From Streptomyces sp. NBC_01231 (GTDB taxonomy: Bacteria; Actinomycetota; Actinomycetes; Streptomycetales; Streptomycetaceae), in contig CP108521.1 of the NCBI GenBank assembly GCA_035999765.1, positions 7,440,001-7,504,000 of the forward strand: 64,000 nucleotides of DNA, in the 5' to 3' direction. The notes under the pieces are model-generated. The model worked only from the letters and a program-made list of their open reading frames with translations. It ran no database searches and had not been told where the DNA came from. A program made the translations under genes and the position numbers. Shown here piece after piece: positions 1 to 64,000 of this stretch. Position 1 is the stretch's first letter. Each line of letters begins with the position of its first letter.

Positions 1-33
1 AGTGGCGGTACGCCTGGACCGGCGGAACCGTCC

Positions 34-2463
34 TTGTCCCTCAGGACCCCGCACCAGGCGCCGAACACGCCAGAGGCACACAGAGTGCAGAGGAAGCACC
101 CCTTGCATCAGCCGACTCCGCCCTCCGCCCCAGACGACGGTCGCCCGTCCCCGAGTACGCCCGCACCGACGGGGAAAGGAGGCATCACCCCGCCATCGGA
201 TGAGCTCTCCTGCGTAACCTCAGGGCAGGTGAGGCGACTGCAGGCCGAACAGCCCGTGGACGAGGAGCACTCCCCCTCGGGGAAGGACCAGCACCCCTCC
301 CCGTGGGATCGGCCTGGTCGGCGCCCGACGGGACCCACGGGACAGGAGCTGCTCTCGCGCTCGAATCAGCCTCTCCGTCCCACCTCGTCGCCGTCTCAGG
401 GCTGGTCGTCGGCGGCCCAGGGACGGGCTCCGACCCCCACCAGGGGCCGTCGCCCGCTTCCCTCGGCTTCACAAGGCCAACCGGCACCGGCGTCGGTCCC
501 GGTTCCCCGGCGCCCGCCCGACCTGCCCCCGGCCCACACGGCCCTCATCTGCGTCGCGCTCCCCGGCCTCGCCATCTCCACGGAGCAGGGCCAGCTGACC
601 GGTCAAGGACTGGAGGGGTTCTACCGCGCGGGCCGACGCACGCTCTCGCGCTGCCAGGTCCGCGTCGCCGGACGCGAACCGATCGCGGTCCAGGGTCGGA
701 CCATCGCGGCGGACCGTGCACGCTTTGTAGGGGCCCTTCGCGCGTCCCCCGGTAGCGGCCCGGACCCGGACGTCGTGGTCGAACGCATCCGCCATGCGGA
801 CGGTAGGGAACGCATCACCCTCCACAGCGCGGCCTCGCGCCCACTGCGGCTGCCGGTGGAGGTCGCCCTGGGCACCGACCTGGCGGACCTGGGAATGATC
901 GCCTCCGGCCGCGCAGGACCCGAACTGCCTGCCAGCGTCCACGACTCGGGCTTGCGATGGTCCGGCACCGGGGCCAGCGCCTCGGTCACGGCCGACCCGC
1001 CGCCCACCGACGCCCTGGCCTCCGCAGGGCTGCTGCGCTGGGAGTTCGAAGTATTACCAGGCAACACAGTGACCGTGGAACTGCGCGTACAGATGGATGG
1101 CGCAGGGCCCGTTCGGGCTGTGGGACGCGCGGCGACGAGCCCCTTGGCACCAGCACGGGCGATCGGCGACCACCCCGGCGTCCAGGCGCTGCTGCACACG
1201 AGCATCGAGGACCTCCAGGCCCTGCTGCTGCGCGACCCGGCGCACCCGGCCGACACACATCTGGCGGCCGGCGTGCCCTGGCGCTGCGGCATGGCACCGG
1301 CCGAGGCACTCGCCGCCGCTCGGATGACGCTGCCCTTGGGGACCCGACTCGCGGTGGGCACGCTGCGCACTCTCGCACGCACACAACTCCTGGCCCCTGG
1401 CCCAGGGGCGGGCATGATCCCCGGCCCTCGTCGGGATGCCGGGCCGCATCTGCCGCCGACCTGTACGGGCACGGAAGCGACCCTGCTGTTCCCGGTGTTG
1501 CTCGCGGAAGCCCGCTGCTGGGGTCTTTCGCAGCAGGAGACGGCGGAGCTGCTGCCGGCGGGCGAGCGCTGTCTTGCCTGGCTGCGCACCAGTCTGGGCG
1601 ACGGAACGTATCTGAGCGATCCGTACTCCGCAGGCCCTGTCCGCTGCGAGACACAGGCCCACGCCCACCGTGCGGCACTCCTCGGCGCCGACCTGCTCGA
1701 TGCGTGCGGCCGACCGGGCGGCGACGGGTTGCGGCAGTGGGCGAGGCAGCTGCGGGTGGCCTTCCGTGCGGAGTTCTGGCTCGAGGACCGCAGCGGCGGT
1801 CGGCCCGCGGCGGCCCGTGCCCCGGACGGGCGCTTCGTGACGCAGTTGGGTGCCGCGGCTGCTCAGCTTCTCGACACCGGACTGCTGGGGGGAGGCCGGT
1901 ATGCGCCGGGGCTGCTCGACCGGGTGCAGACCGAACAGCTCGCCCGACTGCTCGGTAGCCCACCGCTGGACTCCGGCTGGGGTCTGCGAGGGCTTGGCGT
2001 GAAGGAAAGGGGTTATAACCCGTTCGGACACCGTGCCGGTGCTGTTCGGGTTCAGGAGACGGCGATCGCCGTGGCGGGCCTGGCCGCCGCAGGCTACGAG
2101 AAGGAGAGCACGTCGCTGTTGAAGGGGGTCTTGGAGGCAGCCGAGACCTTCGGCCACCGGCTGCCCGAGATGTACGCGGGGGAGCAGCGCACCGATGGCA
2201 GCGCCCCGCTTCCCCATGTTGCGGCCTGCCGTCCCTCGGCCACGGCAGCGGCCGCCGGAGTTCTGTTGGTGACGACCCTCGCGGGCATCCGTCCCGACGT
2301 CCCGGGCAGTACGGTCACGCTGCGGCCGGTGCGCAGCGCCCCACTCGGCGAGCTCGGACTGACCGGACTGAGGGTCGCGGGCGCCCCCTTCTCGGTACGC
2401 GTCAGCCGACTCGGGCTCGCCATGGTCGAGGAGGCGGCCGAGGGATTGCAACTGGGCGTGTGA
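34..2463 (+). CDS. Glycogen debranching N-terminal domain protein (amylo-alpha-1,6-glucosidase-like)
   Basis: About residues 165-380 resemble the bacterial glycogen-debranching N-terminal beta domain. The rest (about 400-790) looks like an alpha/alpha-barrel glucosidase domain, with motifs such as TEATLLFPVLLAEA and a late SGWGLRGLG...YNPFGHRAGAVRVQETAI segment. This points to hydrolysis of alpha-glucan branches, but I cannot place catalytic acids and the substrate is uncertain. The first 150 residues are Pro/Arg-rich and have weak coding bias, so the true start may lie downstream of the TTG used here; GTG 229 is one in-frame choice. The frame is also open to the left window edge, so an upstream start cannot be excluded. 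A TTA leucine codon at 1054-1056 suggests bldA dependence. A strong Shine-Dalgarno-like AAAGGAGG at 175-182 has no in-frame start at the right distance. Confidence 0.75.
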   Translation: MSLRTPHQAPNTPEAHRVQRKHPLHQPTPPSAPDDGRPSPSTPAPTGKGGITPPSDELSCVTSGQVRRLQAEQPVDEEHSPSGKDQHPSPWDRPGRRPTGPTGQELLSRSNQPLRPTSSPSQGWSSAAQGRAPTPTRGRRPLPSASQGQPAPASVPVPRRPPDLPPAHTALICVALPGLAISTEQGQLTGQGLEGFYRAGRRTLSRCQVRVAGREPIAVQGRTIAADRARFVGALRASPGSGPDPDVVVERIRHADGRERITLHSAASRPLRLPVEVALGTDLADLGMIASGRAGPELPASVHDSGLRWSGTGASASVTADPPPTDALASAGLLRWEFEVLPGNTVTVELRVQMDGAGPVRAVGRAATSPLAPARAIGDHPGVQALLHTSIEDLQALLLRDPAHPADTHLAAGVPWRCGMAPAEALAAARMTLPLGTRLAVGTLRTLARTQLLAPGPGAGMIPGPRRDAGPHLPPTCTGTEATLLFPVLLAEARCWGLSQQETAELLPAGERCLAWLRTSLGDGTYLSDPYSAGPVRCETQAHAHRAALLGADLLDACGRPGGDGLRQWARQLRVAFRAEFWLEDRSGGRPAAARAPDGRFVTQLGAAAAQLLDTGLLGGGRYAPGLLDRVQTEQLARLLGSPPLDSGWGLRGLGVKERGYNPFGHRAGAVRVQETAIAVAGLAAAGYEKESTSLLKGVLEAAETFGHRLPEMYAGEQRTDGSAPLPHVAACRPSATAAAAGVLLVTTLAGIRPDVPGSTVTLRPVRSAPLGELGLTGLRVAGAPFSVRVSRLGLAMVEEAAEGLQLGV

Positions 2464-2564
2464 CCTCGGACGACACGCACTCGGGTGACGGCCCGGAGAG
2501 AACTGTGAGCCTTGACCGACAGAAGTGGATCAACCCCCTGTACGACCGACGAAGGGAGTGTTTA

Positions 2565-2586
2565 TCGTCAAGCAGACGACTATGAT
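2565..2586 (+). promoter_or_regulatory. Leaderless promoter and operator palindrome of the Nudix regulator gene
   Basis: TCGTC-AAGCA-GACGA (2565-2579) is a perfect 5-base inverted repeat with a 5-base centre. It abuts a -10 hexamer TATGAT (2581-2586) that lies six bases before the ATG at 2593, so transcription should begin at the A of the start codon. A repressor bound to the palindrome would cover the -10/-35 spacer. The downstream protein has a C-terminal winged helix, so autoregulation is the simplest reading (inference). Confidence 0.55.
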
Positions 2587-2592
2587 CGCCGC

Positions 2593-3351
2593 ATGCCCTA
2601 CGACCCGTCAGCCTTCCCGCCCTTTGCCGTCACCGTGGACCTGGTCGTGCTGACCGTGCGCCGTCACGCCCTGTGCGCGCTGGCGGTGCGTAGGGGCGAA
2701 CCGCCGTTCCAGGGGCGTTGGGCGCTCCCCGGCGGCTTCGTACGGGCCGACGAGGACCTGGCACAGGCAGCGGCACGCGAACTGGCCGAGGAGACCGGAC
2801 TGCGCGCCCACGACCCGTCCGTCCCCGTTCAGGACAACGGGGCCCATCTGGAACAGCTCGCGACGTATGGCGACCCCAAGCGCGACCCCCGGATGCGCGT
2901 GGTCAGTGTCGCCCACCTCGCTCTCGCTCCCGACCTGCCCCCTCCCCGGGCGGGCGGCGACGCCAGCAACGCGCGCTGGGCACCCGTCGAAGAGCTGTTG
3001 CAGCAGAACGGTTACGGCCGCGACGGCGAACCGATCGTTCCGCTCGCCTTCGACCATGCCCAGATCCTGGCGGACGGCGTGGAACGGGCGCGCTCAAAGA
3101 TCGAATACTCGTCGCTGGCCACCGCCTTCTGCACACCCGAGTTCACCGTCGGGGAGCTGCGCCGCGTCTACGAGGCGGTGTGGGGCGTGGCGCTCGACCC
3201 GCGCAATTTCCACCGCAAGGTGACCGGCACACCCGGCTTCCTCGTGCCCACCGGGGGTACGACCACCCGCCAGGGCGGACGCCCCGCCCAACTCTTCCGC
3301 GCCGGCGGAGCCACTCTGCTCAACCCTCCGATGCTGCGCCCCGAGGTGTGA
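2593..3351 (+). CDS. Nudix hydrolase-related transcriptional regulator (NrtR-like)
   Basis: This is a 252-residue protein with an N-terminal Nudix fold and a C-terminal winged-helix region. The Nudix box is complete at residues 48-70 (G-x5-E-x7-RELxEExGL), so hydrolysis of an ADP-ribose-like nucleotide is possible. Residues about 165-245 (...EYSSLATAFCTPEFTVGELR..., RNFHRKV...GFLVPTG) match the wHTH of NrtR-type regulators, which control NAD metabolism in many bacteria and use the Nudix domain as sensor. I chose ATG 2593 over the upstream TTG 2512 because TATGAT sits exactly where a leaderless transcript beginning at 2593 would need it, and no ribosome binding site is present. No NAD gene is adjacent, so the regulon is unknown. 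Confidence 0.85.
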   Translation: MPYDPSAFPPFAVTVDLVVLTVRRHALCALAVRRGEPPFQGRWALPGGFVRADEDLAQAAARELAEETGLRAHDPSVPVQDNGAHLEQLATYGDPKRDPRMRVVSVAHLALAPDLPPPRAGGDASNARWAPVEELLQQNGYGRDGEPIVPLAFDHAQILADGVERARSKIEYSSLATAFCTPEFTVGELRRVYEAVWGVALDPRNFHRKVTGTPGFLVPTGGTTTRQGGRPAQLFRAGGATLLNPPMLRPEV

Positions 3352-3489
3352 CACTGGCGCACGCGGGGCGGGAAGCCGACGGGTTCCCGCCCGACCGGTG
3401 AACTGCACCGTTCGTTGCGAACGACGAAACGGAGCCGAAGGCGCTGTTCTCGCTGCGGAGTGGGCCCTGCGGTGCCCGGAAAAACGGAC

Positions 3490-3504
3490 ATAGCGCGCTA
3501 TCTT
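3490..3504 (+). promoter_or_regulatory. 12-base palindrome overlapping a -10-like box at the ABC gene start
   Basis: ATAGCGCGCTAT (3490-3501) is a perfect palindrome. Its last bases form part of TATCTT (3499-3504), a TANNNT hexamer seven bases before GTG 3512. The arrangement suggests a repressed, leaderless promoter. Confidence 0.4.
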
Positions 3505-3511
3505 GATTCGG

Positions 3512-5377
3512 GTGATCCAGGCCTTCGGACTGACCAGCAACACCCGCAGGGACCTTCCGCCCGCTGTCGACGACCTCTCCTTCGAGGCGCGCGCAGGCCG
3601 TGTCACCGCACTCCTCGGAGCCCCTGGCTCGGGCAAGACGACCGCGCTCAGGCTGATGCTCGAACTGCAACAGGGCCGTGGCATCACCTACTTCAGAGGC
3701 CGCCCTCTGCACCGCATCGCCCACCCGTCGCTTGAAGTCGGTGTGTTGCTGGGCGATGTGCCAGGTCATCCCGCCCGTACCGTACGGGGACATCTGCGCA
3801 TGCTGTGCGCCGCGGCGGGCGTACCAGCGCGGCGCGCTGACGAAGTCCTCGAAGCAGTGGGCCTCGTCAGTCTGCGCGACGAACGCCTCGGCACCCTGTC
3901 GCGCGGCATGGACCGCCGCCTCGGTCTGGCCTGCGCGCTGCTTCCGGACCCCCACACGCTCCTGCTCGACGAGCCCGCCGACGGCCTTTCCAGCCGCGAG
4001 TGCCACTGGCTCCACGGCATGCTGCGGGCCCACGCAGCCCAGGGCGGCACGGTCCTGCTCACCACTGCCGACCCCAAGGAAGCCGCGCGCGCCGCCGACC
4101 GCGTGGTCACCCTGGACAAGGGCAGGTTCGTCGCCGACCAGGACGTGCACGACTTTGCTCGCACGCGACTACGCCCCCGCGTCGCCGTCCGAACCCCGCA
4201 CGCCGCCCGCCTCGCGGCGCTGATCACCAAGGAGGCCCGTACCGCCCAGCGCTCCGTCGAGGTCGTTCGGGAGGAAGGCAATCGCCTCTCCGTGTACGGC
4301 AGTACCTGCGCCGACGTCGGCGAGACCGCGTTCCGCCACGGAGTGCTCGTTCATCAACTTGCCGACGAGGTCGGAGACATGGGTCCTGAAGCAGCGTGCC
4401 CATCGGAGACCGAGCAGGGGCCCGCAGAGGCGCAGCCACGTGCCGCGGCACCGGAATCCGCCGAAACTGACGTGCCCCACGACGTCGAGCCGTCCGTCGG
4501 CACGAGCGAGCGAGAGCGGCGGGTGAAGGGGACCGCGCCCTCTGCCGAGGCGCTCCGGTCCGTCGATCCACTGTCGCCCCTCCCACCCCCCATTTCGGTC
4601 CGCTCCGCACCCAGTCCACTTCGGCCGCTGCGCTATGAGCTGCGACGAGCGGCCGGAGTGGGCACTGAGTTCCTCACCGCGGCCGCCGTCCTCGTCGCCT
4701 CCGCCCTCACCGCCGTCTTCCTGGCCCGTGTGGGACACACGCCTCAACCACGCCTGCTGGCCGCGTGGCCGCGGGAACTGCCCCTGCCGCCCGCGGCCCT
4801 CGGGGCAGGTCTGCTCGGGTCACTCGCCTTCGGCGACGAGTTCCGCCACCCCGCCCTGGCGGCGGACCGCGGCACCGTGCCCCGCCGACTCGGGCTGCTC
4901 GCCGCCAAACTCGTCGTCAGCGCGGCCACCGCGCTCCTGCTGGCCTTCCTGACGGTGGGCTGCGACGTCGAGGTTCTCTATCTCGTCTACGGACGGGAAC
5001 TGGCGGAGGTTCCCGCCGACTGGCCCGCCCTGAGCGCCAGTTGGATCGGGCTGGTGGTCGGCTGCGCCTGGGCGGGCGTGCTGGCCGCGGGGATCTTCCG
5101 GTCAACCACGGCCGGGCTCGCCGCCTTGGTGGCGGTACCCGTCGTCGTCGTGCCGCTCGTACAAAAGGTCTTCGAAGGACCGTCCGTGCGGGCTGCGGCT
5201 GGGTTTCCCGTACGGCTGCGCGAGGTGTTCCTGCTGCAGTGGCCCTTCGGTGGAGAGCGCTATCTCGAGGTCGCCGCACGCGTGATCGTCCAACCCGTCG
5301 GCAGTGCACTGACGTTGTCGCTCACCGCCCTGCTCTGTGCATATCTGCTCACCAGCCTGCGCGGCAGGGTTCGCTGA
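3512..5377 (+). CDS. ABC transporter, ATP-binding domain fused to a membrane domain
   Basis: This 621-residue protein carries its ATPase at the N-terminus: Walker A GAPGSGKTT at 36-44, signature LSRGM at 129-133 (in place of LSGGQ) and Walker B LLLDEP at 150-155. A charged, proline-rich linker (about 280-375) leads to about six hydrophobic segments (about 390-615), for example the stretches around FLTAAAVLVASALTAVF and LTLSLTALLCAYLL. ATPase and permease are thus one chain, in reverse order to classical MDR half-transporters and more like Streptomyces ABC-2 type exporters. The substrate is unknown. GTG 3512 fits a leaderless promoter; TTG 3503 in the same frame is the alternative. It lies directly upstream of whiH on the same strand, with a 161-base gap. 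Confidence 0.85.
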   Translation: MIQAFGLTSNTRRDLPPAVDDLSFEARAGRVTALLGAPGSGKTTALRLMLELQQGRGITYFRGRPLHRIAHPSLEVGVLLGDVPGHPARTVRGHLRMLCAAAGVPARRADEVLEAVGLVSLRDERLGTLSRGMDRRLGLACALLPDPHTLLLDEPADGLSSRECHWLHGMLRAHAAQGGTVLLTTADPKEAARAADRVVTLDKGRFVADQDVHDFARTRLRPRVAVRTPHAARLAALITKEARTAQRSVEVVREEGNRLSVYGSTCADVGETAFRHGVLVHQLADEVGDMGPEAACPSETEQGPAEAQPRAAAPESAETDVPHDVEPSVGTSERERRVKGTAPSAEALRSVDPLSPLPPPISVRSAPSPLRPLRYELRRAAGVGTEFLTAAAVLVASALTAVFLARVGHTPQPRLLAAWPRELPLPPAALGAGLLGSLAFGDEFRHPALAADRGTVPRRLGLLAAKLVVSAATALLLAFLTVGCDVEVLYLVYGRELAEVPADWPALSASWIGLVVGCAWAGVLAAGIFRSTTAGLAALVAVPVVVVPLVQKVFEGPSVRAAAGFPVRLREVFLLQWPFGGERYLEVAARVIVQPVGSALTLSLTALLCAYLLTSLRGRVR

Positions 5378-5412
5378 CGACCGTCCGTGCCCTCGCGGTT
5401 CCACCCTGCGCA

Positions 5413-5446
5413 CAACTTCCCGGGAAGGCCCATTTCTTTCCGATAA
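5413..5446 (+). promoter_or_regulatory. Candidate sigma-WhiG promoter of whiH with overlapping palindrome
   Basis: TTCCGATAA at 5438-5446 resembles the GCCGATAA -10 element of WhiG (FliA-type) promoters, and whiH is a known WhiG target in S. coelicolor. The expected TAAA -35 is not obvious. A perfect 12-base palindrome CTTCCCGGGAAG (5416-5427) occupies the spacer. A second inverted repeat, GGGTGA-N4-TCACCC, lies in the leader at 5463-5478. WhiH is reported to repress itself, so these are operator candidates. Confidence 0.45.
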
Positions 5447-5538
5447 GGCGTCAATTGCGACGGGGTGAGCGATCACCCTTTCGTGTGCTTTTCACCAAAG
5501 ACCTCAAGGGAGTTGGAAGCGGCGCCGACAAAGGATCC

Positions 5539-6426
5539 GTGAGTACCCTTGCGCACACCATGATGACCGCCGCCCGCTCCGCAGACTCCGGCCTCGCCGG
5601 CCCGGGCGAACTCGACCGCTATCCCTACGCGGAGGCAGCCACCGCCGGCCGTGTCGGAATCCCCTCGTGGGACAGCGCGGACCCGGAGCTGGGCCGGGTG
5701 GGCCGACGTGCCGCCGGCAGCCGCGGACGCGGACTGCACGGCCAACTCGTCCAACAGCTCGGCCAGATGATCGTTTCCGGTGATCTGGGCGCCGACCGTC
5801 CGCTGGTGCCCGAGGAGATCGGCCAGCGTTTTGAGGTGTCCCGCACCGTCGTCCGTGAGTCGCTCCGCGTCCTGGAGGCCAAGGGCCTGGTCAGTGCGCG
5901 CCCGAACGTCGGCACGCGCGTGCGCCCCGTCAGTGACTGGAACCTCCTCGATCCGGACATCATCGAATGGCGGGCCTTCGGGCCGCAGCGCGACGACCAG
6001 CGCCGCGAGCTGAGCGAACTGCGCTGGACGATCGAACCGCTCGCCGCCCGGCTGGCCGCGGGGCACGGGCGTGAGGACGTCCAGCAACGGCTCACCGACA
6101 TGATCGAGATCATGGGCCACGCCATGGCGCAGGGCGACGCGCTCACGTTCTCCCGTGCGGACGCGGAGTTCCACTCCCTGCTCATCCAGATCGCCGGCAA
6201 CCGCATGCTGGAGCACCTTTCAGGGATCGTGTCGGCCGCCCTTCAGGTCTCCGGCAGTCCCGTCACCGGTTGTGACCGGCCGAACGAGGCCTCTCTGGCG
6301 CACCACGCTCGGATCGTCGACGCGCTGGCCGCCGGCGACGGCGCGGCGGCCGAGACGGCCATGCGGCAACTGCTCACCGTCCACCCCGAGGTGGAGCGCG
6401 TGGTGCCCGCGCCGCGCGAGCACTGA
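5539..6426 (+). CDS. whiH: GntR/FadR-family sporulation regulator WhiH
   Basis: This 295-residue regulator has a GntR winged helix at about residues 70-130 (HGQLVQQLGQMIVSG..., VSRTVVRESLRVLEAKGLV) and a FadR-type all-helical ligand-binding domain behind it (LRWTIEPLAARLAA, ADAEFHSLLIQIAGN, HHARIVDALAAGD). The position directly upstream of hrdB and the start MSTLAHTMMTAARSADS identify it as WhiH, which acts in aerial hyphae to control sporulation septation. GTG 5539 is preceded by AAAGGA only three bases away, so the start is slightly uncertain; ATG 5560 and 5563 are in frame but have no ribosome binding site. A strong terminator follows. Confidence 0.93.
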   Translation: MSTLAHTMMTAARSADSGLAGPGELDRYPYAEAATAGRVGIPSWDSADPELGRVGRRAAGSRGRGLHGQLVQQLGQMIVSGDLGADRPLVPEEIGQRFEVSRTVVRESLRVLEAKGLVSARPNVGTRVRPVSDWNLLDPDIIEWRAFGPQRDDQRRELSELRWTIEPLAARLAAGHGREDVQQRLTDMIEIMGHAMAQGDALTFSRADAEFHSLLIQIAGNRMLEHLSGIVSAALQVSGSPVTGCDRPNEASLAHHARIVDALAAGDGAAAETAMRQLLTVHPEVERVVPAPREH

Positions 6427-6501
6427 CCGCGCATCCCTCCCGGGCGGCCCGGACGGGACTGTCTCTCCCCAACGGTGGCCCCTGCCCGCAAGCCGCCTCC
6501 A

Positions 6502-6547
6502 GTCGGACCCCGCAGAACCCCCCCCCAGGGATTCTGCGGGGTCCGAC
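6502..6547 (+). terminator. Strong hairpin terminator after whiH
   Basis: Perfect 16-base-pair stem (arms 6502-6517 and 6532-6547) around a 14-base C-rich loop, without a T run. It separates whiH from the hrdB promoter region. Confidence 0.85.
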
Positions 6548-6593
6548 GGTGCGACGAGGGGGCGAGCCCACCGAGGCGATCCGTTCCAGGCCG

Positions 6594-6858
6594 CGATTAG
6601 TCATCTATGTCCATATATAAACATTTTTGAGCATTTACGGGGTGTGACTCGGGCCACGCAGATTGGGCGTAACGCTCGTGGGAGCAGCGCGATGACCTAA
6701 GAGGTGACAGCCGCGGAGGGAATACGGACGCCGTTCAAGGCGCTGTGCATCTTCCCGGCCCCCGCCCGCGCCGTCGGCCCATCCCCAGGCCGGTGGTCGG
6801 CTCCTGTCCATCATGGACGGGGCCGGAAGCCGTTTTCCAACGTTCCGAGAGGTTGTTC
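6594..6858 (+). promoter_or_regulatory. hrdB upstream region with an AT-rich island
   Basis: Bases 6594-6639 are strikingly AT-rich for this genome (for example CCATATATAAACATTTTTGA) and could act as an UP element or protein site for the hrdB promoter. No confident -35/-10 pair is seen. The remainder up to the start codon looks like an untranslated leader, ending in the ribosome binding site GAGAGG at 6847-6852. Confidence 0.5.
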
Positions 6859-8391
6859 GTGTCGGCCAGCACATCCCGTACGCTCCCGCCGGAGATCGCC
6901 GAGTCCGTCTCTGTCATGGCGCTCATTGAGCGGGGAAAGGCTGAGGGGCAGATCGCCGGCGATGACGTGCGTCGGGCCTTCGAAGCTGACCAGATTCCGG
7001 CCACTCAGTGGAAGAACGTACTGCGCAGCCTCAACCAGATCCTCGAGGAAGAGGGTGTGACGCTGATGGTCAGTGCCGCGGAGCCCAAGCGCACCCGAAA
7101 GAGCGTCGCAGCGAAGAGCCCGGCCAAGCGCACCGCCACCAAGACGGTCGCGGCGAAGACGGTGACCACCAAGAAGGCCACCGCCACGCCGGCGGCGCCC
7201 GCCGCCGAGGTCTCCGTCGAGGACGACGCGCCCGCCAAGAAGGCAGCAGCCAAGAAGACGACGACCGCCAAGAAGGCGGCCGCGAAGAAGACCGTCGCCA
7301 AGAAGGCGACGACGGCCAAGAAGGCGACCGCCGGCAAGGACGACGCCGAGGTCGTCGAGGATGAGGTTCTCGAGGAAGTCAAGCCCGGCGAAGAGGAAGA
7401 GGAGGGGGCCGAGAACAAGGGCTTCGTCCTCTCCGACGACGACGAGGACGACGCGCCCGCCCAGCAGGTCGCCGTGGCCGGTGCCACCGCAGACCCCGTC
7501 AAGGACTACCTCAAGCAGATCGGCAAGGTCCCCCTGCTCAACGCCGAGCAGGAGGTCGAGCTCGCCAAGCGTATCGAGGCCGGACTGTTCGCCGAGGACA
7601 AGCTGGCCAACGCCGACAAGCTTGCGCCGAAGCTCAAGCGTGAGCTGGAGATCATCGCCGAGGACGGTCGCCGCGCCAAGAACCACCTTCTGGAGGCCAA
7701 CCTCCGCCTGGTGGTCTCCCTGGCCAAGCGCTACACCGGTCGCGGCATGCTCTTCCTGGATCTCATCCAGGAGGGCAACCTCGGTCTGATCCGCGCGGTG
7801 GAGAAGTTCGACTACACCAAGGGCTACAAGTTCTCCACCTACGCCACCTGGTGGATCCGTCAGGCGATCACTCGCGCGATGGCAGACCAGGCCCGCACCA
7901 TCCGTATCCCGGTACACATGGTCGAGGTCATCAACAAGCTCGCGCGCGTGCAGCGCCAGATGCTCCAGGACCTGGGCCGCGAGCCCACCCCGGAGGAGCT
8001 GGCCAAGGAACTCGACATGACCCCCGAGAAGGTCATCGAGGTCCAGAAGTACGGTCGCGAGCCCATCTCGCTGCACACCCCCCTGGGCGAGGACGGCGAC
8101 AGCGAGTTCGGTGACCTCATCGAGGACTCCGAGGCGGTCGTCCCGGCCGACGCAGTCAGCTTCACGCTTCTTCAGGAGCAACTGCATTCCGTCCTGGACA
8201 CACTGTCCGAGCGCGAGGCCGGCGTCGTCTCCATGCGCTTCGGTCTCACCGACGGTCAGCCGAAGACTCTCGACGAGATCGGCAAGGTGTACGGCGTCAC
8301 GCGCGAGCGCATCCGTCAGATCGAGTCCAAGACCATGTCGAAGCTGCGTCACCCGTCGCGTTCGCAGGTGTTGCGCGACTACCTCGACTAG
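6859..8391 (+). CDS. hrdB: Principal RNA polymerase sigma factor HrdB (sigma-70 group 1)
   Basis: This 510-residue essential sigma factor recognises most vegetative promoters. Region 1.1 is at residues 1-75, followed by a Lys/Ala-rich low-complexity stretch (about 80-165) and an acidic stretch to about 205. Region 1.2 is [16 protein letters not shown]. Regions 2.1-2.4 include [19 protein letters not shown] and [16 protein letters not shown]. Region 3 follows, then region 4.2 with [20 protein letters not shown]. The GTG start is chosen from GAGAGG six bases upstream and from the N-terminus [16 protein letters not shown], typical of Streptomyces HrdB; longer in-frame versions are unlikely. A hairpin terminator follows 18 bases after the stop. 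Confidence 0.98.
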
Positions 8392-8409
8392 GTTGCGGTC
8401 GTACGACGT

Positions 8410-8444
8410 CGAAGGCCCGGTCTCCGAGTGGTGCCGGGCCTTCG
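8410..8444 (+). terminator. hrdB terminator
   Basis: Perfect 11-base-pair stem CGAAGGCCCGG/CCGGGCCTTCG with a 13-base loop, shortly after the hrdB stop codon. Confidence 0.85.
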
Positions 8445-8535
8445 TGCTGCCCCCGGCGGCTGGCTCTCGCGCTGCGACCGGCAGTGCTCTGCATACGCTG
8501 GGTGTCCGACCATCATCCCGGAGTGAGGAGCGTGC

Positions 8536-9402
8536 ATGCGATCTCGCATTGCCCGGGCACTGGCCCGGCCGCTGGCTCTGGCGGCCGCCGCAGCTGCCAT
8601 ACCACTTCTGTCCGCCGCCCCTGTGGCCGCCGACAACATCGTCGTCGGAGGGTTCCCGGTCGACGTGTCCGAGAGCCCGTGGACGGTGGCACTGTCCAGC
8701 CGTGACCGGTTCGGGGGTACGCGCGCGGGGCAGTTCTGCGGCGGTGTGGCCGTCGGCCGGTCCACGGTGCTCACCGCGGCGCACTGTCTCGGCGAGGACG
8801 TCCTAGGTGGCCCACCGGACAGCGTGCGCGACCTCAAGGTCATCGCGGGGCGTACGGATCTCCTCACCGATCAGGGGCAGGAAATTCCCGTACGCGGAAC
8901 CTGGGTGAATCCGCACCACGACGGTGTGACCAACTCCGGGGACTTCGCCGTTCTCACCCTCGCCGAGCCGTTGCCGCAGAGCTCAGTGATCGCCATGGCG
9001 CCTACCGGGGATCCGGCGTACGAGCCGGGGACGGAGGCCGCGGTGTACGGCTGGGGAGACATCACGGGCGGCGGGGACTATGTGCACACTCTGCGGGCCG
9101 CACGCGTGCGTGTGCTGCCCGACGCGCTGTGCGAGCAGGCGTATCCGGGAAATGCTGACGGGACGTACCTCGCCGACACGATGCTGTGCGCCGGGGAGGA
9201 GGAGGGCGGTCGCGATGCCTGCCAGGGAGACAGCGGCGGGCCGCTGGTCGCCCGGGGAAAGCTCGTAGGGCTGGTGTCCTGGGGGAGTGGCTGCGGTCGC
9301 GCGGGCAGTCCTGGCGTCTACACGCGGGTGTCCAAGGTTCTGCGGGCACCGGTCTGGGGTGCCGGAGCCAGGAGCCCTGTGGCGGCGCCTGGCGGAGACT
9401 GA
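8536..9402 (+). CDS. Secreted trypsin-like serine protease (S1 family)
   Basis: This 288-residue protein has a Sec signal peptide at residues 1-32 (basic start, long Ala/Leu core, APVAA end). A mature N-terminus near residue 35 resembles IVGG (IVVGG). The catalytic triad is visible: H83 in TAAHC, D136 in SGDFAVLTL and S233 in GDSGGP. D227, six residues before the serine, occupies the position of trypsin Asp189 and predicts cleavage after Arg/Lys. Four or more cysteines allow disulfides in the extracellular form. GGAG precedes the ATG. It is transcribed alone, between the hrdB terminator and its own. The physiological substrate is unknown. Confidence 0.93.
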   Translation: MRSRIARALARPLALAAAAAAIPLLSAAPVAADNIVVGGFPVDVSESPWTVALSSRDRFGGTRAGQFCGGVAVGRSTVLTAAHCLGEDVLGGPPDSVRDLKVIAGRTDLLTDQGQEIPVRGTWVNPHHDGVTNSGDFAVLTLAEPLPQSSVIAMAPTGDPAYEPGTEAAVYGWGDITGGGDYVHTLRAARVRVLPDALCEQAYPGNADGTYLADTMLCAGEEEGGRDACQGDSGGPLVARGKLVGLVSWGSGCGRAGSPGVYTRVSKVLRAPVWGAGARSPVAAPGGD

Positions 9403-9425
9403 CGGCCTCTGTGCGGGTACGAAGC

Positions 9426-9463
9426 ACGGGTGGGCGCCCCTAAGAGCAGGGGCGCCCACCCGT
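9426..9463 (+). terminator. Strong bidirectional terminator
   Basis: Perfect 16-base-pair stem (9426-9441 with 9448-9463) and six-base loop AAGAGC. It lies between the convergent protease and small zinc-ribbon genes and probably serves both. Confidence 0.92.
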
Positions 9464-9506
9464 CATCCGGCCTCTGCCGGTGCTGGCTCGTCGTGGAACG
9501 CGAGTG

Positions 9507-9737
9507 TCAGCGCTCTTCTTCGGCGGCTGCTGCAGGAGCAGCCGTCAGGCGCTCGGACTCGTCCTGTATCTCAGCGGCGATCTTCTTGAGTTCCGGCTCG
9601 AACTTGCGGCCGTGGTGGGCGCAGAAGAGCAGTTCTCCGCCGCTCAGCAGGACGACGCGCAGATATGCCTGGGCGCCGCAGCGGTCGCAGCGGTCGGCGG
9701 CCGTCAGTGGGCTCGCGGGGGTCAGAACAGTAGTCAC
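9507..9737 (-). CDS. Small zinc-ribbon-like protein (DUF7455 type)
   Basis: This 76-residue conserved actinobacterial protein has C17-x2-C20 in DRCDRC and C39-x-H/H in LFCAHH, a likely structural zinc site. The charged C-terminal helix (FEPELKKIAAEIQDESERL) is predicted soluble. Its function is unknown. The GTG start has AGAGG at a good distance. On its own strand a perfect TTGACA -35 element lies at 9775-9780, although no good -10 follows at 16-18 bases. It is divergent from parE. Confidence 0.85.
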   Translation of the reverse strand: MTTVLTPASPLTAADRCDRCGAQAYLRVVLLSGGELLFCAHHGRKFEPELKKIAAEIQDESERLTAAPAAAAEEER

Positions 9738-10177
9738 GTCGCCTCTTCTCTAGCTCGACGAGCTGTCGTACCAGTGTCAACATCCAACCAGCCCGAAAAC
9801 GTTCCCGCTCGTGGCTTTTCCTGGAAAAAATCTCTCCGGGCGGCTGTCTGTTTGCCGGTTGGCGGCGAATGTGCCGTATTGCGTGTCTTTGTGTCTTACG
9901 GGTTCGCGCTGTCGGTCGGGGTCGGTCCTGCCGGCTGGGTTGCCGGTTGTTCATGAGGACGTGCCCGGAGCCTAAATGGTTCATGCCTGGAAGGGAACGT
10001 GATATGTACTTCACTCAATCGAGGGATCGAACATGCATGCGACTCTGGACTAGTGTGAGTTCAGACGAGGGTGGCGTTACATCGGCTCTACCAGGCCTCG
10101 GTACCCTCTGAGCGGCGACCGAAGCCGTGCCCTTACCCAGAAGGGCCTCACCTGAAATTCAGCGAGGAGCGAACCGC
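9738..10177. other. Divergent intergenic region between the DUF7455 gene and parE
   Basis: 440 bases without a convincing gene. It holds a minus-strand TTGACA element (9775-9780). A weak plus-strand promoter candidate is TCGAAC, 18 bases, TAGTGT, near 10027-10056. The parE ribosome binding site GAGGAG is at 10164-10169. The middle has low coding character and no hairpin that stands out. Confidence 0.4.
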
Positions 10178-12301
<2,124 letters not shown>

Positions 12302-12651
12302 CCGCTGCGCTTGGCCTTGGCCGGGGCGGAGGCGAGTTGGACAGGGCAGCCCGGGCGGGGTGGAGCGAAACAACTGGTCGGTGCGGGCTCGGGTGCGGAA
12401 GCGGGTGCCGAGGCGTTTGGGCTCAGGTCAGGCAGCGGCCCTGCGGGCGGCTGGGTGACTGGGCTGGTTCGGGCTGTTGCAGCATGGCTGGATTCGGCAC
12501 GGAGTGCGTGGTGGCTCGGGCTGCCTGGAGGCAGTTCGGCCCGAGCTGGATCAGGTCGCGGCCCAGGTGAGGGGACGTGGCTCGACTGGGCTTGTCGCCG
12601 GGCGGGCGGCTCTGGCTGGGGTGAGCCAGGGGCGGGCCGGACAAGGTCAGA

Positions 12652-12736
12652 ATGTGGCTCCGGCCGGAGTACGGACGCAAGCTTGACTCGGTACATGTGG
12701 CTCCCGCCGAGTGCGGACGCAAACGTGACTCGATTC
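12652..12736 (+). repeat. Two-copy imperfect tandem repeat of about 42 bases
   Basis: Copies start at 12652 and 12695. Shared blocks are ATGTGGCTCC, then GCCG, GAGT and CGGACGCAA, ending TGACTCG. Each copy begins ATG in a different reading frame, so a translated repeat is unlikely. Confidence 0.7.
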
Positions 12737-13105
12737 CGGCCAGGTATTCGGTACGGCCTGGACTGCTCGGCTGCTACCGACTGAGCGCGCTGCGCGTACG
12801 GCCTGGGGCGCGACCGGTGTGTGTCTTGGTCGTGCCCGTGGGGGCGGAGATCGGTCTTGGGCCTGCCCGCAGTGGCCCTGCTTTTATCGCGTTCTGGCTG
12901 TGGTGCTCCGGACACGTGGCTCGGTTGATCGCGGCGGGCTGCCAGGGCCAGGGGAGCAAGGCCGGGTGGAGAAGCTGGGCGCCTGCTGGGAGGCTGTCGA
13001 GGTAGATCCCCTCGCTCGTTTCTGGGGGCGCCGGGTGCAGTCCCGGGGCCGGGCGCACAGTGGAGAAGCGATCGGGGTCGGTCCTGGCCGGTGTTCCGGG
13101 CCGTC

Positions 13106-13194
13106 TCCACCCATGGGTGGATGTCGCCGGCGTGGGGGATCCACCCATGATCCACCCCGGCACCGATGTGCCGACCTGCGGATTTCCGTAGCGT
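13106..13194 (+). promoter_or_regulatory. Cluster of TCCACCC boxes and -10 element upstream of a two-component operon
   Basis: TCCACCCATGGGTGGA (13106-13121) is a perfect 16-base palindrome made of TCCACCC and its reverse complement. Two more TCCACCC copies follow at 13140-13146 and 13151-13157, 11 bases apart (one helical turn). A TAGCGT hexamer at 13189-13194 could be the -10 box, putting the direct pair at the -35 side where an activator would bind. The operon encodes its own NarL-type response regulator, so autoregulation is a reasonable inference. Confidence 0.5.
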
Positions 13195-13249
13195 CGAAGG
13201 CGTCGGCAGCGCTCGCTGTCGGTACCCCTTCCTCGCTACGGAGGCTCTG

Positions 13250-13774
13250 ATGCCCGGGCTCGTCAACGCGATGGTGATCGGCGCCGTGGTTCTCCTGGTG
13301 GTCGTCCGACAGTTCCGCCCGAGCCGGATCGACACCGATAAGCGCTGGTGGCTGGTTCCGGTGATCCTGGCCGTCGTAGCGCTCCGCGAGCCGCACATAG
13401 TGGACGCCCGCCACCAGACGGCGTCGGCGGTCCTCCTCGCCGCTGAACTGCTCACCGGGCTCGCCACCGGAGCCGCCTGGGCCTGGACGACCCGGATATG
13501 GGTGGAGCCGGACGGAGGGGTGTGGAGCAGGAGTACCAAGATGAGCGGAGGAGTCTGGGCCGTCGGCATCGGACTGCGCGTCGGCCTCTTCGCGCTCGGC
13601 GCGGCAGTCGGGCTTCAGCAGGACTCGTCCGCGCTGCTGCTCGCCCTGGCGGCCACGCTCCTCGTACGCTCCGGGATCCTCGCCTGGCGAGCCCAGTCTC
13701 TGCGCCCGGCTGTCGCTGCGGGCCCGGCGTACGGTGACAGCATGCCCCGGCCCACGTGGAAGGAACATGTGTGA
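13250..13774 (+). CDS. Integral membrane protein, CcdC/DUF1453-like
   Basis: This 174-residue protein has about four to five hydrophobic helices (LVNAMVIGAVVLLVVV near the start, WWLVPVILAVVAL, ASAVLLAAELLTGLATGAAW, VWAVGIGLRVGLFALGAA, ALLLALAATLLV). It resembles actinobacterial DUF1453 (CcdC-related) membrane proteins. ATG 13250 has GGAGG five bases upstream. Its stop overlaps the kinase start (GTGA), so the two are translationally coupled. It may be a membrane partner or sensor for the two-component system; that role is inference from context. Confidence 0.85.
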   Translation: MPGLVNAMVIGAVVLLVVVRQFRPSRIDTDKRWWLVPVILAVVALREPHIVDARHQTASAVLLAAELLTGLATGAAWAWTTRIWVEPDGGVWSRSTKMSGGVWAVGIGLRVGLFALGAAVGLQQDSSALLLALAATLLVRSGILAWRAQSLRPAVAAGPAYGDSMPRPTWKEHV

Positions 13775-14922
13775 CCGAGAACGCCTGGACACGGTGGCCC
13801 TCCCGGGAAGCGCTCGGGCGCGCGGACTCCTCCGGCGCGCGTCGGTCGCTCGGCTGGGTCGTGCGAGGCCTGGTGCTCGGCATGCTGCTCTGGGGTGCCT
13901 TCACCGACAGTCAGGTGCGGGGCTGGGGGGCGATCGGAGCCGGAGCGGGCGTCCTGCTGGCCGGGTTTCTCTCTTGGGCGCTCTACCGCACCACCCTCGC
14001 CCACCGACTCCTGCCCTCGCTGGCACTCATGACCGCACTGCTGGGTATCGCGGTCGCCGCCCAGACCCTGGGATTGAGGGTCCCCGCCCTCGTCATCTGG
14101 TGCGGGTGTGCGATCACCGCGCTGGAGCGGCTGCCGGTCGCAGCCGCCGTGCCGGTGGCGACAGTCGCCCTGACGTCGTACGCGTCGGTCAACGATGACG
14201 CCTGGCTCACCACAGCGGTGACCACGGCCGGACTTGCCCTAGCCGGTTACGTGCTGCGGCTGGACGCCGAGGCGCGGGGCAATTCCCAGCGGCTGCTCGC
14301 CCAGGAGCGAGCGGCCCGGGCGGCCGAGGCGGACTCGGCGGCGCTGGCGGAGCGAGCCCGCATCGCACGGGAGATCCACGACGTGCTGGCGCACAGCCTC
14401 TCGGCGCAGCTCGTGCACCTGGAGGCGGCTCGGCTGCTGATCGAGCGGGGCGCCGACCGGGAGCAGATCCTCGAACGAGTGGTGGTGGCGCGGGGAATGG
14501 CCCGAGACGGTCTCGACGAGACCCGGCAGTCGTTGTCGGCTCTGCGCGGCGAGCTGACGCCGCTGGAGGACTTCCTGGCCCAGTTGGTCAGTACGACCGA
14601 CAGCGCGGAGGCCACTATTGCGGGTGAGCGCAGACCTCTGTCGGCGGAGGCGTCCCAGGCCGTGCGCAGGGTCGCCCAGGAGGCTCTGACCAACGTCCGG
14701 AAGCACGCCCCGGGGGCCAAGGTACGGGTGCGGCTGGAGTACGGCGAGCACCAAGTGACGCTGGTCGTACGGGACTCGGGTGGATCGCCGGGCGACCTCG
14801 CCGGAGCGGGCGCCGGGTACGGTCTTCTGGGCATGCGGGAGCGTGCCGAACTGCTGGGTGGTTCGCTGGAAGCGGGGCCGGACGAGGAGGGGTTCGTGGT
14901 GTCGCTGAAGGTGCCCGCATGA
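13771..14922 (+). CDS. Two-component sensor histidine kinase (NarL/DesK type, HisKA_3)
   Basis: This 383-residue kinase has four to five transmembrane helices in residues 25-170. A short coiled-coil linker (AEARGNSQRLLAQERAARA) leads to the HisKA_3 box IAREIHDVLAHSLSAQLVHL, whose H in REIHD is the phospho-acceptor. An HATPase domain follows (EALTNVRKHAPGA, VRDSGG, GYGLLGMRERAELLGG). GTG 13771 has GGAAGGA and overlaps the upstream stop. It overlaps the response-regulator gene by four bases (ATGA). No extracellular sensor domain is seen, so the signal may be membrane-related or come from the upstream membrane protein. Confidence 0.93.
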   Translation: MTENAWTRWPSREALGRADSSGARRSLGWVVRGLVLGMLLWGAFTDSQVRGWGAIGAGAGVLLAGFLSWALYRTTLAHRLLPSLALMTALLGIAVAAQTLGLRVPALVIWCGCAITALERLPVAAAVPVATVALTSYASVNDDAWLTTAVTTAGLALAGYVLRLDAEARGNSQRLLAQERAARAAEADSAALAERARIAREIHDVLAHSLSAQLVHLEAARLLIERGADREQILERVVVARGMARDGLDETRQSLSALRGELTPLEDFLAQLVSTTDSAEATIAGERRPLSAEASQAVRRVAQEALTNVRKHAPGAKVRVRLEYGEHQVTLVVRDSGGSPGDLAGAGAGYGLLGMRERAELLGGSLEAGPDEEGFVVSLKVPA

Positions 14923-15599
14923 CGGATGAGGGGCAGCGGCCGGCGCGGGTGGTGGTCGTGGACGACCAGACCGTGGTCCGCGAGGGGATCGTGATGCTGC
15001 TGGGCCTGCTTCCCGGCATCGAGGTCGTCGGATCAGCGGGGGACGGCAACGAGGCGGTGCTGCTCGTCGAGGAACTCGCCCCGGACGTGGTGCTGATGGA
15101 CCTGCGCATGCCCCGCTGTGACGGGGTGGAGGCGACCCGGCGTATCCGGGCGGAGCATCCAGGCACACAGGTCGTGGTCCTCACGACCTATGCGGACGAC
15201 GAGTCGCTGTTCCCCGCGCTGAGAGCGGGAGCGCGGGGCTATCTCACCAAGGACGCGGGGGGTGACGAGATCGTGCGGGCCGTGCGGAGTGTGCTGTCCG
15301 GGGACGCGGGCCTGTCGCCGAGCATCCAACGGCGCCTGCTGGAACGCCTGTCGGCTCCTGAGCCGCACCCTGCGACGCCCGCGGAGGCGCCGGACGGACT
15401 CACCACGCGCGAGACGGAAGTGCTGGTGCTGATCGCCGAGGGCCTCAGCAACCAGGAGATCGCCCACAAACTGCACGTCTCCACGGCGACCGTGAAAACC
15501 CACATCAACAATCTCTTCGCCAAGACGGGGCTCAAGGACCGTGCGCAGGCTGTGCGTTACGCATACGCGAAGGGCCTGGCGCGGCCACCGGTGAATTGA
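14919..15599 (+). CDS. Response regulator (NarL/LuxR family)
   Basis: This 226-residue regulator has a receiver domain with phospho-acceptor Asp in DVVLMDLRMP, acidic pocket VVVDDQ and Lys in YLTKDAG. A C-terminal LuxR helix-turn-helix follows (LTTRETEVLVLIAEGLSNQEIAHKLHVS, TVKTHINNLFAK). It is coupled to the kinase by an ATGA overlap. The TCCACCC cluster upstream of the operon is a candidate binding site. Confidence 0.95.
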   Translation: MTDEGQRPARVVVVDDQTVVREGIVMLLGLLPGIEVVGSAGDGNEAVLLVEELAPDVVLMDLRMPRCDGVEATRRIRAEHPGTQVVVLTTYADDESLFPALRAGARGYLTKDAGGDEIVRAVRSVLSGDAGLSPSIQRRLLERLSAPEPHPATPAEAPDGLTTRETEVLVLIAEGLSNQEIAHKLHVSTATVKTHINNLFAKTGLKDRAQAVRYAYAKGLARPPVN

Positions 15600-15668
15600 G
15601 TCACCTGATGGGGTGAAGAGCGCGGAGAAGAAGAGTCGGGGATCTACCCGTTCTGTCCATCCTTGGGC

Positions 15669-16229
15669 ATGCAGTCAAGCAACGGTCGCCCCCGCGGAGT
15701 CGGCAGGGGTGACGAGAGTTCGGTCGGCCACCACGATGTCCATGATCTCGCTTCCACGGAGGTGGCCGGAGGCGTGAGGTACGACGACCCCTGGTACGAC
15801 GCCCTCGCATCCGGCTGGGGCGAGTCGGCCGGCGCCGCGGTGCCTGTTCCTGTGGACTCGTCGGGACGTCGGCAGTACGAGGTCCCTGTTGCCGACGCGG
15901 CAGATGTGTACCTGTTGGTGCAGCGCAGTGAAGCCTTCCAGGAGGTGCGCAGTCGCTACCGGAGGTTCGTTGTGCCGGCGGCGGCGGGGTTCTTCGTCTG
16001 GTATCTGGCCTACGTGGTGACCGCCACGACCGCGCCGGGACTGATGGCACGGCCCGTCGCGGGCGCCGTGAACGTGGCGATGGTGGCGGGACTCGGGCAG
16101 TTCCTCACGACCTTTCTGCTCACCTGGGCGTACGCCTGGCATGCGAGGCTGCGCCGGGACCGCACCGCGCTGGAACTGCGCTGGGACACCCAGGAACTGA
16201 CACGAGGTTTGCGGGGAGGCTCATCGTGA
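15669..16229 (+). CDS. DUF485 membrane protein, partner of the sodium/solute symporter
   Basis: This 186-residue protein has a DUF485 core at about residues 80-185 with two membrane helices (FVVPAAAGFFVWYLAYVVTA; GAVNVAMVAGLGQFLTTFLLTWAYAW). It is the equivalent of YjcH, encoded before the acetate permease ActP in many bacteria. Its stop overlaps the symporter start (GTGA). The N-terminal 35 residues have weak coding character and there is no clear ribosome binding site for ATG 15669 or TTG 15663. GTG 15774, directly before RYDDPWYDALASGW, is a plausible shorter start. Confidence 0.8.
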   Translation: MQSSNGRPRGVGRGDESSVGHHDVHDLASTEVAGGVRYDDPWYDALASGWGESAGAAVPVPVDSSGRRQYEVPVADAADVYLLVQRSEAFQEVRSRYRRFVVPAAAGFFVWYLAYVVTATTAPGLMARPVAGAVNVAMVAGLGQFLTTFLLTWAYAWHARLRRDRTALELRWDTQELTRGLRGGSS

Positions 16230-17818
16230 CGGTTGACCATCAGACGCTGGCATTGCTGCTGTTCAGCGCGTTCGTCGCGGTCACTCTGGGGATCACGACG
16301 TGGGTGAGCAGGCATCGGCAGGGTTCGGCGGAGGAGTTCTACGCGGGCGGCCGTCTCTTCTCCCCGATGGAGAATGGTTTTGCCATCGCGGGCGACTACA
16401 TGTCGGCCGCGTCCTTCCTCGGGATCTCCGGGCTGATCGCCCTCTTCGGGTACGACGGGCTGCTGTACTCGGTCGGGTTCCTCGTGGCCTGGCTCGTGGT
16501 GTTGTTCCTGGTTGCCGAACTGGTCCGTAACTGCGGGCGGTTCACGCTCGCCGACGTGGTCGTGTCGCGGATGAGTGAGCGGCCCGTGCGGATCGCGGCG
16601 GGGACCTCCTCGGTCACCGTTTCCGTTCTGTATCTGGTGGCGCAGATGGTGGGCGCGGGCAGTCTGGTCGCGCTGCTGCTAGGAGGGACCAGCGCAGCGG
16701 CGCAGTCCTGGACGGTCATCGGGGTCGGCGCACTCATGGTGATCTATGTGTCGTTCGGAGGGATGCGGGCCACCACCTGGATCCAGATCGTCAAGGCGGT
16801 GCTGCTGCTCGGCGGAACCGTCGCCCTGACCGTGCTCGTCCTTCTGCGATTCCGCGGCGACTTCGACCAGTTGCTCCTCACGGCGGCGGAGCGCAGTGGT
16901 CACGGCAAGGCGTTCCTGGCGCCCGGTCTGCGGTACGGCGGGGACTGGACGGCCCGCTTCGACTTCATCAGCCTGGGACTCGCGTTGGTGCTGGGTACGG
17001 CCGGGCTGCCGCACATCCTGTCCCGCTTCTACACCGTGCCCACCGCGCGGGCCGCACGGCGTTCCGTCGTCTGGTCGATCGGGCTCATCGGCGGCTTCTA
17101 TCTCATGACGATCGTCCTCGGTTTCGGCGCGGCGGCGATCGTGGGGCCGGACGCCGTCCGTGGATCGAACGCGGCCGGGAACACGGCCGTTCCGCTTCTT
17201 GCCCTTGATCTGGGCGGAGGCGCGAACTCCACGGGAGGAACGGTTTTCTTCGCGATCGTCGCCGCGATCGCCTTCGCCACGATTCTCGCCGTGGTCGCCG
17301 GGATCACGCTGGCCTCTTCGGCGTCCGTGGCCCACGACCTGTACGCGTCGCTACGTCGTCGGCAAGCCAAGCCGCGCAGCGAGGTGGCCGTGGCACGGAT
17401 CGCCGCGGTCGGTGTCGGAGTCGTAGCGATCGCTCTCGGCCTGCTGGCGCGGGATCTCAACGTGGCGTTCCTGGTGGGCCTCGCCTTCGCGGTCGCCGCG
17501 TCCGCCAACCTGCCGGTGCTGCTCTACTCGCTGTTCTGGCGCGGTTTCACCACGCGCGGTGCCGTCTGGTCCGTCTACGGCGGCCTGATCCCGGCCGTGG
17601 TCCTCGTCGTGCTGTCACCGGTGGTGTCCGGCAGTCCTGAGTCACTGTTCCCTGGTGTCGACTTCCAGTACTTCCCGTTGCAGAACCCCGGACTCGTCTC
17701 GATCCCGCTCGGCTTCCTCGCCGGCTGGCTCGGCACGGTCACCTCGGCGGAACTGCCCGACGAGGCCAAGCACGCGGAGACCGAGGTGCGGTCGCTGACG
17801 GGGGCGGGGGCCGTGTAG
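16226..17818 (+). CDS. Sodium/monocarboxylate symporter (SSS family, ActP/MctC-like)
   Basis: This 530-residue protein has about 13 transmembrane helices. The SSS features include the early EEFYAGGRLFSPMENGFAIAGDYMSAASFLGISG segment, characteristic of cation/acetate symporters, and the central GTAGLPHILSRFYTV motif. Likely substrates are acetate, propionate or pyruvate taken up with Na+ or H+ (family knowledge); the exact substrate is not readable from sequence. It forms a pair with the DUF485 gene and lies beside a CitA-type two-component system and two citrate synthases, consistent with a role in feeding acetyl-CoA metabolism. A short hairpin follows. Confidence 0.92.
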   Translation: MTVDHQTLALLLFSAFVAVTLGITTWVSRHRQGSAEEFYAGGRLFSPMENGFAIAGDYMSAASFLGISGLIALFGYDGLLYSVGFLVAWLVVLFLVAELVRNCGRFTLADVVVSRMSERPVRIAAGTSSVTVSVLYLVAQMVGAGSLVALLLGGTSAAAQSWTVIGVGALMVIYVSFGGMRATTWIQIVKAVLLLGGTVALTVLVLLRFRGDFDQLLLTAAERSGHGKAFLAPGLRYGGDWTARFDFISLGLALVLGTAGLPHILSRFYTVPTARAARRSVVWSIGLIGGFYLMTIVLGFGAAAIVGPDAVRGSNAAGNTAVPLLALDLGGGANSTGGTVFFAIVAAIAFATILAVVAGITLASSASVAHDLYASLRRRQAKPRSEVAVARIAAVGVGVVAIALGLLARDLNVAFLVGLAFAVAASANLPVLLYSLFWRGFTTRGAVWSVYGGLIPAVVLVVLSPVVSGSPESLFPGVDFQYFPLQNPGLVSIPLGFLAGWLGTVTSAELPDEAKHAETEVRSLTGAGAV

Positions 17819-17821
17819 GAG

Positions 17822-17840
17822 ACGGCGCCTTCAGCGCCGT
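17822..17840. terminator. Short hairpin between convergent genes
   Basis: Seven-base-pair stem ACGGCGC/GCGCCGT with loop CTTCA, between the convergent symporter and response-regulator genes. Weak, no T run. Confidence 0.45.
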
Positions 17841-17885
17841 ACGGGAACCGGCTGACGGGGTCGGCGGGGCGGACCAGGCCGTACC

Positions 17886-18569
17886 TCAGGGGCGGGTCGC
17901 CCATACATAACGGTGTTCCGGGCGGCCGGCGTCGCCGTACTTGAGGGTGAGTCTGGCCCGCCCCGTGCGCTCCAGGAGCTTCAGATAGCGCTGGGCCGTC
18001 TGGCGGCTCACCCCTGTGCGCTCGGCGATCTCCTGGGCCGACAGGGGCCCTTCGGCGTTCATCAGAGACTGCCTTACGAGCTCCGCGGTGGTGGGGGAGT
18101 GGCCTTTGGGCAGTCCGGGCTCGGACGGTGTCGACAGGGCGCCGAAGATGCGGTCCACCTCGGCCTGTTCCGCCTCGCCGCCACCGTCCAGGGTGCGTCT
18201 CAGCTGCGCGTAGGCCTCCAGCTTGGCGCGCAGTCCCGCGAAGGCGAACGGCTTGACCAGGTACTGCAGGGCACCCTGCCGCATCGCCGCCTGCACGGTC
18301 GTCACGTCCCGGGCCGCCGTGACCATGATCACGTCGGTCTGATGACCGCGCCGGCGCATCTCCTGGACGACCGCCAGCCCCGTCTCGTCCGGCAGATAGT
18401 GGTCCAGCAGAACCAGGTCCAGGCGGGTCGGCCCCTCCAACTGACGCAGCGCCTCCGCCGCGTTGTGCGCCACCCCGGCCACATGGAAGCCGGGAACCTT
18501 CTCCACGTAGGCGGCGTTGACCCGCGCCACCCGGGTGTCGTCGTCCACCACCAGGACCTCGATCATCAC
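17886..18569 (-). CDS. Response regulator of the CitB/DcuR type
   Basis: This 227-residue regulator has a receiver domain with acidic pocket VVDDD, phospho-acceptor Asp in LVLLDHYLP and Lys in YLVKPFAF. A C-terminal winged-helix/HTH (GHSPTTAELVRQSL, SAQEIAERTGVSRQTAQRYLKLLERTGRARLTLKYG) is typical of CitB-family regulators, which respond to citrate or C4-dicarboxylates. It overlaps the kinase gene by four bases (ATGA). It faces the symporter convergently. Confidence 0.93.
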   Translation of the reverse strand: MMIEVLVVDDDTRVARVNAAYVEKVPGFHVAGVAHNAAEALRQLEGPTRLDLVLLDHYLPDETGLAVVQEMRRRGHQTDVIMVTAARDVTTVQAAMRQGALQYLVKPFAFAGLRAKLEAYAQLRRTLDGGGEAEQAEVDRIFGALSTPSEPGLPKGHSPTTAELVRQSLMNAEGPLSAQEIAERTGVSRQTAQRYLKLLERTGRARLTLKYGDAGRPEHRYVWATRP

Positions 18570-20257
18570 GACTCCTCCTCGGGGGCGGACTGGGGGGCGG
18601 ACTGCTGTGCGGCCGGCGTACTGAGCGCCGGTTCCCGGTCCGGCACGGCCAGTGCCTCCGGCAGGACGACGGTGAACTCCGCGCCTCCGTCTTCCGCCTC
18701 ACCGACGGTAGCGCTGCCACCCTGCCGTTCGGCGAGCTTGCGCACCAGGGACAGCCCGATTCCGCGCTTGCGATGTGCCGGAGGCGTCTTCGTGGACCAT
18801 CCCTCCATGAAGATCAACTCACGCTGTTCCGCCGGGATTCCGGGCCCCGTGTCACGGACTCGGAGGATGACGGTACGTCCATCCGCCCGCAGCTCGACCT
18901 CGACGCGCGCGTGGAGCGTGCCCGCGACGGCGTCCAGCGCGTTGTCCACCAGGTTGCCGACCACCGTGACCAGTCCGCGGGGGTCGACCAGCCGGTCCGG
19001 CAGCCGGGTACGGTCCGAGACCCACAGGGCGACTCCCCGCTCGGCCGCCACAGTCGCCTTGCCGACCAACAGCGCGGCAAGCAGAGGATCATGGACCTTC
19101 TCGGTCACCTGTTCAGCGGTGACGCGGTGGTCACCGACGACCTCACCGACGAACTCCACGGCGTCCTCGTACATCTCCAGTTCCAGCAGCCCGAGCAGCG
19201 TATGCATGCGGTTGGCGTGCTCGTGGTCCTGGGCGCGCAGAGCGTCGATCAGGCCGCGCGTGGAGTCGAGTTCCCGGCCGAGCTGCTCCAGTTCGGTGCG
19301 GTCACGCAGGGTGGCCACGGCGCCACCGTCGTCGGTGGGCATGCGGTTGGCGACCAGTACCCGCTGACCGCGGACGGTGAGCAGGTCGGTGCCCGTCACC
19401 CGGCCCGCCAGGACATCCGCGGTACGGCCCTCGCCGAGCGCTTCGTCGGGAGTGCGGCCGACGGACTCGTCTCCGATGCCCAGCAGTCGCTGCGCCTCGT
19501 CGTTGAGTAGGCGGACGCGGCCCGCGCGGTCCAGGGCGACGACACCCTCCCGGATGCCGTGCAGCATCGCCTCGCGCTCCGCGAGGAGCCCCGAGATGTC
19601 CGAGAAGGCGAGGTCCCGGGTCTGCCGATGGACCCGGCGGGATATGAGCCAGGCGGCGAGCGCGCCGACGGCCAGGGCACCTCCGGCGTACGCGAAGAGC
19701 CCCGGGATCGCGTGGATCAGACGGGCCCGCACGCTGTCGTACGCGATACCCACCGAGACCGCGCCGACGATGCCGCCGTGGCTGTCGCGCAGAGGCACCT
19801 TGCCGCGTGCGGAGCGGCCCAGGGTGCCACTGTCTATCTCCATGACCTCCTTGCCGGCCAGGGCCAGGTGGGGGTCGGTCGAGACGGTTCTGCCGACCTC
19901 CCCGGGAGTCGGGTGGGACCAGCGCACGCCCCGTCGGTCCATCACCACGATGTACTCGGCGTGAGTGGCCTTGCGGATCCGTTCCGCGATCTTCTGGACG
20001 GGCCCGTCGGCTGTCGCAGGAGTGGTCCTGACCTCGTCGGCGATCCCCGGCTCGGCGGCCGTGGTCTGCGCGATGGCGAGCGCGCGGCGCATCGCCTGGT
20101 CGTCCAGCTGAGCGCTGAGCGGCGCGAGGAACAGTCCGGTCGCGAGCACCGCGACTCCTGCGGCGATCGCCAACTGCATCAGCAGGACCTGCGAGAACAT
20201 GCGCCTCGGCAGTCCGAGGCGCAGGCGGCGGGCGGCGGGAGTGGGGCTCATACCCAT
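18566..20257 (-). CDS. Sensor histidine kinase of the CitA/DcuS type
   Basis: This 563-residue kinase has an N-terminal membrane helix (about 20-45) and a periplasmic-type PAS/Cache sensor (about 50-180; AEYIVVMDRRGVRWSHPTPGE). A second helix (LFAYAGGALAVGALAAWLI) precedes a cytoplasmic PAS domain (MLHGIREGVVALDRAGRVRLLN). The phospho-acceptor H lies in the QDHEHANRMHTLLGLLEL box, followed by an HATPase domain (NLVDNALDA, DTGPGIP, KRGIGLSLVRKLAE). This architecture senses citrate, malate or other carboxylates outside the cell. A TTGATCAA box lies upstream on the same side. The start is uncertain by two residues (second ATG at 20251); no strong ribosome binding site is visible. Confidence 0.93.
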   Translation of the reverse strand: MGMSPTPAARRLRLGLPRRMFSQVLLMQLAIAAGVAVLATGLFLAPLSAQLDDQAMRRALAIAQTTAAEPGIADEVRTTPATADGPVQKIAERIRKATHAEYIVVMDRRGVRWSHPTPGEVGRTVSTDPHLALAGKEVMEIDSGTLGRSARGKVPLRDSHGGIVGAVSVGIAYDSVRARLIHAIPGLFAYAGGALAVGALAAWLISRRVHRQTRDLAFSDISGLLAEREAMLHGIREGVVALDRAGRVRLLNDEAQRLLGIGDESVGRTPDEALGEGRTADVLAGRVTGTDLLTVRGQRVLVANRMPTDDGGAVATLRDRTELEQLGRELDSTRGLIDALRAQDHEHANRMHTLLGLLELEMYEDAVEFVGEVVGDHRVTAEQVTEKVHDPLLAALLVGKATVAAERGVALWVSDRTRLPDRLVDPRGLVTVVGNLVDNALDAVAGTLHARVEVELRADGRTVILRVRDTGPGIPAEQRELIFMEGWSTKTPPAHRKRGIGLSLVRKLAERQGGSATVGEAEDGGAEFTVVLPEALAVPDREPALSTPAAQQSAPQSAPEEES

Positions 20258-20304
20258 GACGGTACGTGGAGGCGCCGGAGCTGCCGTAGGGGTGTGGCGT
20301 GGAT

Positions 20305-20318
20305 TACTTGATCAATAC
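20305..20318. promoter_or_regulatory. TTGATCAA box upstream of the CitA-type kinase gene
   Basis: The perfect palindrome TTGATCAA (20308-20315) is followed by TA, giving ATCAATA at 20311-20317. The same heptamer occurs in the AT-rich operator region between the two citrate synthase genes. It may mark a shared regulator; the evidence is only this short match. Confidence 0.3.
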
Positions 20319-20358
20319 GTGACGGGCTGCAAGGCCTGGTGCTGCCCCTGCAGGAACG

Positions 20359-20390
20359 CCGGTGCCGTCGGCCCGGAACGCCGGCGCCGG
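20359..20390 (-). terminator. Hairpin after the sucrase/ferredoxin-like gene
   Basis: Nine-base-pair stem CCGGTGCCG/CGGCGCCGG with one G-T pair and a 14-base loop, directly after the stop codon of the upstream minus-strand gene. The arms belong to a near-perfect direct repeat (GGAACGCCGGYGCCG at 20353 and 20375). Confidence 0.4.
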
Positions 20391-21335
20391 TCAGCTCGCG
20401 AGCGCCCTCGTGGTGGTCAGCTCGCGGACCTCCACCACGTCCATTCGCGCGGGTGAGCCGAGTACCGACGCTCCGCAGCTCTCCGGGCGGGTCGGCAATG
20501 AAGCGCCCTGGGCCACGGCGACGCGCCACCGGCGTCCGTCGGTGTGCGCGACGGTCACCTCCCAGCGGGGCGCGGCTCCTTCTGTGCGGATCACGGCCAG
20601 CGTCTCCGCCGCGTACTCGCCCGCGGCCGTGCGAACGGCCAGCTCGGCCGCCTGGCCGGGACGGTCCCAGGCCGAGTTCCCACGGCACCCCTCCACCACG
20701 ATCCGCCCCTCCCGCACGCTGTGCAGGACCTCCTTGACGGCGTGGGCCTCGGCCCTGCCGTAGGCATAGCCGTACGGCAGGACGAGCAGGGTCGGGGAGA
20801 ACCGATGACCGCCCAGATGGGTGACCTCCCAGACACCCTCGACGCCGGAGGCTGCCAGCTCGGCCGCGAGGGGGCGGCCGAGGAGGGCGCAACAGCGGTC
20901 ACGCTTGCCGTTGGTGCACACGAGCGCGAGCGGATCGCCGGTGTGGGGCCGCCCGTCGAGGGCGGAGTCGAAGGTGCCGTGGTCCCCACGGCCGAGCGCC
21001 ACGAAGTCGATGTCGAGCAGCCGACGCGGGTCGTGGGTCGTGGCGGAGCGCAGCCACACAGCGCCGGGCACGGTGTGGGCCGCGTACACCTGGCGTGAGG
21101 CCGGCGGGCCGCTGTCGGCATGTCGCCCGGGGCGGCGGATGAGCGCGACGCGTACGCCGGTGCCCTTCGCGGCCGCCTCCAGGGCACGGCCCAGCACGGG
21201 GTCCAGGTGGCTCGAAACGAGCGCCTTGGCACCCCAGGGGCCGGCCTGTTCCAGGAGCAGCCAGGTCGTCGCCGTGGCCGCCGTTCCGGACATAGGCTCG
21301 TCGAGATCCTGGGAGACGGTTGAGCACGTACTCAC
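20391..21335 (-). CDS. Sucrase/ferredoxin-like family protein
   Basis: This 314-residue protein matches the sucrase/ferredoxin-like family (thioredoxin-like fold). The conserved signatures are visible: LVCTNGKRDRCCALLGRPLA, with the CxxxxxxxCC cysteines, followed by WEVTHLGGHRFSPTLLVLPYG. Members may bind a 2Fe-2S cluster; enzymatic function in bacteria is not established. It is transcribed on the minus strand between the citrate synthase paralogue and the CitA-type kinase, with no close overlap to either. The cysteine pair near the N-terminus of the usual ferredoxin motif is only partly recognisable. Confidence 0.85.
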   Translation of the reverse strand: MSTCSTVSQDLDEPMSGTAATATTWLLLEQAGPWGAKALVSSHLDPVLGRALEAAAKGTGVRVALIRRPGRHADSGPPASRQVYAAHTVPGAVWLRSATTHDPRRLLDIDFVALGRGDHGTFDSALDGRPHTGDPLALVCTNGKRDRCCALLGRPLAAELAASGVEGVWEVTHLGGHRFSPTLLVLPYGYAYGRAEAHAVKEVLHSVREGRIVVEGCRGNSAWDRPGQAAELAVRTAAGEYAAETLAVIRTEGAAPRWEVTVAHTDGRRWRVAVAQGASLPTRPESCGASVLGSPARMDVVEVRELTTTRALAS

Positions 21336-21388
21336 AGAGGTGAGCCTAACCTGACTTGGAGCGGCGGGACTCCCGGGTGGCGTGTGCC

Positions 21389-22645
21389 CTACTCCGGCAG
21401 GGGCTGCGGCGGCCGTGGGCCCACATAGTGGCCGCTCGGGCGCATACGCAGCGGCCGTTCGCCGTATTCCTCCAGAGCGTGCGCGATCCAGCCCGCCGTA
21501 CGGGCCACCGCGAAGATCGTCTCGCTGGCCGTGGCGGGCATGCCGGAGGAAGCGGTGAGCACGCCCAGGGCCAGGTCGACATTGGCGTGCAGGGGCGAGT
21601 GGCGAGCGGAGGTGGCCACGATGTCGCGAGCCGCGGCGAGGGCCGGTGCGGCCCTGGGGATGTCCTCAAGGAGGTCGAAGAGGACACGCGCGCGGGGGTC
21701 CTCGCCGGGGTAGAGGCGATGGCCGAGTCCGGGAATGCGCCGCCCGGCCCGCAGCTCGTCGGCGATCACGGGTGCCGCGTCGCCCTGGTCGAGTACCTCG
21801 AGCAGCAGCTTGTGGGCGAGTCCGCCGGCCGCGCCGTGCAGCGGCCCCTCGATCACGCCGAGCCCGGCGGAGACGGCTGCGTAGGCGTGCGCGCGGGCCG
21901 ACGCCGCGACGCGCACGGCGAGGGTGGAGGCGGCGAGGTCGTGGTCCACGAGCAGGGCGAGTGCCGTGTCCAGCGCACGCAGGGACGCCGCGTCGGCCGT
22001 GCGTACGCTGAGGCGGGCCCACAGCCGGTGGGCGAGTGGGCCGTCGTCCCGATGGTCGTGCCGGGCGAGGGGCAGGGCGGCGACCAGCGTCGGGATCAGG
22101 CTGCGCGCCGTACCGAGCACCGCTTCTTCGGACAGGTCGAAGCGCAGTGGGTCCGCGGCCGCGGCGGCGATCGCCGCGACCCGCAACCGGTCGGTCGGCG
22201 CGGTGTGTTCGGGCAGGGCGTCGACCGCGCGGCGGGCGGCGGTGACGGCTGCCTCAGGTGCCACGAAGGTGGCGCCGGGATGCAACTGCCCCGTCCACAG
22301 CCACTCGGCGACCTCTTCGTAGGAGTGGCGCGAGGCCAGTTCGGTCGCGTCCACGCCGCGGAAGTAGTAGCGGTCGGTGTCGATGAGCGTGATGCGGGTG
22401 CGTACGGACAGCTCGCCTCCGGAGCCCGAAGTCCCGCTGCCCTCCCGTCGGTTGCGCCGGGCGAGCGCCTCCACCTCCTTGGCGTCGAAGGTGCTGCCCC
22501 GGCCACCGGGTACACGCCTGCTGCTGAGCTGCCCACGGCTCACGTACGCGTACACGGTCTCGGGCTTCACGCCGAGCAGCTCGGCGGCCTCTTTGGTACT
22601 CAGCCGCTGTCCGGTGGGGCCGGGGTGAGGTTCGTGATCGCGCAT
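21389..22645 (-). CDS. Citrate synthase with N-terminal MerR/excisionase-like HTH DNA-binding domain
   Basis: This 418-residue protein is a fusion. Residues 14-65 (LSTKEAAELLGVKPETVYAY, then a wing with VPGGRGSTF and FDAKEVEALARR) form a MerR/excisionase-type helix-turn-helix. A Ser/Gly linker leads at about residue 82 to a full citrate synthase domain. Catalytic positions appear intact: H235 in VDHDLAAST, H270 in EGPLHG, H309 in GLGHRLYPGEDPR and D357 in HANVDLALG. It could be active, substrate-sensing, or both. The ATG is eight bases after a TACGGT hexamer and lacks a ribosome binding site, so a near-leaderless transcript is likely. The spacer to the divergent citrate synthase gene carries five TTGATT-type boxes, a probable operator for this protein (inference). 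Confidence 0.92.
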   Translation of the reverse strand: MRDHEPHPGPTGQRLSTKEAAELLGVKPETVYAYVSRGQLSSRRVPGGRGSTFDAKEVEALARRNRREGSGTSGSGGELSVRTRITLIDTDRYYFRGVDATELASRHSYEEVAEWLWTGQLHPGATFVAPEAAVTAARRAVDALPEHTAPTDRLRVAAIAAAAADPLRFDLSEEAVLGTARSLIPTLVAALPLARHDHRDDGPLAHRLWARLSVRTADAASLRALDTALALLVDHDLAASTLAVRVAASARAHAYAAVSAGLGVIEGPLHGAAGGLAHKLLLEVLDQGDAAPVIADELRAGRRIPGLGHRLYPGEDPRARVLFDLLEDIPRAAPALAAARDIVATSARHSPLHANVDLALGVLTASSGMPATASETIFAVARTAGWIAHALEEYGERPLRMRPSGHYVGPRPPQPLPE

Positions 22646-22653
22646 AAGACATC

Positions 22654-22742
22654 ACCGTATCTGCAACCTGGTGTGTTGATTCACATGCGTTGATTCAATC
22701 AATATTGACACAGATTAAATCAATCATGGACAGTTAAATCAA
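22654..22742. promoter_or_regulatory. Divergent citrate synthase promoter/operator region with TTGATT/AATCAA boxes
   Basis: This AT-rich spacer has five matching hexamers: TTGATT at 22676-22681 and 22690-22695, AATCAA at 22697-22702, 22718-22723 and 22737-22742. Boxes two and three form TTGATTCAATCAA, a perfect palindrome around one base. Boxes four and five are the 9-base direct repeat TTAAATCAA at 19-base spacing. The minus-strand -10 TACGGT (22654-22659) puts the -35 of the HTH gene inside box one. TTGACA at 22705-22710 is a plus-strand -35 candidate without a clear -10. Confidence 0.65.
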
Positions 22743-22757
22743 GTCCAGGGAGGAATC

Positions 22758-23924
22758 ATGTCCGTCAACAGGTCAGCAGGCACTCTCGTCGAGGTTCCGC
22801 GCGGGCTCGCGGGAGTCGTCGTCACCGACACTGAGATCGGGGACGTCAGGGGAGTCGAGGGCTTTTATCACTACCGTCAGTACTCGGCGGTCGAACTGGC
22901 GAAGGCCCGTGGGTTCGAGGACGTATGGCATCTCCTGGTCCACGGTGAACTGCCGGACGCCGCTCGTTCGGCCGCCTTCGCCGTGGAGACCGCCGCGCTG
23001 CGCCGGCTGCCCGCCGAGGTCTGGGCCGCCCTGCCCGCTGTCGCCGCGGCGGGCAGGGGCGCCGGACCGCTCGCCGGGATGCGCACCGCGTTGTCGCTGC
23101 TGGGCGCGGCGAAGGGCTTCCGTCCGGTGTACGACCTCGACGCGAACCGGCGCCGCGAGGACACCCTCGTCGCGACCGCGGCCGTGCCGACGCTCCTTGC
23201 CGCACTGCACCGACTGGGCCGGGGCCTCGATCCCGTGGAGCCGCGGGAGGACCTCTCGTACGCGGCCAACTACCTCTACATGGTGACGGGTTCGGAGCCG
23301 GAGCCGCAGCGGGCCCGTGCGATCGAGCAGTACCTGATCTCAACCATTGACCACGGATTCAATGCATCAACGTTCACGGCTCGGGTCATCGCGTCCACAG
23401 GAGCGGACGTGTCGGCGTGCCTCGTGGGGGCGGTGGGGGCGTTGTCCGGTCCGCTGCACGGCGGTGCTCCCAGCCGTGCGCTGGACACGCTCGACGCGAT
23501 CGGTACGCCGGACCGAGTCGACTCCTGGATCCGCGAGCGCGTCCTGGCCGGTGAGCGCATCATGGGCTTCGGTCATGCGATCTACCGCACGGAGGACCCC
23601 CGTTCCCGCATGCTCCGTGAGATCGCCCGGCGGTTCGGCGGTCCACGCGTCGACTTCGCCGTCGAGGTCGAGCGCCAGGTAGAGCGGATACTCGCCGAAC
23701 TGAAGCCCGGCCGGGAACTCCACACCAACGTCGAGTTCTACGCCGGAGTGGTCATGGAGCTGTGCGATCTGCCGCGCGAGATGTTCACCCCCACCTTCGC
23801 GGCGGGGCGCGTGGTGGGCTGGAGCGCCAACATCCTGGAACAGGCGGCCGACTCGAAGATCATCAGGCCGGTGGCGCGGTATGTGGGGCCGGGGGCGCCG
23901 GTCGACGTGCCGCGGGGCGCCTGA
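22758..23924 (+). CDS. citA: Citrate synthase
   Basis: This 388-residue enzyme condenses oxaloacetate and acetyl-CoA (possibly also propionyl-CoA) in the TCA cycle. Family motifs are IDHGFNASTFTARV, SGPLHGGAP with H234 and MGFGHAIYRTEDPRS with H273. The third catalytic position, normally Asp in NVDFY, is Glu here (E326 in TNVEFYAG), a conservative change to note. ATG 22758 has a strong GGGAGGA. It is divergent from the HTH-fused paralogue across the TTGATT-box region. A stretch of unusually AT-ending codons at 200-205 creates a similar box inside the gene. A hairpin terminator follows. The symbol is by analogy with Streptomyces citA. Confidence 0.93.
   Translation: MSVNRSAGTLVEVPRGLAGVVVTDTEIGDVRGVEGFYHYRQYSAVELAKARGFEDVWHLLVHGELPDAARSAAFAVETAALRRLPAEVWAALPAVAAAGRGAGPLAGMRTALSLLGAAKGFRPVYDLDANRRREDTLVATAAVPTLLAALHRLGRGLDPVEPREDLSYAANYLYMVTGSEPEPQRARAIEQYLISTIDHGFNASTFTARVIASTGADVSACLVGAVGALSGPLHGGAPSRALDTLDAIGTPDRVDSWIRERVLAGERIMGFGHAIYRTEDPRSRMLREIARRFGGPRVDFAVEVERQVERILAELKPGRELHTNVEFYAGVVMELCDLPREMFTPTFAAGRVVGWSANILEQAADSKIIRPVARYVGPGAPVDVPRGA
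23356..23370. promoter_or_regulatory. Intragenic operator-like box in citA
   Basis: GATTCAAT-GC-ATCAA resembles the palindromic box GATTCAATCAA of the upstream spacer. It falls in codons 200-205 (GF NAST), written with A/T-ending codons that the genome otherwise avoids. Confidence 0.35.
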
Positions 23925-23933
23925 CACGCGTGT

Positions 23934-23960
23934 GGCCTGGTGCCGTTCTGGCGCCAGGCC
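23934..23960 (+). terminator. citA terminator
   Basis: Eleven-base-pair stem GGCCTGGTGCC/GGCGCCAGGCC (one G-T pair) with a five-base loop, ten bases after the stop codon. Confidence 0.75.
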
Positions 23961-24091
23961 TCATCGGTGGTGATCGAGCAGGGACGGGGTGACGAGCTGC
24001 TCGCCGGGTGGGTGCCCGGGTCGCTCAGCGGTTCTGTGCGGCCGGGGAAGCGGTACGGGACGAGTCTGGGATGGACACGTGCTCGCTGGGG

Positions 24092-24328
24092 TCAGGCGTC
24101 GGGGATGTCCGCCTTGGCGCGAATCAGAGTCTCCCGGCTGACGATGACGATGCGCTCGTAGTCGGCGCGGGCGGCGTCGGCGGGGAGTTCGCGCTCAAGC
24201 GCCTCGGTGGCCTCGGTGCCGATGACGGCGAAGTTGCCGTCACTCAGCTCGAACACGTCCGGGCAGGTAGCTCCTGAGTTACTGCCTCGGGCGCTTGGAG
24301 GCACACCGATGCGGCGCACGATCTTCAA
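24092..24328 (-). CDS. Small conserved hypothetical protein
   Basis: This 78-residue soluble protein (VRRIGVPPSARGSNSGATCP..., DVFELSDGNFAVIGTEAT) resembles small Streptomyces proteins often encoded beside DUF6879-type genes. The family function is unknown and no such partner is present here. The TTG start is supported by AAGGA nine bases upstream; GTG 24319 is the alternative. There is a single cysteine and no membrane segment. Confidence 0.72.
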   Translation of the reverse strand: MKIVRRIGVPPSARGSNSGATCPDVFELSDGNFAVIGTEATEALERELPADAARADYERIVIVSRETLIRAKADIPDA

Positions 24329-24439
24329 AGGTACCGGTCCTTACGAACAGAAAGCCTGGGCATAGTGGTGGTGAGCACGCTAGCGGTGTTCGTGAGGCCC
24401 TTGTGGCTGGACGGCCAAAAGTCACTCAGGCGTGTCTGT

Positions 24440-24501
24440 GCCGTTTTTGTGTTGACCGGCTCGGCGGCGCCGGGCGGCGGTCGGTCGACGCAAAAAACGG
24501 C
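24440..24501. repeat. Imperfect inverted repeat with A/T tracts
   Basis: The outer arms GCCGTTTTT (from 24440) and AAAAAACGGC (to 24501) extend inwards as GTGTTGACCG versus CGGTCGACGC with two mismatches, around a GC-rich centre. It lies just downstream of the minus-strand DUF6082 gene and could terminate it, but the T run is in the outer stem, which is atypical. Confidence 0.5.
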
Positions 24502-24530
24502 GGGTCGGTCGGGGCAATAAGTCGGCGGGG

Positions 24531-25082
24531 TCAGTCGGCCGGTGGGTCGCCGACGACCCACCACTCGTCGGTCTCCGCTTCGTCGAGGTCCCTGACCAGG
24601 CCGTCGACCATGTGCCCCAACTGGGCTTCCACGGACGACTCGTTCAGGGTTGCTCGCATGTGTCTCGAGGCCTCCCAGTACTCCCGGAACACGGGGCTCT
24701 GGAAGAACTCCCGCAGATGCCGGTACAGCTCCTCCCGGTCCAGGCTTCCCGCCCGGTAGAGGTGGTAGAGGTGGACATACCAGGCGTTGGCGTAGAAGAA
24801 CTGGCGGCGCCTCTCCGCCGGGATGCTCTTGTCGTATGTGTCGATCACTTCCGCGAGAGAGGGATCGTCCATCGCCCTGAGCAACAACTCCCACTGCATG
24901 CGCTGCTGATGGGCCAGAGCCTTGCGCCGAATCGCCAGCTCCTCGAGTTCCAGCTGCCTGTCGTGCAGACGTGCCTTCTCCAACTGCCATTGACGCACTG
25001 CCAGTGTCACGGTGGCGGTAGCAGCCAGGAGAGTGAGCGCGGCGGAACCCAACCTCCCCGCAGAGGACTTCTGTGTGGCCAT
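24531..25082 (-). CDS. DUF6082 family membrane-anchored protein
   Basis: This 183-residue protein has one N-terminal membrane helix (LGSAALTLLAATATVTLAV) followed by a charged helical region (LEKARLHDRQLELEELAIRRKALAHQQRMQ) and a compact C-terminal part (FFYANAWYVHLYHLYRAGSL..., FFQSPVFREYWEASRHMR). This is the DUF6082 pattern, abundant in Streptomyces and of unknown function. The ATG at 25082 has GGGGG upstream and gives the usual short N-terminus; the longer in-frame extension is basic low-complexity sequence. Transcribed alone. Confidence 0.85.
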   Translation of the reverse strand: MATQKSSAGRLGSAALTLLAATATVTLAVRQWQLEKARLHDRQLELEELAIRRKALAHQQRMQWELLLRAMDDPSLAEVIDTYDKSIPAERRRQFFYANAWYVHLYHLYRAGSLDREELYRHLREFFQSPVFREYWEASRHMRATLNESSVEAQLGHMVDGLVRDLDEAETDEWWVVGDPPAD

Positions 25083-25402
25083 GTCAACCCCCGAATCAGG
25101 CGGCCGTCCGCCGGTCGTCGGGGTGCGGGTCGACTGAAGGGGACCGGCGAGCGGTGGGCGGCGCTTGCCGTCTCCCAGGGTGCCGAGCGGCTCTGATCGG
25201 CGGGGGAGGCGGAGAGGGGCGCACGGAGGGATGGAGGGTCGCACGAACCGGCGCCTTGCCCAACGTCTGCCCCGCGAGCGCTGCTAACAATCGTTCACTC
25301 AGCGGTCATTCTTCCGACTCGTATCCTGGGCGGGCATTCAAATCCTCGTACGTGCGCAGGCGGACAATCCGGCGCACGCGGTGGCGTGAGAGAGGTAGCG
25401 CG
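25083..25402. other. Divergent intergenic region (DUF6082 gene/CobW gene)
   Basis: 320 bases with no supported gene. TATCCT near 25322 could be a -10 for the CobW gene, but no -35 is seen. I looked for a Zur-type AT-rich palindrome, common before COG0523 genes, and found none. AGAGG at 25391-25395 is the ribosome binding site of the next gene. Confidence 0.4.
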
Positions 25403-26446
25403 TTGAGTCGGACCCCGCAGCAGATCCCGGTTGTCGTCCTGGCCGGATTTCTCGGCTCCGGCAAGACCACCCTCCTCAACCACCTCCTGCACCACAGCGG
25501 CGGCAGTCGGATCGGTGCCATCGTCAACGACTTCGGCGCCATCGAGATCGACGCTATGGCCGTGGCGGGCGCGCTCGGAGACTCCACCGTCTCCCTCGGC
25601 AACGGCTGTCTGTGCTGTGCCGTCGACGCGAGTGAACTCGACGTCTATTTGGAGCGGCTCGCCCGGCCCGCCGCCGGTGTCGACGTCATCGTGATCGAGG
25701 CCAGCGGGCTCGCCGAACCCCAGGAACTCGTACGCATGGTGCTCGCCAGCGAACATCCCGGGATCGTCTACGGGGGTCTCGTCGAGGTCGTCGACGCCGC
25801 CGAGTTCCACGACACCCGCGCCAGGCATCCCGAGATCGACCGGCACCTCGCCCTCGCCGACCTGGTCGTCGTCAACAAGCTCGACCGGGCCGACGACGGT
25901 GAGCGCGTTCTCGGGCTGGTCCGGTCCCTCGTCGACGGGGCCGCTGTCGTGCCCGCCGTCCACGGCCGTGTCGACCCCGAGTTCCTCTTCGACTGCCGGC
26001 CGGGCGAGGAGCGCGTCGGGCAGCTGTCCTTCGATGATCTGCACGACCGTACCGAGGGCCACGATCACGGCTCTCATCTGCACTCCGGCTACGACAGCGT
26101 GTCCTTCTGCTCCGAGGTTCCCCTCGACCCGCGCCGCTTGATGCAGTTCCTCGACAGCCGGCCCGAGGGGCTGTACCGGATCAAGGGGTACGTCGACTTC
26201 GGGCCGTTCGACTCCCGCAACCGCTACTCGCTGCACGCCGTCGGACGGTTCCTCCGGTTCTACCCGGAGCGCTGGGCCGCCGCCGACGCCCGCCTCACCC
26301 AGCTCGTACTCATCGGCTCCGACATCGACGCGGCCGCCCTCGGCAAGGAGCTGGAGGCGTGCAAGAGCGACGCCCCACACGCCGATGAGCACGGTATGTG
26401 GGGCGTTCTGCGCTACGTGGCCGATCCGGAGGAAGAAACGTCGTAG
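25403..26446 (+). CDS. CobW/COG0523-family GTPase (putative metal chaperone)
   Basis: This 347-residue G3E GTPase has Walker A GFLGSGKTT at 15-23 and the metal-binding GCLCC at 68-72, the diagnostic CxCC motif of COG0523 proteins. It also has EASGLAEPQ, the guanine-specificity NKLD and a His-rich loop (EGHDHGSHLHSG). A C-terminal CobW_C domain follows (YRIKGYVDFGPFDSRNRYSLHAVGR). Family members insert or traffic Zn, Co or Ni; the target here is unknown and no Zur box is visible. The TTG start is supported by AGAGG seven bases upstream. It converges on parC. Confidence 0.9.
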   Translation: MSRTPQQIPVVVLAGFLGSGKTTLLNHLLHHSGGSRIGAIVNDFGAIEIDAMAVAGALGDSTVSLGNGCLCCAVDASELDVYLERLARPAAGVDVIVIEASGLAEPQELVRMVLASEHPGIVYGGLVEVVDAAEFHDTRARHPEIDRHLALADLVVVNKLDRADDGERVLGLVRSLVDGAAVVPAVHGRVDPEFLFDCRPGEERVGQLSFDDLHDRTEGHDHGSHLHSGYDSVSFCSEVPLDPRRLMQFLDSRPEGLYRIKGYVDFGPFDSRNRYSLHAVGRFLRFYPERWAAADARLTQLVLIGSDIDAAALGKELEACKSDAPHADEHGMWGVLRYVADPEEETS

Positions 26447-26496
26447 GAGGCCTGCAGATGAGGCACTGGCGACTTCCTGCTACCTGACCCGCCGGA

Positions 26497-26537
26497 CAGG
26501 CCCCTAGACCGGTCCCAACAGGCCCTAGACCGGTCCC
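26497..26537. repeat. Tandem duplication of the parC 3' end
   Basis: CAGGCCCCTAGACCGGTCCC (26497-26516) and CAGGCCCTAGACCGGTCCC (26519-26537) differ by one base and repeat at about 22 bases. The second contains the parC stop codon and last codons (G-P-V-stop); the first repeats G-P-V-stop just beyond it. Confidence 0.85.
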
Positions 26538-28981
26538 GCCACGACCGCCACCGTCTTCCCCAGCGACACGCCCGAACCGTCCCGGCGCGGGTCCATCTCC
26601 GTCAGGTCGGCCGGCGTGCCGTTCTTCTGGGCCGCCTTGGCCGGAGTGGCGCCCGCCCAGGCCAGGGACAGACAGTCCTCGCCCTTGAGGAACCGCTGGC
26701 AGCGGACACCGCCGGTGGCCCGGCCCTTGCGCGGGTACTGATCGAACGGGGTCAGCTTGGCCGTCGTCTGCACGGAGTCGTCGAGGGTGCCGCGCGAGCC
26801 GGCGACCGTGAAGACGACCGCGTCGACGGCCGGGTCGACGGCCGTGAAGGAGATGACCTTCGCGCCCTCCACCAGCTTGATGCCGGCCATACCGCCTGCC
26901 GGACGGCCCTGCGGGCGGACGTGCGCGGCCTGGAAACGCAGCAGCTGGGCGTCGTCCGTGATGAAGACCAGGTCCTCCTCACCGGTGCGCAGCTCGATCG
27001 CGCCGACGATCCGGTCGCCCTCCCTGAGGGTGATGACCTCCAGCTCCCCCCGGTTGGTCGGATAGTCCGGGACCACCCGCTTGACCACGCCCTGTTCGGT
27101 GCCGATCGCCAGACCGGGGGACGACTCGTCGAGCGTGATCAGACAGATCACCGTCTCGTCGCCCTCCAGGGAGACGAACTCCGACAGCGGGGCGCCGCCG
27201 GACAGGTTCGGCGCCGCCGCGGTGTCCGGGAGCTGGGGCAGGTCCACGACGTTCACCCGCAGCAGGCGCCCGGTGGACGTCACCACACCGATCTCTCCGC
27301 GCGCGGTGGCCGGCACAGCCGAGACGATCACGTCGTGCTTGGCCCGCGCGGCGTCGTCGTCCGCCGGGAACGGCTCGCCGTTCGCCGTACGGGCCAGCAG
27401 CCCCGTCGAGGACAGCAGCACCCGGCACGGGTCGTCAGCCACCTGGAGCGGCACGGCGGCCGTCGGGGCCCCGCCCGACGACAGCAGGACCGTACGTCGC
27501 TCCGTGCCGAACTTCTTGGCCACCGCGGCCAGTTCGGCGGAGACCAGCTTGCGCAGCTCGGCGTCCGACTCCAGGATCCGGGTCAGCTCCGCGATCTCCT
27601 CGTTGAGCCGGTCCTTCTCCGCCTCCAGCTCGATGCGGTCGTACCTGGTGAGGCGGCGCAGGGGCGTGTCGAGGATGTACTGGGTCTGGATCTCCGACAG
27701 CGAGAAGGCCTCCATCAGGCGCTCCTTCGCCTGGGCGGAGTTGTCGCTGGAGCGGATGAGGCGGATCACCTCGTCGATGTCGATCAGCGCGGTGAGCAGA
27801 CCCTCGACCAGGTGCAAGCGGTCGCGCCGCTTGGTGCGGCGGAACTCGCTGCGGCGGCGCACGACCTCGAAGCGGTGGTCGAGGTAGACCTCGAGGAGCT
27901 CCTTGAGGCCCAGGGTGAGAGGCTGACCGTCGACCAGGGCCACGTTGTTGACGCCGAAGGACTCCTCCATCGGCGTCAGCTTGTAGAGCTGCTCCAGTAC
28001 GGCCTCTGGCACGAAGCCGTTCTTGATCTCGATGACCAGACGCAGACCGTGCGCGCGGTCGGTGAGGTCCTTGACGTCCGCGATGCCCTGCAGCTTCTTC
28101 GAGCCGACCAGGTCCTTGATCTTGGCGATCACCTTCTCCGGGCCGACCGCGAAGGGCAGCTCGGTGACGACGAGACCCTTGCGACGCGCCGTCACGTTCT
28201 CCACGGAGACCGTCGCGCGGATCTTGAAGGTGCCGCGGCCCGTCTCGTACGCGTCACGGATGCCGGTCAGGCCCACGATGCGGCCGCCGGTGGGCAGGTC
28301 GGGGCCCGGGACGTACTTCATCAGGGCGTCCAGATCCGCGTTCGGGTAGCGGATCAGGTGACGGGCGGCCGCGATCACCTCGGACAGGTTGTGCGGAGGC
28401 ATGTTGGTGGCCATACCGACAGCGATGCCCGAGGCGCCGTTCACCAGGAGGTTCGGGAACGCGGCGGGCAGTGCCCCCGGTTCCTGCTCCTGGCCGTCGT
28501 AGTTGGGGGCGAAGTCGACGGTGTCCTCGTCGATGGACTCCGTCATCAGGCTCGCGGCCTGGGCCATCCGGCACTCGGTGTACCGCATGGCGGCCGGCGG
28601 GTCGTCGTTGCCCAGTGAGCCGAAGTTGCCGTGTCCGTCGACGAGGGGGACGCGCATCGAGAAGGGCTGGGCCATGCGCACGAGAGCGTCGTAGATCGAC
28701 GCGTCGCCGTGCGGGTGCAACTTGCCCATGACCTCGCCGACGACCCGGGCGCACTTCACGTAGCCGCGGTCGGGGCGCAGGCCCATCTCGCTCATCTGGT
28801 ACACGATGCGGCGATGCACCGGCTTCAACCCGTCCCGGGCGTCCGGCAGGGCGCGGGAGTAGATGACCGAGTACGCGTACTCGAGGTACGAGCCCTTCAT
28901 CTCGTCCACGACGTCGATGTCGAGGATCCGCTCCTCGTACGAGTCGTCGGGCGGCGGGGTCTTCGTGCTGCGGCGGGCCAT
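26525..28981 (-). CDS. parC: DNA topoisomerase IV subunit A (ParC; GyrA-like)
   Basis: This 818-residue subunit performs DNA breakage and rejoining. The winged-helix region has [19 protein letters not shown] (the quinolone-resistance region, about 88-106), and the catalytic tyrosine is Y134 in [10 protein letters not shown] long coiled-coil and C-gate follow ([36 protein letters not shown]). The beta-pinwheel C-terminus lacks a clear GyrA box, in line with ParC rather than GyrA. ATG 28981 is preceded by AGGAGGAG. Its partner parE is 14 kb away. The 3' end is duplicated just beyond the stop. Confidence 0.95.
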
Positions 28982-29285
28982 CGCTGCCGGCTCCTCCTGT
29001 TTACTGGTCGCTCGCGTACTGGGCGCTCGCTGGCTGAAGCGTGAACGGCATCTGACGCGGACCATTGTGGACCGTGGCACTGACAACGCGGACCAGGCCC
29101 CGGCGTCGGCTGCTCGGTCCGGTGCGGGGAGACGCCTCCCCCACGACTGTCCGCAGGCTACGCGATCCGCTGTCGGCGTACGCCCCCCGGGAACTTCGCG
29201 GAGGCCTCACGCGCTTGCATACAGTGGCAGGACCGGCAGGAAAACCGCGGTTTCCACGACCGCGACCGCGATCGAAGGGACGTAC
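28982..29285. other. Divergent intergenic region parC/M16 peptidase
   Basis: 304 bases containing the parC ribosome binding site (AGGAGGAG on the minus strand) and that of the M16 gene (GAAGGGA at 29274-29280). I see no convincing promoter pair, repeat or small gene. Confidence 0.4.
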
Positions 29286-30644
29286 ATGCCCATGGGTCAC
29301 ACGGCCACAGCCCAGGCAGGCTCCGGGGGCCTGACAGCGACCGAGCACCGCCTGGCCAACGGCCTGCGCGTGGTGCTCTCCGAGGACCACTTGACCCCGG
29401 TCGCGGCGGTGTGCCTCTGGTACGACGTCGGTTCGCGCCACGAGGTCAAGGGCCGTACCGGCCTGGCTCACCTTTTCGAGCACCTGATGTTCCAGGGCTC
29501 CGGACAGGTGAAGGGCAACGGTCACTTCGAGCTGGTCCAAGGAGCGGGCGGCTCGCTCAACGGCACCACCAGCTTCGAGCGCACCAACTACTTCGAGACC
29601 ATGCCGACCCACCAGCTGGAGCTCGCTCTCTGGCTGGAGGCCGACCGGATGGGCTCCCTGCTGACCGCCCTCGACGACGAGTCGATGGAGAACCAGCGGG
29701 ACGTCGTCAAGAACGAGCGACGGCAGCGCTACGACAACGTCCCCTACGGCACGGCGTTCGAGAAGCTCACCGCGCTCGCCTACCCGGAGGGCCACCCCTA
29801 CCACCACACCCCGATCGGCTCGATGGCCGACCTGGACGCGGCCACCCTGGAGGACGCCCGCGCGTTCTTCCGCACGTACTACGCGCCCAACAACGCCGTC
29901 CTGTCGGTGGTCGGCGACATCGACCCGGAGCAGACGCTCGCCTGGGTCGAGAAGTACTTCGGGTCCATTCCGGGGCACGACGGCAAGCCCGCCCCGCGTG
30001 ACGGCGCGCTGCCCGACGTCATGGGCGCGCAGCTGCGCGAGGTCGTCGAGGAGGAGGTCCCGGCCCGGGCCCTGATGGCCGCCTACCGGCTGCCGCACGA
30101 CGGCACGCGCGCGTGTGACGCGGCCGACCTGGCGCTCACCGTCCTCGGCGGCGGCGAGTCCTCCCGCCTCTACAACCGGCTGGTACGGCGTGACCGTACG
30201 GCCGTCGCGGCCGGCTTCGGCCTGCTGCGGCTGGCCGGGGCGCCCTCCCTGGGCTGGCTGGACGTGAAGACCTCCGGCGACGTCGAGGTACCGGTCATCG
30301 AGACCGCCATCGACGAGGAGCTCGCCCGGTTCGCCGAGGAGGGCCCCACAGCCGAGGAAATGGAACGCGCCCAGGCCCAGTTGGAGCGCGAGTGGCTGGA
30401 CCGGCTCGGTACGGTCGCGGGCCGTGCTGACGAACTGTGCCGGTACGCCGTCCTGTTCGGCGACCCGCAGCTCGCCCTCACCGCCGTCGGGCGCGTTCTC
30501 GACGTGAGCGCCGAGGAAGTCCAGGAGGTCGCCAAGGCCTGCCTGCGCCCCGACAACCGCGCGGTGCTCGTCTACGAGCCGACCACCACCGAAGCAGAAG
30601 ACGCCGAAGCCACCGACGAGAACGACGAGGAGGCGGCCCAGTGA
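29286..30644 (+). CDS. M16 family zinc metallopeptidase (catalytic subunit)
   Basis: This 452-residue M16 peptidase has the inverted zinc motif HLFEH at residues 62-66 (H62, E65, H66). The third ligand is probably the Glu in VVKNERRQR near 144. Processing-peptidase-like features include GGSLNGTTSFERTNYFET and GGGESSRLYNRLVRRD. No signal peptide, so cytoplasmic. The C-terminus is very acidic (TEAEDAEATDENDEE). ATG 29286 has GAAGGGA at five bases. It overlaps the next gene by GTGA, and the two proteins probably form a heterodimer, as in other M16B peptidases. Confidence 0.93.
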   Translation: MPMGHTATAQAGSGGLTATEHRLANGLRVVLSEDHLTPVAAVCLWYDVGSRHEVKGRTGLAHLFEHLMFQGSGQVKGNGHFELVQGAGGSLNGTTSFERTNYFETMPTHQLELALWLEADRMGSLLTALDDESMENQRDVVKNERRQRYDNVPYGTAFEKLTALAYPEGHPYHHTPIGSMADLDAATLEDARAFFRTYYAPNNAVLSVVGDIDPEQTLAWVEKYFGSIPGHDGKPAPRDGALPDVMGAQLREVVEEEVPARALMAAYRLPHDGTRACDAADLALTVLGGGESSRLYNRLVRRDRTAVAAGFGLLRLAGAPSLGWLDVKTSGDVEVPVIETAIDEELARFAEEGPTAEEMERAQAQLEREWLDRLGTVAGRADELCRYAVLFGDPQLALTAVGRVLDVSAEEVQEVAKACLRPDNRAVLVYEPTTTEAEDAEATDENDEEAAQ

Positions 30645-32029
30645 CCGAGCTCGCCGCGATGGAGTTCCACCCACAGCCCCAGGCGGGCGACGCCAGGCCC
30701 TGGGCGTTCCCGGCCCCCGAGCGCGGGACGCTCGACAACGGCCTCACCGTCCTGCGCTGCCACCGCCCCGGCCAGCAGGTCGTTGCCGTCGAGGTGCTCC
30801 TGGACGCACCCCTGGAGGCCGAACCGGCCGGTCTGGACGGCGTCGCCACCATCATGGCGCGGGCGTTCTCCGAGGGCACCGACAAGCACTCGGCCGAGGA
30901 GTTCGCCGCCGAGCTGGAGCGCTGCGGCGCCACCCTCGACGCGCACGCCGACCATCCCGGCGTACGGCTCTCCCTCGAAGTCCCCGCCTCCCGCCTGGCC
31001 AAGGCCCTGGGCCTGCTCGCGGACGCCCTCAGGGCACCCGCGTTCGCGGACAGCGAGGTCGAGCGGCTGGTCCGCAACCGCCTCGACGAGATCCCGCACG
31101 AGCTGGCCAACCCCTCCCGGCGTGCCGCCAAGCAGCTCTCCAAGGAGCTGTTCCCGGCGGCCTCGCGGATGTCGCGCCCGCGCCAGGGCACCGAGGAGAC
31201 GGTCGAGTCCATCGACTCGGCGGCCGTACGCGGCTTCTACGAGAAGCACGTCCGTCCGGCCACCGCCACCGCCGTGGTCGTCGGCGACCTCACCGGCCTC
31301 GAGCTCGACGCGCTGCTCGGCGACACCCTCGGCGCCTGGACCGGCTCCTCGGCCCAGCCGCGTCCGGTGCCGCCGGTGACGGCCGACGACACCGGACGGG
31401 TCGTCATCGTGGACCGTCCCGGCGCCGTCCAGACCCAGCTGCTGATCGGCCGCATCGGCCCTGACCGGCACGCGCGCGTGTGGCCCGCCCAGGTGCTCGG
31501 CACGTACTGCCTGGGCGGCACCCTCACCTCCCGTCTGGACCGCGTCCTGCGGGAGGAGAAGGGCTACACCTACGGGGTGCGGGCCTTCGGGCAGGTCCTG
31601 CGCTCGACGCCGGACGGCTCGGGTGCCGCGATGCTCGCCATCAGCGGCTCCTTCGACACGCCGAACACCGGTCCCGCCCTGGACGATCTGTGGACGGTGC
31701 TGCGCACGCTCGCGGCCGAGGGGCTGACCGATGCCGAGCGGGATGTCGCCGTCCAGAACCTCGTCGGGGTGGCGCCGCTGAAGTACGAGACCGCGGCGGC
31801 GGTCGCGGGCACGCTGGCCGACCAGGTCGAGCAGCACCTGCCCGACGACTTCCAGGCGACGCTGTACCAGCAGCTCGCCTCCACCGGCACCGTGGAGGCC
31901 ACCGCGGCGGCCGTGAGCGCCTTCCCGGTGGACCGCCTGGTGACCGTCCTCGTCGGTGACGCCGCACAGATCAAGGAGCCGGTCGAGGCCCTCGGCATCG
32001 GCGAAGTCTCCGTCGTCTCCGCGGAGTAG
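30641..32029 (+). CDS. M16 family peptidase-like protein lacking the zinc motif (partner subunit)
   Basis: This 462-residue M16B-fold protein has GVATIMARAFSEGT where HxxEH should be, so it cannot bind the catalytic zinc. It keeps the C-terminal substrate-binding signature (LREEKGYTYGVRAFG) with conserved R/Y and a GGTLTSRLDRVLR segment. Such inactive subunits pair with an active one to form the peptidase chamber (family knowledge). Translation is coupled to the catalytic gene through the GTGA overlap. A terminator lies 90 bases downstream. Confidence 0.9.
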   Translation: MTELAAMEFHPQPQAGDARPWAFPAPERGTLDNGLTVLRCHRPGQQVVAVEVLLDAPLEAEPAGLDGVATIMARAFSEGTDKHSAEEFAAELERCGATLDAHADHPGVRLSLEVPASRLAKALGLLADALRAPAFADSEVERLVRNRLDEIPHELANPSRRAAKQLSKELFPAASRMSRPRQGTEETVESIDSAAVRGFYEKHVRPATATAVVVGDLTGLELDALLGDTLGAWTGSSAQPRPVPPVTADDTGRVVIVDRPGAVQTQLLIGRIGPDRHARVWPAQVLGTYCLGGTLTSRLDRVLREEKGYTYGVRAFGQVLRSTPDGSGAAMLAISGSFDTPNTGPALDDLWTVLRTLAAEGLTDAERDVAVQNLVGVAPLKYETAAAVAGTLADQVEQHLPDDFQATLYQQLASTGTVEATAAAVSAFPVDRLVTVLVGDAAQIKEPVEALGIGEVSVVSAE

Positions 32030-32117
32030 GGACGCGGACCAGGGACACGCGGTAGCGACGCGGCGGAGCCACAGGGGAACGGCCACACCTCCGTGGAGTA
32101 GCCACAGCAGTGCCCGG

Positions 32118-32147
32118 GGCCCCGGTGACGTGAGAGTCACCGGGGCC
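32118..32147 (+). terminator. Terminator after the M16 operon
   Basis: Perfect 12-base-pair stem GGCCCCGGTGAC/GTCACCGGGGCC with loop GTGAGA. Confidence 0.88.
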
Positions 32148-32299
32148 ACTCGATGTCCGAATTGAGGGAGAGGTTGCCTGTCTGCCCTGTGGCATGCGCT
32201 ACAAAAGGCGTGATCCGTTTGGGGATTGAAAGTTGCCCCGCTTAGCGTCGTCCGGGCTGTCCGTCAGGCACTGCGCCGCACCCGCGGCACCGGACAGTC

Positions 32300-32446
32300 A
32301 TCGCCGAGTCCCCACATGGCGCGAGCCAGGGGAGCCGGGGACCCACACGTGAAGTCCCTGGGGTGAATCGGACGCCCGCGCGCACCGCGAGGGGGTCCGT
32401 AGGAGACCTTCCTGCTCCGAACCCGTCAGCTAACCCGGTAGGCGAG
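32300..32446 (+). ncRNA. ydaO-type c-di-AMP riboswitch
   Basis: The leader of the M23 peptidase gene carries the conserved blocks of actinobacterial ydaO riboswitches in the usual order: CGCCGAGTCCCC, GGGAGCCGGGGACCCAC, CCTGGGGTGAATCGGACGCC, GGTCCGTAGGAGACCTTCCTGC and TCCGAACCCGTCAGC with TAACCCGGTAGGCG. In Streptomyces these RNAs bind c-di-AMP and turn off cell-wall hydrolase genes. The 3' end lies directly before the purine-rich ribosome binding site, so ligand could affect transcription completion or translation. A TAGCGT hexamer at 32243-32248 may be the -10 box. Boundaries are approximate. Confidence 0.9.
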
Positions 32447-32471
32447 AAGGAAGGAAAGGACCAGCCACCAC

Positions 32472-33245
32472 ATGGCGTTCATGTGCGCCGCCGGGAAGCA
32501 CCGTCGTCCCAGCCGACTGAAGCGCGGCACCGCCCGCGCGGCGGGTGTCGCGGCACTCACCACCACCGGCGTCATCGGTACCCTGGCCGCCCCGGCGCTC
32601 GCCGCCGAGCCCGCGGCCGAGCAGACCGGCCTCACCCCCGTCATCACCATCGGTGACTCGATCGCGGACCAGATCGACGCCCAGGCCGTCGCCCAGAAGC
32701 AGGCCGCCGAGGAGGCCGAGGCGCAGCAGAAGGCCGAGGAGGCCGCGCGCAAGCAGGCGGTCGCGGAGGCCAAGAAGGCCCGCGAGGAGCGTGAGCAGAA
32801 GGAGCGCGCCGCCCGCGAGGCCGAGCGCAAGCGCCTCAACGCCTACGTCGCCCCGATCTCCGGCTCGTACGTCTCGACCGGTTACCAGTCCAGCAGTTCC
32901 CTGTGGTCCTCAGGCAGCCACACCGGCATCGACTTCCACGCCTCGACCGGCACCACCGTCCACGCGGTCGGCTCCGGCACCGTGGTCGAGGCCGGCTGGG
33001 GCGGGTCGTACGGCAACCAGATCGTGATCAAGATGAACGACGGCACGTACACCCAGTACGGCCACCTGTCGTCCATCGGTGTCTCGGTGGGCCAGGCCGT
33101 CACCCCGGGCGCGCAGATCGGTCTCTCCGGCGCGACCGGCAACGTCACCGGACCCCACCTGCACTTCGAGGCTCGCACGGGCGCGGAGTACGGCTCGGAC
33201 ATCGATCCTGTCTCCTACCTCCGTTCGCACGGCGTGAACGTCTGA
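32472..33245 (+). CDS. Secreted M23 family peptidoglycan endopeptidase
   Basis: This 257-residue protein has a signal peptide at residues 1-45 (basic start, hydrophobic core, APALA-AE cleavage). An Ala/Glu/Lys-rich coiled coil (about 70-122) is followed by a C-terminal M23 LytM domain. The zinc ligands are visible: H150 and D154 in HTGIDF, and H231 in HLHF with H229; H198 in YGHLSS is the catalytic-site histidine. It cleaves peptide cross-bridges of peptidoglycan outside the membrane. AAGGAAAGGA lies about 11 bases before the ATG. Expression is predicted to be controlled by the upstream c-di-AMP riboswitch. An intrinsic terminator follows. Confidence 0.95.
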   Translation: MAFMCAAGKHRRPSRLKRGTARAAGVAALTTTGVIGTLAAPALAAEPAAEQTGLTPVITIGDSIADQIDAQAVAQKQAAEEAEAQQKAEEAARKQAVAEAKKAREEREQKERAAREAERKRLNAYVAPISGSYVSTGYQSSSSLWSSGSHTGIDFHASTGTTVHAVGSGTVVEAGWGGSYGNQIVIKMNDGTYTQYGHLSSIGVSVGQAVTPGAQIGLSGATGNVTGPHLHFEARTGAEYGSDIDPVSYLRSHGVNV

Positions 33246-33267
33246 CGACGGACGGCAAGACAACCTG

Positions 33268-33296
33268 AGGCCCCGGCTCCCCGAGCCGGGGCTTTC
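33268..33296 (+). terminator. Intrinsic terminator of the M23 gene
   Basis: Stem GCCCCGGCTC/GAGCCGGGGC with a three-base loop, followed by TTTC. Confidence 0.9.
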
Positions 33297-33433
33297 GGCG
33301 TTTCTGATGCCCGACTGTCCAAAAAATATCCATGGATTCCGACCCGCCATCGGAAATTCCGGCTCATTGCAATAGAGTCACCGAACACACGTCAATCGTC
33401 GACGTTTCACGGGGATTAATGCGGAGGTCGGTC

Positions 33434-34129
33434 ATGCGTATTCCGGCGCACTCGGTATGCACGGCGATCCGGGACGACATCGTCGCGGGTGTCTACGAGC
33501 GCGGGGGCCGGCTCACCGAGGAACTGCTCGCCCGCCGCTACGGCGTCTCGCGCGTCCCCGTCCGCGAGGCCCTGCGCACGCTGGAGGCGGAGGGCTTCGT
33601 GGTGACCCGGCGGCACGCGGGCGCGTGCGTCGCGGAACCCACCGAGCAGGAGGGCGCCGACCTCCTGGAGATGCGGGTGCTCCTGGAGCCGCTCGGCGCC
33701 TCCCGGGCCGCTCAGCGGCGCACCGAGGCCCACCTCAAGGTGCTGCGCGGACTGGTCCGGCTGGGCCAGGAGCGGGCCAGGAGAGGTACCAGCGACGACC
33801 TGCGCTCCCTGGGGAGCTGGTTCCACGAGACCCTCGCCCAGGCCTCCGGCAGCCCGGCGATGACCTCCATGCTGACCCAGCTGCGTCACAAGATCGCCTG
33901 GATGTACGCGGTGGACGCACCCGCCAACCCGGTCGAGTCCTGGGCGGAGCACGGCGCGATCGTGGACGCGGTGGCGCGCGGGGACAGCGAGCGCGCGCGA
34001 GCGGTCACGGCACTGCACACCGAGCGCGCCACGGCCGCGCACCGGTTGCGCTTTCCATCCCAGGGAGATCGCCCGGAGCGTGTGAGGAACTCGCAACATC
34101 CCGTAAACATGACGAGCCTGCGGCATTAA
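33434..34129 (+). CDS. GntR-family transcriptional regulator (FCD type)
   Basis: This 231-residue regulator has an N-terminal winged helix (SVCTAIRDDIVAGVYERGGRL..., ARRYGVSRVPVREALRTLEAEGFV) and a FadR-C (FCD) all-helical effector domain (MRVLLEPLGASRAA, LGSWFHETLAQASGSPAM, EHGAIVDAVARGDSERARA). ATG 33434 has GGAGG six bases upstream, better than the in-frame ATG 33419 or earlier starts. It lies convergent with the HPr gene. An AT-rich upstream stretch (33318-33400) probably holds the promoter. Target genes and ligand are unknown. Confidence 0.9.
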   Translation: MRIPAHSVCTAIRDDIVAGVYERGGRLTEELLARRYGVSRVPVREALRTLEAEGFVVTRRHAGACVAEPTEQEGADLLEMRVLLEPLGASRAAQRRTEAHLKVLRGLVRLGQERARRGTSDDLRSLGSWFHETLAQASGSPAMTSMLTQLRHKIAWMYAVDAPANPVESWAEHGAIVDAVARGDSERARAVTALHTERATAAHRLRFPSQGDRPERVRNSQHPVNMTSLRH

Positions 34130-34219
34130 CACGGCAGCCGTATACAAAGAAGGTGTAATTCGCGGGGGATTAATTCTGCTGCCCGTAAACGGGGAAATCG
34201 GCCCGAGGCGGGGAAACGT

Positions 34220-34253
34220 GAAGGGCTCGCCCGATAATTCGGACGAGCCCTTC
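34220..34253. terminator. Bidirectional terminator between the GntR gene and ptsH
   Basis: Stem GAAGGGCTCG/CGAGCCCTTC plus three further inner pairs (CCG/CGG) across one mismatch. Located between convergent genes. Confidence 0.85.
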
Positions 34254-34277
34254 GGGGTTGCGCTGCGGCGTCTGTTC

Positions 34278-34559
34278 TCAGACGGTCTCGGGGAGCTCCT
34301 CAAGACCTTCGGAGACAAGCTTCGCGAGGCGGTCGAGGGCGACGTCCGCCCCTTCGGCGTCGGAGGCGAGGACGATCTCCTCGCCGCCCTGTGCGCCCAG
34401 GCCGAGGACGGCCAGCATGGAGGCCGCGTTGACGGGGTTGCCGTCGGCCTTGGAGATCGTCACCGGGACACCTGCGGCCGTGGCGGCCCGGACGAAGATG
34501 GAAGCGGGGCGGGCGTGGAGACCCTCGGCCCAGCCGACGTTGACGCGGCGCTCAGCCAT
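34278..34559 (-). CDS. ptsH: Phosphocarrier protein HPr
   Basis: This 93-residue phosphocarrier has the active-site H15 in GLHARPAS and S47 in AASMLAVLGLG, the position corresponding to regulatory Ser46. It carries phosphate from enzyme I to sugar-specific EIIA domains of the phosphotransferase system in the cytoplasm. No other PTS gene is adjacent, as is normal in Streptomyces. It is monocistronic on the minus strand. Confidence 0.96.
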   Translation of the reverse strand: MAERRVNVGWAEGLHARPASIFVRAATAAGVPVTISKADGNPVNAASMLAVLGLGAQGGEEIVLASDAEGADVALDRLAKLVSEGLEELPETV

Positions 34560-34722
34560 GTGATGCTGCCCTTCGGTGTATCAGGGTTGTCTAGACCAGT
34601 TTCCCATACGTGAAGCTTGCCCGGAGCGGTCCTTCGTCCCGCCCCTTCGTGGCGTCGGACCGCGGCCTCGGTCCGACTCCGTCCCCCGCGGACTGCCTCG
34701 CGCCGTTGTCGTACGCGAGCCG

Positions 34723-34735
34723 TACTCTGGGGCCC
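34723..34735 (+). promoter_or_regulatory. -10 box for a leaderless transcript
   Basis: TACTCT (34723-34728) ends seven bases before ATG 34736, and no ribosome binding site is present. This fixes the start choice of the next gene. Confidence 0.5.
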
Positions 34736-37573
34736 ATGCAGACCTCGTCGGACCGGCACGAGTACCCCGCCCACTGGGAGGCCGACGTGGTGTTGCGCGA
34801 CGGTGGTACCGCGCGCATCCGGCCCATCACTGTCGATGACGCCGATCGCCTCGTCAGCTTCTATGAGCAGGTATCGGACGAGTCGAAGTACTACCGCTTC
34901 TTCGCGCCCTACCCTCGCCTGTCCGCCAAGGACGTCCACCGCTTCACGCACCACGACTTTGTGGACCGGGTGGGACTCGCGGCCACCATCGGCGGCGAGT
35001 TCATCGCCACCGTACGCTACGACCGCATCGGCACCGACGGCATGCCCGCCTCCTCCCCCGCCGACGAGGCCGAGGTCGCCTTCCTCGTCCAGGACGCCCA
35101 CCAGGGGCGCGGGGTGGCCTCCGCCCTCCTCGAACACATCGGGGCCGTCGCCCGCGAGCGCGGTATCCGCCGCTTCGCCGCCGAGGTGCTGCCGGCCAAC
35201 ACCAAGATGATCAAGGTGTTCACGGACGCCGGGTACACCCAGAAGCGCAGCTTCGAGGACGGCGTCGTTCGCCTGGAGTTCGACCTGGAGCCGACGGACC
35301 GCTCGCTCGCCGTGCAGTACGCGCGCGAACAGCGCGCCGAAGGACGCTCCGTGCAGCGGCTGCTCACGCCCGGCTCCGTAGCTGTCATCGGGACCGGCCG
35401 CACGCCCGGCGGGGTGGGCCGCAGCGTCCTCCATAACATCAGGGACGCCGGGTTCACGGGCCGGCTGCACGCCGTGAACAAATCCCTGCCCGAGGGGCAG
35501 AAGGACGTTGACGGGGTGCCCGCGCACCGGTCGGTGCGGGACATCGACGGGCCGGTGGACCTGGCGGTCGTCGCCGTGCCCGCGGAGCAGGTCCCCGAAG
35601 CCGTCGAGGAGTGCGGCCGGCACGGCGTGCAGGGGCTCGTCGTGCTCTCCGCCGGTTACGCCGAGAGCGGGCCCGAGGGCCGCGAGCGACAGCGGGAACT
35701 GGTCCGGCACGCGCGCGCGTACGGCATGCGCATCATCGGGCCGAACGCGTTCGGGATCATCAACACCTCGGCGGACGTACGGCTGAACGCCTCCCTCGCC
35801 CCTCAGATGCCCAGGCCGGGGCGGATCGGCCTGTTCGCCCAGTCCGGCGCCATCGGCATCGCCCTGCTGTCCCGACTGCACCGGCGCGGCGGCGGAGTCA
35901 CCGGGGTGAGCGGCGTCTCGACCTTCGTGTCGTCCGGCAACCGCGCGGACGTGTCCGGCAACGACGTCCTTCAGTACTGGTACGACGACCCCGACACCGA
36001 CGTGGCGCTGATGTACCTGGAGTCCATCGGCAACCCGCGCAAGTTCACGCGGCTCGCGCGCCGGACGGCGGCGGCGAAGCCCCTGGTCGTGGTCCAGGGC
36101 GCGGGTTCCCCGCCCCAGGGGCACGCAGTACGGGCCACGCGGCTGCCGCATGCCACGGTGTCCGCGCTGCTGCGCCAGGCCGGGGTGATCCGGGTCGAGA
36201 CGATCACGGAACTGGTGGACACGGGACTGCTGCTCGCGCGGCAGCCGCTGCCGAACGGCGCGAGGGTGGCGATCCTGGGGAACTCCGAGTCGCTGGGGTT
36301 GTTGACGTACGACGCGTGCCTCTCCGAGGGACTGCGGCCGTTGCCGCCGCTGGACCTGACGACCGGAGCCTCGCCGGGGGACTTCCACGGGGCGTTGTCG
36401 CGGGCGTTGGCGGACGACGCGTGCGACGCGGTCGTGGTCACGGCGATACCGGCGGTGGGGGAGGGGTCCGTCGGGGACGCGGCGCTGGCCGAGGCCCTGA
36501 GCTCCGCCGCCGAGCGGGTCCCCGGCAAGCCCGTGCTGGTGGTCCACGTGGAACTCGGCGGACTCGCGGAAGCGTTGTCGGCCGCGGCGAGCACCGCACC
36601 GCAGGCGGGTTCCGCGACACCGGGAGGCGTCGTACGCGCCCACCCGTTCCGTCCGCTGGACCGACTGGCCACGTCGTCGACGGAAGAGGTGCCGGCCCCC
36701 CGGACCGGCTCGCGCCTCATCCCCGCCTACCCCGCCGCCGAACGTGCCGTCCGGGCGCTCTCCGAAGTGGTCCGGTACGCGCAGTGGCGGCGGGACGCCG
36801 CCGAGCCCGGCAGGGTGCCCGAGTACGAGGACATCGACGAGAAGGGGGCCGCCGAACTGATCGGCGGGCTTCTCGCGCACGGGCAGGGGCTCACACTCGG
36901 CACCGACGAGACCTGCGACCTGCTCGGGAAGTACGGCGTGCGGGTACACCGGGCCCTGCGCGCCTCCACCCCCGATGAAGCGGTCCGGGCCGCCGGCACC
37001 CTCGGCTACCCGGTGGCCCTCAAGGCGACCGCCCCGCACCTCAGGCACCGCGCCGACCTGGGCGGCGTACGGCTGGATCTCGCCGACGAGGAGCAACTGC
37101 GGCGCGCGTACGCCGAACTGACCGAGATATTCGGGAAGCCGGAGGAACTGCGGCCGGTGGTGCAGGGCATGGCACCGCGGGGAGTCGACACCGTTGTCAG
37201 GGCCGTGATCGACCCGGCGGCGGGCGCCGTGCTGTCGTTCGGTCTCGCCGGCGCCGCCTCCCAGCTGCTCGGGGACATGGCGCACCGGCTGGTCCCGGTC
37301 ACCGACCGGGAGGCCTCCTCACTGGTCCGGTCCATCCGGACGGCGCCCCTCCTGTTCGGCTGGCGCGGTTCCACGCCCGTCGACACCCCCGCCCTGGAGG
37401 AACTGCTGCTGCGGGTGTCACGGCTGGTCGACGACCACCCCGAGGTCGTCGCCATCACCCTTGAGCCCGTGGTCGTCGCCCAGCGCGGCCTGAGCGTTCT
37501 CGGAGCCTCCGTACGCCTGGCGCCACCGCCGGCCCGGGACGACCTCGGCCCGCGTACGCTCCCCGCCTACTGA
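34736..37573 (+). CDS. GNAT acetyltransferase fused to an ADP-forming acyl-CoA synthetase-like protein (Pat type)
   Basis: This 945-residue protein has a GNAT domain first (about residues 25-185; VAFLVQDAHQGRGVASALLEHI is the acetyl-CoA loop). It continues with a CoA-binding domain (TPGSVAVIGTGRTPGGVGRSVL), a succinyl-CoA-ligase-like alpha part (LFAQSGAIGIALL, FVSSGNRADVSGNDVLQYW) and an ATP-grasp domain at the C-terminus (GYPVALKATAPHLRHRADLGGV). The same parts make protein lysine acetyltransferase Pat/PatZ of enterobacteria, but there the GNAT domain is C-terminal; here the order is reversed, as in other actinobacteria. A likely role is acetylation, and so control, of acetyl-CoA synthetase. 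The start follows the leaderless -10 box. Upstream in-frame sequence lacks coding character. Confidence 0.9.
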   Translation: MQTSSDRHEYPAHWEADVVLRDGGTARIRPITVDDADRLVSFYEQVSDESKYYRFFAPYPRLSAKDVHRFTHHDFVDRVGLAATIGGEFIATVRYDRIGTDGMPASSPADEAEVAFLVQDAHQGRGVASALLEHIGAVARERGIRRFAAEVLPANTKMIKVFTDAGYTQKRSFEDGVVRLEFDLEPTDRSLAVQYAREQRAEGRSVQRLLTPGSVAVIGTGRTPGGVGRSVLHNIRDAGFTGRLHAVNKSLPEGQKDVDGVPAHRSVRDIDGPVDLAVVAVPAEQVPEAVEECGRHGVQGLVVLSAGYAESGPEGRERQRELVRHARAYGMRIIGPNAFGIINTSADVRLNASLAPQMPRPGRIGLFAQSGAIGIALLSRLHRRGGGVTGVSGVSTFVSSGNRADVSGNDVLQYWYDDPDTDVALMYLESIGNPRKFTRLARRTAAAKPLVVVQGAGSPPQGHAVRATRLPHATVSALLRQAGVIRVETITELVDTGLLLARQPLPNGARVAILGNSESLGLLTYDACLSEGLRPLPPLDLTTGASPGDFHGALSRALADDACDAVVVTAIPAVGEGSVGDAALAEALSSAAERVPGKPVLVVHVELGGLAEALSAAASTAPQAGSATPGGVVRAHPFRPLDRLATSSTEEVPAPRTGSRLIPAYPAAERAVRALSEVVRYAQWRRDAAEPGRVPEYEDIDEKGAAELIGGLLAHGQGLTLGTDETCDLLGKYGVRVHRALRASTPDEAVRAAGTLGYPVALKATAPHLRHRADLGGVRLDLADEEQLRRAYAELTEIFGKPEELRPVVQGMAPRGVDTVVRAVIDPAAGAVLSFGLAGAASQLLGDMAHRLVPVTDREASSLVRSIRTAPLLFGWRGSTPVDTPALEELLLRVSRLVDDHPEVVAITLEPVVVAQRGLSVLGASVRLAPPPARDDLGPRTLPAY

Positions 37574-37611
37574 GACCGCCCGGAGCGTGCCTCGCAGTCA
37601 GTGGGCCACCG

Positions 37612-37624
37612 TAGGATGGACGTC
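37612..37624 (+). promoter_or_regulatory. -10 box for a leaderless transcript
   Basis: TAGGAT (37612-37617) ends seven bases before ATG 37625, without a ribosome binding site. The hexamer overlaps the alternative in-frame ATG 37616, arguing against that start. Confidence 0.5.
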
Positions 37625-38212
37625 ATGGCCAAGACCAGTACGACGACCCAGGGGCTGCGAACGGCGATCGAGCGCAGCGGCTACTACCCGGCCCTCGTGG
37701 CCGAGGCGGTGGAGGCCGCTGTGGGCGGCGAGCCCATGCGGTCGTACCTGGTCCACCAGGAGACGACGTTCGACCAGAACGAGGTGCGGCGGCACGTGAC
37801 CGTGCTGGTCCTCACCGGCAACCGCTTCATCGTCAGCCACACCGACGAGCAGGCCGCGGACAGCACCTCCCCGACCCCGTACGCCACCACCTCCACCGAG
37901 TCCGTGAAGCTCAACCGGATCTCGTCGGTCGTGGTCAGCCGCGTGGTCGCGAATCCCGAGCAGTACCAGCCCGGCTCTCTGCCCCGCGAGGTCGTACTGA
38001 CCATCGGCTGGGGCGCTGTCTCCCGGATCGACCTGGAGCCCGCCGCCTGCGGCGACCCCAACTGCGAGGCCGACCACGGCTACACCGGAAGCTCCACGGC
38101 GGACGACCTGAGCTTGCGGGTCAGCGAGGCCGGGGACGGTCCGGAGACGGTGCGTCAGGCGCTCGTCTTCGCGCAGGCCATCTCCGAGGCGACCGCGGAC
38201 GTCACCCGCTGA
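37625..38212 (+). CDS. DUF5998 family conserved actinobacterial protein
   Basis: This 195-residue soluble protein is conserved in Streptomyces next to the following phosphodiesterase-like gene. It shows regularly alternating beta-strand sequence (HVTVLVLTGNRFIVSHTDEQ, ISSVVVSRVVANPEQY, EVVLTIGWGAVSRIDLEP), suggesting a PH-like or phage-tube-like beta fold. The cysteines in CGDPNCEADHG could form a small metal site. No enzymatic motif is visible and the function is unknown. The stop overlaps the next start (TGATG), so the two are translated together. Confidence 0.85.
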   Translation: MAKTSTTTQGLRTAIERSGYYPALVAEAVEAAVGGEPMRSYLVHQETTFDQNEVRRHVTVLVLTGNRFIVSHTDEQAADSTSPTPYATTSTESVKLNRISSVVVSRVVANPEQYQPGSLPREVVLTIGWGAVSRIDLEPAACGDPNCEADHGYTGSSTADDLSLRVSEAGDGPETVRQALVFAQAISEATADVTR

Positions 38213-39414
38213 TGGCGCATCCCGCCTCCGCCTGGGACCACCATCCGGAACCACTCGCCCTCGACTCCGCACCCGTTCCCGCGTACGGCAGCGGATCCCT
38301 CGCCGACCTGCTGCCCACCCTGGCCGCGGGCATGGCCGTACCCGGAACGACCGCGACCCTCCCCGAGTTGACCCCCGCCGACCGGAACTGCGTGTTCCTG
38401 ATCGACGGGCTCGGCTGGGAGCAGTTGAGGGCGCACCCGGGCGAGGCGCCCTTCATGACCTCGCTCCTCGGTAGCTCGCGAGGCGGCACCGGCCGGCCGC
38501 TCACCACCGGTTTCCCGGCGACCACCGCCACCTCCCTCGCCTCCGTCGGCACCGGACTGCCGCCGGGCGCCCACGGCCTGCCCGGCTACACCGTGCGCAA
38601 TCCGGCCACCGGCGAGCTGATGAACCAGTTGCGCTGGCAGCCGTGGACGGCGCCGGGGGCCTGGCAGCCGCACCCGACGGTCTTCCAGCTGGCCGACCGG
38701 GCGGGTGTGCACGCGGCCCAGGTCTCGGCCCCCACCTTCGAGAGCACCCCGCTGACCAAGGTCGCGCTCAGCGGCGGCACGTTCCACGGCCGGTCGACCG
38801 GTGAGGAGCGCATGGACCTCGCGGCCCAGCAACTGGCCGCGGGCGACCGCTCCCTGGTGTACACGTACTACGCCGAGGTCGACGGTGCCGGCCACCGCTT
38901 CGGCATCGACTCCGACACCTGGCGCGGCCGGCTGATGTACGTCGACCGGCTGGTCCAGCGGCTGGCCGAGCAACTGCCGCCGCGCACCGCGCTGTACGTC
39001 ACCGCCGACCACGGCATGATCGACGTCCCCTTCGACGAGCAGCACCGCATCGACTTCGACGAGGACTGGGAACTGCGCGCCGGGGTCGCCCTGCTGGGCG
39101 GGGAGGGCCGCGCCCGCCATGTCTACGCGGTCCCGGGTGCCGAGAGCGACGTCCTGACCTGTTGGCGCGAGGTGCTCGGCGAGCAGTTCTGGGTGGCCTC
39201 GCGGGACGAGGCGATCGCCGCGGGTTGGTTCGGGCCGTCGGACCAGGTCGAGCGACGCGTGTACGACCGTCTCGGCGACGTGGTGGCCGCTGCCCGTGAC
39301 GACGTCCTGATCATCGCCTCGGAGCGGGAGCCCAAGGAGTCGGCGATGGTCGGCAACCACGGTTCGATGACCCCTGCCGAGCAACTGGTTCCGCTGCTCG
39401 AAGTACGCTCCTGA
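38212..39414 (+). CDS. Alkaline phosphatase superfamily nucleotide pyrophosphatase/phosphodiesterase
   Basis: This 400-residue protein belongs to the NPP branch of the alkaline phosphatase superfamily. Metal and nucleophile motifs are D65 in VFLIDGLG, the Thr nucleophile in FPATTATS (T104 or T105), YAEVDGAGHRFG, VTADHGMIDV and MVGNHGS. Each metal ligand group is thus represented. No signal peptide is seen, so a cytoplasmic phosphodiesterase or pyrophosphatase on nucleotides is likely; the substrate is unknown. It is translationally coupled to the DUF5998 gene, which may be a regulatory partner. Confidence 0.9.
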   Translation: MAHPASAWDHHPEPLALDSAPVPAYGSGSLADLLPTLAAGMAVPGTTATLPELTPADRNCVFLIDGLGWEQLRAHPGEAPFMTSLLGSSRGGTGRPLTTGFPATTATSLASVGTGLPPGAHGLPGYTVRNPATGELMNQLRWQPWTAPGAWQPHPTVFQLADRAGVHAAQVSAPTFESTPLTKVALSGGTFHGRSTGEERMDLAAQQLAAGDRSLVYTYYAEVDGAGHRFGIDSDTWRGRLMYVDRLVQRLAEQLPPRTALYVTADHGMIDVPFDEQHRIDFDEDWELRAGVALLGGEGRARHVYAVPGAESDVLTCWREVLGEQFWVASRDEAIAAGWFGPSDQVERRVYDRLGDVVAAARDDVLIIASEREPKESAMVGNHGSMTPAEQLVPLLEVRS

Positions 39415-39461
39415 GGGCTTCAGGCCCACCTCCTTCCCGAACGAAAGGTGTTCGACTCGCC

Positions 39462-40112
39462 ATGCCCGAGCTGGTGTTCTTCTCCGGAACGATGGACTGC
39501 GGGAAGAGCACTCTGGCGCTCCAGATCGGACATAACCGCTCAGCCCGGGGACTTCAGGGCGTGATCTTCACGCGGGACGACCGGGCGGGCGAGGGGAAGC
39601 TGTCCTCGCGACTGGGGCTGGTCACCGAGGCTGTCGAGGTCACCGAGAGCATGGACCTGTACGGGTATCTGGTCGCTCAGTTGTCCAAGGGCGGCAGGGT
39701 CGACTATGTGATCGTCGACGAGGCGCAGTTCCTCGCGCCGGAGCAGATCGACCAGTTGGCGCGGGTCGTGGACGACCTCGGGCTCGATGTCTTCGCCTTC
39801 GGTATCACCACCGACTTCCGCACCAAGCTCTTTCCCGGCTCGCAACGGCTGATGGAGCTGGCCGACCGGATCGAGGCCCTCCAGGTGGAGGCGCTGTGCT
39901 GGTGCGGTGCGCGGGCCACGCACAACGCCCGTACGGTGGGTGGGGAGATGGTGGTCGAGGGTGCCCAGGTGGTCGTGGGCGACGTCAACCGCCCGGTGGA
40001 GGAGATCGGTTACGAGGTCCTGTGCCGCCGACACCATCTCCGCCGGATGACCAGTGCTTCGGCCCAGGCCGGCGCGTTGTCCCCCGACGTGCTCCCGGTC
40101 ACGTCAGCTTGA
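39462..40112 (+). CDS. tdk: Thymidine kinase (type II)
   Basis: This 216-residue enzyme has the P-loop GTMDCGKST (9-17), the lid/Mg motif VDYVIVDEAQFL, FAFGITTDFR, the thymidine-binding lasso with VGGEMVVEGAQVVVG, and zinc-binding cysteines in ALCWCGA and VLCRRHH. It phosphorylates thymidine (salvage) in the cytoplasm. It follows the phosphodiesterase gene by 47 bases and may be co-transcribed, but the ribosome binding site is weak (AAAGG about 14 bases upstream). Confidence 0.95.
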   Translation: MPELVFFSGTMDCGKSTLALQIGHNRSARGLQGVIFTRDDRAGEGKLSSRLGLVTEAVEVTESMDLYGYLVAQLSKGGRVDYVIVDEAQFLAPEQIDQLARVVDDLGLDVFAFGITTDFRTKLFPGSQRLMELADRIEALQVEALCWCGARATHNARTVGGEMVVEGAQVVVGDVNRPVEEIGYEVLCRRHHLRRMTSASAQAGALSPDVLPVTSA

Positions 40113-40136
40113 CGACGTGGCGTGGACGTCGGCTCC

Positions 40137-40940
40137 TCAGCGTGCGGTGCGGATGAGCGAGAACCGGGCGCCCTCCGGGTCCGCCACCGTCGCCGCACGG
40201 CCGTGGGGGGTGTCGTGCGGCGGCTCCAGGAGGTGGCCGCCGAGGCCGACGAGCCGGGTGGCCGCCTCGTCCGTGTCGGAGACTTCGAAGTACGTCATCC
40301 AGTGCGGCCCCCGGTCGCGGAGCCGGGCCTGCCCCACGCCGTGGATGCCTGCGACGGGGCGGTCACCGAGGCGCAGGGTCACATAGTCGGAGTCGGCGGA
40401 ACGCTCCGGCTCCTCCTCGTAACCGAACACCGTCTCGTAGAACTTGGCGACGCTCGCGGTCTCGAAGGTCAGCAGTTCGTGCCAGGCCGGTGTGCCGGGC
40501 ACCCCGCCGAGGGACGTGCCGAGGTGTCCCGCCGCCTGCCACACGCCGAAGACCGCACCCGAGGGGTCCGAGCCGATCACCAGCCGCCCCGCCTCCTCCG
40601 CGTCCAACGGCCCCACCCCGACCGTGCCGCCGCACAGCCGTACCGTTTCAGCAGTCAGGTCCACATCGTCCGAGGCGAGGTAGGGCGTCCAGGCGAGGGG
40701 GAGGTGGCGGTCGGGCGGCAGCTGGCCGATGCCGGCCACCTCGTGTCCGTCGAGCAGGGCCCGGACGTAGGGACCGAGCTGCTGGGGCCCCGGTCGGAAC
40801 TCCCAGCCGAACAGTGAACCGTAGAAGTCCTGGGTCGCCGCCATCCCGTGCACCACCAGGCTCACCCAGCAGGGTGTGCCGGGCACCGGTCGGGCGTGCG
40901 TCCCGTCGTGCGGGCCGGCCGACCCCCTTGGCTCGGTCAT
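40137..40940 (-). CDS. Two-domain VOC (glyoxalase/bleomycin resistance-like) protein
   Basis: This 267-residue protein consists of two VOC beta-alpha-beta-beta-beta repeats. The first is about 20-125 (GTPCWVSLVVHGMAATQDFYGSLFGWEF ... DPSGAVFGVWQ). The second is about 145-265 (PAWHELLTFETASVAKFYETVFGYE ... DPEGARFSLIR). Potential metal ligands are the His/Glu residues of WHEL and HWMTYFEV. This layout is shared with many Streptomyces hydroxylase-like or lyase-like VOC proteins without known substrate. It converges with tdk, 24 bases away. Confidence 0.88.
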   Translation of the reverse strand: MTEPRGSAGPHDGTHARPVPGTPCWVSLVVHGMAATQDFYGSLFGWEFRPGPQQLGPYVRALLDGHEVAGIGQLPPDRHLPLAWTPYLASDDVDLTAETVRLCGGTVGVGPLDAEEAGRLVIGSDPSGAVFGVWQAAGHLGTSLGGVPGTPAWHELLTFETASVAKFYETVFGYEEEPERSADSDYVTLRLGDRPVAGIHGVGQARLRDRGPHWMTYFEVSDTDEAATRLVGLGGHLLEPPHDTPHGRAATVADPEGARFSLIRTAR

Positions 40941-41350
40941 CGTCGCTCTCTCCTCGGCCTCTCGCGGCGGCCGTGCCGCGTCGCTTCCGCTCTGCCGGGC
41001 GCCGTGCCTACGTGCCTACGTGCCTACGTGCCTACGTGCCTACGGGCTCCCGCGTGCGGACTCGCGAGCGTACGGAGTCCGCGTCCACGGTTGCCATGCG
41101 TACGGCCCCCTGCCGATGCTCGCACCACCCGCGCGAACGCGCGCTCCGGGCGCGCCGCCGTGCGTCGGCTCCCCTGTCCGGAGAATGCCCGTCGTGCGCC
41201 GTCCCGTCCGTTACCGGGCGATGGCCGGCGAGTGGCGATCGGCTGTACAGCATGTGCCCGATCCCGTACGCCTCGTGATCGGGTCTGCCCGGCCGAGCAG
41301 AGTAGCCGGACATGGACGATGCGGCCACCCGGTGCGTAAGGATGGTGGCC
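40941..41350. other. Divergent intergenic region with repeats
   Basis: 410 bases between the VOC gene and the sulfurtransferase gene. It contains the 8-base tandem repeat at 41003-41042 and an inverted repeat GCGGACTC/GAGTCCGC at 41056-41082. GTAAGGATGGTGGCC directly before ATG 41351 could be either a ribosome binding site (AAGGA) or a degenerate leaderless -10. No supported gene. Confidence 0.45.
41003..41042. repeat. Microsatellite: five perfect copies of CGTGCCTA
   Basis: Five consecutive identical 8-base units, 63 bases upstream of the VOC gene start on the minus strand. A unit-number change would alter promoter or leader length. Confidence 0.97.
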
Positions 41351-42202
41351 ATGAACGCCATCATCTCCGCATCCGAACTCGCCGACGACCTGGCGGGCGA
41401 CAACCCGCCGACTGTGCTCGACGTCCGCTGGCAGCTGAGCGTGGCCAAGGCCGCCGGGGAGCCGTCCTTCGACGGCCGGGCCGAGTACGCGGCCGGGCAC
41501 ATTCCCGGGGCCGTCTTCGTGGACCTGGACCAGGAGCTCGCCGCGACGCCCGGCACCGGCGGCCGGCACCCGCTTCCCGACCTCCCGGAGTTCGGCGCCG
41601 CCCTGCGCGGCGCGGGTGTCTCCTCCGGCACGCCGGTGGTCGTGTACGACGGCGGGCAGGGCTGGGCGGCCGCCCGTGCCTGGTGGATGCTGCGCTGGAC
41701 GGGTCACCCGGACGTGCGAGTTCTCGACGGCGGGTTGCCGTCCTGGCCGGGCGGACTGTCGACGGACACGCCGGAACCGGCCGAGGGTGACTTTCGGCCG
41801 AGGCCGGACGCGGTGGGCCTCCTCGACGCGGACGGGGCCGCGGCGCTGGCCCGCTCCGGAGTGCTGCTGGACGCACGGGCGGGGGAGCGCTACCGGGGCG
41901 AGGTCGAGCCGATCGACCGGGTCGGCGGCCACATCCCGGGCGCGGTCTCGGCGCCCACCACGGAGAACGTGGCGGCAGACGGCCGCTTCCTCCCGGCGGA
42001 GGAACTGGCCGCCCGCTTCAAGGCACTGGGCGTGTCCGACGACTCGACGGTCGGCGTCTACTGCGGCTCAGGTGTCTCCGGCGCACACGAGGTGCTCGCC
42101 CTGGCGGTCGCGGGCGTCCCGGCCGCGCTGTACGTCGGTTCCTGGTCGGAGTGGTCGTCGGACCCGTCGCGTCCGGTCGCCGTCGGGCCCGATCCCCAGT
42201 AG
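41351..42202 (+). CDS. Sulfurtransferase (rhodanese/3-mercaptopyruvate sulfurtransferase family)
   Basis: This 283-residue protein has two rhodanese domains. The N-terminal one is inactive, with no Cys in VVVYDGGQGWAAARAWWML. The C-terminal one has catalytic C238 in the loop CGSGVSG. The CGSG loop resembles mercaptopyruvate sulfurtransferases (CGSGVTA) more than thiosulfate-specific ones (CRKGVTA), so 3-mercaptopyruvate is the likelier donor. It is cytoplasmic, without a signal peptide. ATG 41351 is preferred over the upstream in-frame ATG because conserved residues begin there. A strong terminator follows. Confidence 0.9.
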   Translation: MNAIISASELADDLAGDNPPTVLDVRWQLSVAKAAGEPSFDGRAEYAAGHIPGAVFVDLDQELAATPGTGGRHPLPDLPEFGAALRGAGVSSGTPVVVYDGGQGWAAARAWWMLRWTGHPDVRVLDGGLPSWPGGLSTDTPEPAEGDFRPRPDAVGLLDADGAAALARSGVLLDARAGERYRGEVEPIDRVGGHIPGAVSAPTTENVAADGRFLPAEELAARFKALGVSDDSTVGVYCGSGVSGAHEVLALAVAGVPAALYVGSWSEWSSDPSRPVAVGPDPQ

Positions 42203-42211
42203 GCGGACGAC

Positions 42212-42245
42212 CGGAGGGCCCGCGCCGACCGGCGCGGGCCCTCCG
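42212..42245. terminator. Strong bidirectional terminator
   Basis: Perfect 15-base-pair stem (arms 42212-42226 and 42231-42245) with a four-base loop, between the convergent sulfurtransferase and sepH genes. Confidence 0.93.
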
Positions 42246-42289
42246 CATCGTTCTGTACGGTCCTCGTGCAGCGTGTGCTGCACGAGGGA

Positions 42290-43336
42290 CTACTCCTGCT
42301 TCTTCCGCCGCGTGCCGAACACGATCTCGTCCCAGCTCGGGACCGCCGCCCGACGTCCCGGGCGGACGCCGTCCGCCTCGGCCTGGCGGTCGGTGGAGCC
42401 GACGAGGCGGTCGCGATGGCTGCCGACGGAGCGAGGCATGAGGACGTCCGCGTAGGCCGAACCTGCCGAGGCCGCGGGAGCCGGGGGCTCCTCGGCCTCG
42501 GGCTCCGAGGCGGGTTCCTCCGCCTCGGGTGCCTCCTCGGAAGGGCTTTCCGGGACCACCAGGTCGCCCCGGAAGCTCGGCACCGCCTCCAGCAGGCTGG
42601 TCAGCGAGTCCCGCTCGCTCGCACTCGCACTCGCGGTCTCGTCGGCGGGTTCGAGAGCCGGCACCGGCAGGCTCCGGTCGAGGGCGCGGTCCAGCGGACG
42701 GTCGCGCGGCAGTCGTGCGATGCGCGGTACGAAGGGAAAGCTGGGCTCCGGCGTGGCCGCGAGGTCGTCGGACTCACCGATCAGCGAGCGCGCTTCCTCG
42801 TCGACGGCCTGGACGAGCCGCCGGGGCGGGTCGTACGTCCAGCTCGCCGAGTGCGGTTCGCCCGCGACCAGGTAGACCAGCAGGACCTCCCAGGTGCCGT
42901 CGTCGCGGCGCCACGAGTCCCACTGCACGGTGTCCTTCTCGGCGCCGCGCAGGGTCAGCCGCTCCTGGACGGCCTCGCCCAGCTGCGGTCCCGCGTTCTC
43001 GCCGGGTCGGCGCACCGGAGTCTTCCGGGCCCGCTCGGCCATGAACGCGCGCTCGGCCAGCACGGGACCCTCGAAGCGGCGTACCCGATCCACGGGAATT
43101 CCGGCCATCTGTGCGACCTCTTCCGCGGTCGCACCGGCGCGTATCCGCGCCTGGATGTCGCGGGGGCGGAGATGGCTCTCCACCTCGATCTCGATCTGGC
43201 CGAGGCGGGGACGGTCGCCGCGCACGGCAGCGCGCAGGCGTTCGTCGATCGGAAGCGTGTACTCCGTTGAGTCGGCAGCCTTCAGCACCAGCCGTGTGCC
43301 GTCATTGGAGACGGCCACGACACGCAGTTCGGGCAT
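42290..43336 (-). CDS. sepH: Cell division protein SepH (DUF3071)
   Basis: This 348-residue protein has the conserved DUF3071 domain at the N-terminus (MPELRVVAVSNDGTRLVL, then IRAGATAEEVAQMAGIPVDRVRRFEGPVL with an HTH-like helix pair). A DNA/FtsZ-associated mid part (QWDSWRRDDGTWEVLLVYL) and an acidic, proline-rich disordered linker lead to a basic C-terminal tail with WDEIVFGTRRKK. SepH in Streptomyces directly stimulates FtsZ assembly and is needed for sporulation septation. The ATG at 43336 has GGGAGG; the longer in-frame extension is non-conserved. Confidence 0.93.
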   Translation of the reverse strand: MPELRVVAVSNDGTRLVLKAADSTEYTLPIDERLRAAVRGDRPRLGQIEIEVESHLRPRDIQARIRAGATAEEVAQMAGIPVDRVRRFEGPVLAERAFMAERARKTPVRRPGENAGPQLGEAVQERLTLRGAEKDTVQWDSWRRDDGTWEVLLVYLVAGEPHSASWTYDPPRRLVQAVDEEARSLIGESDDLAATPEPSFPFVPRIARLPRDRPLDRALDRSLPVPALEPADETASASASERDSLTSLLEAVPSFRGDLVVPESPSEEAPEAEEPASEPEAEEPPAPAASAGSAYADVLMPRSVGSHRDRLVGSTDRQAEADGVRPGRRAAVPSWDEIVFGTRRKKQE

Positions 43337-43770
43337 GGGGACCTCCCGGGTGGTGCCTGCCGACGTCACGTGCGTCGCTGCTTCCGCTAGTCGAGTGTGA
43401 CCTGCCCGGGTGCAGCCTGCCACAACCTTGCCGAGTTGCCCGGCGTGTCGGGCACGGGCCCTGGATCGCCGTTATGGCACGGTTACCTATTCGCAACGCT
43501 AAGTGACGTAGTCCGTCACCCTGTGCAACTAGCCCCCTCCCGGCGGTCCTTGAAGGTCGCGGACGCCCTGGCGGGAGACCGAACCCAGGGCTCGCCACAG
43601 TACTCCATTCGAGCCACCTGCGTGGATTGGCACGCCGCCCAACTTCTTCCGACAGGCGGTGCTCGGGTGCCCCGCAGCGGTTTCGGGTTCGCGGAGACGG
43701 CGTACTTCACGCAATCATCAGAAACGGAACCAATGGCTTCGTCCGCACCGGAACCAATGGCTTGGTCTGC
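43337..43770. other. Intergenic region upstream of sepH
   Basis: 434 bases between sepH and the FAD oxidase gene, both on the minus strand. It probably contains the sepH promoter: TTGCGA, 16 bases, TAACGG on the minus strand near 43470 is a weak candidate. The region is less GC-rich than its neighbours and includes the repeat at 43725-43763. No supported gene. Confidence 0.4.
43725..43763. repeat. Direct repeat of 15 bases next to the FAD oxidase stop
   Basis: CGGAACCAATGGCTT occurs at 43725-43739 and 43749-43763, period 24 bases, just beyond the 3' end of the minus-strand oxidase gene. Confidence 0.9.
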
Positions 43771-45090
43771 CTACGCCCCCAACACCCGCCGCAGGTAGTC
43801 GTTCTGGAATCGACGGTCCGGGTCGAGCCGGTCCCGCAGCGCCGTGAACTCGCCGAAGCGCGGGTAGACCCCGGCCAGGTACGCGGCGTCGCGCGTGTGC
43901 ACCTTGCCCCAGTGCGGCCGGCCCTCGTGCGCCGTGAAGATGCGCTCGGCGGCGGTGAAGTACGCCTGGTAGGGCGCCCCCTTGACCAGGTGGACGGCGA
44001 TGTACGCGCTGTCCCGGCCGGACGCCGTTGACAGTGTGATGTCGTCGGCCGGGGCGGTGCGCACCTCGACCGGGAAGCTGATCCGGAGGCCGGAGCGTTC
44101 GACCATCGTCCGCAGCTCGCGCAGCGCTTCGGTCACGGCCGCGCGCGGGAGGGCGTACTCCATCTCCACGAAGCGCACCCGGCGTGGCGAGGTGAAGACC
44201 TTGTACGGGATGTCGGTGTAGGTGCGGGAAGAGAGGGCCTTGCTGGAGACCCGGGCGATCGTCGGGATCGTGGCGGGCGCCGCGCGGCCGACCCACTGCG
44301 CCACCTGGAAGACGCCGTTGGAGAGGAACTCGTCCTCGAACCAGCCCGCCAGCTGCCCCACCGGCTGCTCCGGGCCCGCGCTGCGGTTGTTGCGCTTGGT
44401 GTTGGTGCTGCCGGTGTGCGGGAACCAGTAGAACTCGAAGTGCTCGTTCTCGGCCCACAGTTGGTCGAACTCGGCAACGACGCGGTCGAAGGGCATCGGC
44501 TCCTCGCGGGCCGTGAGCAGGAAGATCGGCTCCACCGCGAAGGTGATGGCGGTGACGATGCCGAGGGCGCCCAGTCCTGTTCGGGCGGCCGCGAACACCT
44601 CCGGATGCTCCTTCTCCGAGCAGGTGAGGAGCGAGCCGTCGGCCGTGACCAGTTCCAGGCCTTTGATCTGCGCGGCGATCGAGCCCGACTCGCGGCCCGT
44701 GCCGTGCGTGCCGGTGCTGGTGGCCCCGGAGACGGTCTGCTCCATGATGTCGCCCATGTTGGTCAGCGACAGACCTTCGCGGGCCAGGGCCATGTTGAGC
44801 CTCTTGAGCGGTGTGCCGGCCTCGACCGTGACCTCGCCGGCAGCACGGTCAATGGTGCGTATTCCGGTCAACAGTTGAGGGCGGATCAACACACCGTCGG
44901 TGGCGGCGATGGACGTGAAGGAGTGCCCGGTGCCGACGGCCTTGACCTTCAGCCCGTCCTCGGCGGCCTTGCGTACGGCATGCGCCAACTCGTCGACCGA
45001 GGCGGGAGTGACCTCCCGCGCGGGACGGGCTGTGACGTTGCCGCCCCAGTTACGCCACGTGCCGTTCTTCCCGCTCGCTGTGCTGCTCAA
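43771..45090 (-). CDS. FAD-linked sugar-lactone oxidase (D-arabinono-1,4-lactone oxidase/alditol oxidase family)
   Basis: This 439-residue flavoenzyme has an N-terminal PCMH FAD-binding domain (about 15-185; VKAVGTGHSFTSIA, where the His of GHS is the covalent flavin site in the family). Its SGATSTGTHGTG motif follows, and the C-terminal ALO domain has the HWGK signature (RPHWGKVHT). It oxidises sugar lactones or polyols with O2, giving H2O2 (family knowledge). The start overlaps the upstream MFS gene by 41 bases, so both are probably one operon. TWRNWGGN near the N-terminus is typical of the family. Confidence 0.92.
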   Translation of the reverse strand: MSSTASGKNGTWRNWGGNVTARPAREVTPASVDELAHAVRKAAEDGLKVKAVGTGHSFTSIAATDGVLIRPQLLTGIRTIDRAAGEVTVEAGTPLKRLNMALAREGLSLTNMGDIMEQTVSGATSTGTHGTGRESGSIAAQIKGLELVTADGSLLTCSEKEHPEVFAAARTGLGALGIVTAITFAVEPIFLLTAREEPMPFDRVVAEFDQLWAENEHFEFYWFPHTGSTNTKRNNRSAGPEQPVGQLAGWFEDEFLSNGVFQVAQWVGRAAPATIPTIARVSSKALSSRTYTDIPYKVFTSPRRVRFVEMEYALPRAAVTEALRELRTMVERSGLRISFPVEVRTAPADDITLSTASGRDSAYIAVHLVKGAPYQAYFTAAERIFTAHEGRPHWGKVHTRDAAYLAGVYPRFGEFTALRDRLDPDRRFQNDYLRRVLGA

Positions 45091-46288
45091 CGGTGCCTCC
45101 CCGACGCGGATCCGGCCTGCTGAGCCGGCGGTACCCGAGGAAACCGACCGCGACCGCGACGGCCCCGGACACCGCCGGAACCCCGTACCCGGCCCGCGCG
45201 CCGGCGGCGTCGATCACCCAGCCGGACACGGAGGAGCCGAGCGCGACCCCGACCGCCAGGCCGGTGCTCACCCAGGTCATGCCCTCGGTCAGTTGCGCGC
45301 GTGGTACGTGCTGCTCGATCAGGGACATCGTCGTGATCATCGTGGGAGCGATGGACAGACCCGCAACGAACAGCGCCACGGCCAGAAACGGCAAGTTTCC
45401 GACCAGTAGGAGGGGGATCATACTCACGGCCATCGCACACACGCCCAGCAGCCAGCGAGGTTCGGCTGGCCCCTTGAAGCGCAGCAGCCCGAACACGATT
45501 CCCGCGGCACAGGAGCCCGCCGCGTAGAGCGCGAGGACCAGGCTCGCGGCGCTCTTGTGCCCCTGCTCCTCGGCGAAGGCGACGGTGACCACGTCGACCG
45601 CTCCGAAGATCGCGCCGGTCGCCGCGAAGGTCACCACGAGGACTTGGAGACCGGGGGAGCGCAGGGCGGAACCGACGTCCTGTTGCGCGCGCGGATGCGG
45701 CGCGGGCTCGGTGGCCCGCTGGGCCGTCAGCCAGTAGACGCCGACCGCCAGGAATCCCGCGGCGAGCAGCGGACCGGCTTCCGGGAACCAGGCCGTGGAC
45801 AGTCCGATGGAGATGATCGGGCCGAAGATGAAGCAGACCTCGTCGATCACCGACTCGAAGGAGTACGCCGTGTGCAACTGCGGGGTGCCCCGGTAGAGCG
45901 CCGCCCAGCGCGCCCGGATCATCGCGCCGACGCTCGGCACACAGCCGACGCCGGCGCTGCACACGAACAAGGTCCAGTCCGGCCACCCGTAGTGCGCGGC
46001 GAACAGCAGCCCGGCCGCCGAGACGAGCGAGATCAGGGTCGCCGGGCGCAGCACCCGACGCTGTCCGTACCGGTCGACGAGCCGTGAGACCTGCGGGCCC
46101 GCCACCGCGGCGGCCAGCGCGATGGTCGCCGACAGCGCGCCTGCCAGGCCGTACCGACCGGTGAGCTGGGAGATCATCGTGACCACGCCGATGCCCATCA
46201 TCGACAGCGGCATCCGGCCGAGCAGCCCCGCGGCGGAGAAACCCCTGGAGCCGGGGGCGGCGAACAGGGCGCGGTAGGGGCTGGGCAC
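45050..46288 (-). CDS. MFS transporter
   Basis: This 412-residue protein has 12 predicted membrane helices. The MFS motif A-like DRYGQRR occurs in the loop between helices 2 and 3 (SRLVDRYGQRRVLR). It resembles YcaD/sugar-efflux-like exporters, but the substrate is not predictable. The last 13 codons overlap the oxidase gene, suggesting coupled translation and perhaps transport of that enzyme's substrate or product (inference). Confidence 0.9.
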   Translation of the reverse strand: MPSPYRALFAAPGSRGFSAAGLLGRMPLSMMGIGVVTMISQLTGRYGLAGALSATIALAAAVAGPQVSRLVDRYGQRRVLRPATLISLVSAAGLLFAAHYGWPDWTLFVCSAGVGCVPSVGAMIRARWAALYRGTPQLHTAYSFESVIDEVCFIFGPIISIGLSTAWFPEAGPLLAAGFLAVGVYWLTAQRATEPAPHPRAQQDVGSALRSPGLQVLVVTFAATGAIFGAVDVVTVAFAEEQGHKSAASLVLALYAAGSCAAGIVFGLLRFKGPAEPRWLLGVCAMAVSMIPLLLVGNLPFLAVALFVAGLSIAPTMITTMSLIEQHVPRAQLTEGMTWVSTGLAVGVALGSSVSGWVIDAAGARAGYGVPAVSGAVAVAVGFLGYRRLSRPDPRRGGTVEQHSEREERHVA

Positions 46289-46460
46289 GGGGTCTCCGGT
46301 CGGGCGGGAGCGGGGCTGCTCGGTGATCGGCTCGGCGAGGCGAGAACGCGATGGGCTCAGTAAGGCGTGAACACCGCTGATACAGCTTACGAGTCAGGGG
46401 GACCTGACGCAGCTCGGCGGACGCACCGGGAACCAGGGTGGTCACCCCGCCGTTTCCCAG

Positions 46461-46490
46461 CTGTCAGTACCTGATGACAGGATCGATCCC
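46461..46490 (+). promoter_or_regulatory. Promoter-proximal inverted repeat of the ferrochelatase gene
   Basis: CTGTCA (46461-46466) and TGACAG (46475-46480) are inverted over eight bases. The overlapping CAGGAT ends seven bases before the ATG, a possible leaderless -10 lacking the usual first T. Operator function is speculative. Confidence 0.3.
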
Positions 46491-47618
46491 ATGCCAGACG
46501 CGCTCGAAGCCACCCCCTACGACGCCCTGCTCCTGCTCTCGTTCGGCGGCCCGGAGGGGCCGGACGACGTCGTCCCGTTCCTGGAGAACGTGACGCGCGG
46601 GCGCGGAATCCCCAAGGAACGTCTGAAGGAAGTCGGTCAGCACTACTTCCTGTTCGGCGGGGTCAGCCCCATCAACGACCAGAACCGCGCCCTGCTGGAC
46701 ACCCTCCGCAAGGACTTCGCGGGCCACGGCCTGGATCTGCCGATCTACTGGGGCAACCGCAACTGGGCGCCCTATCTGACGGACACCCTGCGTGAGATGG
46801 TCGCCGACGGCCGCCGCCGCATCCTGGTCCTCGCGACCAGTGCCTACGCCTCCTACTCGGGCTGCCGCCAGTACCGCGAGAACCTCGCCGAGTCGCTGGC
46901 AACCCTTCAGGCCGAGGGCCTGGAGCTGCCGAAAGTCGACAAGCTACGGCACTACTTCAATCACCCGGGCTTCCTGGAGCCCATGATCGACGGTGTGCTC
47001 GAGTCTCTCGCCGACCTTCCCGAGGACGTCCGTGACGGCGCGCACATCGCCTTCACGACCCACTCGATCCCGATCGCCTCGGCGGACACCTCGGGCCCGG
47101 TCGAGGAGCACGGCGACGGCGGAGCGTACGTCCGGCAGCACCTGGACGTGGCCCAGCTCGTCGCCGACGCCGTCCGCGAGCGCACCGGCGTCGACCACCC
47201 CTGGCAGCTCGTCTACCAGTCCCGCTCCGGCGCCCCGCACATCCCGTGGCTGGACCCCGACATCTGCGACCACCTGGGGGAGCGGCACGCGGCCGGGGCC
47301 CCGGCGGTCGTCATGGCGCCCATCGGTTTCGTCTCCGACCACATGGAGGTCATGTACGACCTCGACACGGAGGCCAGGGCCAAGGCCGAGGAGCTGGGCC
47401 TGCCGGTCCGCCGCTCGGCCACCGTCGGTGCCGACCCGCGGTTCGCGGCCGCGATCCGTGACCTGGTCCTGGAGCGCGCCGCCGTCGAGCGAGGGCAGGA
47501 GGTCACGCCCTGCGCACTGGGCGCGCTCGGCGCCGACCACAACCTGTGCCCGATCGGCTGCTGCCCGGCCCGCGCCCCCCGTCCCGCCGCCGCGGGCGCC
47601 GACAGCCCCTACGCGTGA
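46491..47618 (+). CDS. cpfC: Coproporphyrin III ferrochelatase
   Basis: This 375-residue enzyme inserts Fe2+ into a porphyrin. In actinobacteria the substrate is coproporphyrin III in the coproporphyrin-dependent haem pathway (established knowledge), so cpfC is preferred over hemH. Active-site features are the His of FTTHSIP and the Glu/His region [11 protein letters not shown]. Cysteines in SGCRQYRE and in the C-terminal [17 protein letters not shown] match the 2Fe-2S ligands of the mycobacterial enzyme. No strong ribosome binding site; the ATG is consistent with the family N-terminus ([14 protein letters not shown]). It is followed four bases beyond the next ribosome binding site by the IMPase gene. 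Confidence 0.93.
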
Positions 47619-47626
47619 GGAGCCCC

Positions 47627-48442
47627 GTGACCGACCCCCTGCACTCGGAACTGCTCGCCGTCGCCCAGGAGGCCGCCCGGCGTGCCGGGACCCTGCTGCG
47701 GGACGGCCGCCCGGCCGACCTCGCGGTCGCCGCGACCAAGTCGAGCCCGATCGACGTGGTCACCGAGATGGACATCGCGGCGGAGAAGCTGATCACCGAC
47801 CTGATCTCCGAGCACCGCCGTGACGACGGGTTCCTCGGCGAGGAAGGCGCCTCCACCGAGGGCACCAGTGGGATCCGCTGGGTGATCGACCCGCTCGACG
47901 GCACGGTCAACTACCTGTACGGGCTGCCTACTTGGGCCGTCTCCATTGCCGCCGAGCAGGACGGCGAGACCGTCGTCGGCGTCGTCGTGGCACCGATGCG
48001 CGGCGAGACGTTCCACGCGGTACGGGGCGGGGGAGCCTGGGCCACCGGCGGCTGGGACGGCGAGCGCAGGCTGGCCTGCCGCCCGGCTCCGCCCCTGGAG
48101 CAGGCCCTGGTGTCGACCGGCTTCAACTACGTCACCGACGTCCGCGTCCACCAGGCCGAGGTCGCCCGGAAGCTGATCCCGCTGCTGCGTGACATCCGGC
48201 GCGGCGGCTCGGCGGCGGTCGACCTGTGCGATGTCGCCGCGGGGCGCCTCGACGGCTACTACGAACGCGGCCTCCACCCCTGGGACCTCGCAGCGGGCGA
48301 CCTCATCGCCCGTGAGGCGGGCGCCCTGACCGGTGGACGCCCCGGAGAGGCTCCCGCACACGCCCTCACCGTCGCGGGTACCCCCGGCGTCTTCGAGCCC
48401 CTCCAGCGCCTCCTGGAGGACTTCGGCGCCTGGCACGACTGA
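47627..48442 (+). CDS. Inositol monophosphatase family protein
   Basis: This 271-residue Mg-dependent phosphatase has the metal-site motifs GEEGAS (residues about 70), WVIDPLDGTVNY and GGSAAVDLCDVAAGRLDGYYERGLHPWDLAAG. Substrates in the family include inositol-1-phosphate, histidinol-phosphate and fructose-1,6-bisphosphate; I cannot choose between them. GTG 47627 uses GAGGAG at 47617-47622, which overlaps the ferrochelatase stop, so the genes are one transcript. Confidence 0.92.
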   Translation: MTDPLHSELLAVAQEAARRAGTLLRDGRPADLAVAATKSSPIDVVTEMDIAAEKLITDLISEHRRDDGFLGEEGASTEGTSGIRWVIDPLDGTVNYLYGLPTWAVSIAAEQDGETVVGVVVAPMRGETFHAVRGGGAWATGGWDGERRLACRPAPPLEQALVSTGFNYVTDVRVHQAEVARKLIPLLRDIRRGGSAAVDLCDVAAGRLDGYYERGLHPWDLAAGDLIAREAGALTGGRPGEAPAHALTVAGTPGVFEPLQRLLEDFGAWHD

Positions 48443-48538
48443 GACGACGGCGCACGACTGAGACGACCGGGCACGTCTGAGTCTGCCGGTGCCGCCTCGT
48501 GGGCGACCCGGCCCGTGATCAACGGTGAGCAGGCAATG

Positions 48539-48575
48539 AGCGGGGCCCCGGCGCTGGATTCGCCGGGGCCCCGCT
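48539..48575. terminator. Bidirectional terminator
   Basis: Perfect 14-base-pair stem (48539-48552 with 48562-48575), nine-base loop, between the convergent IMPase and small-protein genes. Confidence 0.9.
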
Positions 48576-48594
48576 GTTGTGCTGTGCGAGCTGA

Positions 48595-48768
48595 TCAGAC
48601 GCGCGACGCGCCGACCTCCACACCGTGGTCGGCGGCGAGGCGGCGCAGGTCGTCGAGCTCGGCCTGCTCAACCTCGACGAGGAAGTCGTCGCCCTCGTCG
48701 CGAGCCCGCGTCAGATCGGACTCGGTCGCCTTTATGCGCTGCAGAAGTCCTGCGGTGAATGCGTCCAT
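48595..48768 (-). CDS. Small conserved helical protein
   Basis: This 57-residue protein (MDAFTAGLLQRIKATESDLT ... AELDDLRRLAADHGVEVG) is acidic and entirely helical in appearance, with a coiled-coil-like pattern. A GAGGGGG ribosome binding site precedes the ATG by six bases. The conserved location upstream of cutRS in Streptomyces supports a real gene; its function is unknown. Confidence 0.8.
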   Translation of the reverse strand: MDAFTAGLLQRIKATESDLTRARDEGDDFLVEVEQAELDDLRRLAADHGVEVGASRV

Positions 48769-49183
48769 GCTGCGCCCCCTCGTCCTGGGTCGTGGGTCGG
48801 TGGCACGGGGGTGTGCCGTTCGGAAGGGGCGATCACGTCTCCAGTAGATGCCCAGCGCCTTGCCCTGCTGGGCGGCGACGGTGCCGGACACCCACGCCCA
48901 CTCTGCGGAAGCGGAACGCGGGGTGCCGCATGGTGGTACGGCACATGCAGAGCGTGATCGCGGGGTGTAAAGCCGTCCTCCCCCCGCTCCCATCCACGGA
49001 AACCTCAACCCGACGAGAAAATCTCCCATTCCCGGGCCTCACACCTGTCCTTCAGGTCGCGCTCACCCGCCTTACCGCCGACTTATGGCCGAAAAGGGCA
49101 GGATGGAGGTCAACACACTCACCGAAAACCCTGCCCGCGCGGGCCGAGAAGCTACGCGGGTGGACAGAGGAAGGACAAGCGAC
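48769..49183. other. Intergenic region upstream of cutR
   Basis: 415 bases between divergent genes. Features are the 12-base palindrome GCCCGCGCGGGC at 49133-49144 and the cutR ribosome binding site GGAAGGA. Sequence around 48850-48900 has some hairpin potential. No supported gene; the cutRS promoter should lie here. Confidence 0.4.
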
Positions 49184-49837
49184 GTGCGCGTACTCGTCGT
49201 CGAGGACGAGCAGCTGCTCGCCGATGCGGTGGCCACCGGACTGCGCCGGGAGGCCATGGCCGTCGACGTCGTGTACGACGGCGCGGCGGCCCTGGAGCGC
49301 ATCGGCGTCAACGACTACGACGTGGTCGTTCTCGACCGGGACCTCCCGCTGGTGCACGGCGACGACGTCTGCCGCAAGATCGTCGAGCTCGGCATGCCCA
49401 CCCGCGTGCTGATGCTCACGGCGTCCGGCGATGTCAGCGACCGCGTCGAGGGGCTGGAGATCGGCGCCGACGACTACCTTCCCAAGCCCTTCGCGTTCAG
49501 CGAGCTGACGGCGCGCGTGCGTGCCCTGGGCCGGCGCACCAGCGTGCCGCTGCCGCCGGTGCTGGAGCGCGCCGGGATCAAGCTCGACCCGAACCGCCGG
49601 GAGGTCTTCAGGGACGGCAAGGAGGTCCAGCTGGCGCCCAAGGAGTTCGCCGTGCTGGAGGTGCTGATGCGCAGCGAGGGCGCGGTGGTCTCCGCGGAGC
49701 AGCTCCTGGAGAAGGCCTGGGACGAGAACACGGACCCGTTCACCAACGTCGTGCGCGTCACCGTCATGACCCTGCGACGCAAGCTCGGCGAGCCGCCTGT
49801 CATCGTGACCGTCCCCGGCTCCGGCTACCGGATCTGA
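49184..49837 (+). CDS. cutR: Response regulator CutR (OmpR family)
   Basis: This 217-residue regulator has a receiver domain with VVEDE, phospho-acceptor Asp in VVVLDRDLP and Lys in YLPKPFAF, and a C-terminal winged helix (LAPKEFAVLEVLMRSEGAVVSAEQLLEKAW ... VTVMTLRRKLGE). Length and sequence fit CutR of Streptomyces. GTG 49184 has AAGGA at eight bases; longer in-frame starts add non-conserved residues. It is six bases upstream of cutS. Confidence 0.93.
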   Translation: MRVLVVEDEQLLADAVATGLRREAMAVDVVYDGAAALERIGVNDYDVVVLDRDLPLVHGDDVCRKIVELGMPTRVLMLTASGDVSDRVEGLEIGADDYLPKPFAFSELTARVRALGRRTSVPLPPVLERAGIKLDPNRREVFRDGKEVQLAPKEFAVLEVLMRSEGAVVSAEQLLEKAWDENTDPFTNVVRVTVMTLRRKLGEPPVIVTVPGSGYRI

Positions 49838-49843
49838 TCGCCC

Positions 49844-51094
49844 GTGGCCGCGACCCCGGCGCCGCCCCAGGCGCCTCCGAAGCCCACCTGGGATCCCCGC
49901 AGGCCGGAGCCCCCCTTCCCGTGGCTGCGCCCGACCATCCGCATACGGCTCACGCTGCTGTACGGAGGGATGTTCCTGATCGCCGGCATCCTGCTGCTGT
50001 CGATCATCTACCTGCTGGCGGCGCAGGCCGTGAACACGGGCAACGCACCGCTGTTCAAGATCGTCGATGGTTCGAACATCGGCGTCACCAGTGAGGACTG
50101 CCGCGCGGTCAACGGTGTGAACAAGGTCCCGCTCGACAAGTTCAACGTCGCGATCGGCGAGTGCATCGACCACCAGCGCCAGGTCGCCCTGGACAACCTG
50201 CTCAGCCGCTCACTCCTCGCCCTGCTCGGCCTCGCGATCATCGCCTTCGCCTTCGGCTACGCGATGGCCGGCCGGGTCCTGTCGCCGCTGGGCCGGATCA
50301 CCCGCACCGCACGCGCGGTGGCGGGCTCGGACCTGTCCCGCCGTATCGAGCTGGACGGCCCGGACGACGAGCTCAAAGAACTCGCCGACACCTTCGACGA
50401 CATGCTGGAGCGACTACAACGGGCGTTCACGGCCCAGCAACGCTTCGTCGGCAACGCCTCGCACGAGCTGAGAACCCCGCTCGCGATCAACCGCACCCTC
50501 CTTGAGGTGCACCTGTCCGATCCGGGCGCGCCGATGGAGCTCCAGCAGCTCGGCAAGACGTTGTTGGCCACCAATGAGCGCAGCGAGCAGCTCGTCGAGG
50601 GTCTGCTCTTGCTGGCCCGCAGCGACAACCAGATCGTCGAGCGCAAGCCCGTGGACCTCGCGGAGGTCGCCGAGCAGGCCGTCGACCAGGTGCACGGCGA
50701 GGCGGAGGCCAAGGGGGTGGCGATCCGCGGGGAGCAGAAGACCGCGGTCGTCCAGGGCAACGGCGTACTGCTGGAGCGGATCGCCCTGAACCTCGTGCAG
50801 AACGCCGTGCGGTACAACGTGCCCGAGGGCGGCTGGGTCGAGGTGACGACAGAGGTCCAGCACGGCCAGGCGCTGTTCGTGGTGTCCAACACGGGCCCGG
50901 TGGTGCCGGCGTACGAGATCGACAATCTCTTCGAGCCGTTCAGGCGATTGCGTACGGAACGGACGGGCAGCGACAAGGGGGTGGGCCTGGGGCTGTCCAT
51001 CGTCCGGTCCGTGACCCGGGCGCATGGCGGGCACATCTCGGCTCGGCCGCGCGAAGGAGGTGGGCTCGTGATGCGGGTGACCCTTCCCGTCTGA
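49844..51094 (+). CDS. cutS: Sensor histidine kinase CutS
   Basis: This 416-residue kinase has a Pro-rich N-terminus and membrane helix 1 at about 37-62. The extracytoplasmic loop has two cysteines (C86 in SEDCRAVN, C107 in IGECIDHQ), and helix 2 is at about 125-145. The HAMP domain follows, then the H box FVGNASHELRTPLAINRTLL and an HATPase domain (NLVQNAVRYNV, GVGLGLSIVRSV). The paired extracellular cysteines agree with recent evidence that CutS monitors disulfide formation/secretion stress; the older description was copper-linked melanin expression. Confidence 0.93.
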   Translation: MAATPAPPQAPPKPTWDPRRPEPPFPWLRPTIRIRLTLLYGGMFLIAGILLLSIIYLLAAQAVNTGNAPLFKIVDGSNIGVTSEDCRAVNGVNKVPLDKFNVAIGECIDHQRQVALDNLLSRSLLALLGLAIIAFAFGYAMAGRVLSPLGRITRTARAVAGSDLSRRIELDGPDDELKELADTFDDMLERLQRAFTAQQRFVGNASHELRTPLAINRTLLEVHLSDPGAPMELQQLGKTLLATNERSEQLVEGLLLLARSDNQIVERKPVDLAEVAEQAVDQVHGEAEAKGVAIRGEQKTAVVQGNGVLLERIALNLVQNAVRYNVPEGGWVEVTTEVQHGQALFVVSNTGPVVPAYEIDNLFEPFRRLRTERTGSDKGVGLGLSIVRSVTRAHGGHISARPREGGGLVMRVTLPV

Positions 51095-51499
51095 GATCAT
51101 GACCCCCGCACCTGGACCGAGAGACGGGGATGTTCGCTTTGCGCGGAATTTTCAAGGCGCTGATCGAGTGTCCGCGTGTGTGATCGATCACAAAGGCGAT
51201 TTTCTGGCCATCTACTCTCCGTGATCATGGATATGGCCGAAAAGCCGGGAAAATCCGGGTTTTCCGGGGTCTTGATCACGGGAAGTACACGGTGAGACGC
51301 CTTTGAAGTGCGGGATTCGGACCGTGTACGGTCCCGATCGCCATCCAACCCGATCACTCAACAGGAGTCCGGTTGGGTGTCGATTGAGTAACAGACCTTG
51401 ATGTGAGGCAAAATCTCCGCCTCAGGTCGGGCACAAGTCCGGCCTCTCACGCGTTACGTGCGCTGGAGACACCGAAGACACCCAGAGGGGGAGAGCGAC
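51095..51499. promoter_or_regulatory. Intergenic region with a 14-base palindrome and repeated TGATC motifs
   Basis: 405 bases between cutS and the DUF4193 gene. TGTGATCGATCACA at 51179-51192 is a perfect palindrome. TGATC recurs near 51161, 51181, 51222 and 51274. An A/T-containing hairpin GGAAAA-TCCGGG-TTTTCC lies near 51248-51265. The DUF4193 promoter and leader must be here. Confidence 0.45.
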
Positions 51500-51796
51500 A
51501 TGGCAACCGACTACGACACCCCACGCAAGACCGACGACGACGTCGACTCGGACAGCCTTGAAGAACTGAAGGCCCGCCGGAACGACAAGTCGACCTCCGC
51601 CGTGGACGTCGACGAATTCGAGGCCGCCGAAGGTCTCGAACTGCCCGGCGCGGACCTCTCGAACGAGGAGCTGGCCGTCCGGGTACTGCCGAAGCAGCAG
51701 GACGAGTTCACCTGCATGAGCTGCTTCCTGGTACACCACCGCAGCCAGTTGGCCCGAGAGAAGAACGGTCAGCCGATCTGCCGCGACTGCGACTGA
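51500..51796 (+). CDS. DUF4193 family zinc-ribbon protein
   Basis: This 98-residue conserved actinobacterial protein has an acidic N-terminal half (DDDVDSDSLEELKARRNDKS). A C-terminal zinc ribbon C-x2-C ... C-x2-C (CMSC and CRDC) is linked by FLVHHRSQLAREKNGQPI. It resembles RNA polymerase-associated or Rbp-like small proteins, but no function is established. A GGGGGAGAG purine tract precedes the ATG. Confidence 0.88.
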   Translation: MATDYDTPRKTDDDVDSDSLEELKARRNDKSTSAVDVDEFEAAEGLELPGADLSNEELAVRVLPKQQDEFTCMSCFLVHHRSQLAREKNGQPICRDCD

Positions 51797-51809
51797 GGAC
51801 GGGTCGGCC

Positions 51810-52718
51810 GTGACTGGCTCGACCCCTCCCCGGAAGCGCCGCTTCCTCCCGCGGGGAGCGGACTCGGTGCCGTCCGAGGGACGGCACGGCGCGCGTGACG
51901 ACGAGCGGGGCTCATCCGGAAGGGGATCGGCCTCGCTCGAACCGGCTACCGGCAGGCCCGACCTCCCGGCGCCGGTCGAGACCCCCGCGCCCGTCGCACG
52001 GCGGCGGGGCGCGGAGATCCGGGACAAGGCCCGGGAAGGCATCCGCAAGAGCGGCAGCCGCGCCAAGGCGGCGGTGGGACACCTCGCCGACCGGATCATC
52101 GACATGGCCCCGCGGATCCCCGTACGCGACCTCGCGACGCTCCGCAGGCAGTTCCCCGGGCTCGGGCCCGAGCAGATCGCGGACAAGCTCGTGGCGGGCG
52201 CCTCGAGCGCGACCGCGACGGTAGGAGCCGGAATCGGCGCGGCGGCGATGCTGCCGGTGCCGCCCGCGATGCCCACGGAACTCGCCGCCGAGATCACCGG
52301 CGTCGCGGCGATCGAGCTGAAGCTGATCGCGGAACTCCACGAGGTCTACGGCCTTCGACCGCCGGGCAGCCTGAAGCAGCGCTCCACCGCGTATCTCAAC
52401 TCCTGGTCGGGGGAGCGGGGAATCGACCTGACCAAGCCGTCGTCCGTCGGCACCGCGGTGAACAGCAGCATGAAGCAGCAGTTGCGGCAGCAGATCATGA
52501 AGCGGATGGTGCGCGACCTGCCGAACCTGATGCCGTTCATGGTGGGCGCGGCCGTCGGAGCGGTCATGAACCGCCGGGACACCAGAAAACTCGCGGAGCG
52601 CATCCGGGCCGACCTGCGCAGAACGCAGGTGCCGTGGGACGCCCTGCCGGATCTGCCGCCGCTGGAGAGCCCGGCGGATCCACTGTCCATGGGGGACGTG
52701 CCGAAAGAGCTCGGGTGA
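51810..52718 (+). CDS. Conserved protein, EcsC-like
   Basis: This 302-residue protein has an Arg/Pro-rich N-terminus (about 1-65) and a basic amphipathic helix. Glycine/alanine helices follow (SSATATVGAGIGAAAMLPVPPAM), then AAEITGVAAIELKLIAELHEVYGLRPPG and LPNLMPFMVGAAVGAVMNRRDTRKLAERIR. The AIELKLIAELHEVYG block resembles EcsC-family proteins. It is probably membrane-associated. Function unknown. It starts 13 bases after the DUF4193 stop, so co-transcription is likely. Confidence 0.82.
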   Translation: MTGSTPPRKRRFLPRGADSVPSEGRHGARDDERGSSGRGSASLEPATGRPDLPAPVETPAPVARRRGAEIRDKAREGIRKSGSRAKAAVGHLADRIIDMAPRIPVRDLATLRRQFPGLGPEQIADKLVAGASSATATVGAGIGAAAMLPVPPAMPTELAAEITGVAAIELKLIAELHEVYGLRPPGSLKQRSTAYLNSWSGERGIDLTKPSSVGTAVNSSMKQQLRQQIMKRMVRDLPNLMPFMVGAAVGAVMNRRDTRKLAERIRADLRRTQVPWDALPDLPPLESPADPLSMGDVPKELG

Positions 52719-52735
52719 CGCCTCGCCCGGGTGTG

Positions 52736-53197
52736 CTAGGCCGCCGCCCGCGCGGCCTCCAGCGCCTCCGCCAGCCGCTCCGGCTCACGCGTGGACAGGT
52801 ACAGGTACGGCGTCGGATCCTCGGGGTCCGTGACCTCCACACGCAGCGCGGTGGGGATGTAGGAGCGCAGCAGCAGAAACGCCCGGGTGTCGGCCTTGTA
52901 CGTGCGCCAGGCGCTCGCCTCCGCCGCGTCCAGGACCTCCGCGTCGCCCAGCGCCGACACCGGGATCTTCGCCTCGCCCGCGATCAGGAAGCCGCCCTGG
53001 ACCCGGATGCGCAGCGAGCCGTACGCGCTGGCCACGACCGCCGCCGCGGCGGTGCCGCCGACCAGGCCGCCGAGCATCGGCAGGGTGCCGAAGGGCAGCA
53101 GGATCAGGGCCATCGAGACCCCGACCAGGAAGGAGATCAACCACCAGGTGCGGGGGGTGGTGAGGCGTTCTTCGTACGGGGCGGCGGAGAGCTGCAT
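52736..53197 (-). CDS. DUF3093 family membrane protein
   Basis: This 153-residue protein has two membrane helices near the N-terminus (TWWLISFLVGVSMALILLPF; LGGLVGGTAAAAVVASAYG) and a beta-rich cytoplasmic domain (LRIRVQGGFLIAGEAKIPVSAL ... TPYLYLSTREPERLAEAL). It matches DUF3093, conserved in actinobacteria beside dut. No known function. Divergent from the thioesterase gene. Confidence 0.88.
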   Translation of the reverse strand: MQLSAAPYEERLTTPRTWWLISFLVGVSMALILLPFGTLPMLGGLVGGTAAAAVVASAYGSLRIRVQGGFLIAGEAKIPVSALGDAEVLDAAEASAWRTYKADTRAFLLLRSYIPTALRVEVTDPEDPTPYLYLSTREPERLAEALEAARAAA

Positions 53198-53241
53198 GAA
53201 GGCAAGCTTGGCACGGTGTCGGGATCGCGCCGACGCGCGGG

Positions 53242-53255
53242 TAAGGTCTGCGGCT
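53242..53255 (+). promoter_or_regulatory. -10 box for a leaderless transcript
   Basis: TAAGGT (53242-53247) ends eight bases before GTG 53256. No better ribosome binding site is present. Confidence 0.4.
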
Positions 53256-53840
53256 GTGAGTCGTAGTTCCGCCGCTGTTGAGCCGCCCGCCGACGCCGTG
53301 AGGCCGGTGCGTCATCCTGACGCGCCCGCGCCCGGTGAGCTGCTGGGCGAGCACTACGGCCAGTGCTTCGGCTGCGGCGGCGAACAGCCCCACGGACTGC
53401 ACCTCCAGGCGCGGGCCGGCGAGGGGGTGCGGGTGACCGCCGAGTTCACCGTGCGCCCCGCCCACCAGGGAGCACCGGGCCTTGCGCACGGCGGGGTGCT
53501 CGCGAGCGCCCTGGACGAGACCCTCGGATCGCTGAACTGGCTGCTGCGGACGATCGCCGTGACCGGGCGGCTGGAGACCGACTTCGTGCGGCCGGTCCCG
53601 GTGGACACCGTGCTGCACCTGGAGGCCGAGGTGACGGCCGTGGCCGGGCGGAAGATCTACTCGGCCGCCACCGGTCGGATCGGCGGCCCCGACGGCCCCG
53701 TCGCCATCCGGGCCGACGCCCTCTTCATCGAGGTGAAGGTCGACCACTTCGTCGACAACGGCCGCCCGGAGGAGATCCGGGCCGCCATGAACGACCCGGA
53801 CCAGACCCGGCGTGCCCGTGCCTTCGAGGTGAACCCGTGA
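53256..53840 (+). CDS. PaaI-type hotdog thioesterase
   Basis: This 194-residue hotdog-fold protein of the 4HBT/PaaI type carries the catalytic-region motif GLAHGGVLASALDETLG, in which the D/E pair after HGG is typical. It also has the early CFGCGGEQPHGLHL box shared by actinobacterial acyl-CoA thioesterases. Substrate unknown. It overlaps dut by four bases (GTGA) and is therefore co-translated with it. Confidence 0.9.
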   Translation: MSRSSAAVEPPADAVRPVRHPDAPAPGELLGEHYGQCFGCGGEQPHGLHLQARAGEGVRVTAEFTVRPAHQGAPGLAHGGVLASALDETLGSLNWLLRTIAVTGRLETDFVRPVPVDTVLHLEAEVTAVAGRKIYSAATGRIGGPDGPVAIRADALFIEVKVDHFVDNGRPEEIRAAMNDPDQTRRARAFEVNP

Positions 53841-54397
53841 GCCGTGAGCCCCGTCAAGAACTCGCCGTGCTGATCCGGCGCGTGGACCCCGATGTACCGC
53901 TTCCGGCGTACGCACATCCTGGTGACGCGGGAGCCGATCTGCGCACCACCGAGAGCTGTGAACTGAAGCCGGGCGAGCGAGTCGTGCTGCCCACCGGAGT
54001 GTCTGTCGCGCTCCCGGAGGGGTACGCGGCGTTCGTGCACCCGCGTTCCGGTCTCGCCGCCCGCTGCGGTGTCGCTCTCGTGAATGCCCCGGGGACGGTT
54101 GATGCCGGGTACCGTGGGGAGATCAAGGTGATCGTGGTGAATCTCGACCCGCGCGAGTCCGTGCGGTTCGAGCGCTTCGACCGGATTGCCCAACTGGTCG
54201 TCCAGCAGGTCGAGAGGGTCCGCTTCCAGGAGGTCGCGGAGCTTCCCGGCTCGGCACGGGCCGAGGGGGGCTTCGGGTCCACCGGAGGCCATGCCGCGGT
54301 GGACGACGGGAGCGGCACAAGCGGTCATGCCGCCGTGGGCGGCGCGACGGGTGGGAATCGATACGCTTCGGTCGTATCTGACCGGGAAGGACAGTGA
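53837..54397 (+). CDS. dut: dUTP diphosphatase
   Basis: This 186-residue trimeric dUTPase hydrolyses dUTP to dUMP and keeps uracil out of DNA. All five family motifs are visible: AHPGDAGADL, PRSGLA, GTVDAGYRGEI, RFDRIAQLVV and the C-terminal P-loop-like GGFGSTGG. After motif five there is an extra 35-residue Gly/Ser/Ala-rich tail, longer than in most dUTPases. It overlaps the thioesterase gene (GTGA) and lies one base upstream of the DUF3710 gene. Confidence 0.95.
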   Translation: MSREPRQELAVLIRRVDPDVPLPAYAHPGDAGADLRTTESCELKPGERVVLPTGVSVALPEGYAAFVHPRSGLAARCGVALVNAPGTVDAGYRGEIKVIVVNLDPRESVRFERFDRIAQLVVQQVERVRFQEVAELPGSARAEGGFGSTGGHAAVDDGSGTSGHAAVGGATGGNRYASVVSDREGQ

Positions 54398-54398
54398 C

Positions 54399-55160
54399 GT
54401 GTTCGGACGTCGCAAGAAGAAGGGTGCCGCCGAGGACGCGGCCGGCGAGGCCGAGCAGGTCGTCGACAGTGTCGACGCTGAGGCGGACGAGGCAGAGGAC
54501 ACGCGTGAGCGCGTGCGGCTCGAACCGGAACCGCGGCCGGACGGGCCGTGGGACAGCTCCGAGGTCCGTGACCCGGCCGAGGGCCGGGTGGACCTGGGCG
54601 GTCTGTTCGTGCCGGGCGTCGAAGGCATGGAGCTGCGGGTCGAGGTCGCGGGCGACGCGATCGTCGCGGCGACCGTCGTGCTGCGCGACAGTGCCATCCA
54701 GTTGCAGGCCTTCGCCGCGCCCAAGCGCGAGGGCATCTGGGGTGAGGTGCGCGAGGAGATCGGTTCCGGCATCACCCAGCAGGGCGGCATCGTCGACGAG
54801 GTCGAGGGTCAGCTGGGCTGGGAGCTGCGTGCGCAGGTGCCGGTGCAGCTGCCGGACGGCACGAGCGGTTACCAGGTGGTGCGGTTCGTCGGTGTGGACG
54901 GTGCCCGCTGGTTCCTGCGCGGGGTGATCTCGGGCCAGGGCGCGGTACAGCCGCAGGCAGCCGGTCTGCTGGAGCAGATCTTCCGGGACACGGTCGTGGT
55001 CCGCGGCGAGGGCCCGATGGCGCCCCGCGACCCGATCGTCCTGAAGCTGCCGAACGACGCCCAGATGGTTCCCGAGGGCGTCCAGCAGGAGGAGGGCTCC
55101 CGCTTCTCCGGTGGCATGGGGCAGCTGCAGCGCGGCCCGGAGATCACCGAGGTGCGCTGA
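54399..55160 (+). CDS. DUF3710 family protein
   Basis: This 253-residue conserved actinobacterial protein has a basic first segment (MFGRRKKKGAAED) and an acidic disordered region (about 15-55). A compact domain follows (VDLGGLFVPGVEGMELRVEV ... FAAPKREGIWGEVREEI ... GARWFLRGVISGQGA). Function unknown; in most relatives it is followed by an OB-fold protein gene, which here lies beyond kdpDE. GTG 54399 has GGAAGGA at seven bases. An intrinsic terminator follows. Confidence 0.9.
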   Translation: MFGRRKKKGAAEDAAGEAEQVVDSVDAEADEAEDTRERVRLEPEPRPDGPWDSSEVRDPAEGRVDLGGLFVPGVEGMELRVEVAGDAIVAATVVLRDSAIQLQAFAAPKREGIWGEVREEIGSGITQQGGIVDEVEGQLGWELRAQVPVQLPDGTSGYQVVRFVGVDGARWFLRGVISGQGAVQPQAAGLLEQIFRDTVVVRGEGPMAPRDPIVLKLPNDAQMVPEGVQQEEGSRFSGGMGQLQRGPEITEVR

Positions 55161-55214
55161 GCTTCATAGCGCCACGCAGAGGGCCGGGTCGTCGGGTCCC
55201 TCGGAAAGCCAAGG

Positions 55215-55247
55215 AGGGCCGCATTCCCACGGGGGTGCGGCCCTTTT
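55215..55247 (+). terminator. Intrinsic terminator after the DUF3710 gene
   Basis: Stem AGGGCCGCA/TGCGGCCCT with a 12-base loop, followed by TTTC; the last stem base begins a run of four T. Confidence 0.85.
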
Positions 55248-55319
55248 CGCGCGGGAACCGTGTGCTTCCCCGAAGCGTTGAAGTGCCGGGCGACGCTTGT
55301 GAGATCGGGACAAGGGATC

Positions 55320-55665
55320 GCTCTCAGGGGCGGCCCGGTCCGGCAAGACCACGCTCCTGAACATCGTCGGCGGACTCGACAGGCCCGGCGCGGGCCGGGT
55401 CCCGGTCGAAGTGCGACCTCGCGGAGCTGGGCGAGGACGGTCTCCTCGCGCTGCGCCGGGACCGCGTCGGCTTCGTCTTCCAGTCCTTCGTGCTCGTCCC
55501 GATCCTCACGGCCGCCGAGAAGGTCGCCGTGCTGCTGAGGCCGTTCTACGCAGTGAGCGGGTCACCGCGCCGGTCGCGACGCACGACGCCAACCTGCTGG
55601 ACCTCGCCGACCGGGTGCTGGAGCCGCGCGACGCGAAAACGGGTAGATCGTCCAGGGTGACCGCC
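55320..55665 (+). pseudogene. Decayed ABC transporter ATP-binding gene (MacB/LolD type)
   Basis: Fragments of one ABC ATPase follow each other in different frames. A Walker A region (ARSGKTTLLNIVGGLDRPGAGRV) starts at 55333. After a frame change comes DLAELGEDGLLALRRDRVGFVFQSF...LVPILTAAEKVAVLL, the Q-loop part. A jump then leads directly to VTAPVATHDANLLDLADRVLE, the H-loop part. The signature and Walker B section between them is deleted, and no start or permease gene remains. It lies between the DUF3710 terminator and kdpD. Confidence 0.85.
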
Positions 55666-55796
55666 TCCCCGCCGGTGCCGGGCGTCAGGGTTGCGTCAAA
55701 GACGGCCTCCGGGGCAGTCCGGACCCCATTTGTTGCGATTATCGGCCGTAAGGTCGACGCTGCGCAGTCAGCGTGGACCCGGAAGACAATGAGGCC

Positions 55797-58343
55797 ATGG
55801 GACGCGGCAAGCTTCGGATCTACCTCGGTGCGGCACCGGGCGTCGGCAAGACCTACGCGATGCTGTCCGAGGCGCACCGCCGTGTCGAACGCGGTACCGA
55901 CTGCGTGATCGCCTTCGTGGAGCATCACGACCGGCCGCGCACCGAGGTGATGCTGCACGGGCTGGAACAGATCCCACGCAGCGAGCTGGAGTACCGCGGC
56001 GGGTCCTTCACCGAGATGGACGTCGACGCCGTCCTCACCAGACGGCCCGGGGTCGCCCTCGTGGACGAACTCGCCCACACCAACATCCCCGGCTCCCGCA
56101 ACGCCAAGCGCTGGCAGGACGTGGCGGAGCTGCTGGCCGCCGGGATCGACGTGGTCAGCACCGTCAACATCCAGCACCTGGAGTCGCTGGGGGACGTCGT
56201 CGAGTCGATAACGGGCGTACGGCAGCAGGAGACCGTGCCGGACGAACTGGTGCGGCGGGCGGACCAGATCGAGCTGGTCGACATGTCGCCGCAGGCGCTG
56301 CGCCGACGGATGGCGCACGGCAACATCTACCAGCCGGACAAGGTCGACGCGGCCCTGTCGAACTACTTCCGGCCCGGGAACCTCACCGCGCTGCGGGAAC
56401 TGGCGCTGCTGTGGGTGGCCGACCGGGTCGACGAGTACCTCAAGCAGTACCGCAGCGAGCACCGGGTCTCGAAGATCTGGGGCTCGCGCGAGCGGATCGT
56501 GGTCGGGCTGACCGGCGGCCCCGAGGGGCGAACGCTCATCCGCCGTGCCGCGCGGCTCGCGGAGAAGGGTGCCGGCGGCGAGGTGCTGGCCGTCTACATA
56601 GCCCGCAGCGACGGTCTGACCTCGGCCTCGCCCAAGGAACTGGCCGTGCAGCGCACGCTCGTCGAGGACCTGGGCGGCACCTTCCACCATGTGGTGGGCG
56701 ACGACATACCGGCCGCGCTGCTGGACTTCGCGCGCGGTGTGAACGCCACCCAGATCATCCTCGGCTCCTCACGCCGCAAGACCTGGCAGTACGTCTTCGG
56801 ACCGGGTGTCGGCGCCACCGTGGCCCGGGAGTCGGGACCCGACCTCGACGTGCACATCGTCACCCACGAGGAGGTCGCCAAGGGGCGCGGACTGCCCGTG
56901 ACGCGGGGTGCGCGACTGGGCCGGGCCCGGATCCTGTGGGGCTGGCTGGTCGGCGTGGGCGGCCCGGCGGCCATGGCGGTCCTGCTCTCCCGGGTGGACC
57001 TCGGCCTCGCCAACGACATGCTGCTGTTCCTCGCGGTGACGGTGGCGGCGGCCCTGCTCGGCGGGCTTCTCCCGGCGCTGGCGTCGGCCGCGGTCGGATC
57101 CCTGTTGCTCAACTACTTCTACACACCGCCCCTGCACCGCTGGACCATCGCCGACCCGAAGAACATCGTCGCCATCGTGATCTTCGTGGGCGTCGGCATC
57201 TCGGTGGCCTCCGTCGTCGATCTCGCCGCCCGCCGCACCCACCAGGCGGCCAGACTGCGGGCCGAGTCGGAGATCCTGTCCTTCCTCGCGGGCAACGTGC
57301 TGCGCGGCGAGACCGGCCTGGAGGAGCTCCTGGAGCGGGTCCGGGAGACCTTCGGCATGGAGTCGGCGGCTCTTCTGGAACGGGCGGGCGACGTCGACCC
57401 GTGGATCTGCGCGAGCCGGGTCGGCCCTGGGCGGCCCGTGGAGCGGCCCGAGGAGGCGGACGTCGACGTTCCGGTCGGGGACCACCTGGCGCTCGCGCTG
57501 ACCGGCCGGGTATTGCCCGCCGAGGACCGCCGGGTGCTGGCCGCCTTCGCCGCCCAGGCGGCCGTCGTACTCGACCGCAGCAGGCTCCAGGAGGAGGCCG
57601 GCCGGGCGCGGGCGCTCGCCGAGGGCAACCGGATCCGAACCGCGCTGCTGGCCGCCGTCAGTCATGACCTCCGTACACCGCTGGCCGGGATCAAGGCCGC
57701 GGTCTCGTCGCTGCGGTCCGACGACGTGGCGTGGTCCGAGGAGGACCGGGCCGAGCTGCTGGAGGGCATCGAGGACGGTGCCGACCGGCTCGACCACCTG
57801 GTGGGCAATCTGCTGGACATGTCCCGCCTGCAGACCGGCACGGTCGCCCCGCTGATCCGGGAGATAGACCTCGACGAGGTGGTGCCGATGGCGCTCGGCG
57901 GGGTGCCCGAGGGCAGCGCCGACCTGGACATCCCGGAGACGCTGCCCATGGTGGCGGTGGACCCCGGGCTGCTGGAGCGGTCGGTGGCCAACCTGGTGGA
58001 GAACGGCGTCAAGTACAGCCCGGCCGGGCGGCCCGTCCTGGTGTCCGCCAGCGCCATCGCCGACCGGGTCGAGGTCCGGGTGGTCGACCGCGGGCCGGGA
58101 GTCCCGGACGCGGCCAAAGAACGTATATTCGAACCCTTCCAGCGCTACGGCGACGCCCCGCGCGGGGCCGGCGTGGGACTGGGCCTCGCCGTGGCACGCG
58201 GGTTCGCGGAGGCCATGGGCGGCACGCTGGACGCCGAGGACACGCCCGGGGGCGGCCTCACCATGGTGCTCACGCTCCGGGCGGCCGGATCGCCCCCGGC
58301 GCAACTCCAGCCGGTGGAACCAGAAAGGCGGGTGACATGGTGA
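55797..58343 (+). CDS. kdpD: Osmosensitive K+ sensor histidine kinase KdpD
   Basis: This 848-residue kinase has an N-terminal KdpD domain with Walker A-like GAAPGVGKT (residues 10-18) and VDELAHTNIPGSRN, then a UspA-like domain (about 225-365; VVGLTGGPEGRTLIRRAARLA). Four membrane helices (about 380-490) and a GAF-like segment follow. The H box AVSHDLRTPLAGIKAAVSSL and an HATPase domain (NLVENGVKYSPAG, GAGVGLGLAVARGFAE) complete it. It responds to K+ limitation and activates kdpFABC in other bacteria; no kdpFABC genes are in this window. ATG 55797 is the family-like start; GTG 55773 is eight codons upstream. It overlaps kdpE by seven bases. Confidence 0.94.
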   Translation: MGRGKLRIYLGAAPGVGKTYAMLSEAHRRVERGTDCVIAFVEHHDRPRTEVMLHGLEQIPRSELEYRGGSFTEMDVDAVLTRRPGVALVDELAHTNIPGSRNAKRWQDVAELLAAGIDVVSTVNIQHLESLGDVVESITGVRQQETVPDELVRRADQIELVDMSPQALRRRMAHGNIYQPDKVDAALSNYFRPGNLTALRELALLWVADRVDEYLKQYRSEHRVSKIWGSRERIVVGLTGGPEGRTLIRRAARLAEKGAGGEVLAVYIARSDGLTSASPKELAVQRTLVEDLGGTFHHVVGDDIPAALLDFARGVNATQIILGSSRRKTWQYVFGPGVGATVARESGPDLDVHIVTHEEVAKGRGLPVTRGARLGRARILWGWLVGVGGPAAMAVLLSRVDLGLANDMLLFLAVTVAAALLGGLLPALASAAVGSLLLNYFYTPPLHRWTIADPKNIVAIVIFVGVGISVASVVDLAARRTHQAARLRAESEILSFLAGNVLRGETGLEELLERVRETFGMESAALLERAGDVDPWICASRVGPGRPVERPEEADVDVPVGDHLALALTGRVLPAEDRRVLAAFAAQAAVVLDRSRLQEEAGRARALAEGNRIRTALLAAVSHDLRTPLAGIKAAVSSLRSDDVAWSEEDRAELLEGIEDGADRLDHLVGNLLDMSRLQTGTVAPLIREIDLDEVVPMALGGVPEGSADLDIPETLPMVAVDPGLLERSVANLVENGVKYSPAGRPVLVSASAIADRVEVRVVDRGPGVPDAAKERIFEPFQRYGDAPRGAGVGLGLAVARGFAEAMGGTLDAEDTPGGGLTMVLTLRAAGSPPAQLQPVEPERRVTW

Positions 58344-59053
58344 GCGTGACCGGGGGAACTCCCCAAACCCCCACGAGGGTGTTGGTCATCGACGACGAGC
58401 CGCAGATCGTGCGCGCCCTCGTGATCAACCTCAAGGCACGTCGGTACGAGGTCGACGCGGCGTACGACGGAGCAACCGCCCTCCAGGTCGCCGCCGCCCG
58501 CCACCCGGACGTGGTGGTGCTCGACCTGGGCCTGCCCGACATGGACGGCGTCGAGGTGATCAAGGGGCTACGCGGCTGGACCCGGGTGCCGATCCTGGTG
58601 CTGTCCGCCCGGCACTCCTCCGACGAGAAGGTCGAGGCGCTGGACGCGGGCGCCGACGACTACGTCACCAAGCCCTTCGGCATGGACGAACTGCTGGCCA
58701 GACTGCGGGCCGCGGTCCGGCGCGCCGAGCCCAACGGGGGCGGCGAGGGCGAGGCGCTGGTGGAGACCGACGAGTTCACCGTCGACCTGGCCGCGAAGAA
58801 GGTCCAGCGGCACGGCAGGGACGTCCGGCTGACGCCCACGGAGTGGCATCTGCTGGAGGTGCTGGTGCGCAACGACGGCCGGCTGGTCAGCCAGAAGCAG
58901 CTGCTGCAGGAGGTGTGGGGGCCGTCGTACGGGACGGAGACGAACTATCTGCGGGTGTACATGGCCCAACTGCGCAGAAAGCTGGAGGCGGACCCGTCGC
59001 ACCCGAAGCACTTCATCACGGAGCCGGGGATGGGGTACCGGTTCGAGAGGTGA
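58337..59053 (+). CDS. kdpE: Response regulator KdpE (OmpR family)
   Basis: This 238-residue regulator has a receiver domain (VLVIDDEPQIVRAL, phospho-acceptor Asp in VVVLDLGLPDMDG, YVTKPFGMDELLARLRA) and an OmpR-type winged helix (LTPTEWHLLEVLVRNDGRLVSQKQLLQEVWG, YLRVYMAQLRRKLE). It is coupled to kdpD by a seven-base overlap, and AAAGG lies upstream of the ATG. The last 25 bases of coding sequence are nearly duplicated 83 bases downstream. Confidence 0.94.
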   Translation: MVSVTGGTPQTPTRVLVIDDEPQIVRALVINLKARRYEVDAAYDGATALQVAAARHPDVVVLDLGLPDMDGVEVIKGLRGWTRVPILVLSARHSSDEKVEALDAGADDYVTKPFGMDELLARLRAAVRRAEPNGGGEGEALVETDEFTVDLAAKKVQRHGRDVRLTPTEWHLLEVLVRNDGRLVSQKQLLQEVWGPSYGTETNYLRVYMAQLRRKLEADPSHPKHFITEPGMGYRFER

Positions 59054-59128
59054 GCCGCGCGTCGGCCGGGGGGCCTGGGGTTGTCCCCCGGGAGGAGTAT
59101 CAGGAGCCGGGGATGGGGTCCCGGTTCG
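59021..59128 (+). repeat. Duplicated kdpE 3' end
   Basis: Two 25-base copies (59021-59045 inside kdpE and 59104-59128 in the following spacer) match at 24 positions. Both are preceded by ATCA. The second copy is in a different frame relative to any ORF and is not translated. Confidence 0.85.
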
Positions 59129-59169
59129 CGGGTCGGGGTCGCGGGTACGTAGCTGTCGGTGGGCCCCGG

Positions 59170-59181
59170 TACGCTTCAGAT
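59170..59181 (+). promoter_or_regulatory. -10 box for a leaderless transcript
   Basis: TACGCT (59170-59175) ends six bases before ATG 59182, and no ribosome binding site is present. Confidence 0.5.
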
Positions 59182-59580
59182 ATGAGTCCTGTTCCTCGTT
59201 CTGAGAAGCCGGTGGGCCGGTTCCGGCGCATGCTCGACCGGCTTTCCTCGTCGCAGGAGGACCTTGAGTCCGAGGAACTGCGGGAGGATGCCGCGACCGC
59301 CGGCTGCACCCGGATCGGTGACTGTCACGACCGTCAGGTCGTCACGGTTACTGGTACCTTGCGCACGGTCACCCTGCGGCCGCGCGCGGGAGTTCCTGCT
59401 CTGGAGGCCGAGCTGTTCGACGGCACCGCCGCCCTGGACGTGGTGTGGCTCGGCAGACGCTCCATAGTGGGCATAGAGCCGGGCCGCAAGCTGATCGCCT
59501 CCGGACGGGTCTCGATGAGCCGGGGCCGCCGGGTGCTTTTCAATCCGAAGTACGAACTGAGACCCCTCGGTAGGGAGTAG
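59182..59580 (+). CDS. OB-fold nucleic acid binding protein
   Basis: This 132-residue protein has a helical N-terminus (FRRMLDRLSSSQEDLESEEL) and an OB-fold (about 45-130; VVTVTGTLRTVTLRPR, ALEAELFDGTAALDVVWLGR, IEPGRKLIASGRVSMSRGRRVLFNPKYEL) like the wedge domain of RecG. A nucleic-acid role is plausible but untested. It is three bases upstream of the DUF3159 gene. In other actinobacteria this gene follows DUF3710 directly; here kdpDE and a pseudogene intervene. Confidence 0.9.
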   Translation: MSPVPRSEKPVGRFRRMLDRLSSSQEDLESEELREDAATAGCTRIGDCHDRQVVTVTGTLRTVTLRPRAGVPALEAELFDGTAALDVVWLGRRSIVGIEPGRKLIASGRVSMSRGRRVLFNPKYELRPLGRE

Positions 59581-59583
59581 CCG

Positions 59584-60345
59584 GTGACGTCGCTCGACAA
59601 GCCGACCCAGGACACGGAGCAGGACGCCCGGGCGGTGACGGAGGCCGCGCTGTTCGAGGCCTTCGGCGGCGTGCGGGGCATGGTCGAGACGGTGCTGCCC
59701 GGCCTGCTGTTCGTCACCATCTACACGATCAACAAGGACCTGCACCTGTCGGCGATCGCCGCGCTCGGTGTGTCCCTGCTGCTGGTTGTGGTCCGTCTGG
59801 TGATGCGGGACACCGTCAAGCACGCCTTCAGCGGTGTCTTCGGCGTGGCCTTCGGCGTCGTCTTCGCGATGATGACCGGCAACGCCAAGGACTTCTATCT
59901 GCCCGGCATGCTCTACACGCTGGGCCTCGGGCTGGCGTACATCATCACCACACTGTGCGGCGTCCCGCTGATCGGGCTCATCCTCGGGCCCGTCTTCAAG
60001 GAGAACCTCTCCTGGCGCACCCGCAACCCGGGGCGCAAGAAGGCCTACGCGAAGGCCAGTTGGGCCTGGGGACTGATCCTGCTCGCCAAGTGCGCGGTTC
60101 TCTTCCCGCTGTACTGGTGGGCCGACACGACGCAGCTGGGCTGGGTGCTGATCGCCCTGAAGATCCCGCCGTTCCTGTTGGCCGTCTGGCTGACCTGGGT
60201 CTTCCTGGCGAAGGCGCCGGCTCCCATCGACGTGTTCGCGGAGATGGAGGCGGAGGAGAAGGCCGCAGAGGAGCGGGCCGCGGAGGAGAGGGCCGCCGCC
60301 ACGGGGAGCGAGTCGAGCGCGGGACGCCACCGTCGGGAGGCGTAG
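59584..60345 (+). CDS. DUF3159 family membrane protein
   Basis: This 253-residue protein has six membrane helices in residues 35-210 (for example VETVLPGLLFVTIYTI, AIAALGVSLLLVVVRLV, VFGVAFGVVFAMM, LIALKIPPFLLAVWLTWVFLA) and a Glu/Ala-rich coiled-coil C-terminus (AEMEAEEKAAEERAAEERAA). It is conserved in actinobacteria between OB-fold and trkA genes, so a link with ion homeostasis is possible but unproven. Confidence 0.9.
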   Translation: MTSLDKPTQDTEQDARAVTEAALFEAFGGVRGMVETVLPGLLFVTIYTINKDLHLSAIAALGVSLLLVVVRLVMRDTVKHAFSGVFGVAFGVVFAMMTGNAKDFYLPGMLYTLGLGLAYIITTLCGVPLIGLILGPVFKENLSWRTRNPGRKKAYAKASWAWGLILLAKCAVLFPLYWWADTTQLGWVLIALKIPPFLLAVWLTWVFLAKAPAPIDVFAEMEAEEKAAEERAAEERAAATGSESSAGRHRREA

Positions 60346-60370
60346 CTCCCGGCGTCGAGCCGGAACGAGT

Positions 60371-60412
60371 CGAGAAGGGGCGCCCTGGGATCTCTCGGGG
60401 CGCCCCTTCTCG
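60371..60412. terminator. Strong bidirectional terminator
   Basis: Perfect 15-base-pair stem (60371-60385 with 60398-60412), 12-base loop, between the convergent DUF3159 and trkA genes. Confidence 0.93.
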
Positions 60413-60440
60413 TCGCTTCTCGTCGTCACCCACGAAGGGC

Positions 60441-61118
60441 TCAGCTCGGCGTTTCCTCCCGGCGGACCGACAGCAGGTCCTCCAGCTGTTCCTCGCGGGC
60501 CTGGGCGGCCACGAAGAGGAGTTCGTCGCCAGCCTCCAGTGAGTCGTCCTGGGTCGGGGTGAGGACTCGGGTGCCGCGGATGATGGTGACCAGGGAGGTG
60601 TCCTCCGGCCACTCCACGTCGCCCACCTGCGTGCCGGCCAGGGCCGACTCCTCGGGCAGCGTCAGTTCGACGAGGTTCGCGTCGCCGTGGCTGAAGCGGA
60701 GCAGGCGGACCAGATCGCCGACGCTGACCGCCTCCTCCACCAGGGCCGACATCAGGCGGGGGGTCGACACGGCGACGTCCACGCCCCAGGACTCGTTGAA
60801 CAGCCACTCGTTCTTCGGGTTGTTCACACGGGCGACGACGCGCGGGACGCCGTACTCCGTCTTCGCCAGCAGGGAGACGACCATGTTGACCTTGTCGTCG
60901 CCGGTCGCGGCGATCACGACGTTGCAGCGCTGCAGCGCCGCCTCGTCCAGGGACGTGATCTCGCAGGCGTCGGCGAGCAGCCACTCCGCCTGCGGGACGC
61001 GCTCGACCGAGATGGCGGTAGGCGCCTTGTCGATGAGAAGGACCTCGTGGCCGTTCTCCAGCAGTTCGCCCGCGATCGAGCGGCCGACCGCACCGGCACC
61101 GGCAATGGCGACCCTCAT
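60441..61118 (-). CDS. TrkA family K+ channel/transport regulator (CeoC-like)
   Basis: This 225-residue protein has an RCK_N Rossmann domain (MRVAIAGAGAVGRSIAGELLENGHEVLLID, with the GxGxxG NAD-binding loop and the following Asp) and an RCK_C domain (about 140-220). It is the regulatory partner of K+ uptake systems and binds NAD(H) or nucleotides such as c-di-AMP (family knowledge). The start overlaps the stop of the upstream trkA paralogue (TGATG). Confidence 0.92.
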   Translation of the reverse strand: MRVAIAGAGAVGRSIAGELLENGHEVLLIDKAPTAISVERVPQAEWLLADACEITSLDEAALQRCNVVIAATGDDKVNMVVSLLAKTEYGVPRVVARVNNPKNEWLFNESWGVDVAVSTPRLMSALVEEAVSVGDLVRLLRFSHGDANLVELTLPEESALAGTQVGDVEWPEDTSLVTIIRGTRVLTPTQDDSLEAGDELLFVAAQAREEQLEDLLSVRREETPS

Positions 61119-61789
61119 CAGTGACCGCCCTCCTCTTCGGGCCCCTTGGCGAACGCCGCCTCGACCTTGTCGACCTCGTCGGTACGCATCATCACGTGCA
61201 CCAGGTCCCCCTCCTGCAGCACCGTCTGCGAGGAGGGCAGCATCGCCTCGCCGAGCCGGGTCAGGAACGCCACCCGCACCCCGGTCTCCTCCTGGAGCCG
61301 GCTGATCCGCTGGCCCACCCAGGACGCGGAGGCGTGCACCTCGGCCAGCTGCACACCACCGGTGGGGTCACGCCACAGCGGCTCCGCGCCCGAGGGGAGC
61401 AGCCGGCGCAGCATCTGGTCGGCCGTCCAGCGGACGGTGGCCACGGTCGGGATGCCGAGCCGCTGGTAGACCTCGGCGCGCCGGGGGTCGTAGATCCGGG
61501 CCGCGACGTTCTCGATACCGAACATCTCGCGGGCCACACGCGCGGCGATGATGTTCGAGTTGTCGCCGCTGGAGACCGAGGCGAACGCTCCGGCCTCCTC
61601 GATGCCCGCCTCGCGCAGGGTGTCCTGGTCGAAGCCGACGCCCGTGACGCGGCGGCCCCCGAACCCGGAGCCCAGTCGTCGGAAGGCGGTGGGGTCATGG
61701 TCGATCACTGCGACCGTGTGCCCCTGTTGCTCCAGGGTCTGGGCGAGAGCGGAACCCACTCTCCCGCAGCCCATGATGACGATGTGCAC
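61118..61789 (-). CDS. TrkA family K+ transport regulator (CeoB-like)
   Basis: This 223-residue paralogue of the downstream TrkA protein has an RCK_N domain with GCGRVGSALAQTLEQQGHTVAVIDHD and an RCK_C domain after about residue 135. The two-gene TrkA pair is conserved in actinobacteria beside an APC-type permease, which here lies divergently upstream. The pair may form a hetero-oligomeric gating ring for that or another transporter (inference). Confidence 0.92.
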   Translation of the reverse strand: MHIVIMGCGRVGSALAQTLEQQGHTVAVIDHDPTAFRRLGSGFGGRRVTGVGFDQDTLREAGIEEAGAFASVSSGDNSNIIAARVAREMFGIENVAARIYDPRRAEVYQRLGIPTVATVRWTADQMLRRLLPSGAEPLWRDPTGGVQLAEVHASASWVGQRISRLQEETGVRVAFLTRLGEAMLPSSQTVLQEGDLVHVMMRTDEVDKVEAAFAKGPEEEGGH

Positions 61790-62185
61790 GACCGTCCTTC
61801 CGGTGTCAAGAGTTACTGCTCAGCCACATCAGGGTCTCAGACAGAGGCCAAAGCTACACACGCCCGGTAGGACGGCGGCACCCCCCTGCACGGTTGCCGC
61901 TGTCCTACCTTCCCGTGCCGGGGCGGTTCAGCGGCGGCTGATGCTGCGGACACTCGCCAGCGTCAGGATGCCGAGGCCGACGAGGGTGGCTGCGGCGCCG
62001 ATCAGCTCCGCGGTCGCGTGCATGGAACCTCCGAGGGGACGGGGACAGGCGGGGTTTGTCATATAGACATGGGGACCGCCGCGGGTGCGGAATCCGCAGC
62101 GTGCGCCCACCTCCAATTCACCCGGGAGGCAGAAGAAGGGTGGCGGGTGGGCGACCTTGTGTTCGACGGCCTACGATCCTCTGTT
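61790..62185. other. Divergent intergenic region trkA/APC permease
   Basis: 396 bases containing the small membrane ORF at 61928-62023 on the minus strand and the permease promoter with -10 TACGAT (62172-62177), eight bases before GTG 62186. The rest shows no clear feature. Confidence 0.4.
61928..62023 (-). CDS. 31-residue single-pass membrane peptide
   Basis: The ORF starts ATG at 62023 with GGAGG four bases upstream. The peptide (MHATAELIGAAATLVGLGIL followed by TLASVRSISRR) is one hydrophobic helix with a basic end. Codon third positions are GC-rich. The good ribosome binding site and the location beside trkA genes suggest a real small gene, perhaps a regulatory subunit like KdpF-type peptides, but function is unknown. 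A longer in-frame extension exists but has no ribosome binding site. Confidence 0.55.
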   Translation of the reverse strand: MHATAELIGAAATLVGLGILTLASVRSISRR

Positions 62186-64000
62186 GTGTCCAAACTGACC
62201 GACGTGCCCAAACGGATTCTGATCGGGCGCGCACTGCGCAGTGATCGGCTCGGGGAAACGCTCCTGCCGAAGCGCATCGCCCTTCCCGTGTTCGCCTCCG
62301 ACCCGCTGTCCTCCGTGGCATACGCGCCGGGAGAGGTGCTGCTGGTCCTGTCCATCGCGGGCGTGTCGGCGTACCACTTCAGCCCCTGGATCGCCCTGGC
62401 GGTCGTGGTGCTGATGTTCACCGTGGTCGCCTCCTATCGACAGAACGTGCACGCCTACCCGAGCGGCGGCGGCGACTACGAGGTGGCCAACACCAACCTC
62501 GGCCCCAGGGCGGGCCTCACGGTCGCCAGCGCCCTGCTCGTCGACTACGTCCTGACCGTCGCGGTCTCCATCGCCTCCGGCATCGAGAACCTCGGCTCCG
62601 CGGTGCCCTTCGTGGTCGAGCACAAGGTGCTCTGCGCGGTCGCGGTGATCGTGCTGCTGACACTGATGAACCTGCGCGGCGTACGGGAGTCGGGCACGCT
62701 GTTCGCGATTCCGACGTACGTCTTCGTCACGGGCGTCTTCCTCATGATCGCGTGGGGTGCGTTCCGCGGGCTGGTGCTCGACGACACCATGCGGGCACCG
62801 ACGGCCGACTACCAGATCAAGCCCGAGCACCAGGGCCTGGCCGGTTTCGCCCTGGTCTTCCTGCTGCTGCGGGCCTTCTCCTCCGGCTGTGCCGCGCTCA
62901 CCGGCGTCGAGGCGATCTCCAACGGCGTTCCGGCGTTCCGCAAGCCCAAGTCGAAGAACGCGGCGACCACGCTCGCGATGATGGGCCTGCTCGCCGTCAC
63001 CATGTTCTGCGGCATCATCGCGCTGGCCGCGGTGACCAAGGTCCGCATGGCCGAGAACCCGGCCACGGACCTCATCCACGACGGCAGCCCGATCGGTGCC
63101 GGCTATGTGCAGAACCCGGTGATCTCCCAGGTCGCCGAGGCGGTCTTCGGCAAGGGCAGCTTCCTGTTCATCGTCCTGGCCGCCGCCACCGCGCTGGTGC
63201 TGTTCCTGGCCGCGAACACCGCGTACAACGGTTTCCCGCTGCTCGGCTCGATCCTCGCCCAGGACCGTTACCTGCCACGCCAGCTGCACACCCGGGGTGA
63301 CCGCCTGGCCTTCTCCAACGGCATCGTGCTGCTGGCGGGCACGGCCATGCTCCTCGTCGTCATCTACGGCGCCGACTCGACCCGGCTGATCCAGCTCTAC
63401 ATCGTCGGCGTGTTCGTGTCGTTCACGCTCAGCCAGACCGGCATGGTCCGCCACTGGAACCGCCATCTGGCCACCGAGAAGGACCAGGCCAAACGCCGCC
63501 ACATGGTCCGCTCCCGGGCGATCAACGCCTTCGGCGCCTTCTTCACCGGCCTGGTGCTGGTCGTCGTCCTCGGCACCAAGTTCACCCACGGCGCGTGGGT
63601 CGCGCTGCTCGGCATGGTGATCTTCTACGCGACGATGACGGCCATCCGTAAGCACTACGACCGGGTGGCCGAGGAGCTCGCCGCTCCCGAGGGGCCGAGC
63701 GACGACATGGTCCGGCCGTCCCGGGTGCACTCGGTCGTCCTGATCTCCAAGATCCACCGACCGGCGCTGCGGGCGCTGGCGTACGCCAAGCTGCTGCGCT
63801 CGGACACCCTGGAGGCGCTCAGCGTCAACGTCGACCCGGTCGAGACCAAGGCGCTGCGCGAGGAGTGGGAGCGGCGCGGGATCGACGTACCGCTGAAGGT
63901 GCTCGACTCGCCGTACCGCGAGATCACGCGGCCGATCATCGAGTACGTGAAGAGCCTGCGCAAGGAGTCGCCGCGGGACGCGGTGTCCGTGATCATCCCC
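62186..64000 (+). CDS. APC family permease (K+/amino acid type), truncated by window end
   Basis: 605 codons are visible; the reading frame is open at the right edge. Twelve or so membrane helices follow an N-terminus with LPVFASDPLSSVAYAPGEVL and YPSGGGDYEVANTNLGPRAG. These are typical of the actinobacterial APC permeases encoded beside trkA pairs, related to KimA-like K+ importers. From about residue 500 a cytoplasmic domain begins (VHSVVLISKIHRPALRALAY). The GTG start fits a leaderless transcript (TACGAT eight bases upstream). Together with the divergent TrkA genes and kdpDE nearby, K+ transport is a reasonable proposal but not proven. Confidence 0.9.
   Translation, partial: MSKLTDVPKRILIGRALRSDRLGETLLPKRIALPVFASDPLSSVAYAPGEVLLVLSIAGVSAYHFSPWIALAVVVLMFTVVASYRQNVHAYPSGGGDYEVANTNLGPRAGLTVASALLVDYVLTVAVSIASGIENLGSAVPFVVEHKVLCAVAVIVLLTLMNLRGVRESGTLFAIPTYVFVTGVFLMIAWGAFRGLVLDDTMRAPTADYQIKPEHQGLAGFALVFLLLRAFSSGCAALTGVEAISNGVPAFRKPKSKNAATTLAMMGLLAVTMFCGIIALAAVTKVRMAENPATDLIHDGSPIGAGYVQNPVISQVAEAVFGKGSFLFIVLAAATALVLFLAANTAYNGFPLLGSILAQDRYLPRQLHTRGDRLAFSNGIVLLAGTAMLLVVIYGADSTRLIQLYIVGVFVSFTLSQTGMVRHWNRHLATEKDQAKRRHMVRSRAINAFGAFFTGLVLVVVLGTKFTHGAWVALLGMVIFYATMTAIRKHYDRVAEELAAPEGPSDDMVRPSRVHSVVLISKIHRPALRALAYAKLLRSDTLEALSVNVDPVETKALREEWERRGIDVPLKVLDSPYREITRPIIEYVKSLRKESPRDAVSVIIP

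Follow-up and report, generated by a model that had tools for sequence, protein, structure and literature searches.

Enzyme-derived DNA-binding regulators, or trigger enzymes, include PutA, NadR, BirA and the MocR/PdxR proteins. To our knowledge, none of these employs a citrate synthase as its sensing domain. The protein considered here, a helix-turn-helix (HTH) fused to a citrate synthase and known from its sequence, has in common with them a metabolic enzyme and a DNA-binding domain on one chain, located at a neighbouring metabolic promoter. A conserved operator that co-occurs with the protein, which is a mark of an enzyme-derived regulator, was also found. The accessible portion of the open-access PMC literature contained no earlier description of an HTH-citrate synthase regulator. 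In Caulobacter, CitA is a checkpoint citrate synthase whose regulatory role is independent of catalysis (PMC7083601). Its regulatory role is the point of likeness to the fusion; neither helix-turn-helix nor HTH appears as a term in the available text of that report. The same source describes CitB, which complements an E. coli ΔgltA strain, and CitC, the product of the next locus tag, which fails to do so (PMC7083601). By analogy, CitB and CitC could be a partner and fusion pair of the kind described below; a literature search on the two locus tags returned no further description. Were CitC a member of the fusion family, its inability to complement would be telling.

The corresponding locus of S. 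coelicolor is SCO5831/SCO5832 (citA3/citA4), which is found in the same order beside a Suc_Fer gene and a two-component pair and contains an MtrA site in its spacer, reported at -92/-16 (PMC12323332). Both genes have been named as putative or citrate-synthase-like, and the accessible text of four papers makes no mention of an HTH or of DNA binding by SCO5831 (PMC12323332, PMC9739823, PMC8981147, PMC7324645). Proteomic work has detected the SCO5831 protein, with higher abundance under phosphate proficiency (PMC9739823, PMC8981147), and its transcript is altered by overexpression of SCO3201 (PMC7324645).

The window is the whole 64,000-nucleotide stretch of Streptomyces sp. NBC_01231 DNA that was analysed. 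A first-pass annotation had proposed that it encodes an HTH fused to a citrate synthase domain, divergent from a second citrate synthase, and Pfam analysis confirmed both. The fusion gene (21389-22645, minus strand) encodes a protein of 418 aa with an N-terminal HTH_17 match at residues 15-66 (22448-22603, minus strand; 38.5 bits, cut-off 27), a shift of one residue from the 14-65 first given, followed by a Citrate_synt domain (PF00285) at residues 78-403 (21437-22414, minus strand; 217.3 bits, cut-off 27). The partner gene (22758-23924, plus strand) encodes 388 aa with a Citrate_synt score of 367.6 bits and a glutamate, E326, in place of the catalytic aspartate. Against NCBIfam NF009005 (PRK12350 citrate synthase, cut-off 332), the partner falls above the threshold at 346.4 and the fusion below it at 161.9. 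The fusion contains H235, H270, H309 and D357 together with R318, R382 and R402, which we take to be catalytic and substrate-binding residues according to pig citrate synthase numbering.

The N-terminus of the fusion also matches the MerR Pfam model (29.1 bits, cut-off 28.2) as a MerR-type winged HTH, a fold that is present in the predicted structure. The HTH_17 and MerR matches are shared with BldC; however, the fusion scores 25 bits against the HTH_BldC family model (cut-off 77) and is not a member. BldC also forms head-to-tail multimers on direct repeats (PMC5859096), whereas the inner site at this locus is a dyad. An AlphaFold2 model calculated from a 53-row alignment (pLDDT = 92.9) consists of the winged HTH, a short disordered linker (aa. 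73-75) and a citrate synthase fold. Among the 53 aligned fusions, T30, Y32, A33, Y34, S36, R37 and G38 are invariant; the recognition helix spans approximately residues 28-36. The 50 PDB matches listed for the model were citrate or methylcitrate synthases, and in none of the 60 sequence matches listed did the best stretch extend into the HTH.

The 11.3-Mb single-contig genome from which the window was taken contains four citrate synthase genes, among which the partner ranks second by score and the fusion fourth. The name citA, given to the partner in the first-pass annotation, is therefore misleading since the best-scoring gene is elsewhere. The closest named relatives of the fusion, among the matches listed, belong to Streptomyces, with a protein of S. 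alboniger (P0003) being 98% identical; most are named simply as citrate synthase in their source and a few as helix-turn-helix domain-containing protein. The genes for a response regulator, a histidine kinase and a Suc_Fer protein precede the fusion. Since this order matches SCO5828-SCO5831 as far as it is described (PMC9739823), the fusion and the partner correspond in position to SCO5831 (citA3) and SCO5832 (citA4), respectively. The segment beside the pair (16226-20257) codes for a symporter of the sodium:solute type (SSF) and for a two-component pair, namely a response regulator and a histidine kinase whose sensor domain is sCache_3_2. This kinase is presumably of the kind associated with citrate or dicarboxylate sensing, and the symporter and two-component genes may share physiology with the citrate synthase pair.

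The spacer between the fusion and the partner contains five TTGATT/AATCAA boxes, at 22676, 22690, 22697, 22718 and 22737, precisely as first described. A chance origin was rejected because, when the spacer was shuffled 5000 times with dinucleotides preserved, five boxes were never reached (mean 0.29). A palindrome, TTGATTCAATCAA, was likewise present at 22690-22702 as claimed, and belongs to a larger conserved unit. This unit was delineated by a comparison of 92 spacers from the genus, taken from loci whose fusion is 50% or more identical, with L001-L004, the duplicates L035-L038, L014 (genes on the same strand) and L067, L071 and L077 (no partner) left out; 91 could be anchored at 15 or more of the 21 core bases, with L102 being lost. 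Positions 22690-22710 are mostly near-invariant among the 91 and conservation continues to about 22742. The core operator, TTGATTCAATCAATATTGACA (22690-22710, plus strand), is composed of three half-sites with an inner dyad, ATCAATATTGAC, at 22698-22709, and together with the boxes near 22718 and 22737 forms a conserved footprint of 53 bp (22690-22742, plus strand). A direct repeat spaced by 19 bases had also been noted. While TTAAATCAA does recur at that pitch in the window, its form is not conserved, the genus consensus there being AGTCAA ... GAATCAA. The box at 22676-22681 (plus strand), which overlaps a possible -35 of the fusion gene and had been read as part of its promoter, is not conserved across the genus. 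The window genome has a single operator site, even when searched with a looser three-half-site pattern.

The distance from the core operator to the partner start is the steadier of the two (median 49, quartiles 47 and 62, range 12 to 344), whereas the distance to the fusion start is variable (median 38, quartiles 28 and 43, range -14 to 112); gene starts were taken from alignment to the window proteins, and the extremes include shifted starts. A likely -35 of the partner, TTGACA (22705-22710, plus strand), lies inside the operator and is conserved, and a likely -10, GACAGT (22729-22734, plus strand), follows after 18 bp. In this predicted promoter the operator dyad overlaps and precedes the -35. 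By definition, MerR family regulators act at a dyad between the -35 and -10, which are separated by a long spacer. In the other direction, the fusion has a likely -10, TACGGT (22654-22659, minus strand), which was recognized by eye as CACCGTA in most genus spacers and from which a near-leaderless transcript is predicted. The counterpart of the MtrA site, TTGACTTAACTGTCCA in S. coelicolor (PMC12323332) and TTGATTTAACTGTCCA here, is found at 22727-22742 (minus strand), just downstream of the core operator. If the published -16 refers to SCO5832, the offset between the MtrA site and the transcription start would fit the predicted partner promoter, including its -10.

The co-occurrence of operator and gene pair was assessed in 150 genomes of the genus. 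The fusion is present in 97, the partner in 94 and both in 93, which corresponds to 93 of the 98 genomes with either gene. The fusion count leaves out G144, where a C-terminal piece alone was found, and includes G102 and G112 (contig edges) and G019, G137 and G149 (two-piece matches); G102, a fragmented assembly, was scored as a fusion-only genome. A strict operator, TTGAYYNRRTCAAYRTTGAC, was identified in 85 of the 93 genomes with both genes and in none of the remaining 57 (fusion only 0/4, partner only 0/1, neither 0/52). It occurs once in each of the 85 genomes, with no match for the reversed control; 84 of these sites are in pair spacers and one (G032) precedes an inverted partner. Eight genomes with both genes do not have the exact pattern, and the looser three-half-site pattern scores in 88 of 92 spacers. 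Since genomes of one clade are not independent, the Fisher p-values calculated for co-occurrence are overstated and serve as guides only. The first-pass annotation had held that its proposal should fall if the boxes were not conserved in species carrying the same fusion gene, and the proposal survived this comparison.

Genomes that depart from the usual pair were inspected individually. In the partner-only genome (G027), different sequence takes over immediately before the -10, such that the -10 end is kept and the operator arms are gone; this is one case, in which a single rearrangement took the fusion and the operator arms together. In three genomes of the genus (L067, L071 and L077) the fusion is found without an adjacent partner and without an operator. 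In these three, the HTH and the enzyme domain both appear to be constrained (pN/pS 0.22-0.54, two pairs). The partner is thus not the only reason for the fusion to exist, and a further function is implied. Separately, the partner gene of G095 (L012, L133) and of G012 (L107, L132) appears to have been split by rearrangement, with the 5' part remaining beside the fusion and operator and the 3' part elsewhere in the genome. G003 encodes a second, distant fusion (L128:1725-2981, minus strand) in which two of the four catalytic residues are changed; neither an adjacent partner nor an operator was found within the 6.5 kb of that locus.

Across 296 phylum-wide genomes, the pattern TTGAYN{3,6}RTCAAYRTTGAY was found in 21 of 28 genomes with a fusion among the matches listed, compared with 15 of 268 others, giving 40 sites in all versus 8 for the reversed pattern. 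This fusion count includes G265, after reading of L141, and leaves out G176, which is at a contig edge. One genome of this set has a perfect operator (G287:C6:2865-2887) approximately 120 bp before a citrate synthase gene, with no match covering the HTH among those listed. In 190 Alphaproteobacteria, a local form of the operator, chosen after inspection of the 23 fusion loci of that set, occurs in 14 of the 23 genomes that have a fusion and in 4 of the other 167, with no match for the reversed control. The two-half-site core was present in 20 of these 23 loci and the three-half-site form in 16; one locus, L243, starts inside the gene and its HTH is not visible.

When 13 fusions were used to search species genomes, at least 80 loci were identified, which, among those listed, belong to six phyla (Actinomycetota, Pseudomonadota, Myxococcota, Chloroflexota, Gemmatimonadota and Acidobacteriota) and one unassigned lineage. 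Within 500 bp upstream of the fusion, the strict pattern was found in 39 of the 80 listed loci and the two-half-site core in 44. The form TTGAY-N3..8-RTCAA-NN-TTGAY, which allows any two bases between the inner half-sites and was widened after variants were seen in the same 80 loci, was found upstream of the fusion in 62, with no match for reversed and anagram controls. By group, the listed loci with this operator number 19 of 19 in Streptomyces, 12 of 19 in other Actinomycetota, 24 of 28 in Pseudomonadota, 3 of 5 in Chloroflexota, 1 of 6 in Myxococcota and 1 of 1 each in Gemmatimonadota, Acidobacteriota and the unassigned lineage. The gap between the outer and inner half-sites is mostly 3 or 7, and the operator is readable toward the divergent gene in 61 of the 62. 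From the phylum, named-locus and alphaproteobacterial sets, an explanation of box conservation by the closeness of Streptomyces species alone can be rejected. In 19 genomes behind named loci, the looser pattern gave 35 sites, from none to four in each, and one reversed-control site; the operator is therefore not unique per genome there.

Of the 80 listed loci, 18 have no three-half-site operator in the 500 bp preceding the fusion, and five of the six from Myxococcota are among them. In four of these 18, the operator or its core was found at the partner instead: L153, L172 (where two overlap) and L197 have a full operator before a partner that is tandem or displaced, and L176 has the core there. 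Similarly, the operator in L138 (G223) is at the partner, 1 kb away from the fusion. Since the operator stays with an inverted, tandem or displaced partner, comparison ties it to the target gene, on which the fusion would act from wherever it lies. This pattern, along with the near-fixed distance to the partner, disfavors the operator as the fusion's own control site. Thus, of the original proposal that the fusion regulates both its own promoter and the divergent gene, the second part is supported by co-occurrence, by the other phyla and by residue retention, while the first is not, given the variable distance to the fusion and the unconserved box at its -35. Control appears to be exerted mainly on the partner and not on the fusion itself, for which autoregulation is weakly supported.

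In ten scanned loci there is no adjacent citrate synthase partner. The divergent protein is HMGL-like in L137, L140, L148 and L210, a family III CoA-transferase in L169, L194, L196, L205 and L215, and a CitMHS citrate transporter in L158, where the fusion has two catalytic residues replaced. The three-half-site operator was present in L148, L158, L169, L194, L196, L210 and L215, and also in L137 and L140; in L205 it was not found within 500 bp upstream of the fusion. The best reading of these loci is that the regulated gene would there be the HMGL-like enzyme, the CoA-transferase or the citrate transporter. Two fusion loci (L158 and L175) occur together in a Bradyrhizobium genome (G440), which has as many operator sites; a citrate synthase lies opposite one fusion, and the CitMHS transporter opposite the other, whose catalytic residues are altered.

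The residues of the enzyme domain were compared within and beyond the genus. H235, H270, H309 and D357, which the first-pass annotation had judged intact, are so in all 95 genus fusion rows (94 genes, since L067 and L134 are the same gene). The view that the fusion is a dead enzyme in Streptomyces is consequently not supported, and the protein may still catalyse there. These intact residues, together with the apparent constraint on both domains in the three genomes without partner or operator, speak against a pure sensor. In the wider set, 65 of 74 fusions have HHHD at these positions and nine have lost the quartet, in eight changes on the tree, whereas one or more of R318, R382 and R402 was lost in one of 74. 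This imbalance is as expected if ligand binding outweighs turnover, and loss of catalytic residues with retained arginines would be expected of a sensor. The L184 fusion has lost H270 and H309 and has a lysine at R382, and its operator is still present. D357 is kept in 87 of 90 fusions. Partners have HHHE in 53 of 54 cases, the exception, L201, grouping with housekeeping enzymes; this count leaves out nine rows with aspartate (L166, L173, L177, L178, L185, L189, L190, L204 and L215), which are probably fusions missed by the HTH motif filter, passed by 68 of the 80 listed named loci. The same glutamate occurs in another citrate synthase of the window genome (L003) and aligns in the B. subtilis citrate synthase 2c6x, and so it was not concluded that the partner is a pseudo-enzyme. 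In a tree of 132 rows, made by a quick method and with some long branches, a single branch (SH-aLRT 99) separates all 74 fusions from the other rows, which is compatible with one origin of the fusion. The fusion and partner subtrees are similar by eye.

Taken as a whole, the fusion very probably acts as a regulator on the shared spacer, and it is likely, with good confidence, that it is an enzyme-derived one-component regulator of the adjacent citrate synthase. DNA binding, dimer geometry, ligand and direction of control are proposed as follows. The citrate synthase domain would form its usual dimer and bind a substrate or product of citrate synthase, most likely oxaloacetate, with an acyl-CoA adduct or citrate as other candidates, whereupon the pair of N-terminal winged HTHs would bind half-sites of TTGAY-N-RTCAA-NN-TTGAY. 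The first-pass annotation had suggested that oxaloacetate and acetyl-CoA could be the signals. As the inner dyad overlaps the -35 of the divergent partner, the simplest outcome of binding would be repression of the partner, lifted once the ligand signals demand. Activation that depends on ligand is considered somewhat less likely, with repression being modestly favored.

Alternatively, the fusion could simply be a metabolic citrate synthase with an HTH that is idle or otherwise used, with the boxes serving MtrA, the nearby two-component system or some other unlinked regulator. In the available portions of the published work, MtrA bound a probe of the spacer and citA3/citA4 rose late in a ΔmtrA strain (PMC12323332), and SCO5829/SCO5828 was suggested as a possible repressor of SCO5831 (PMC9739823). 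The catalytic residues intact throughout the genus and the constraint on the fusion in three genomes without partner or operator agree with such an enzyme. However, the MtrA-type site is downstream of the core operator, the residues of the recognition helix are invariant, and a common unlinked regulator is hard to imagine when operator and fusion are again found together in Pseudomonadota, Chloroflexota, Gemmatimonadota and Acidobacteriota; this explanation is rather unlikely. It is improbable as well that the Asp-type and Glu-type proteins form a mixed complex, with the HTH coupling its assembly to transcription and control being autogenous through both proteins. The consistent Asp/Glu split between fusions and partners, their joint presence in nearly all genus genomes with either gene and the resemblance of their subtrees would suit a complex, but the ten loci with another divergent gene show that the fusion can do without a second citrate synthase beside it. 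Very improbable is the suggestion that the boxes are mainly the partner core promoter, with its -35 TTGACA and neighbours, plus an MtrA- or GlnR-type site. TTGACA-N18-GACAGT does fit a promoter, in agreement with the published start offset as far as reported, but a pure promoter leaves unexplained the upstream TTGAY-N-RTCAA arms, their changing gap and their recurrence with the fusion in other phyla, many loci have no good -10 after the operator (8 of 61 across phyla versus 3.6 expected, a weak excess), and G027 keeps the -10 end and not the arms, albeit as a single rearrangement.

With the fusion read as a regulator of its neighbour, the wider picture is probably that of a family of one-component factors, found in at least six phyla and with a tree compatible with a single fusion origin, in which a citrate synthase domain would serve as the metabolite sensor. 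The operator, RTCAA-NN-TTGAY with a third half-site, would have been kept from Streptomyces to Proteobacteria; the targets would mostly be Glu-type citrate synthases and otherwise HMGL-like enzymes, CoA-transferases or a citrate transporter, and several lineages would have become catalytically altered, pure sensors. The fusion family and its operators point to widespread and so far undescribed gene switches built from an enzyme. If this is true, many annotated citrate synthases would be misnamed transcription factors, the loss of catalysis with binding retained could be traced lineage by lineage, and the entry step of the TCA cycle would have a built-in sensor in many soil bacteria.
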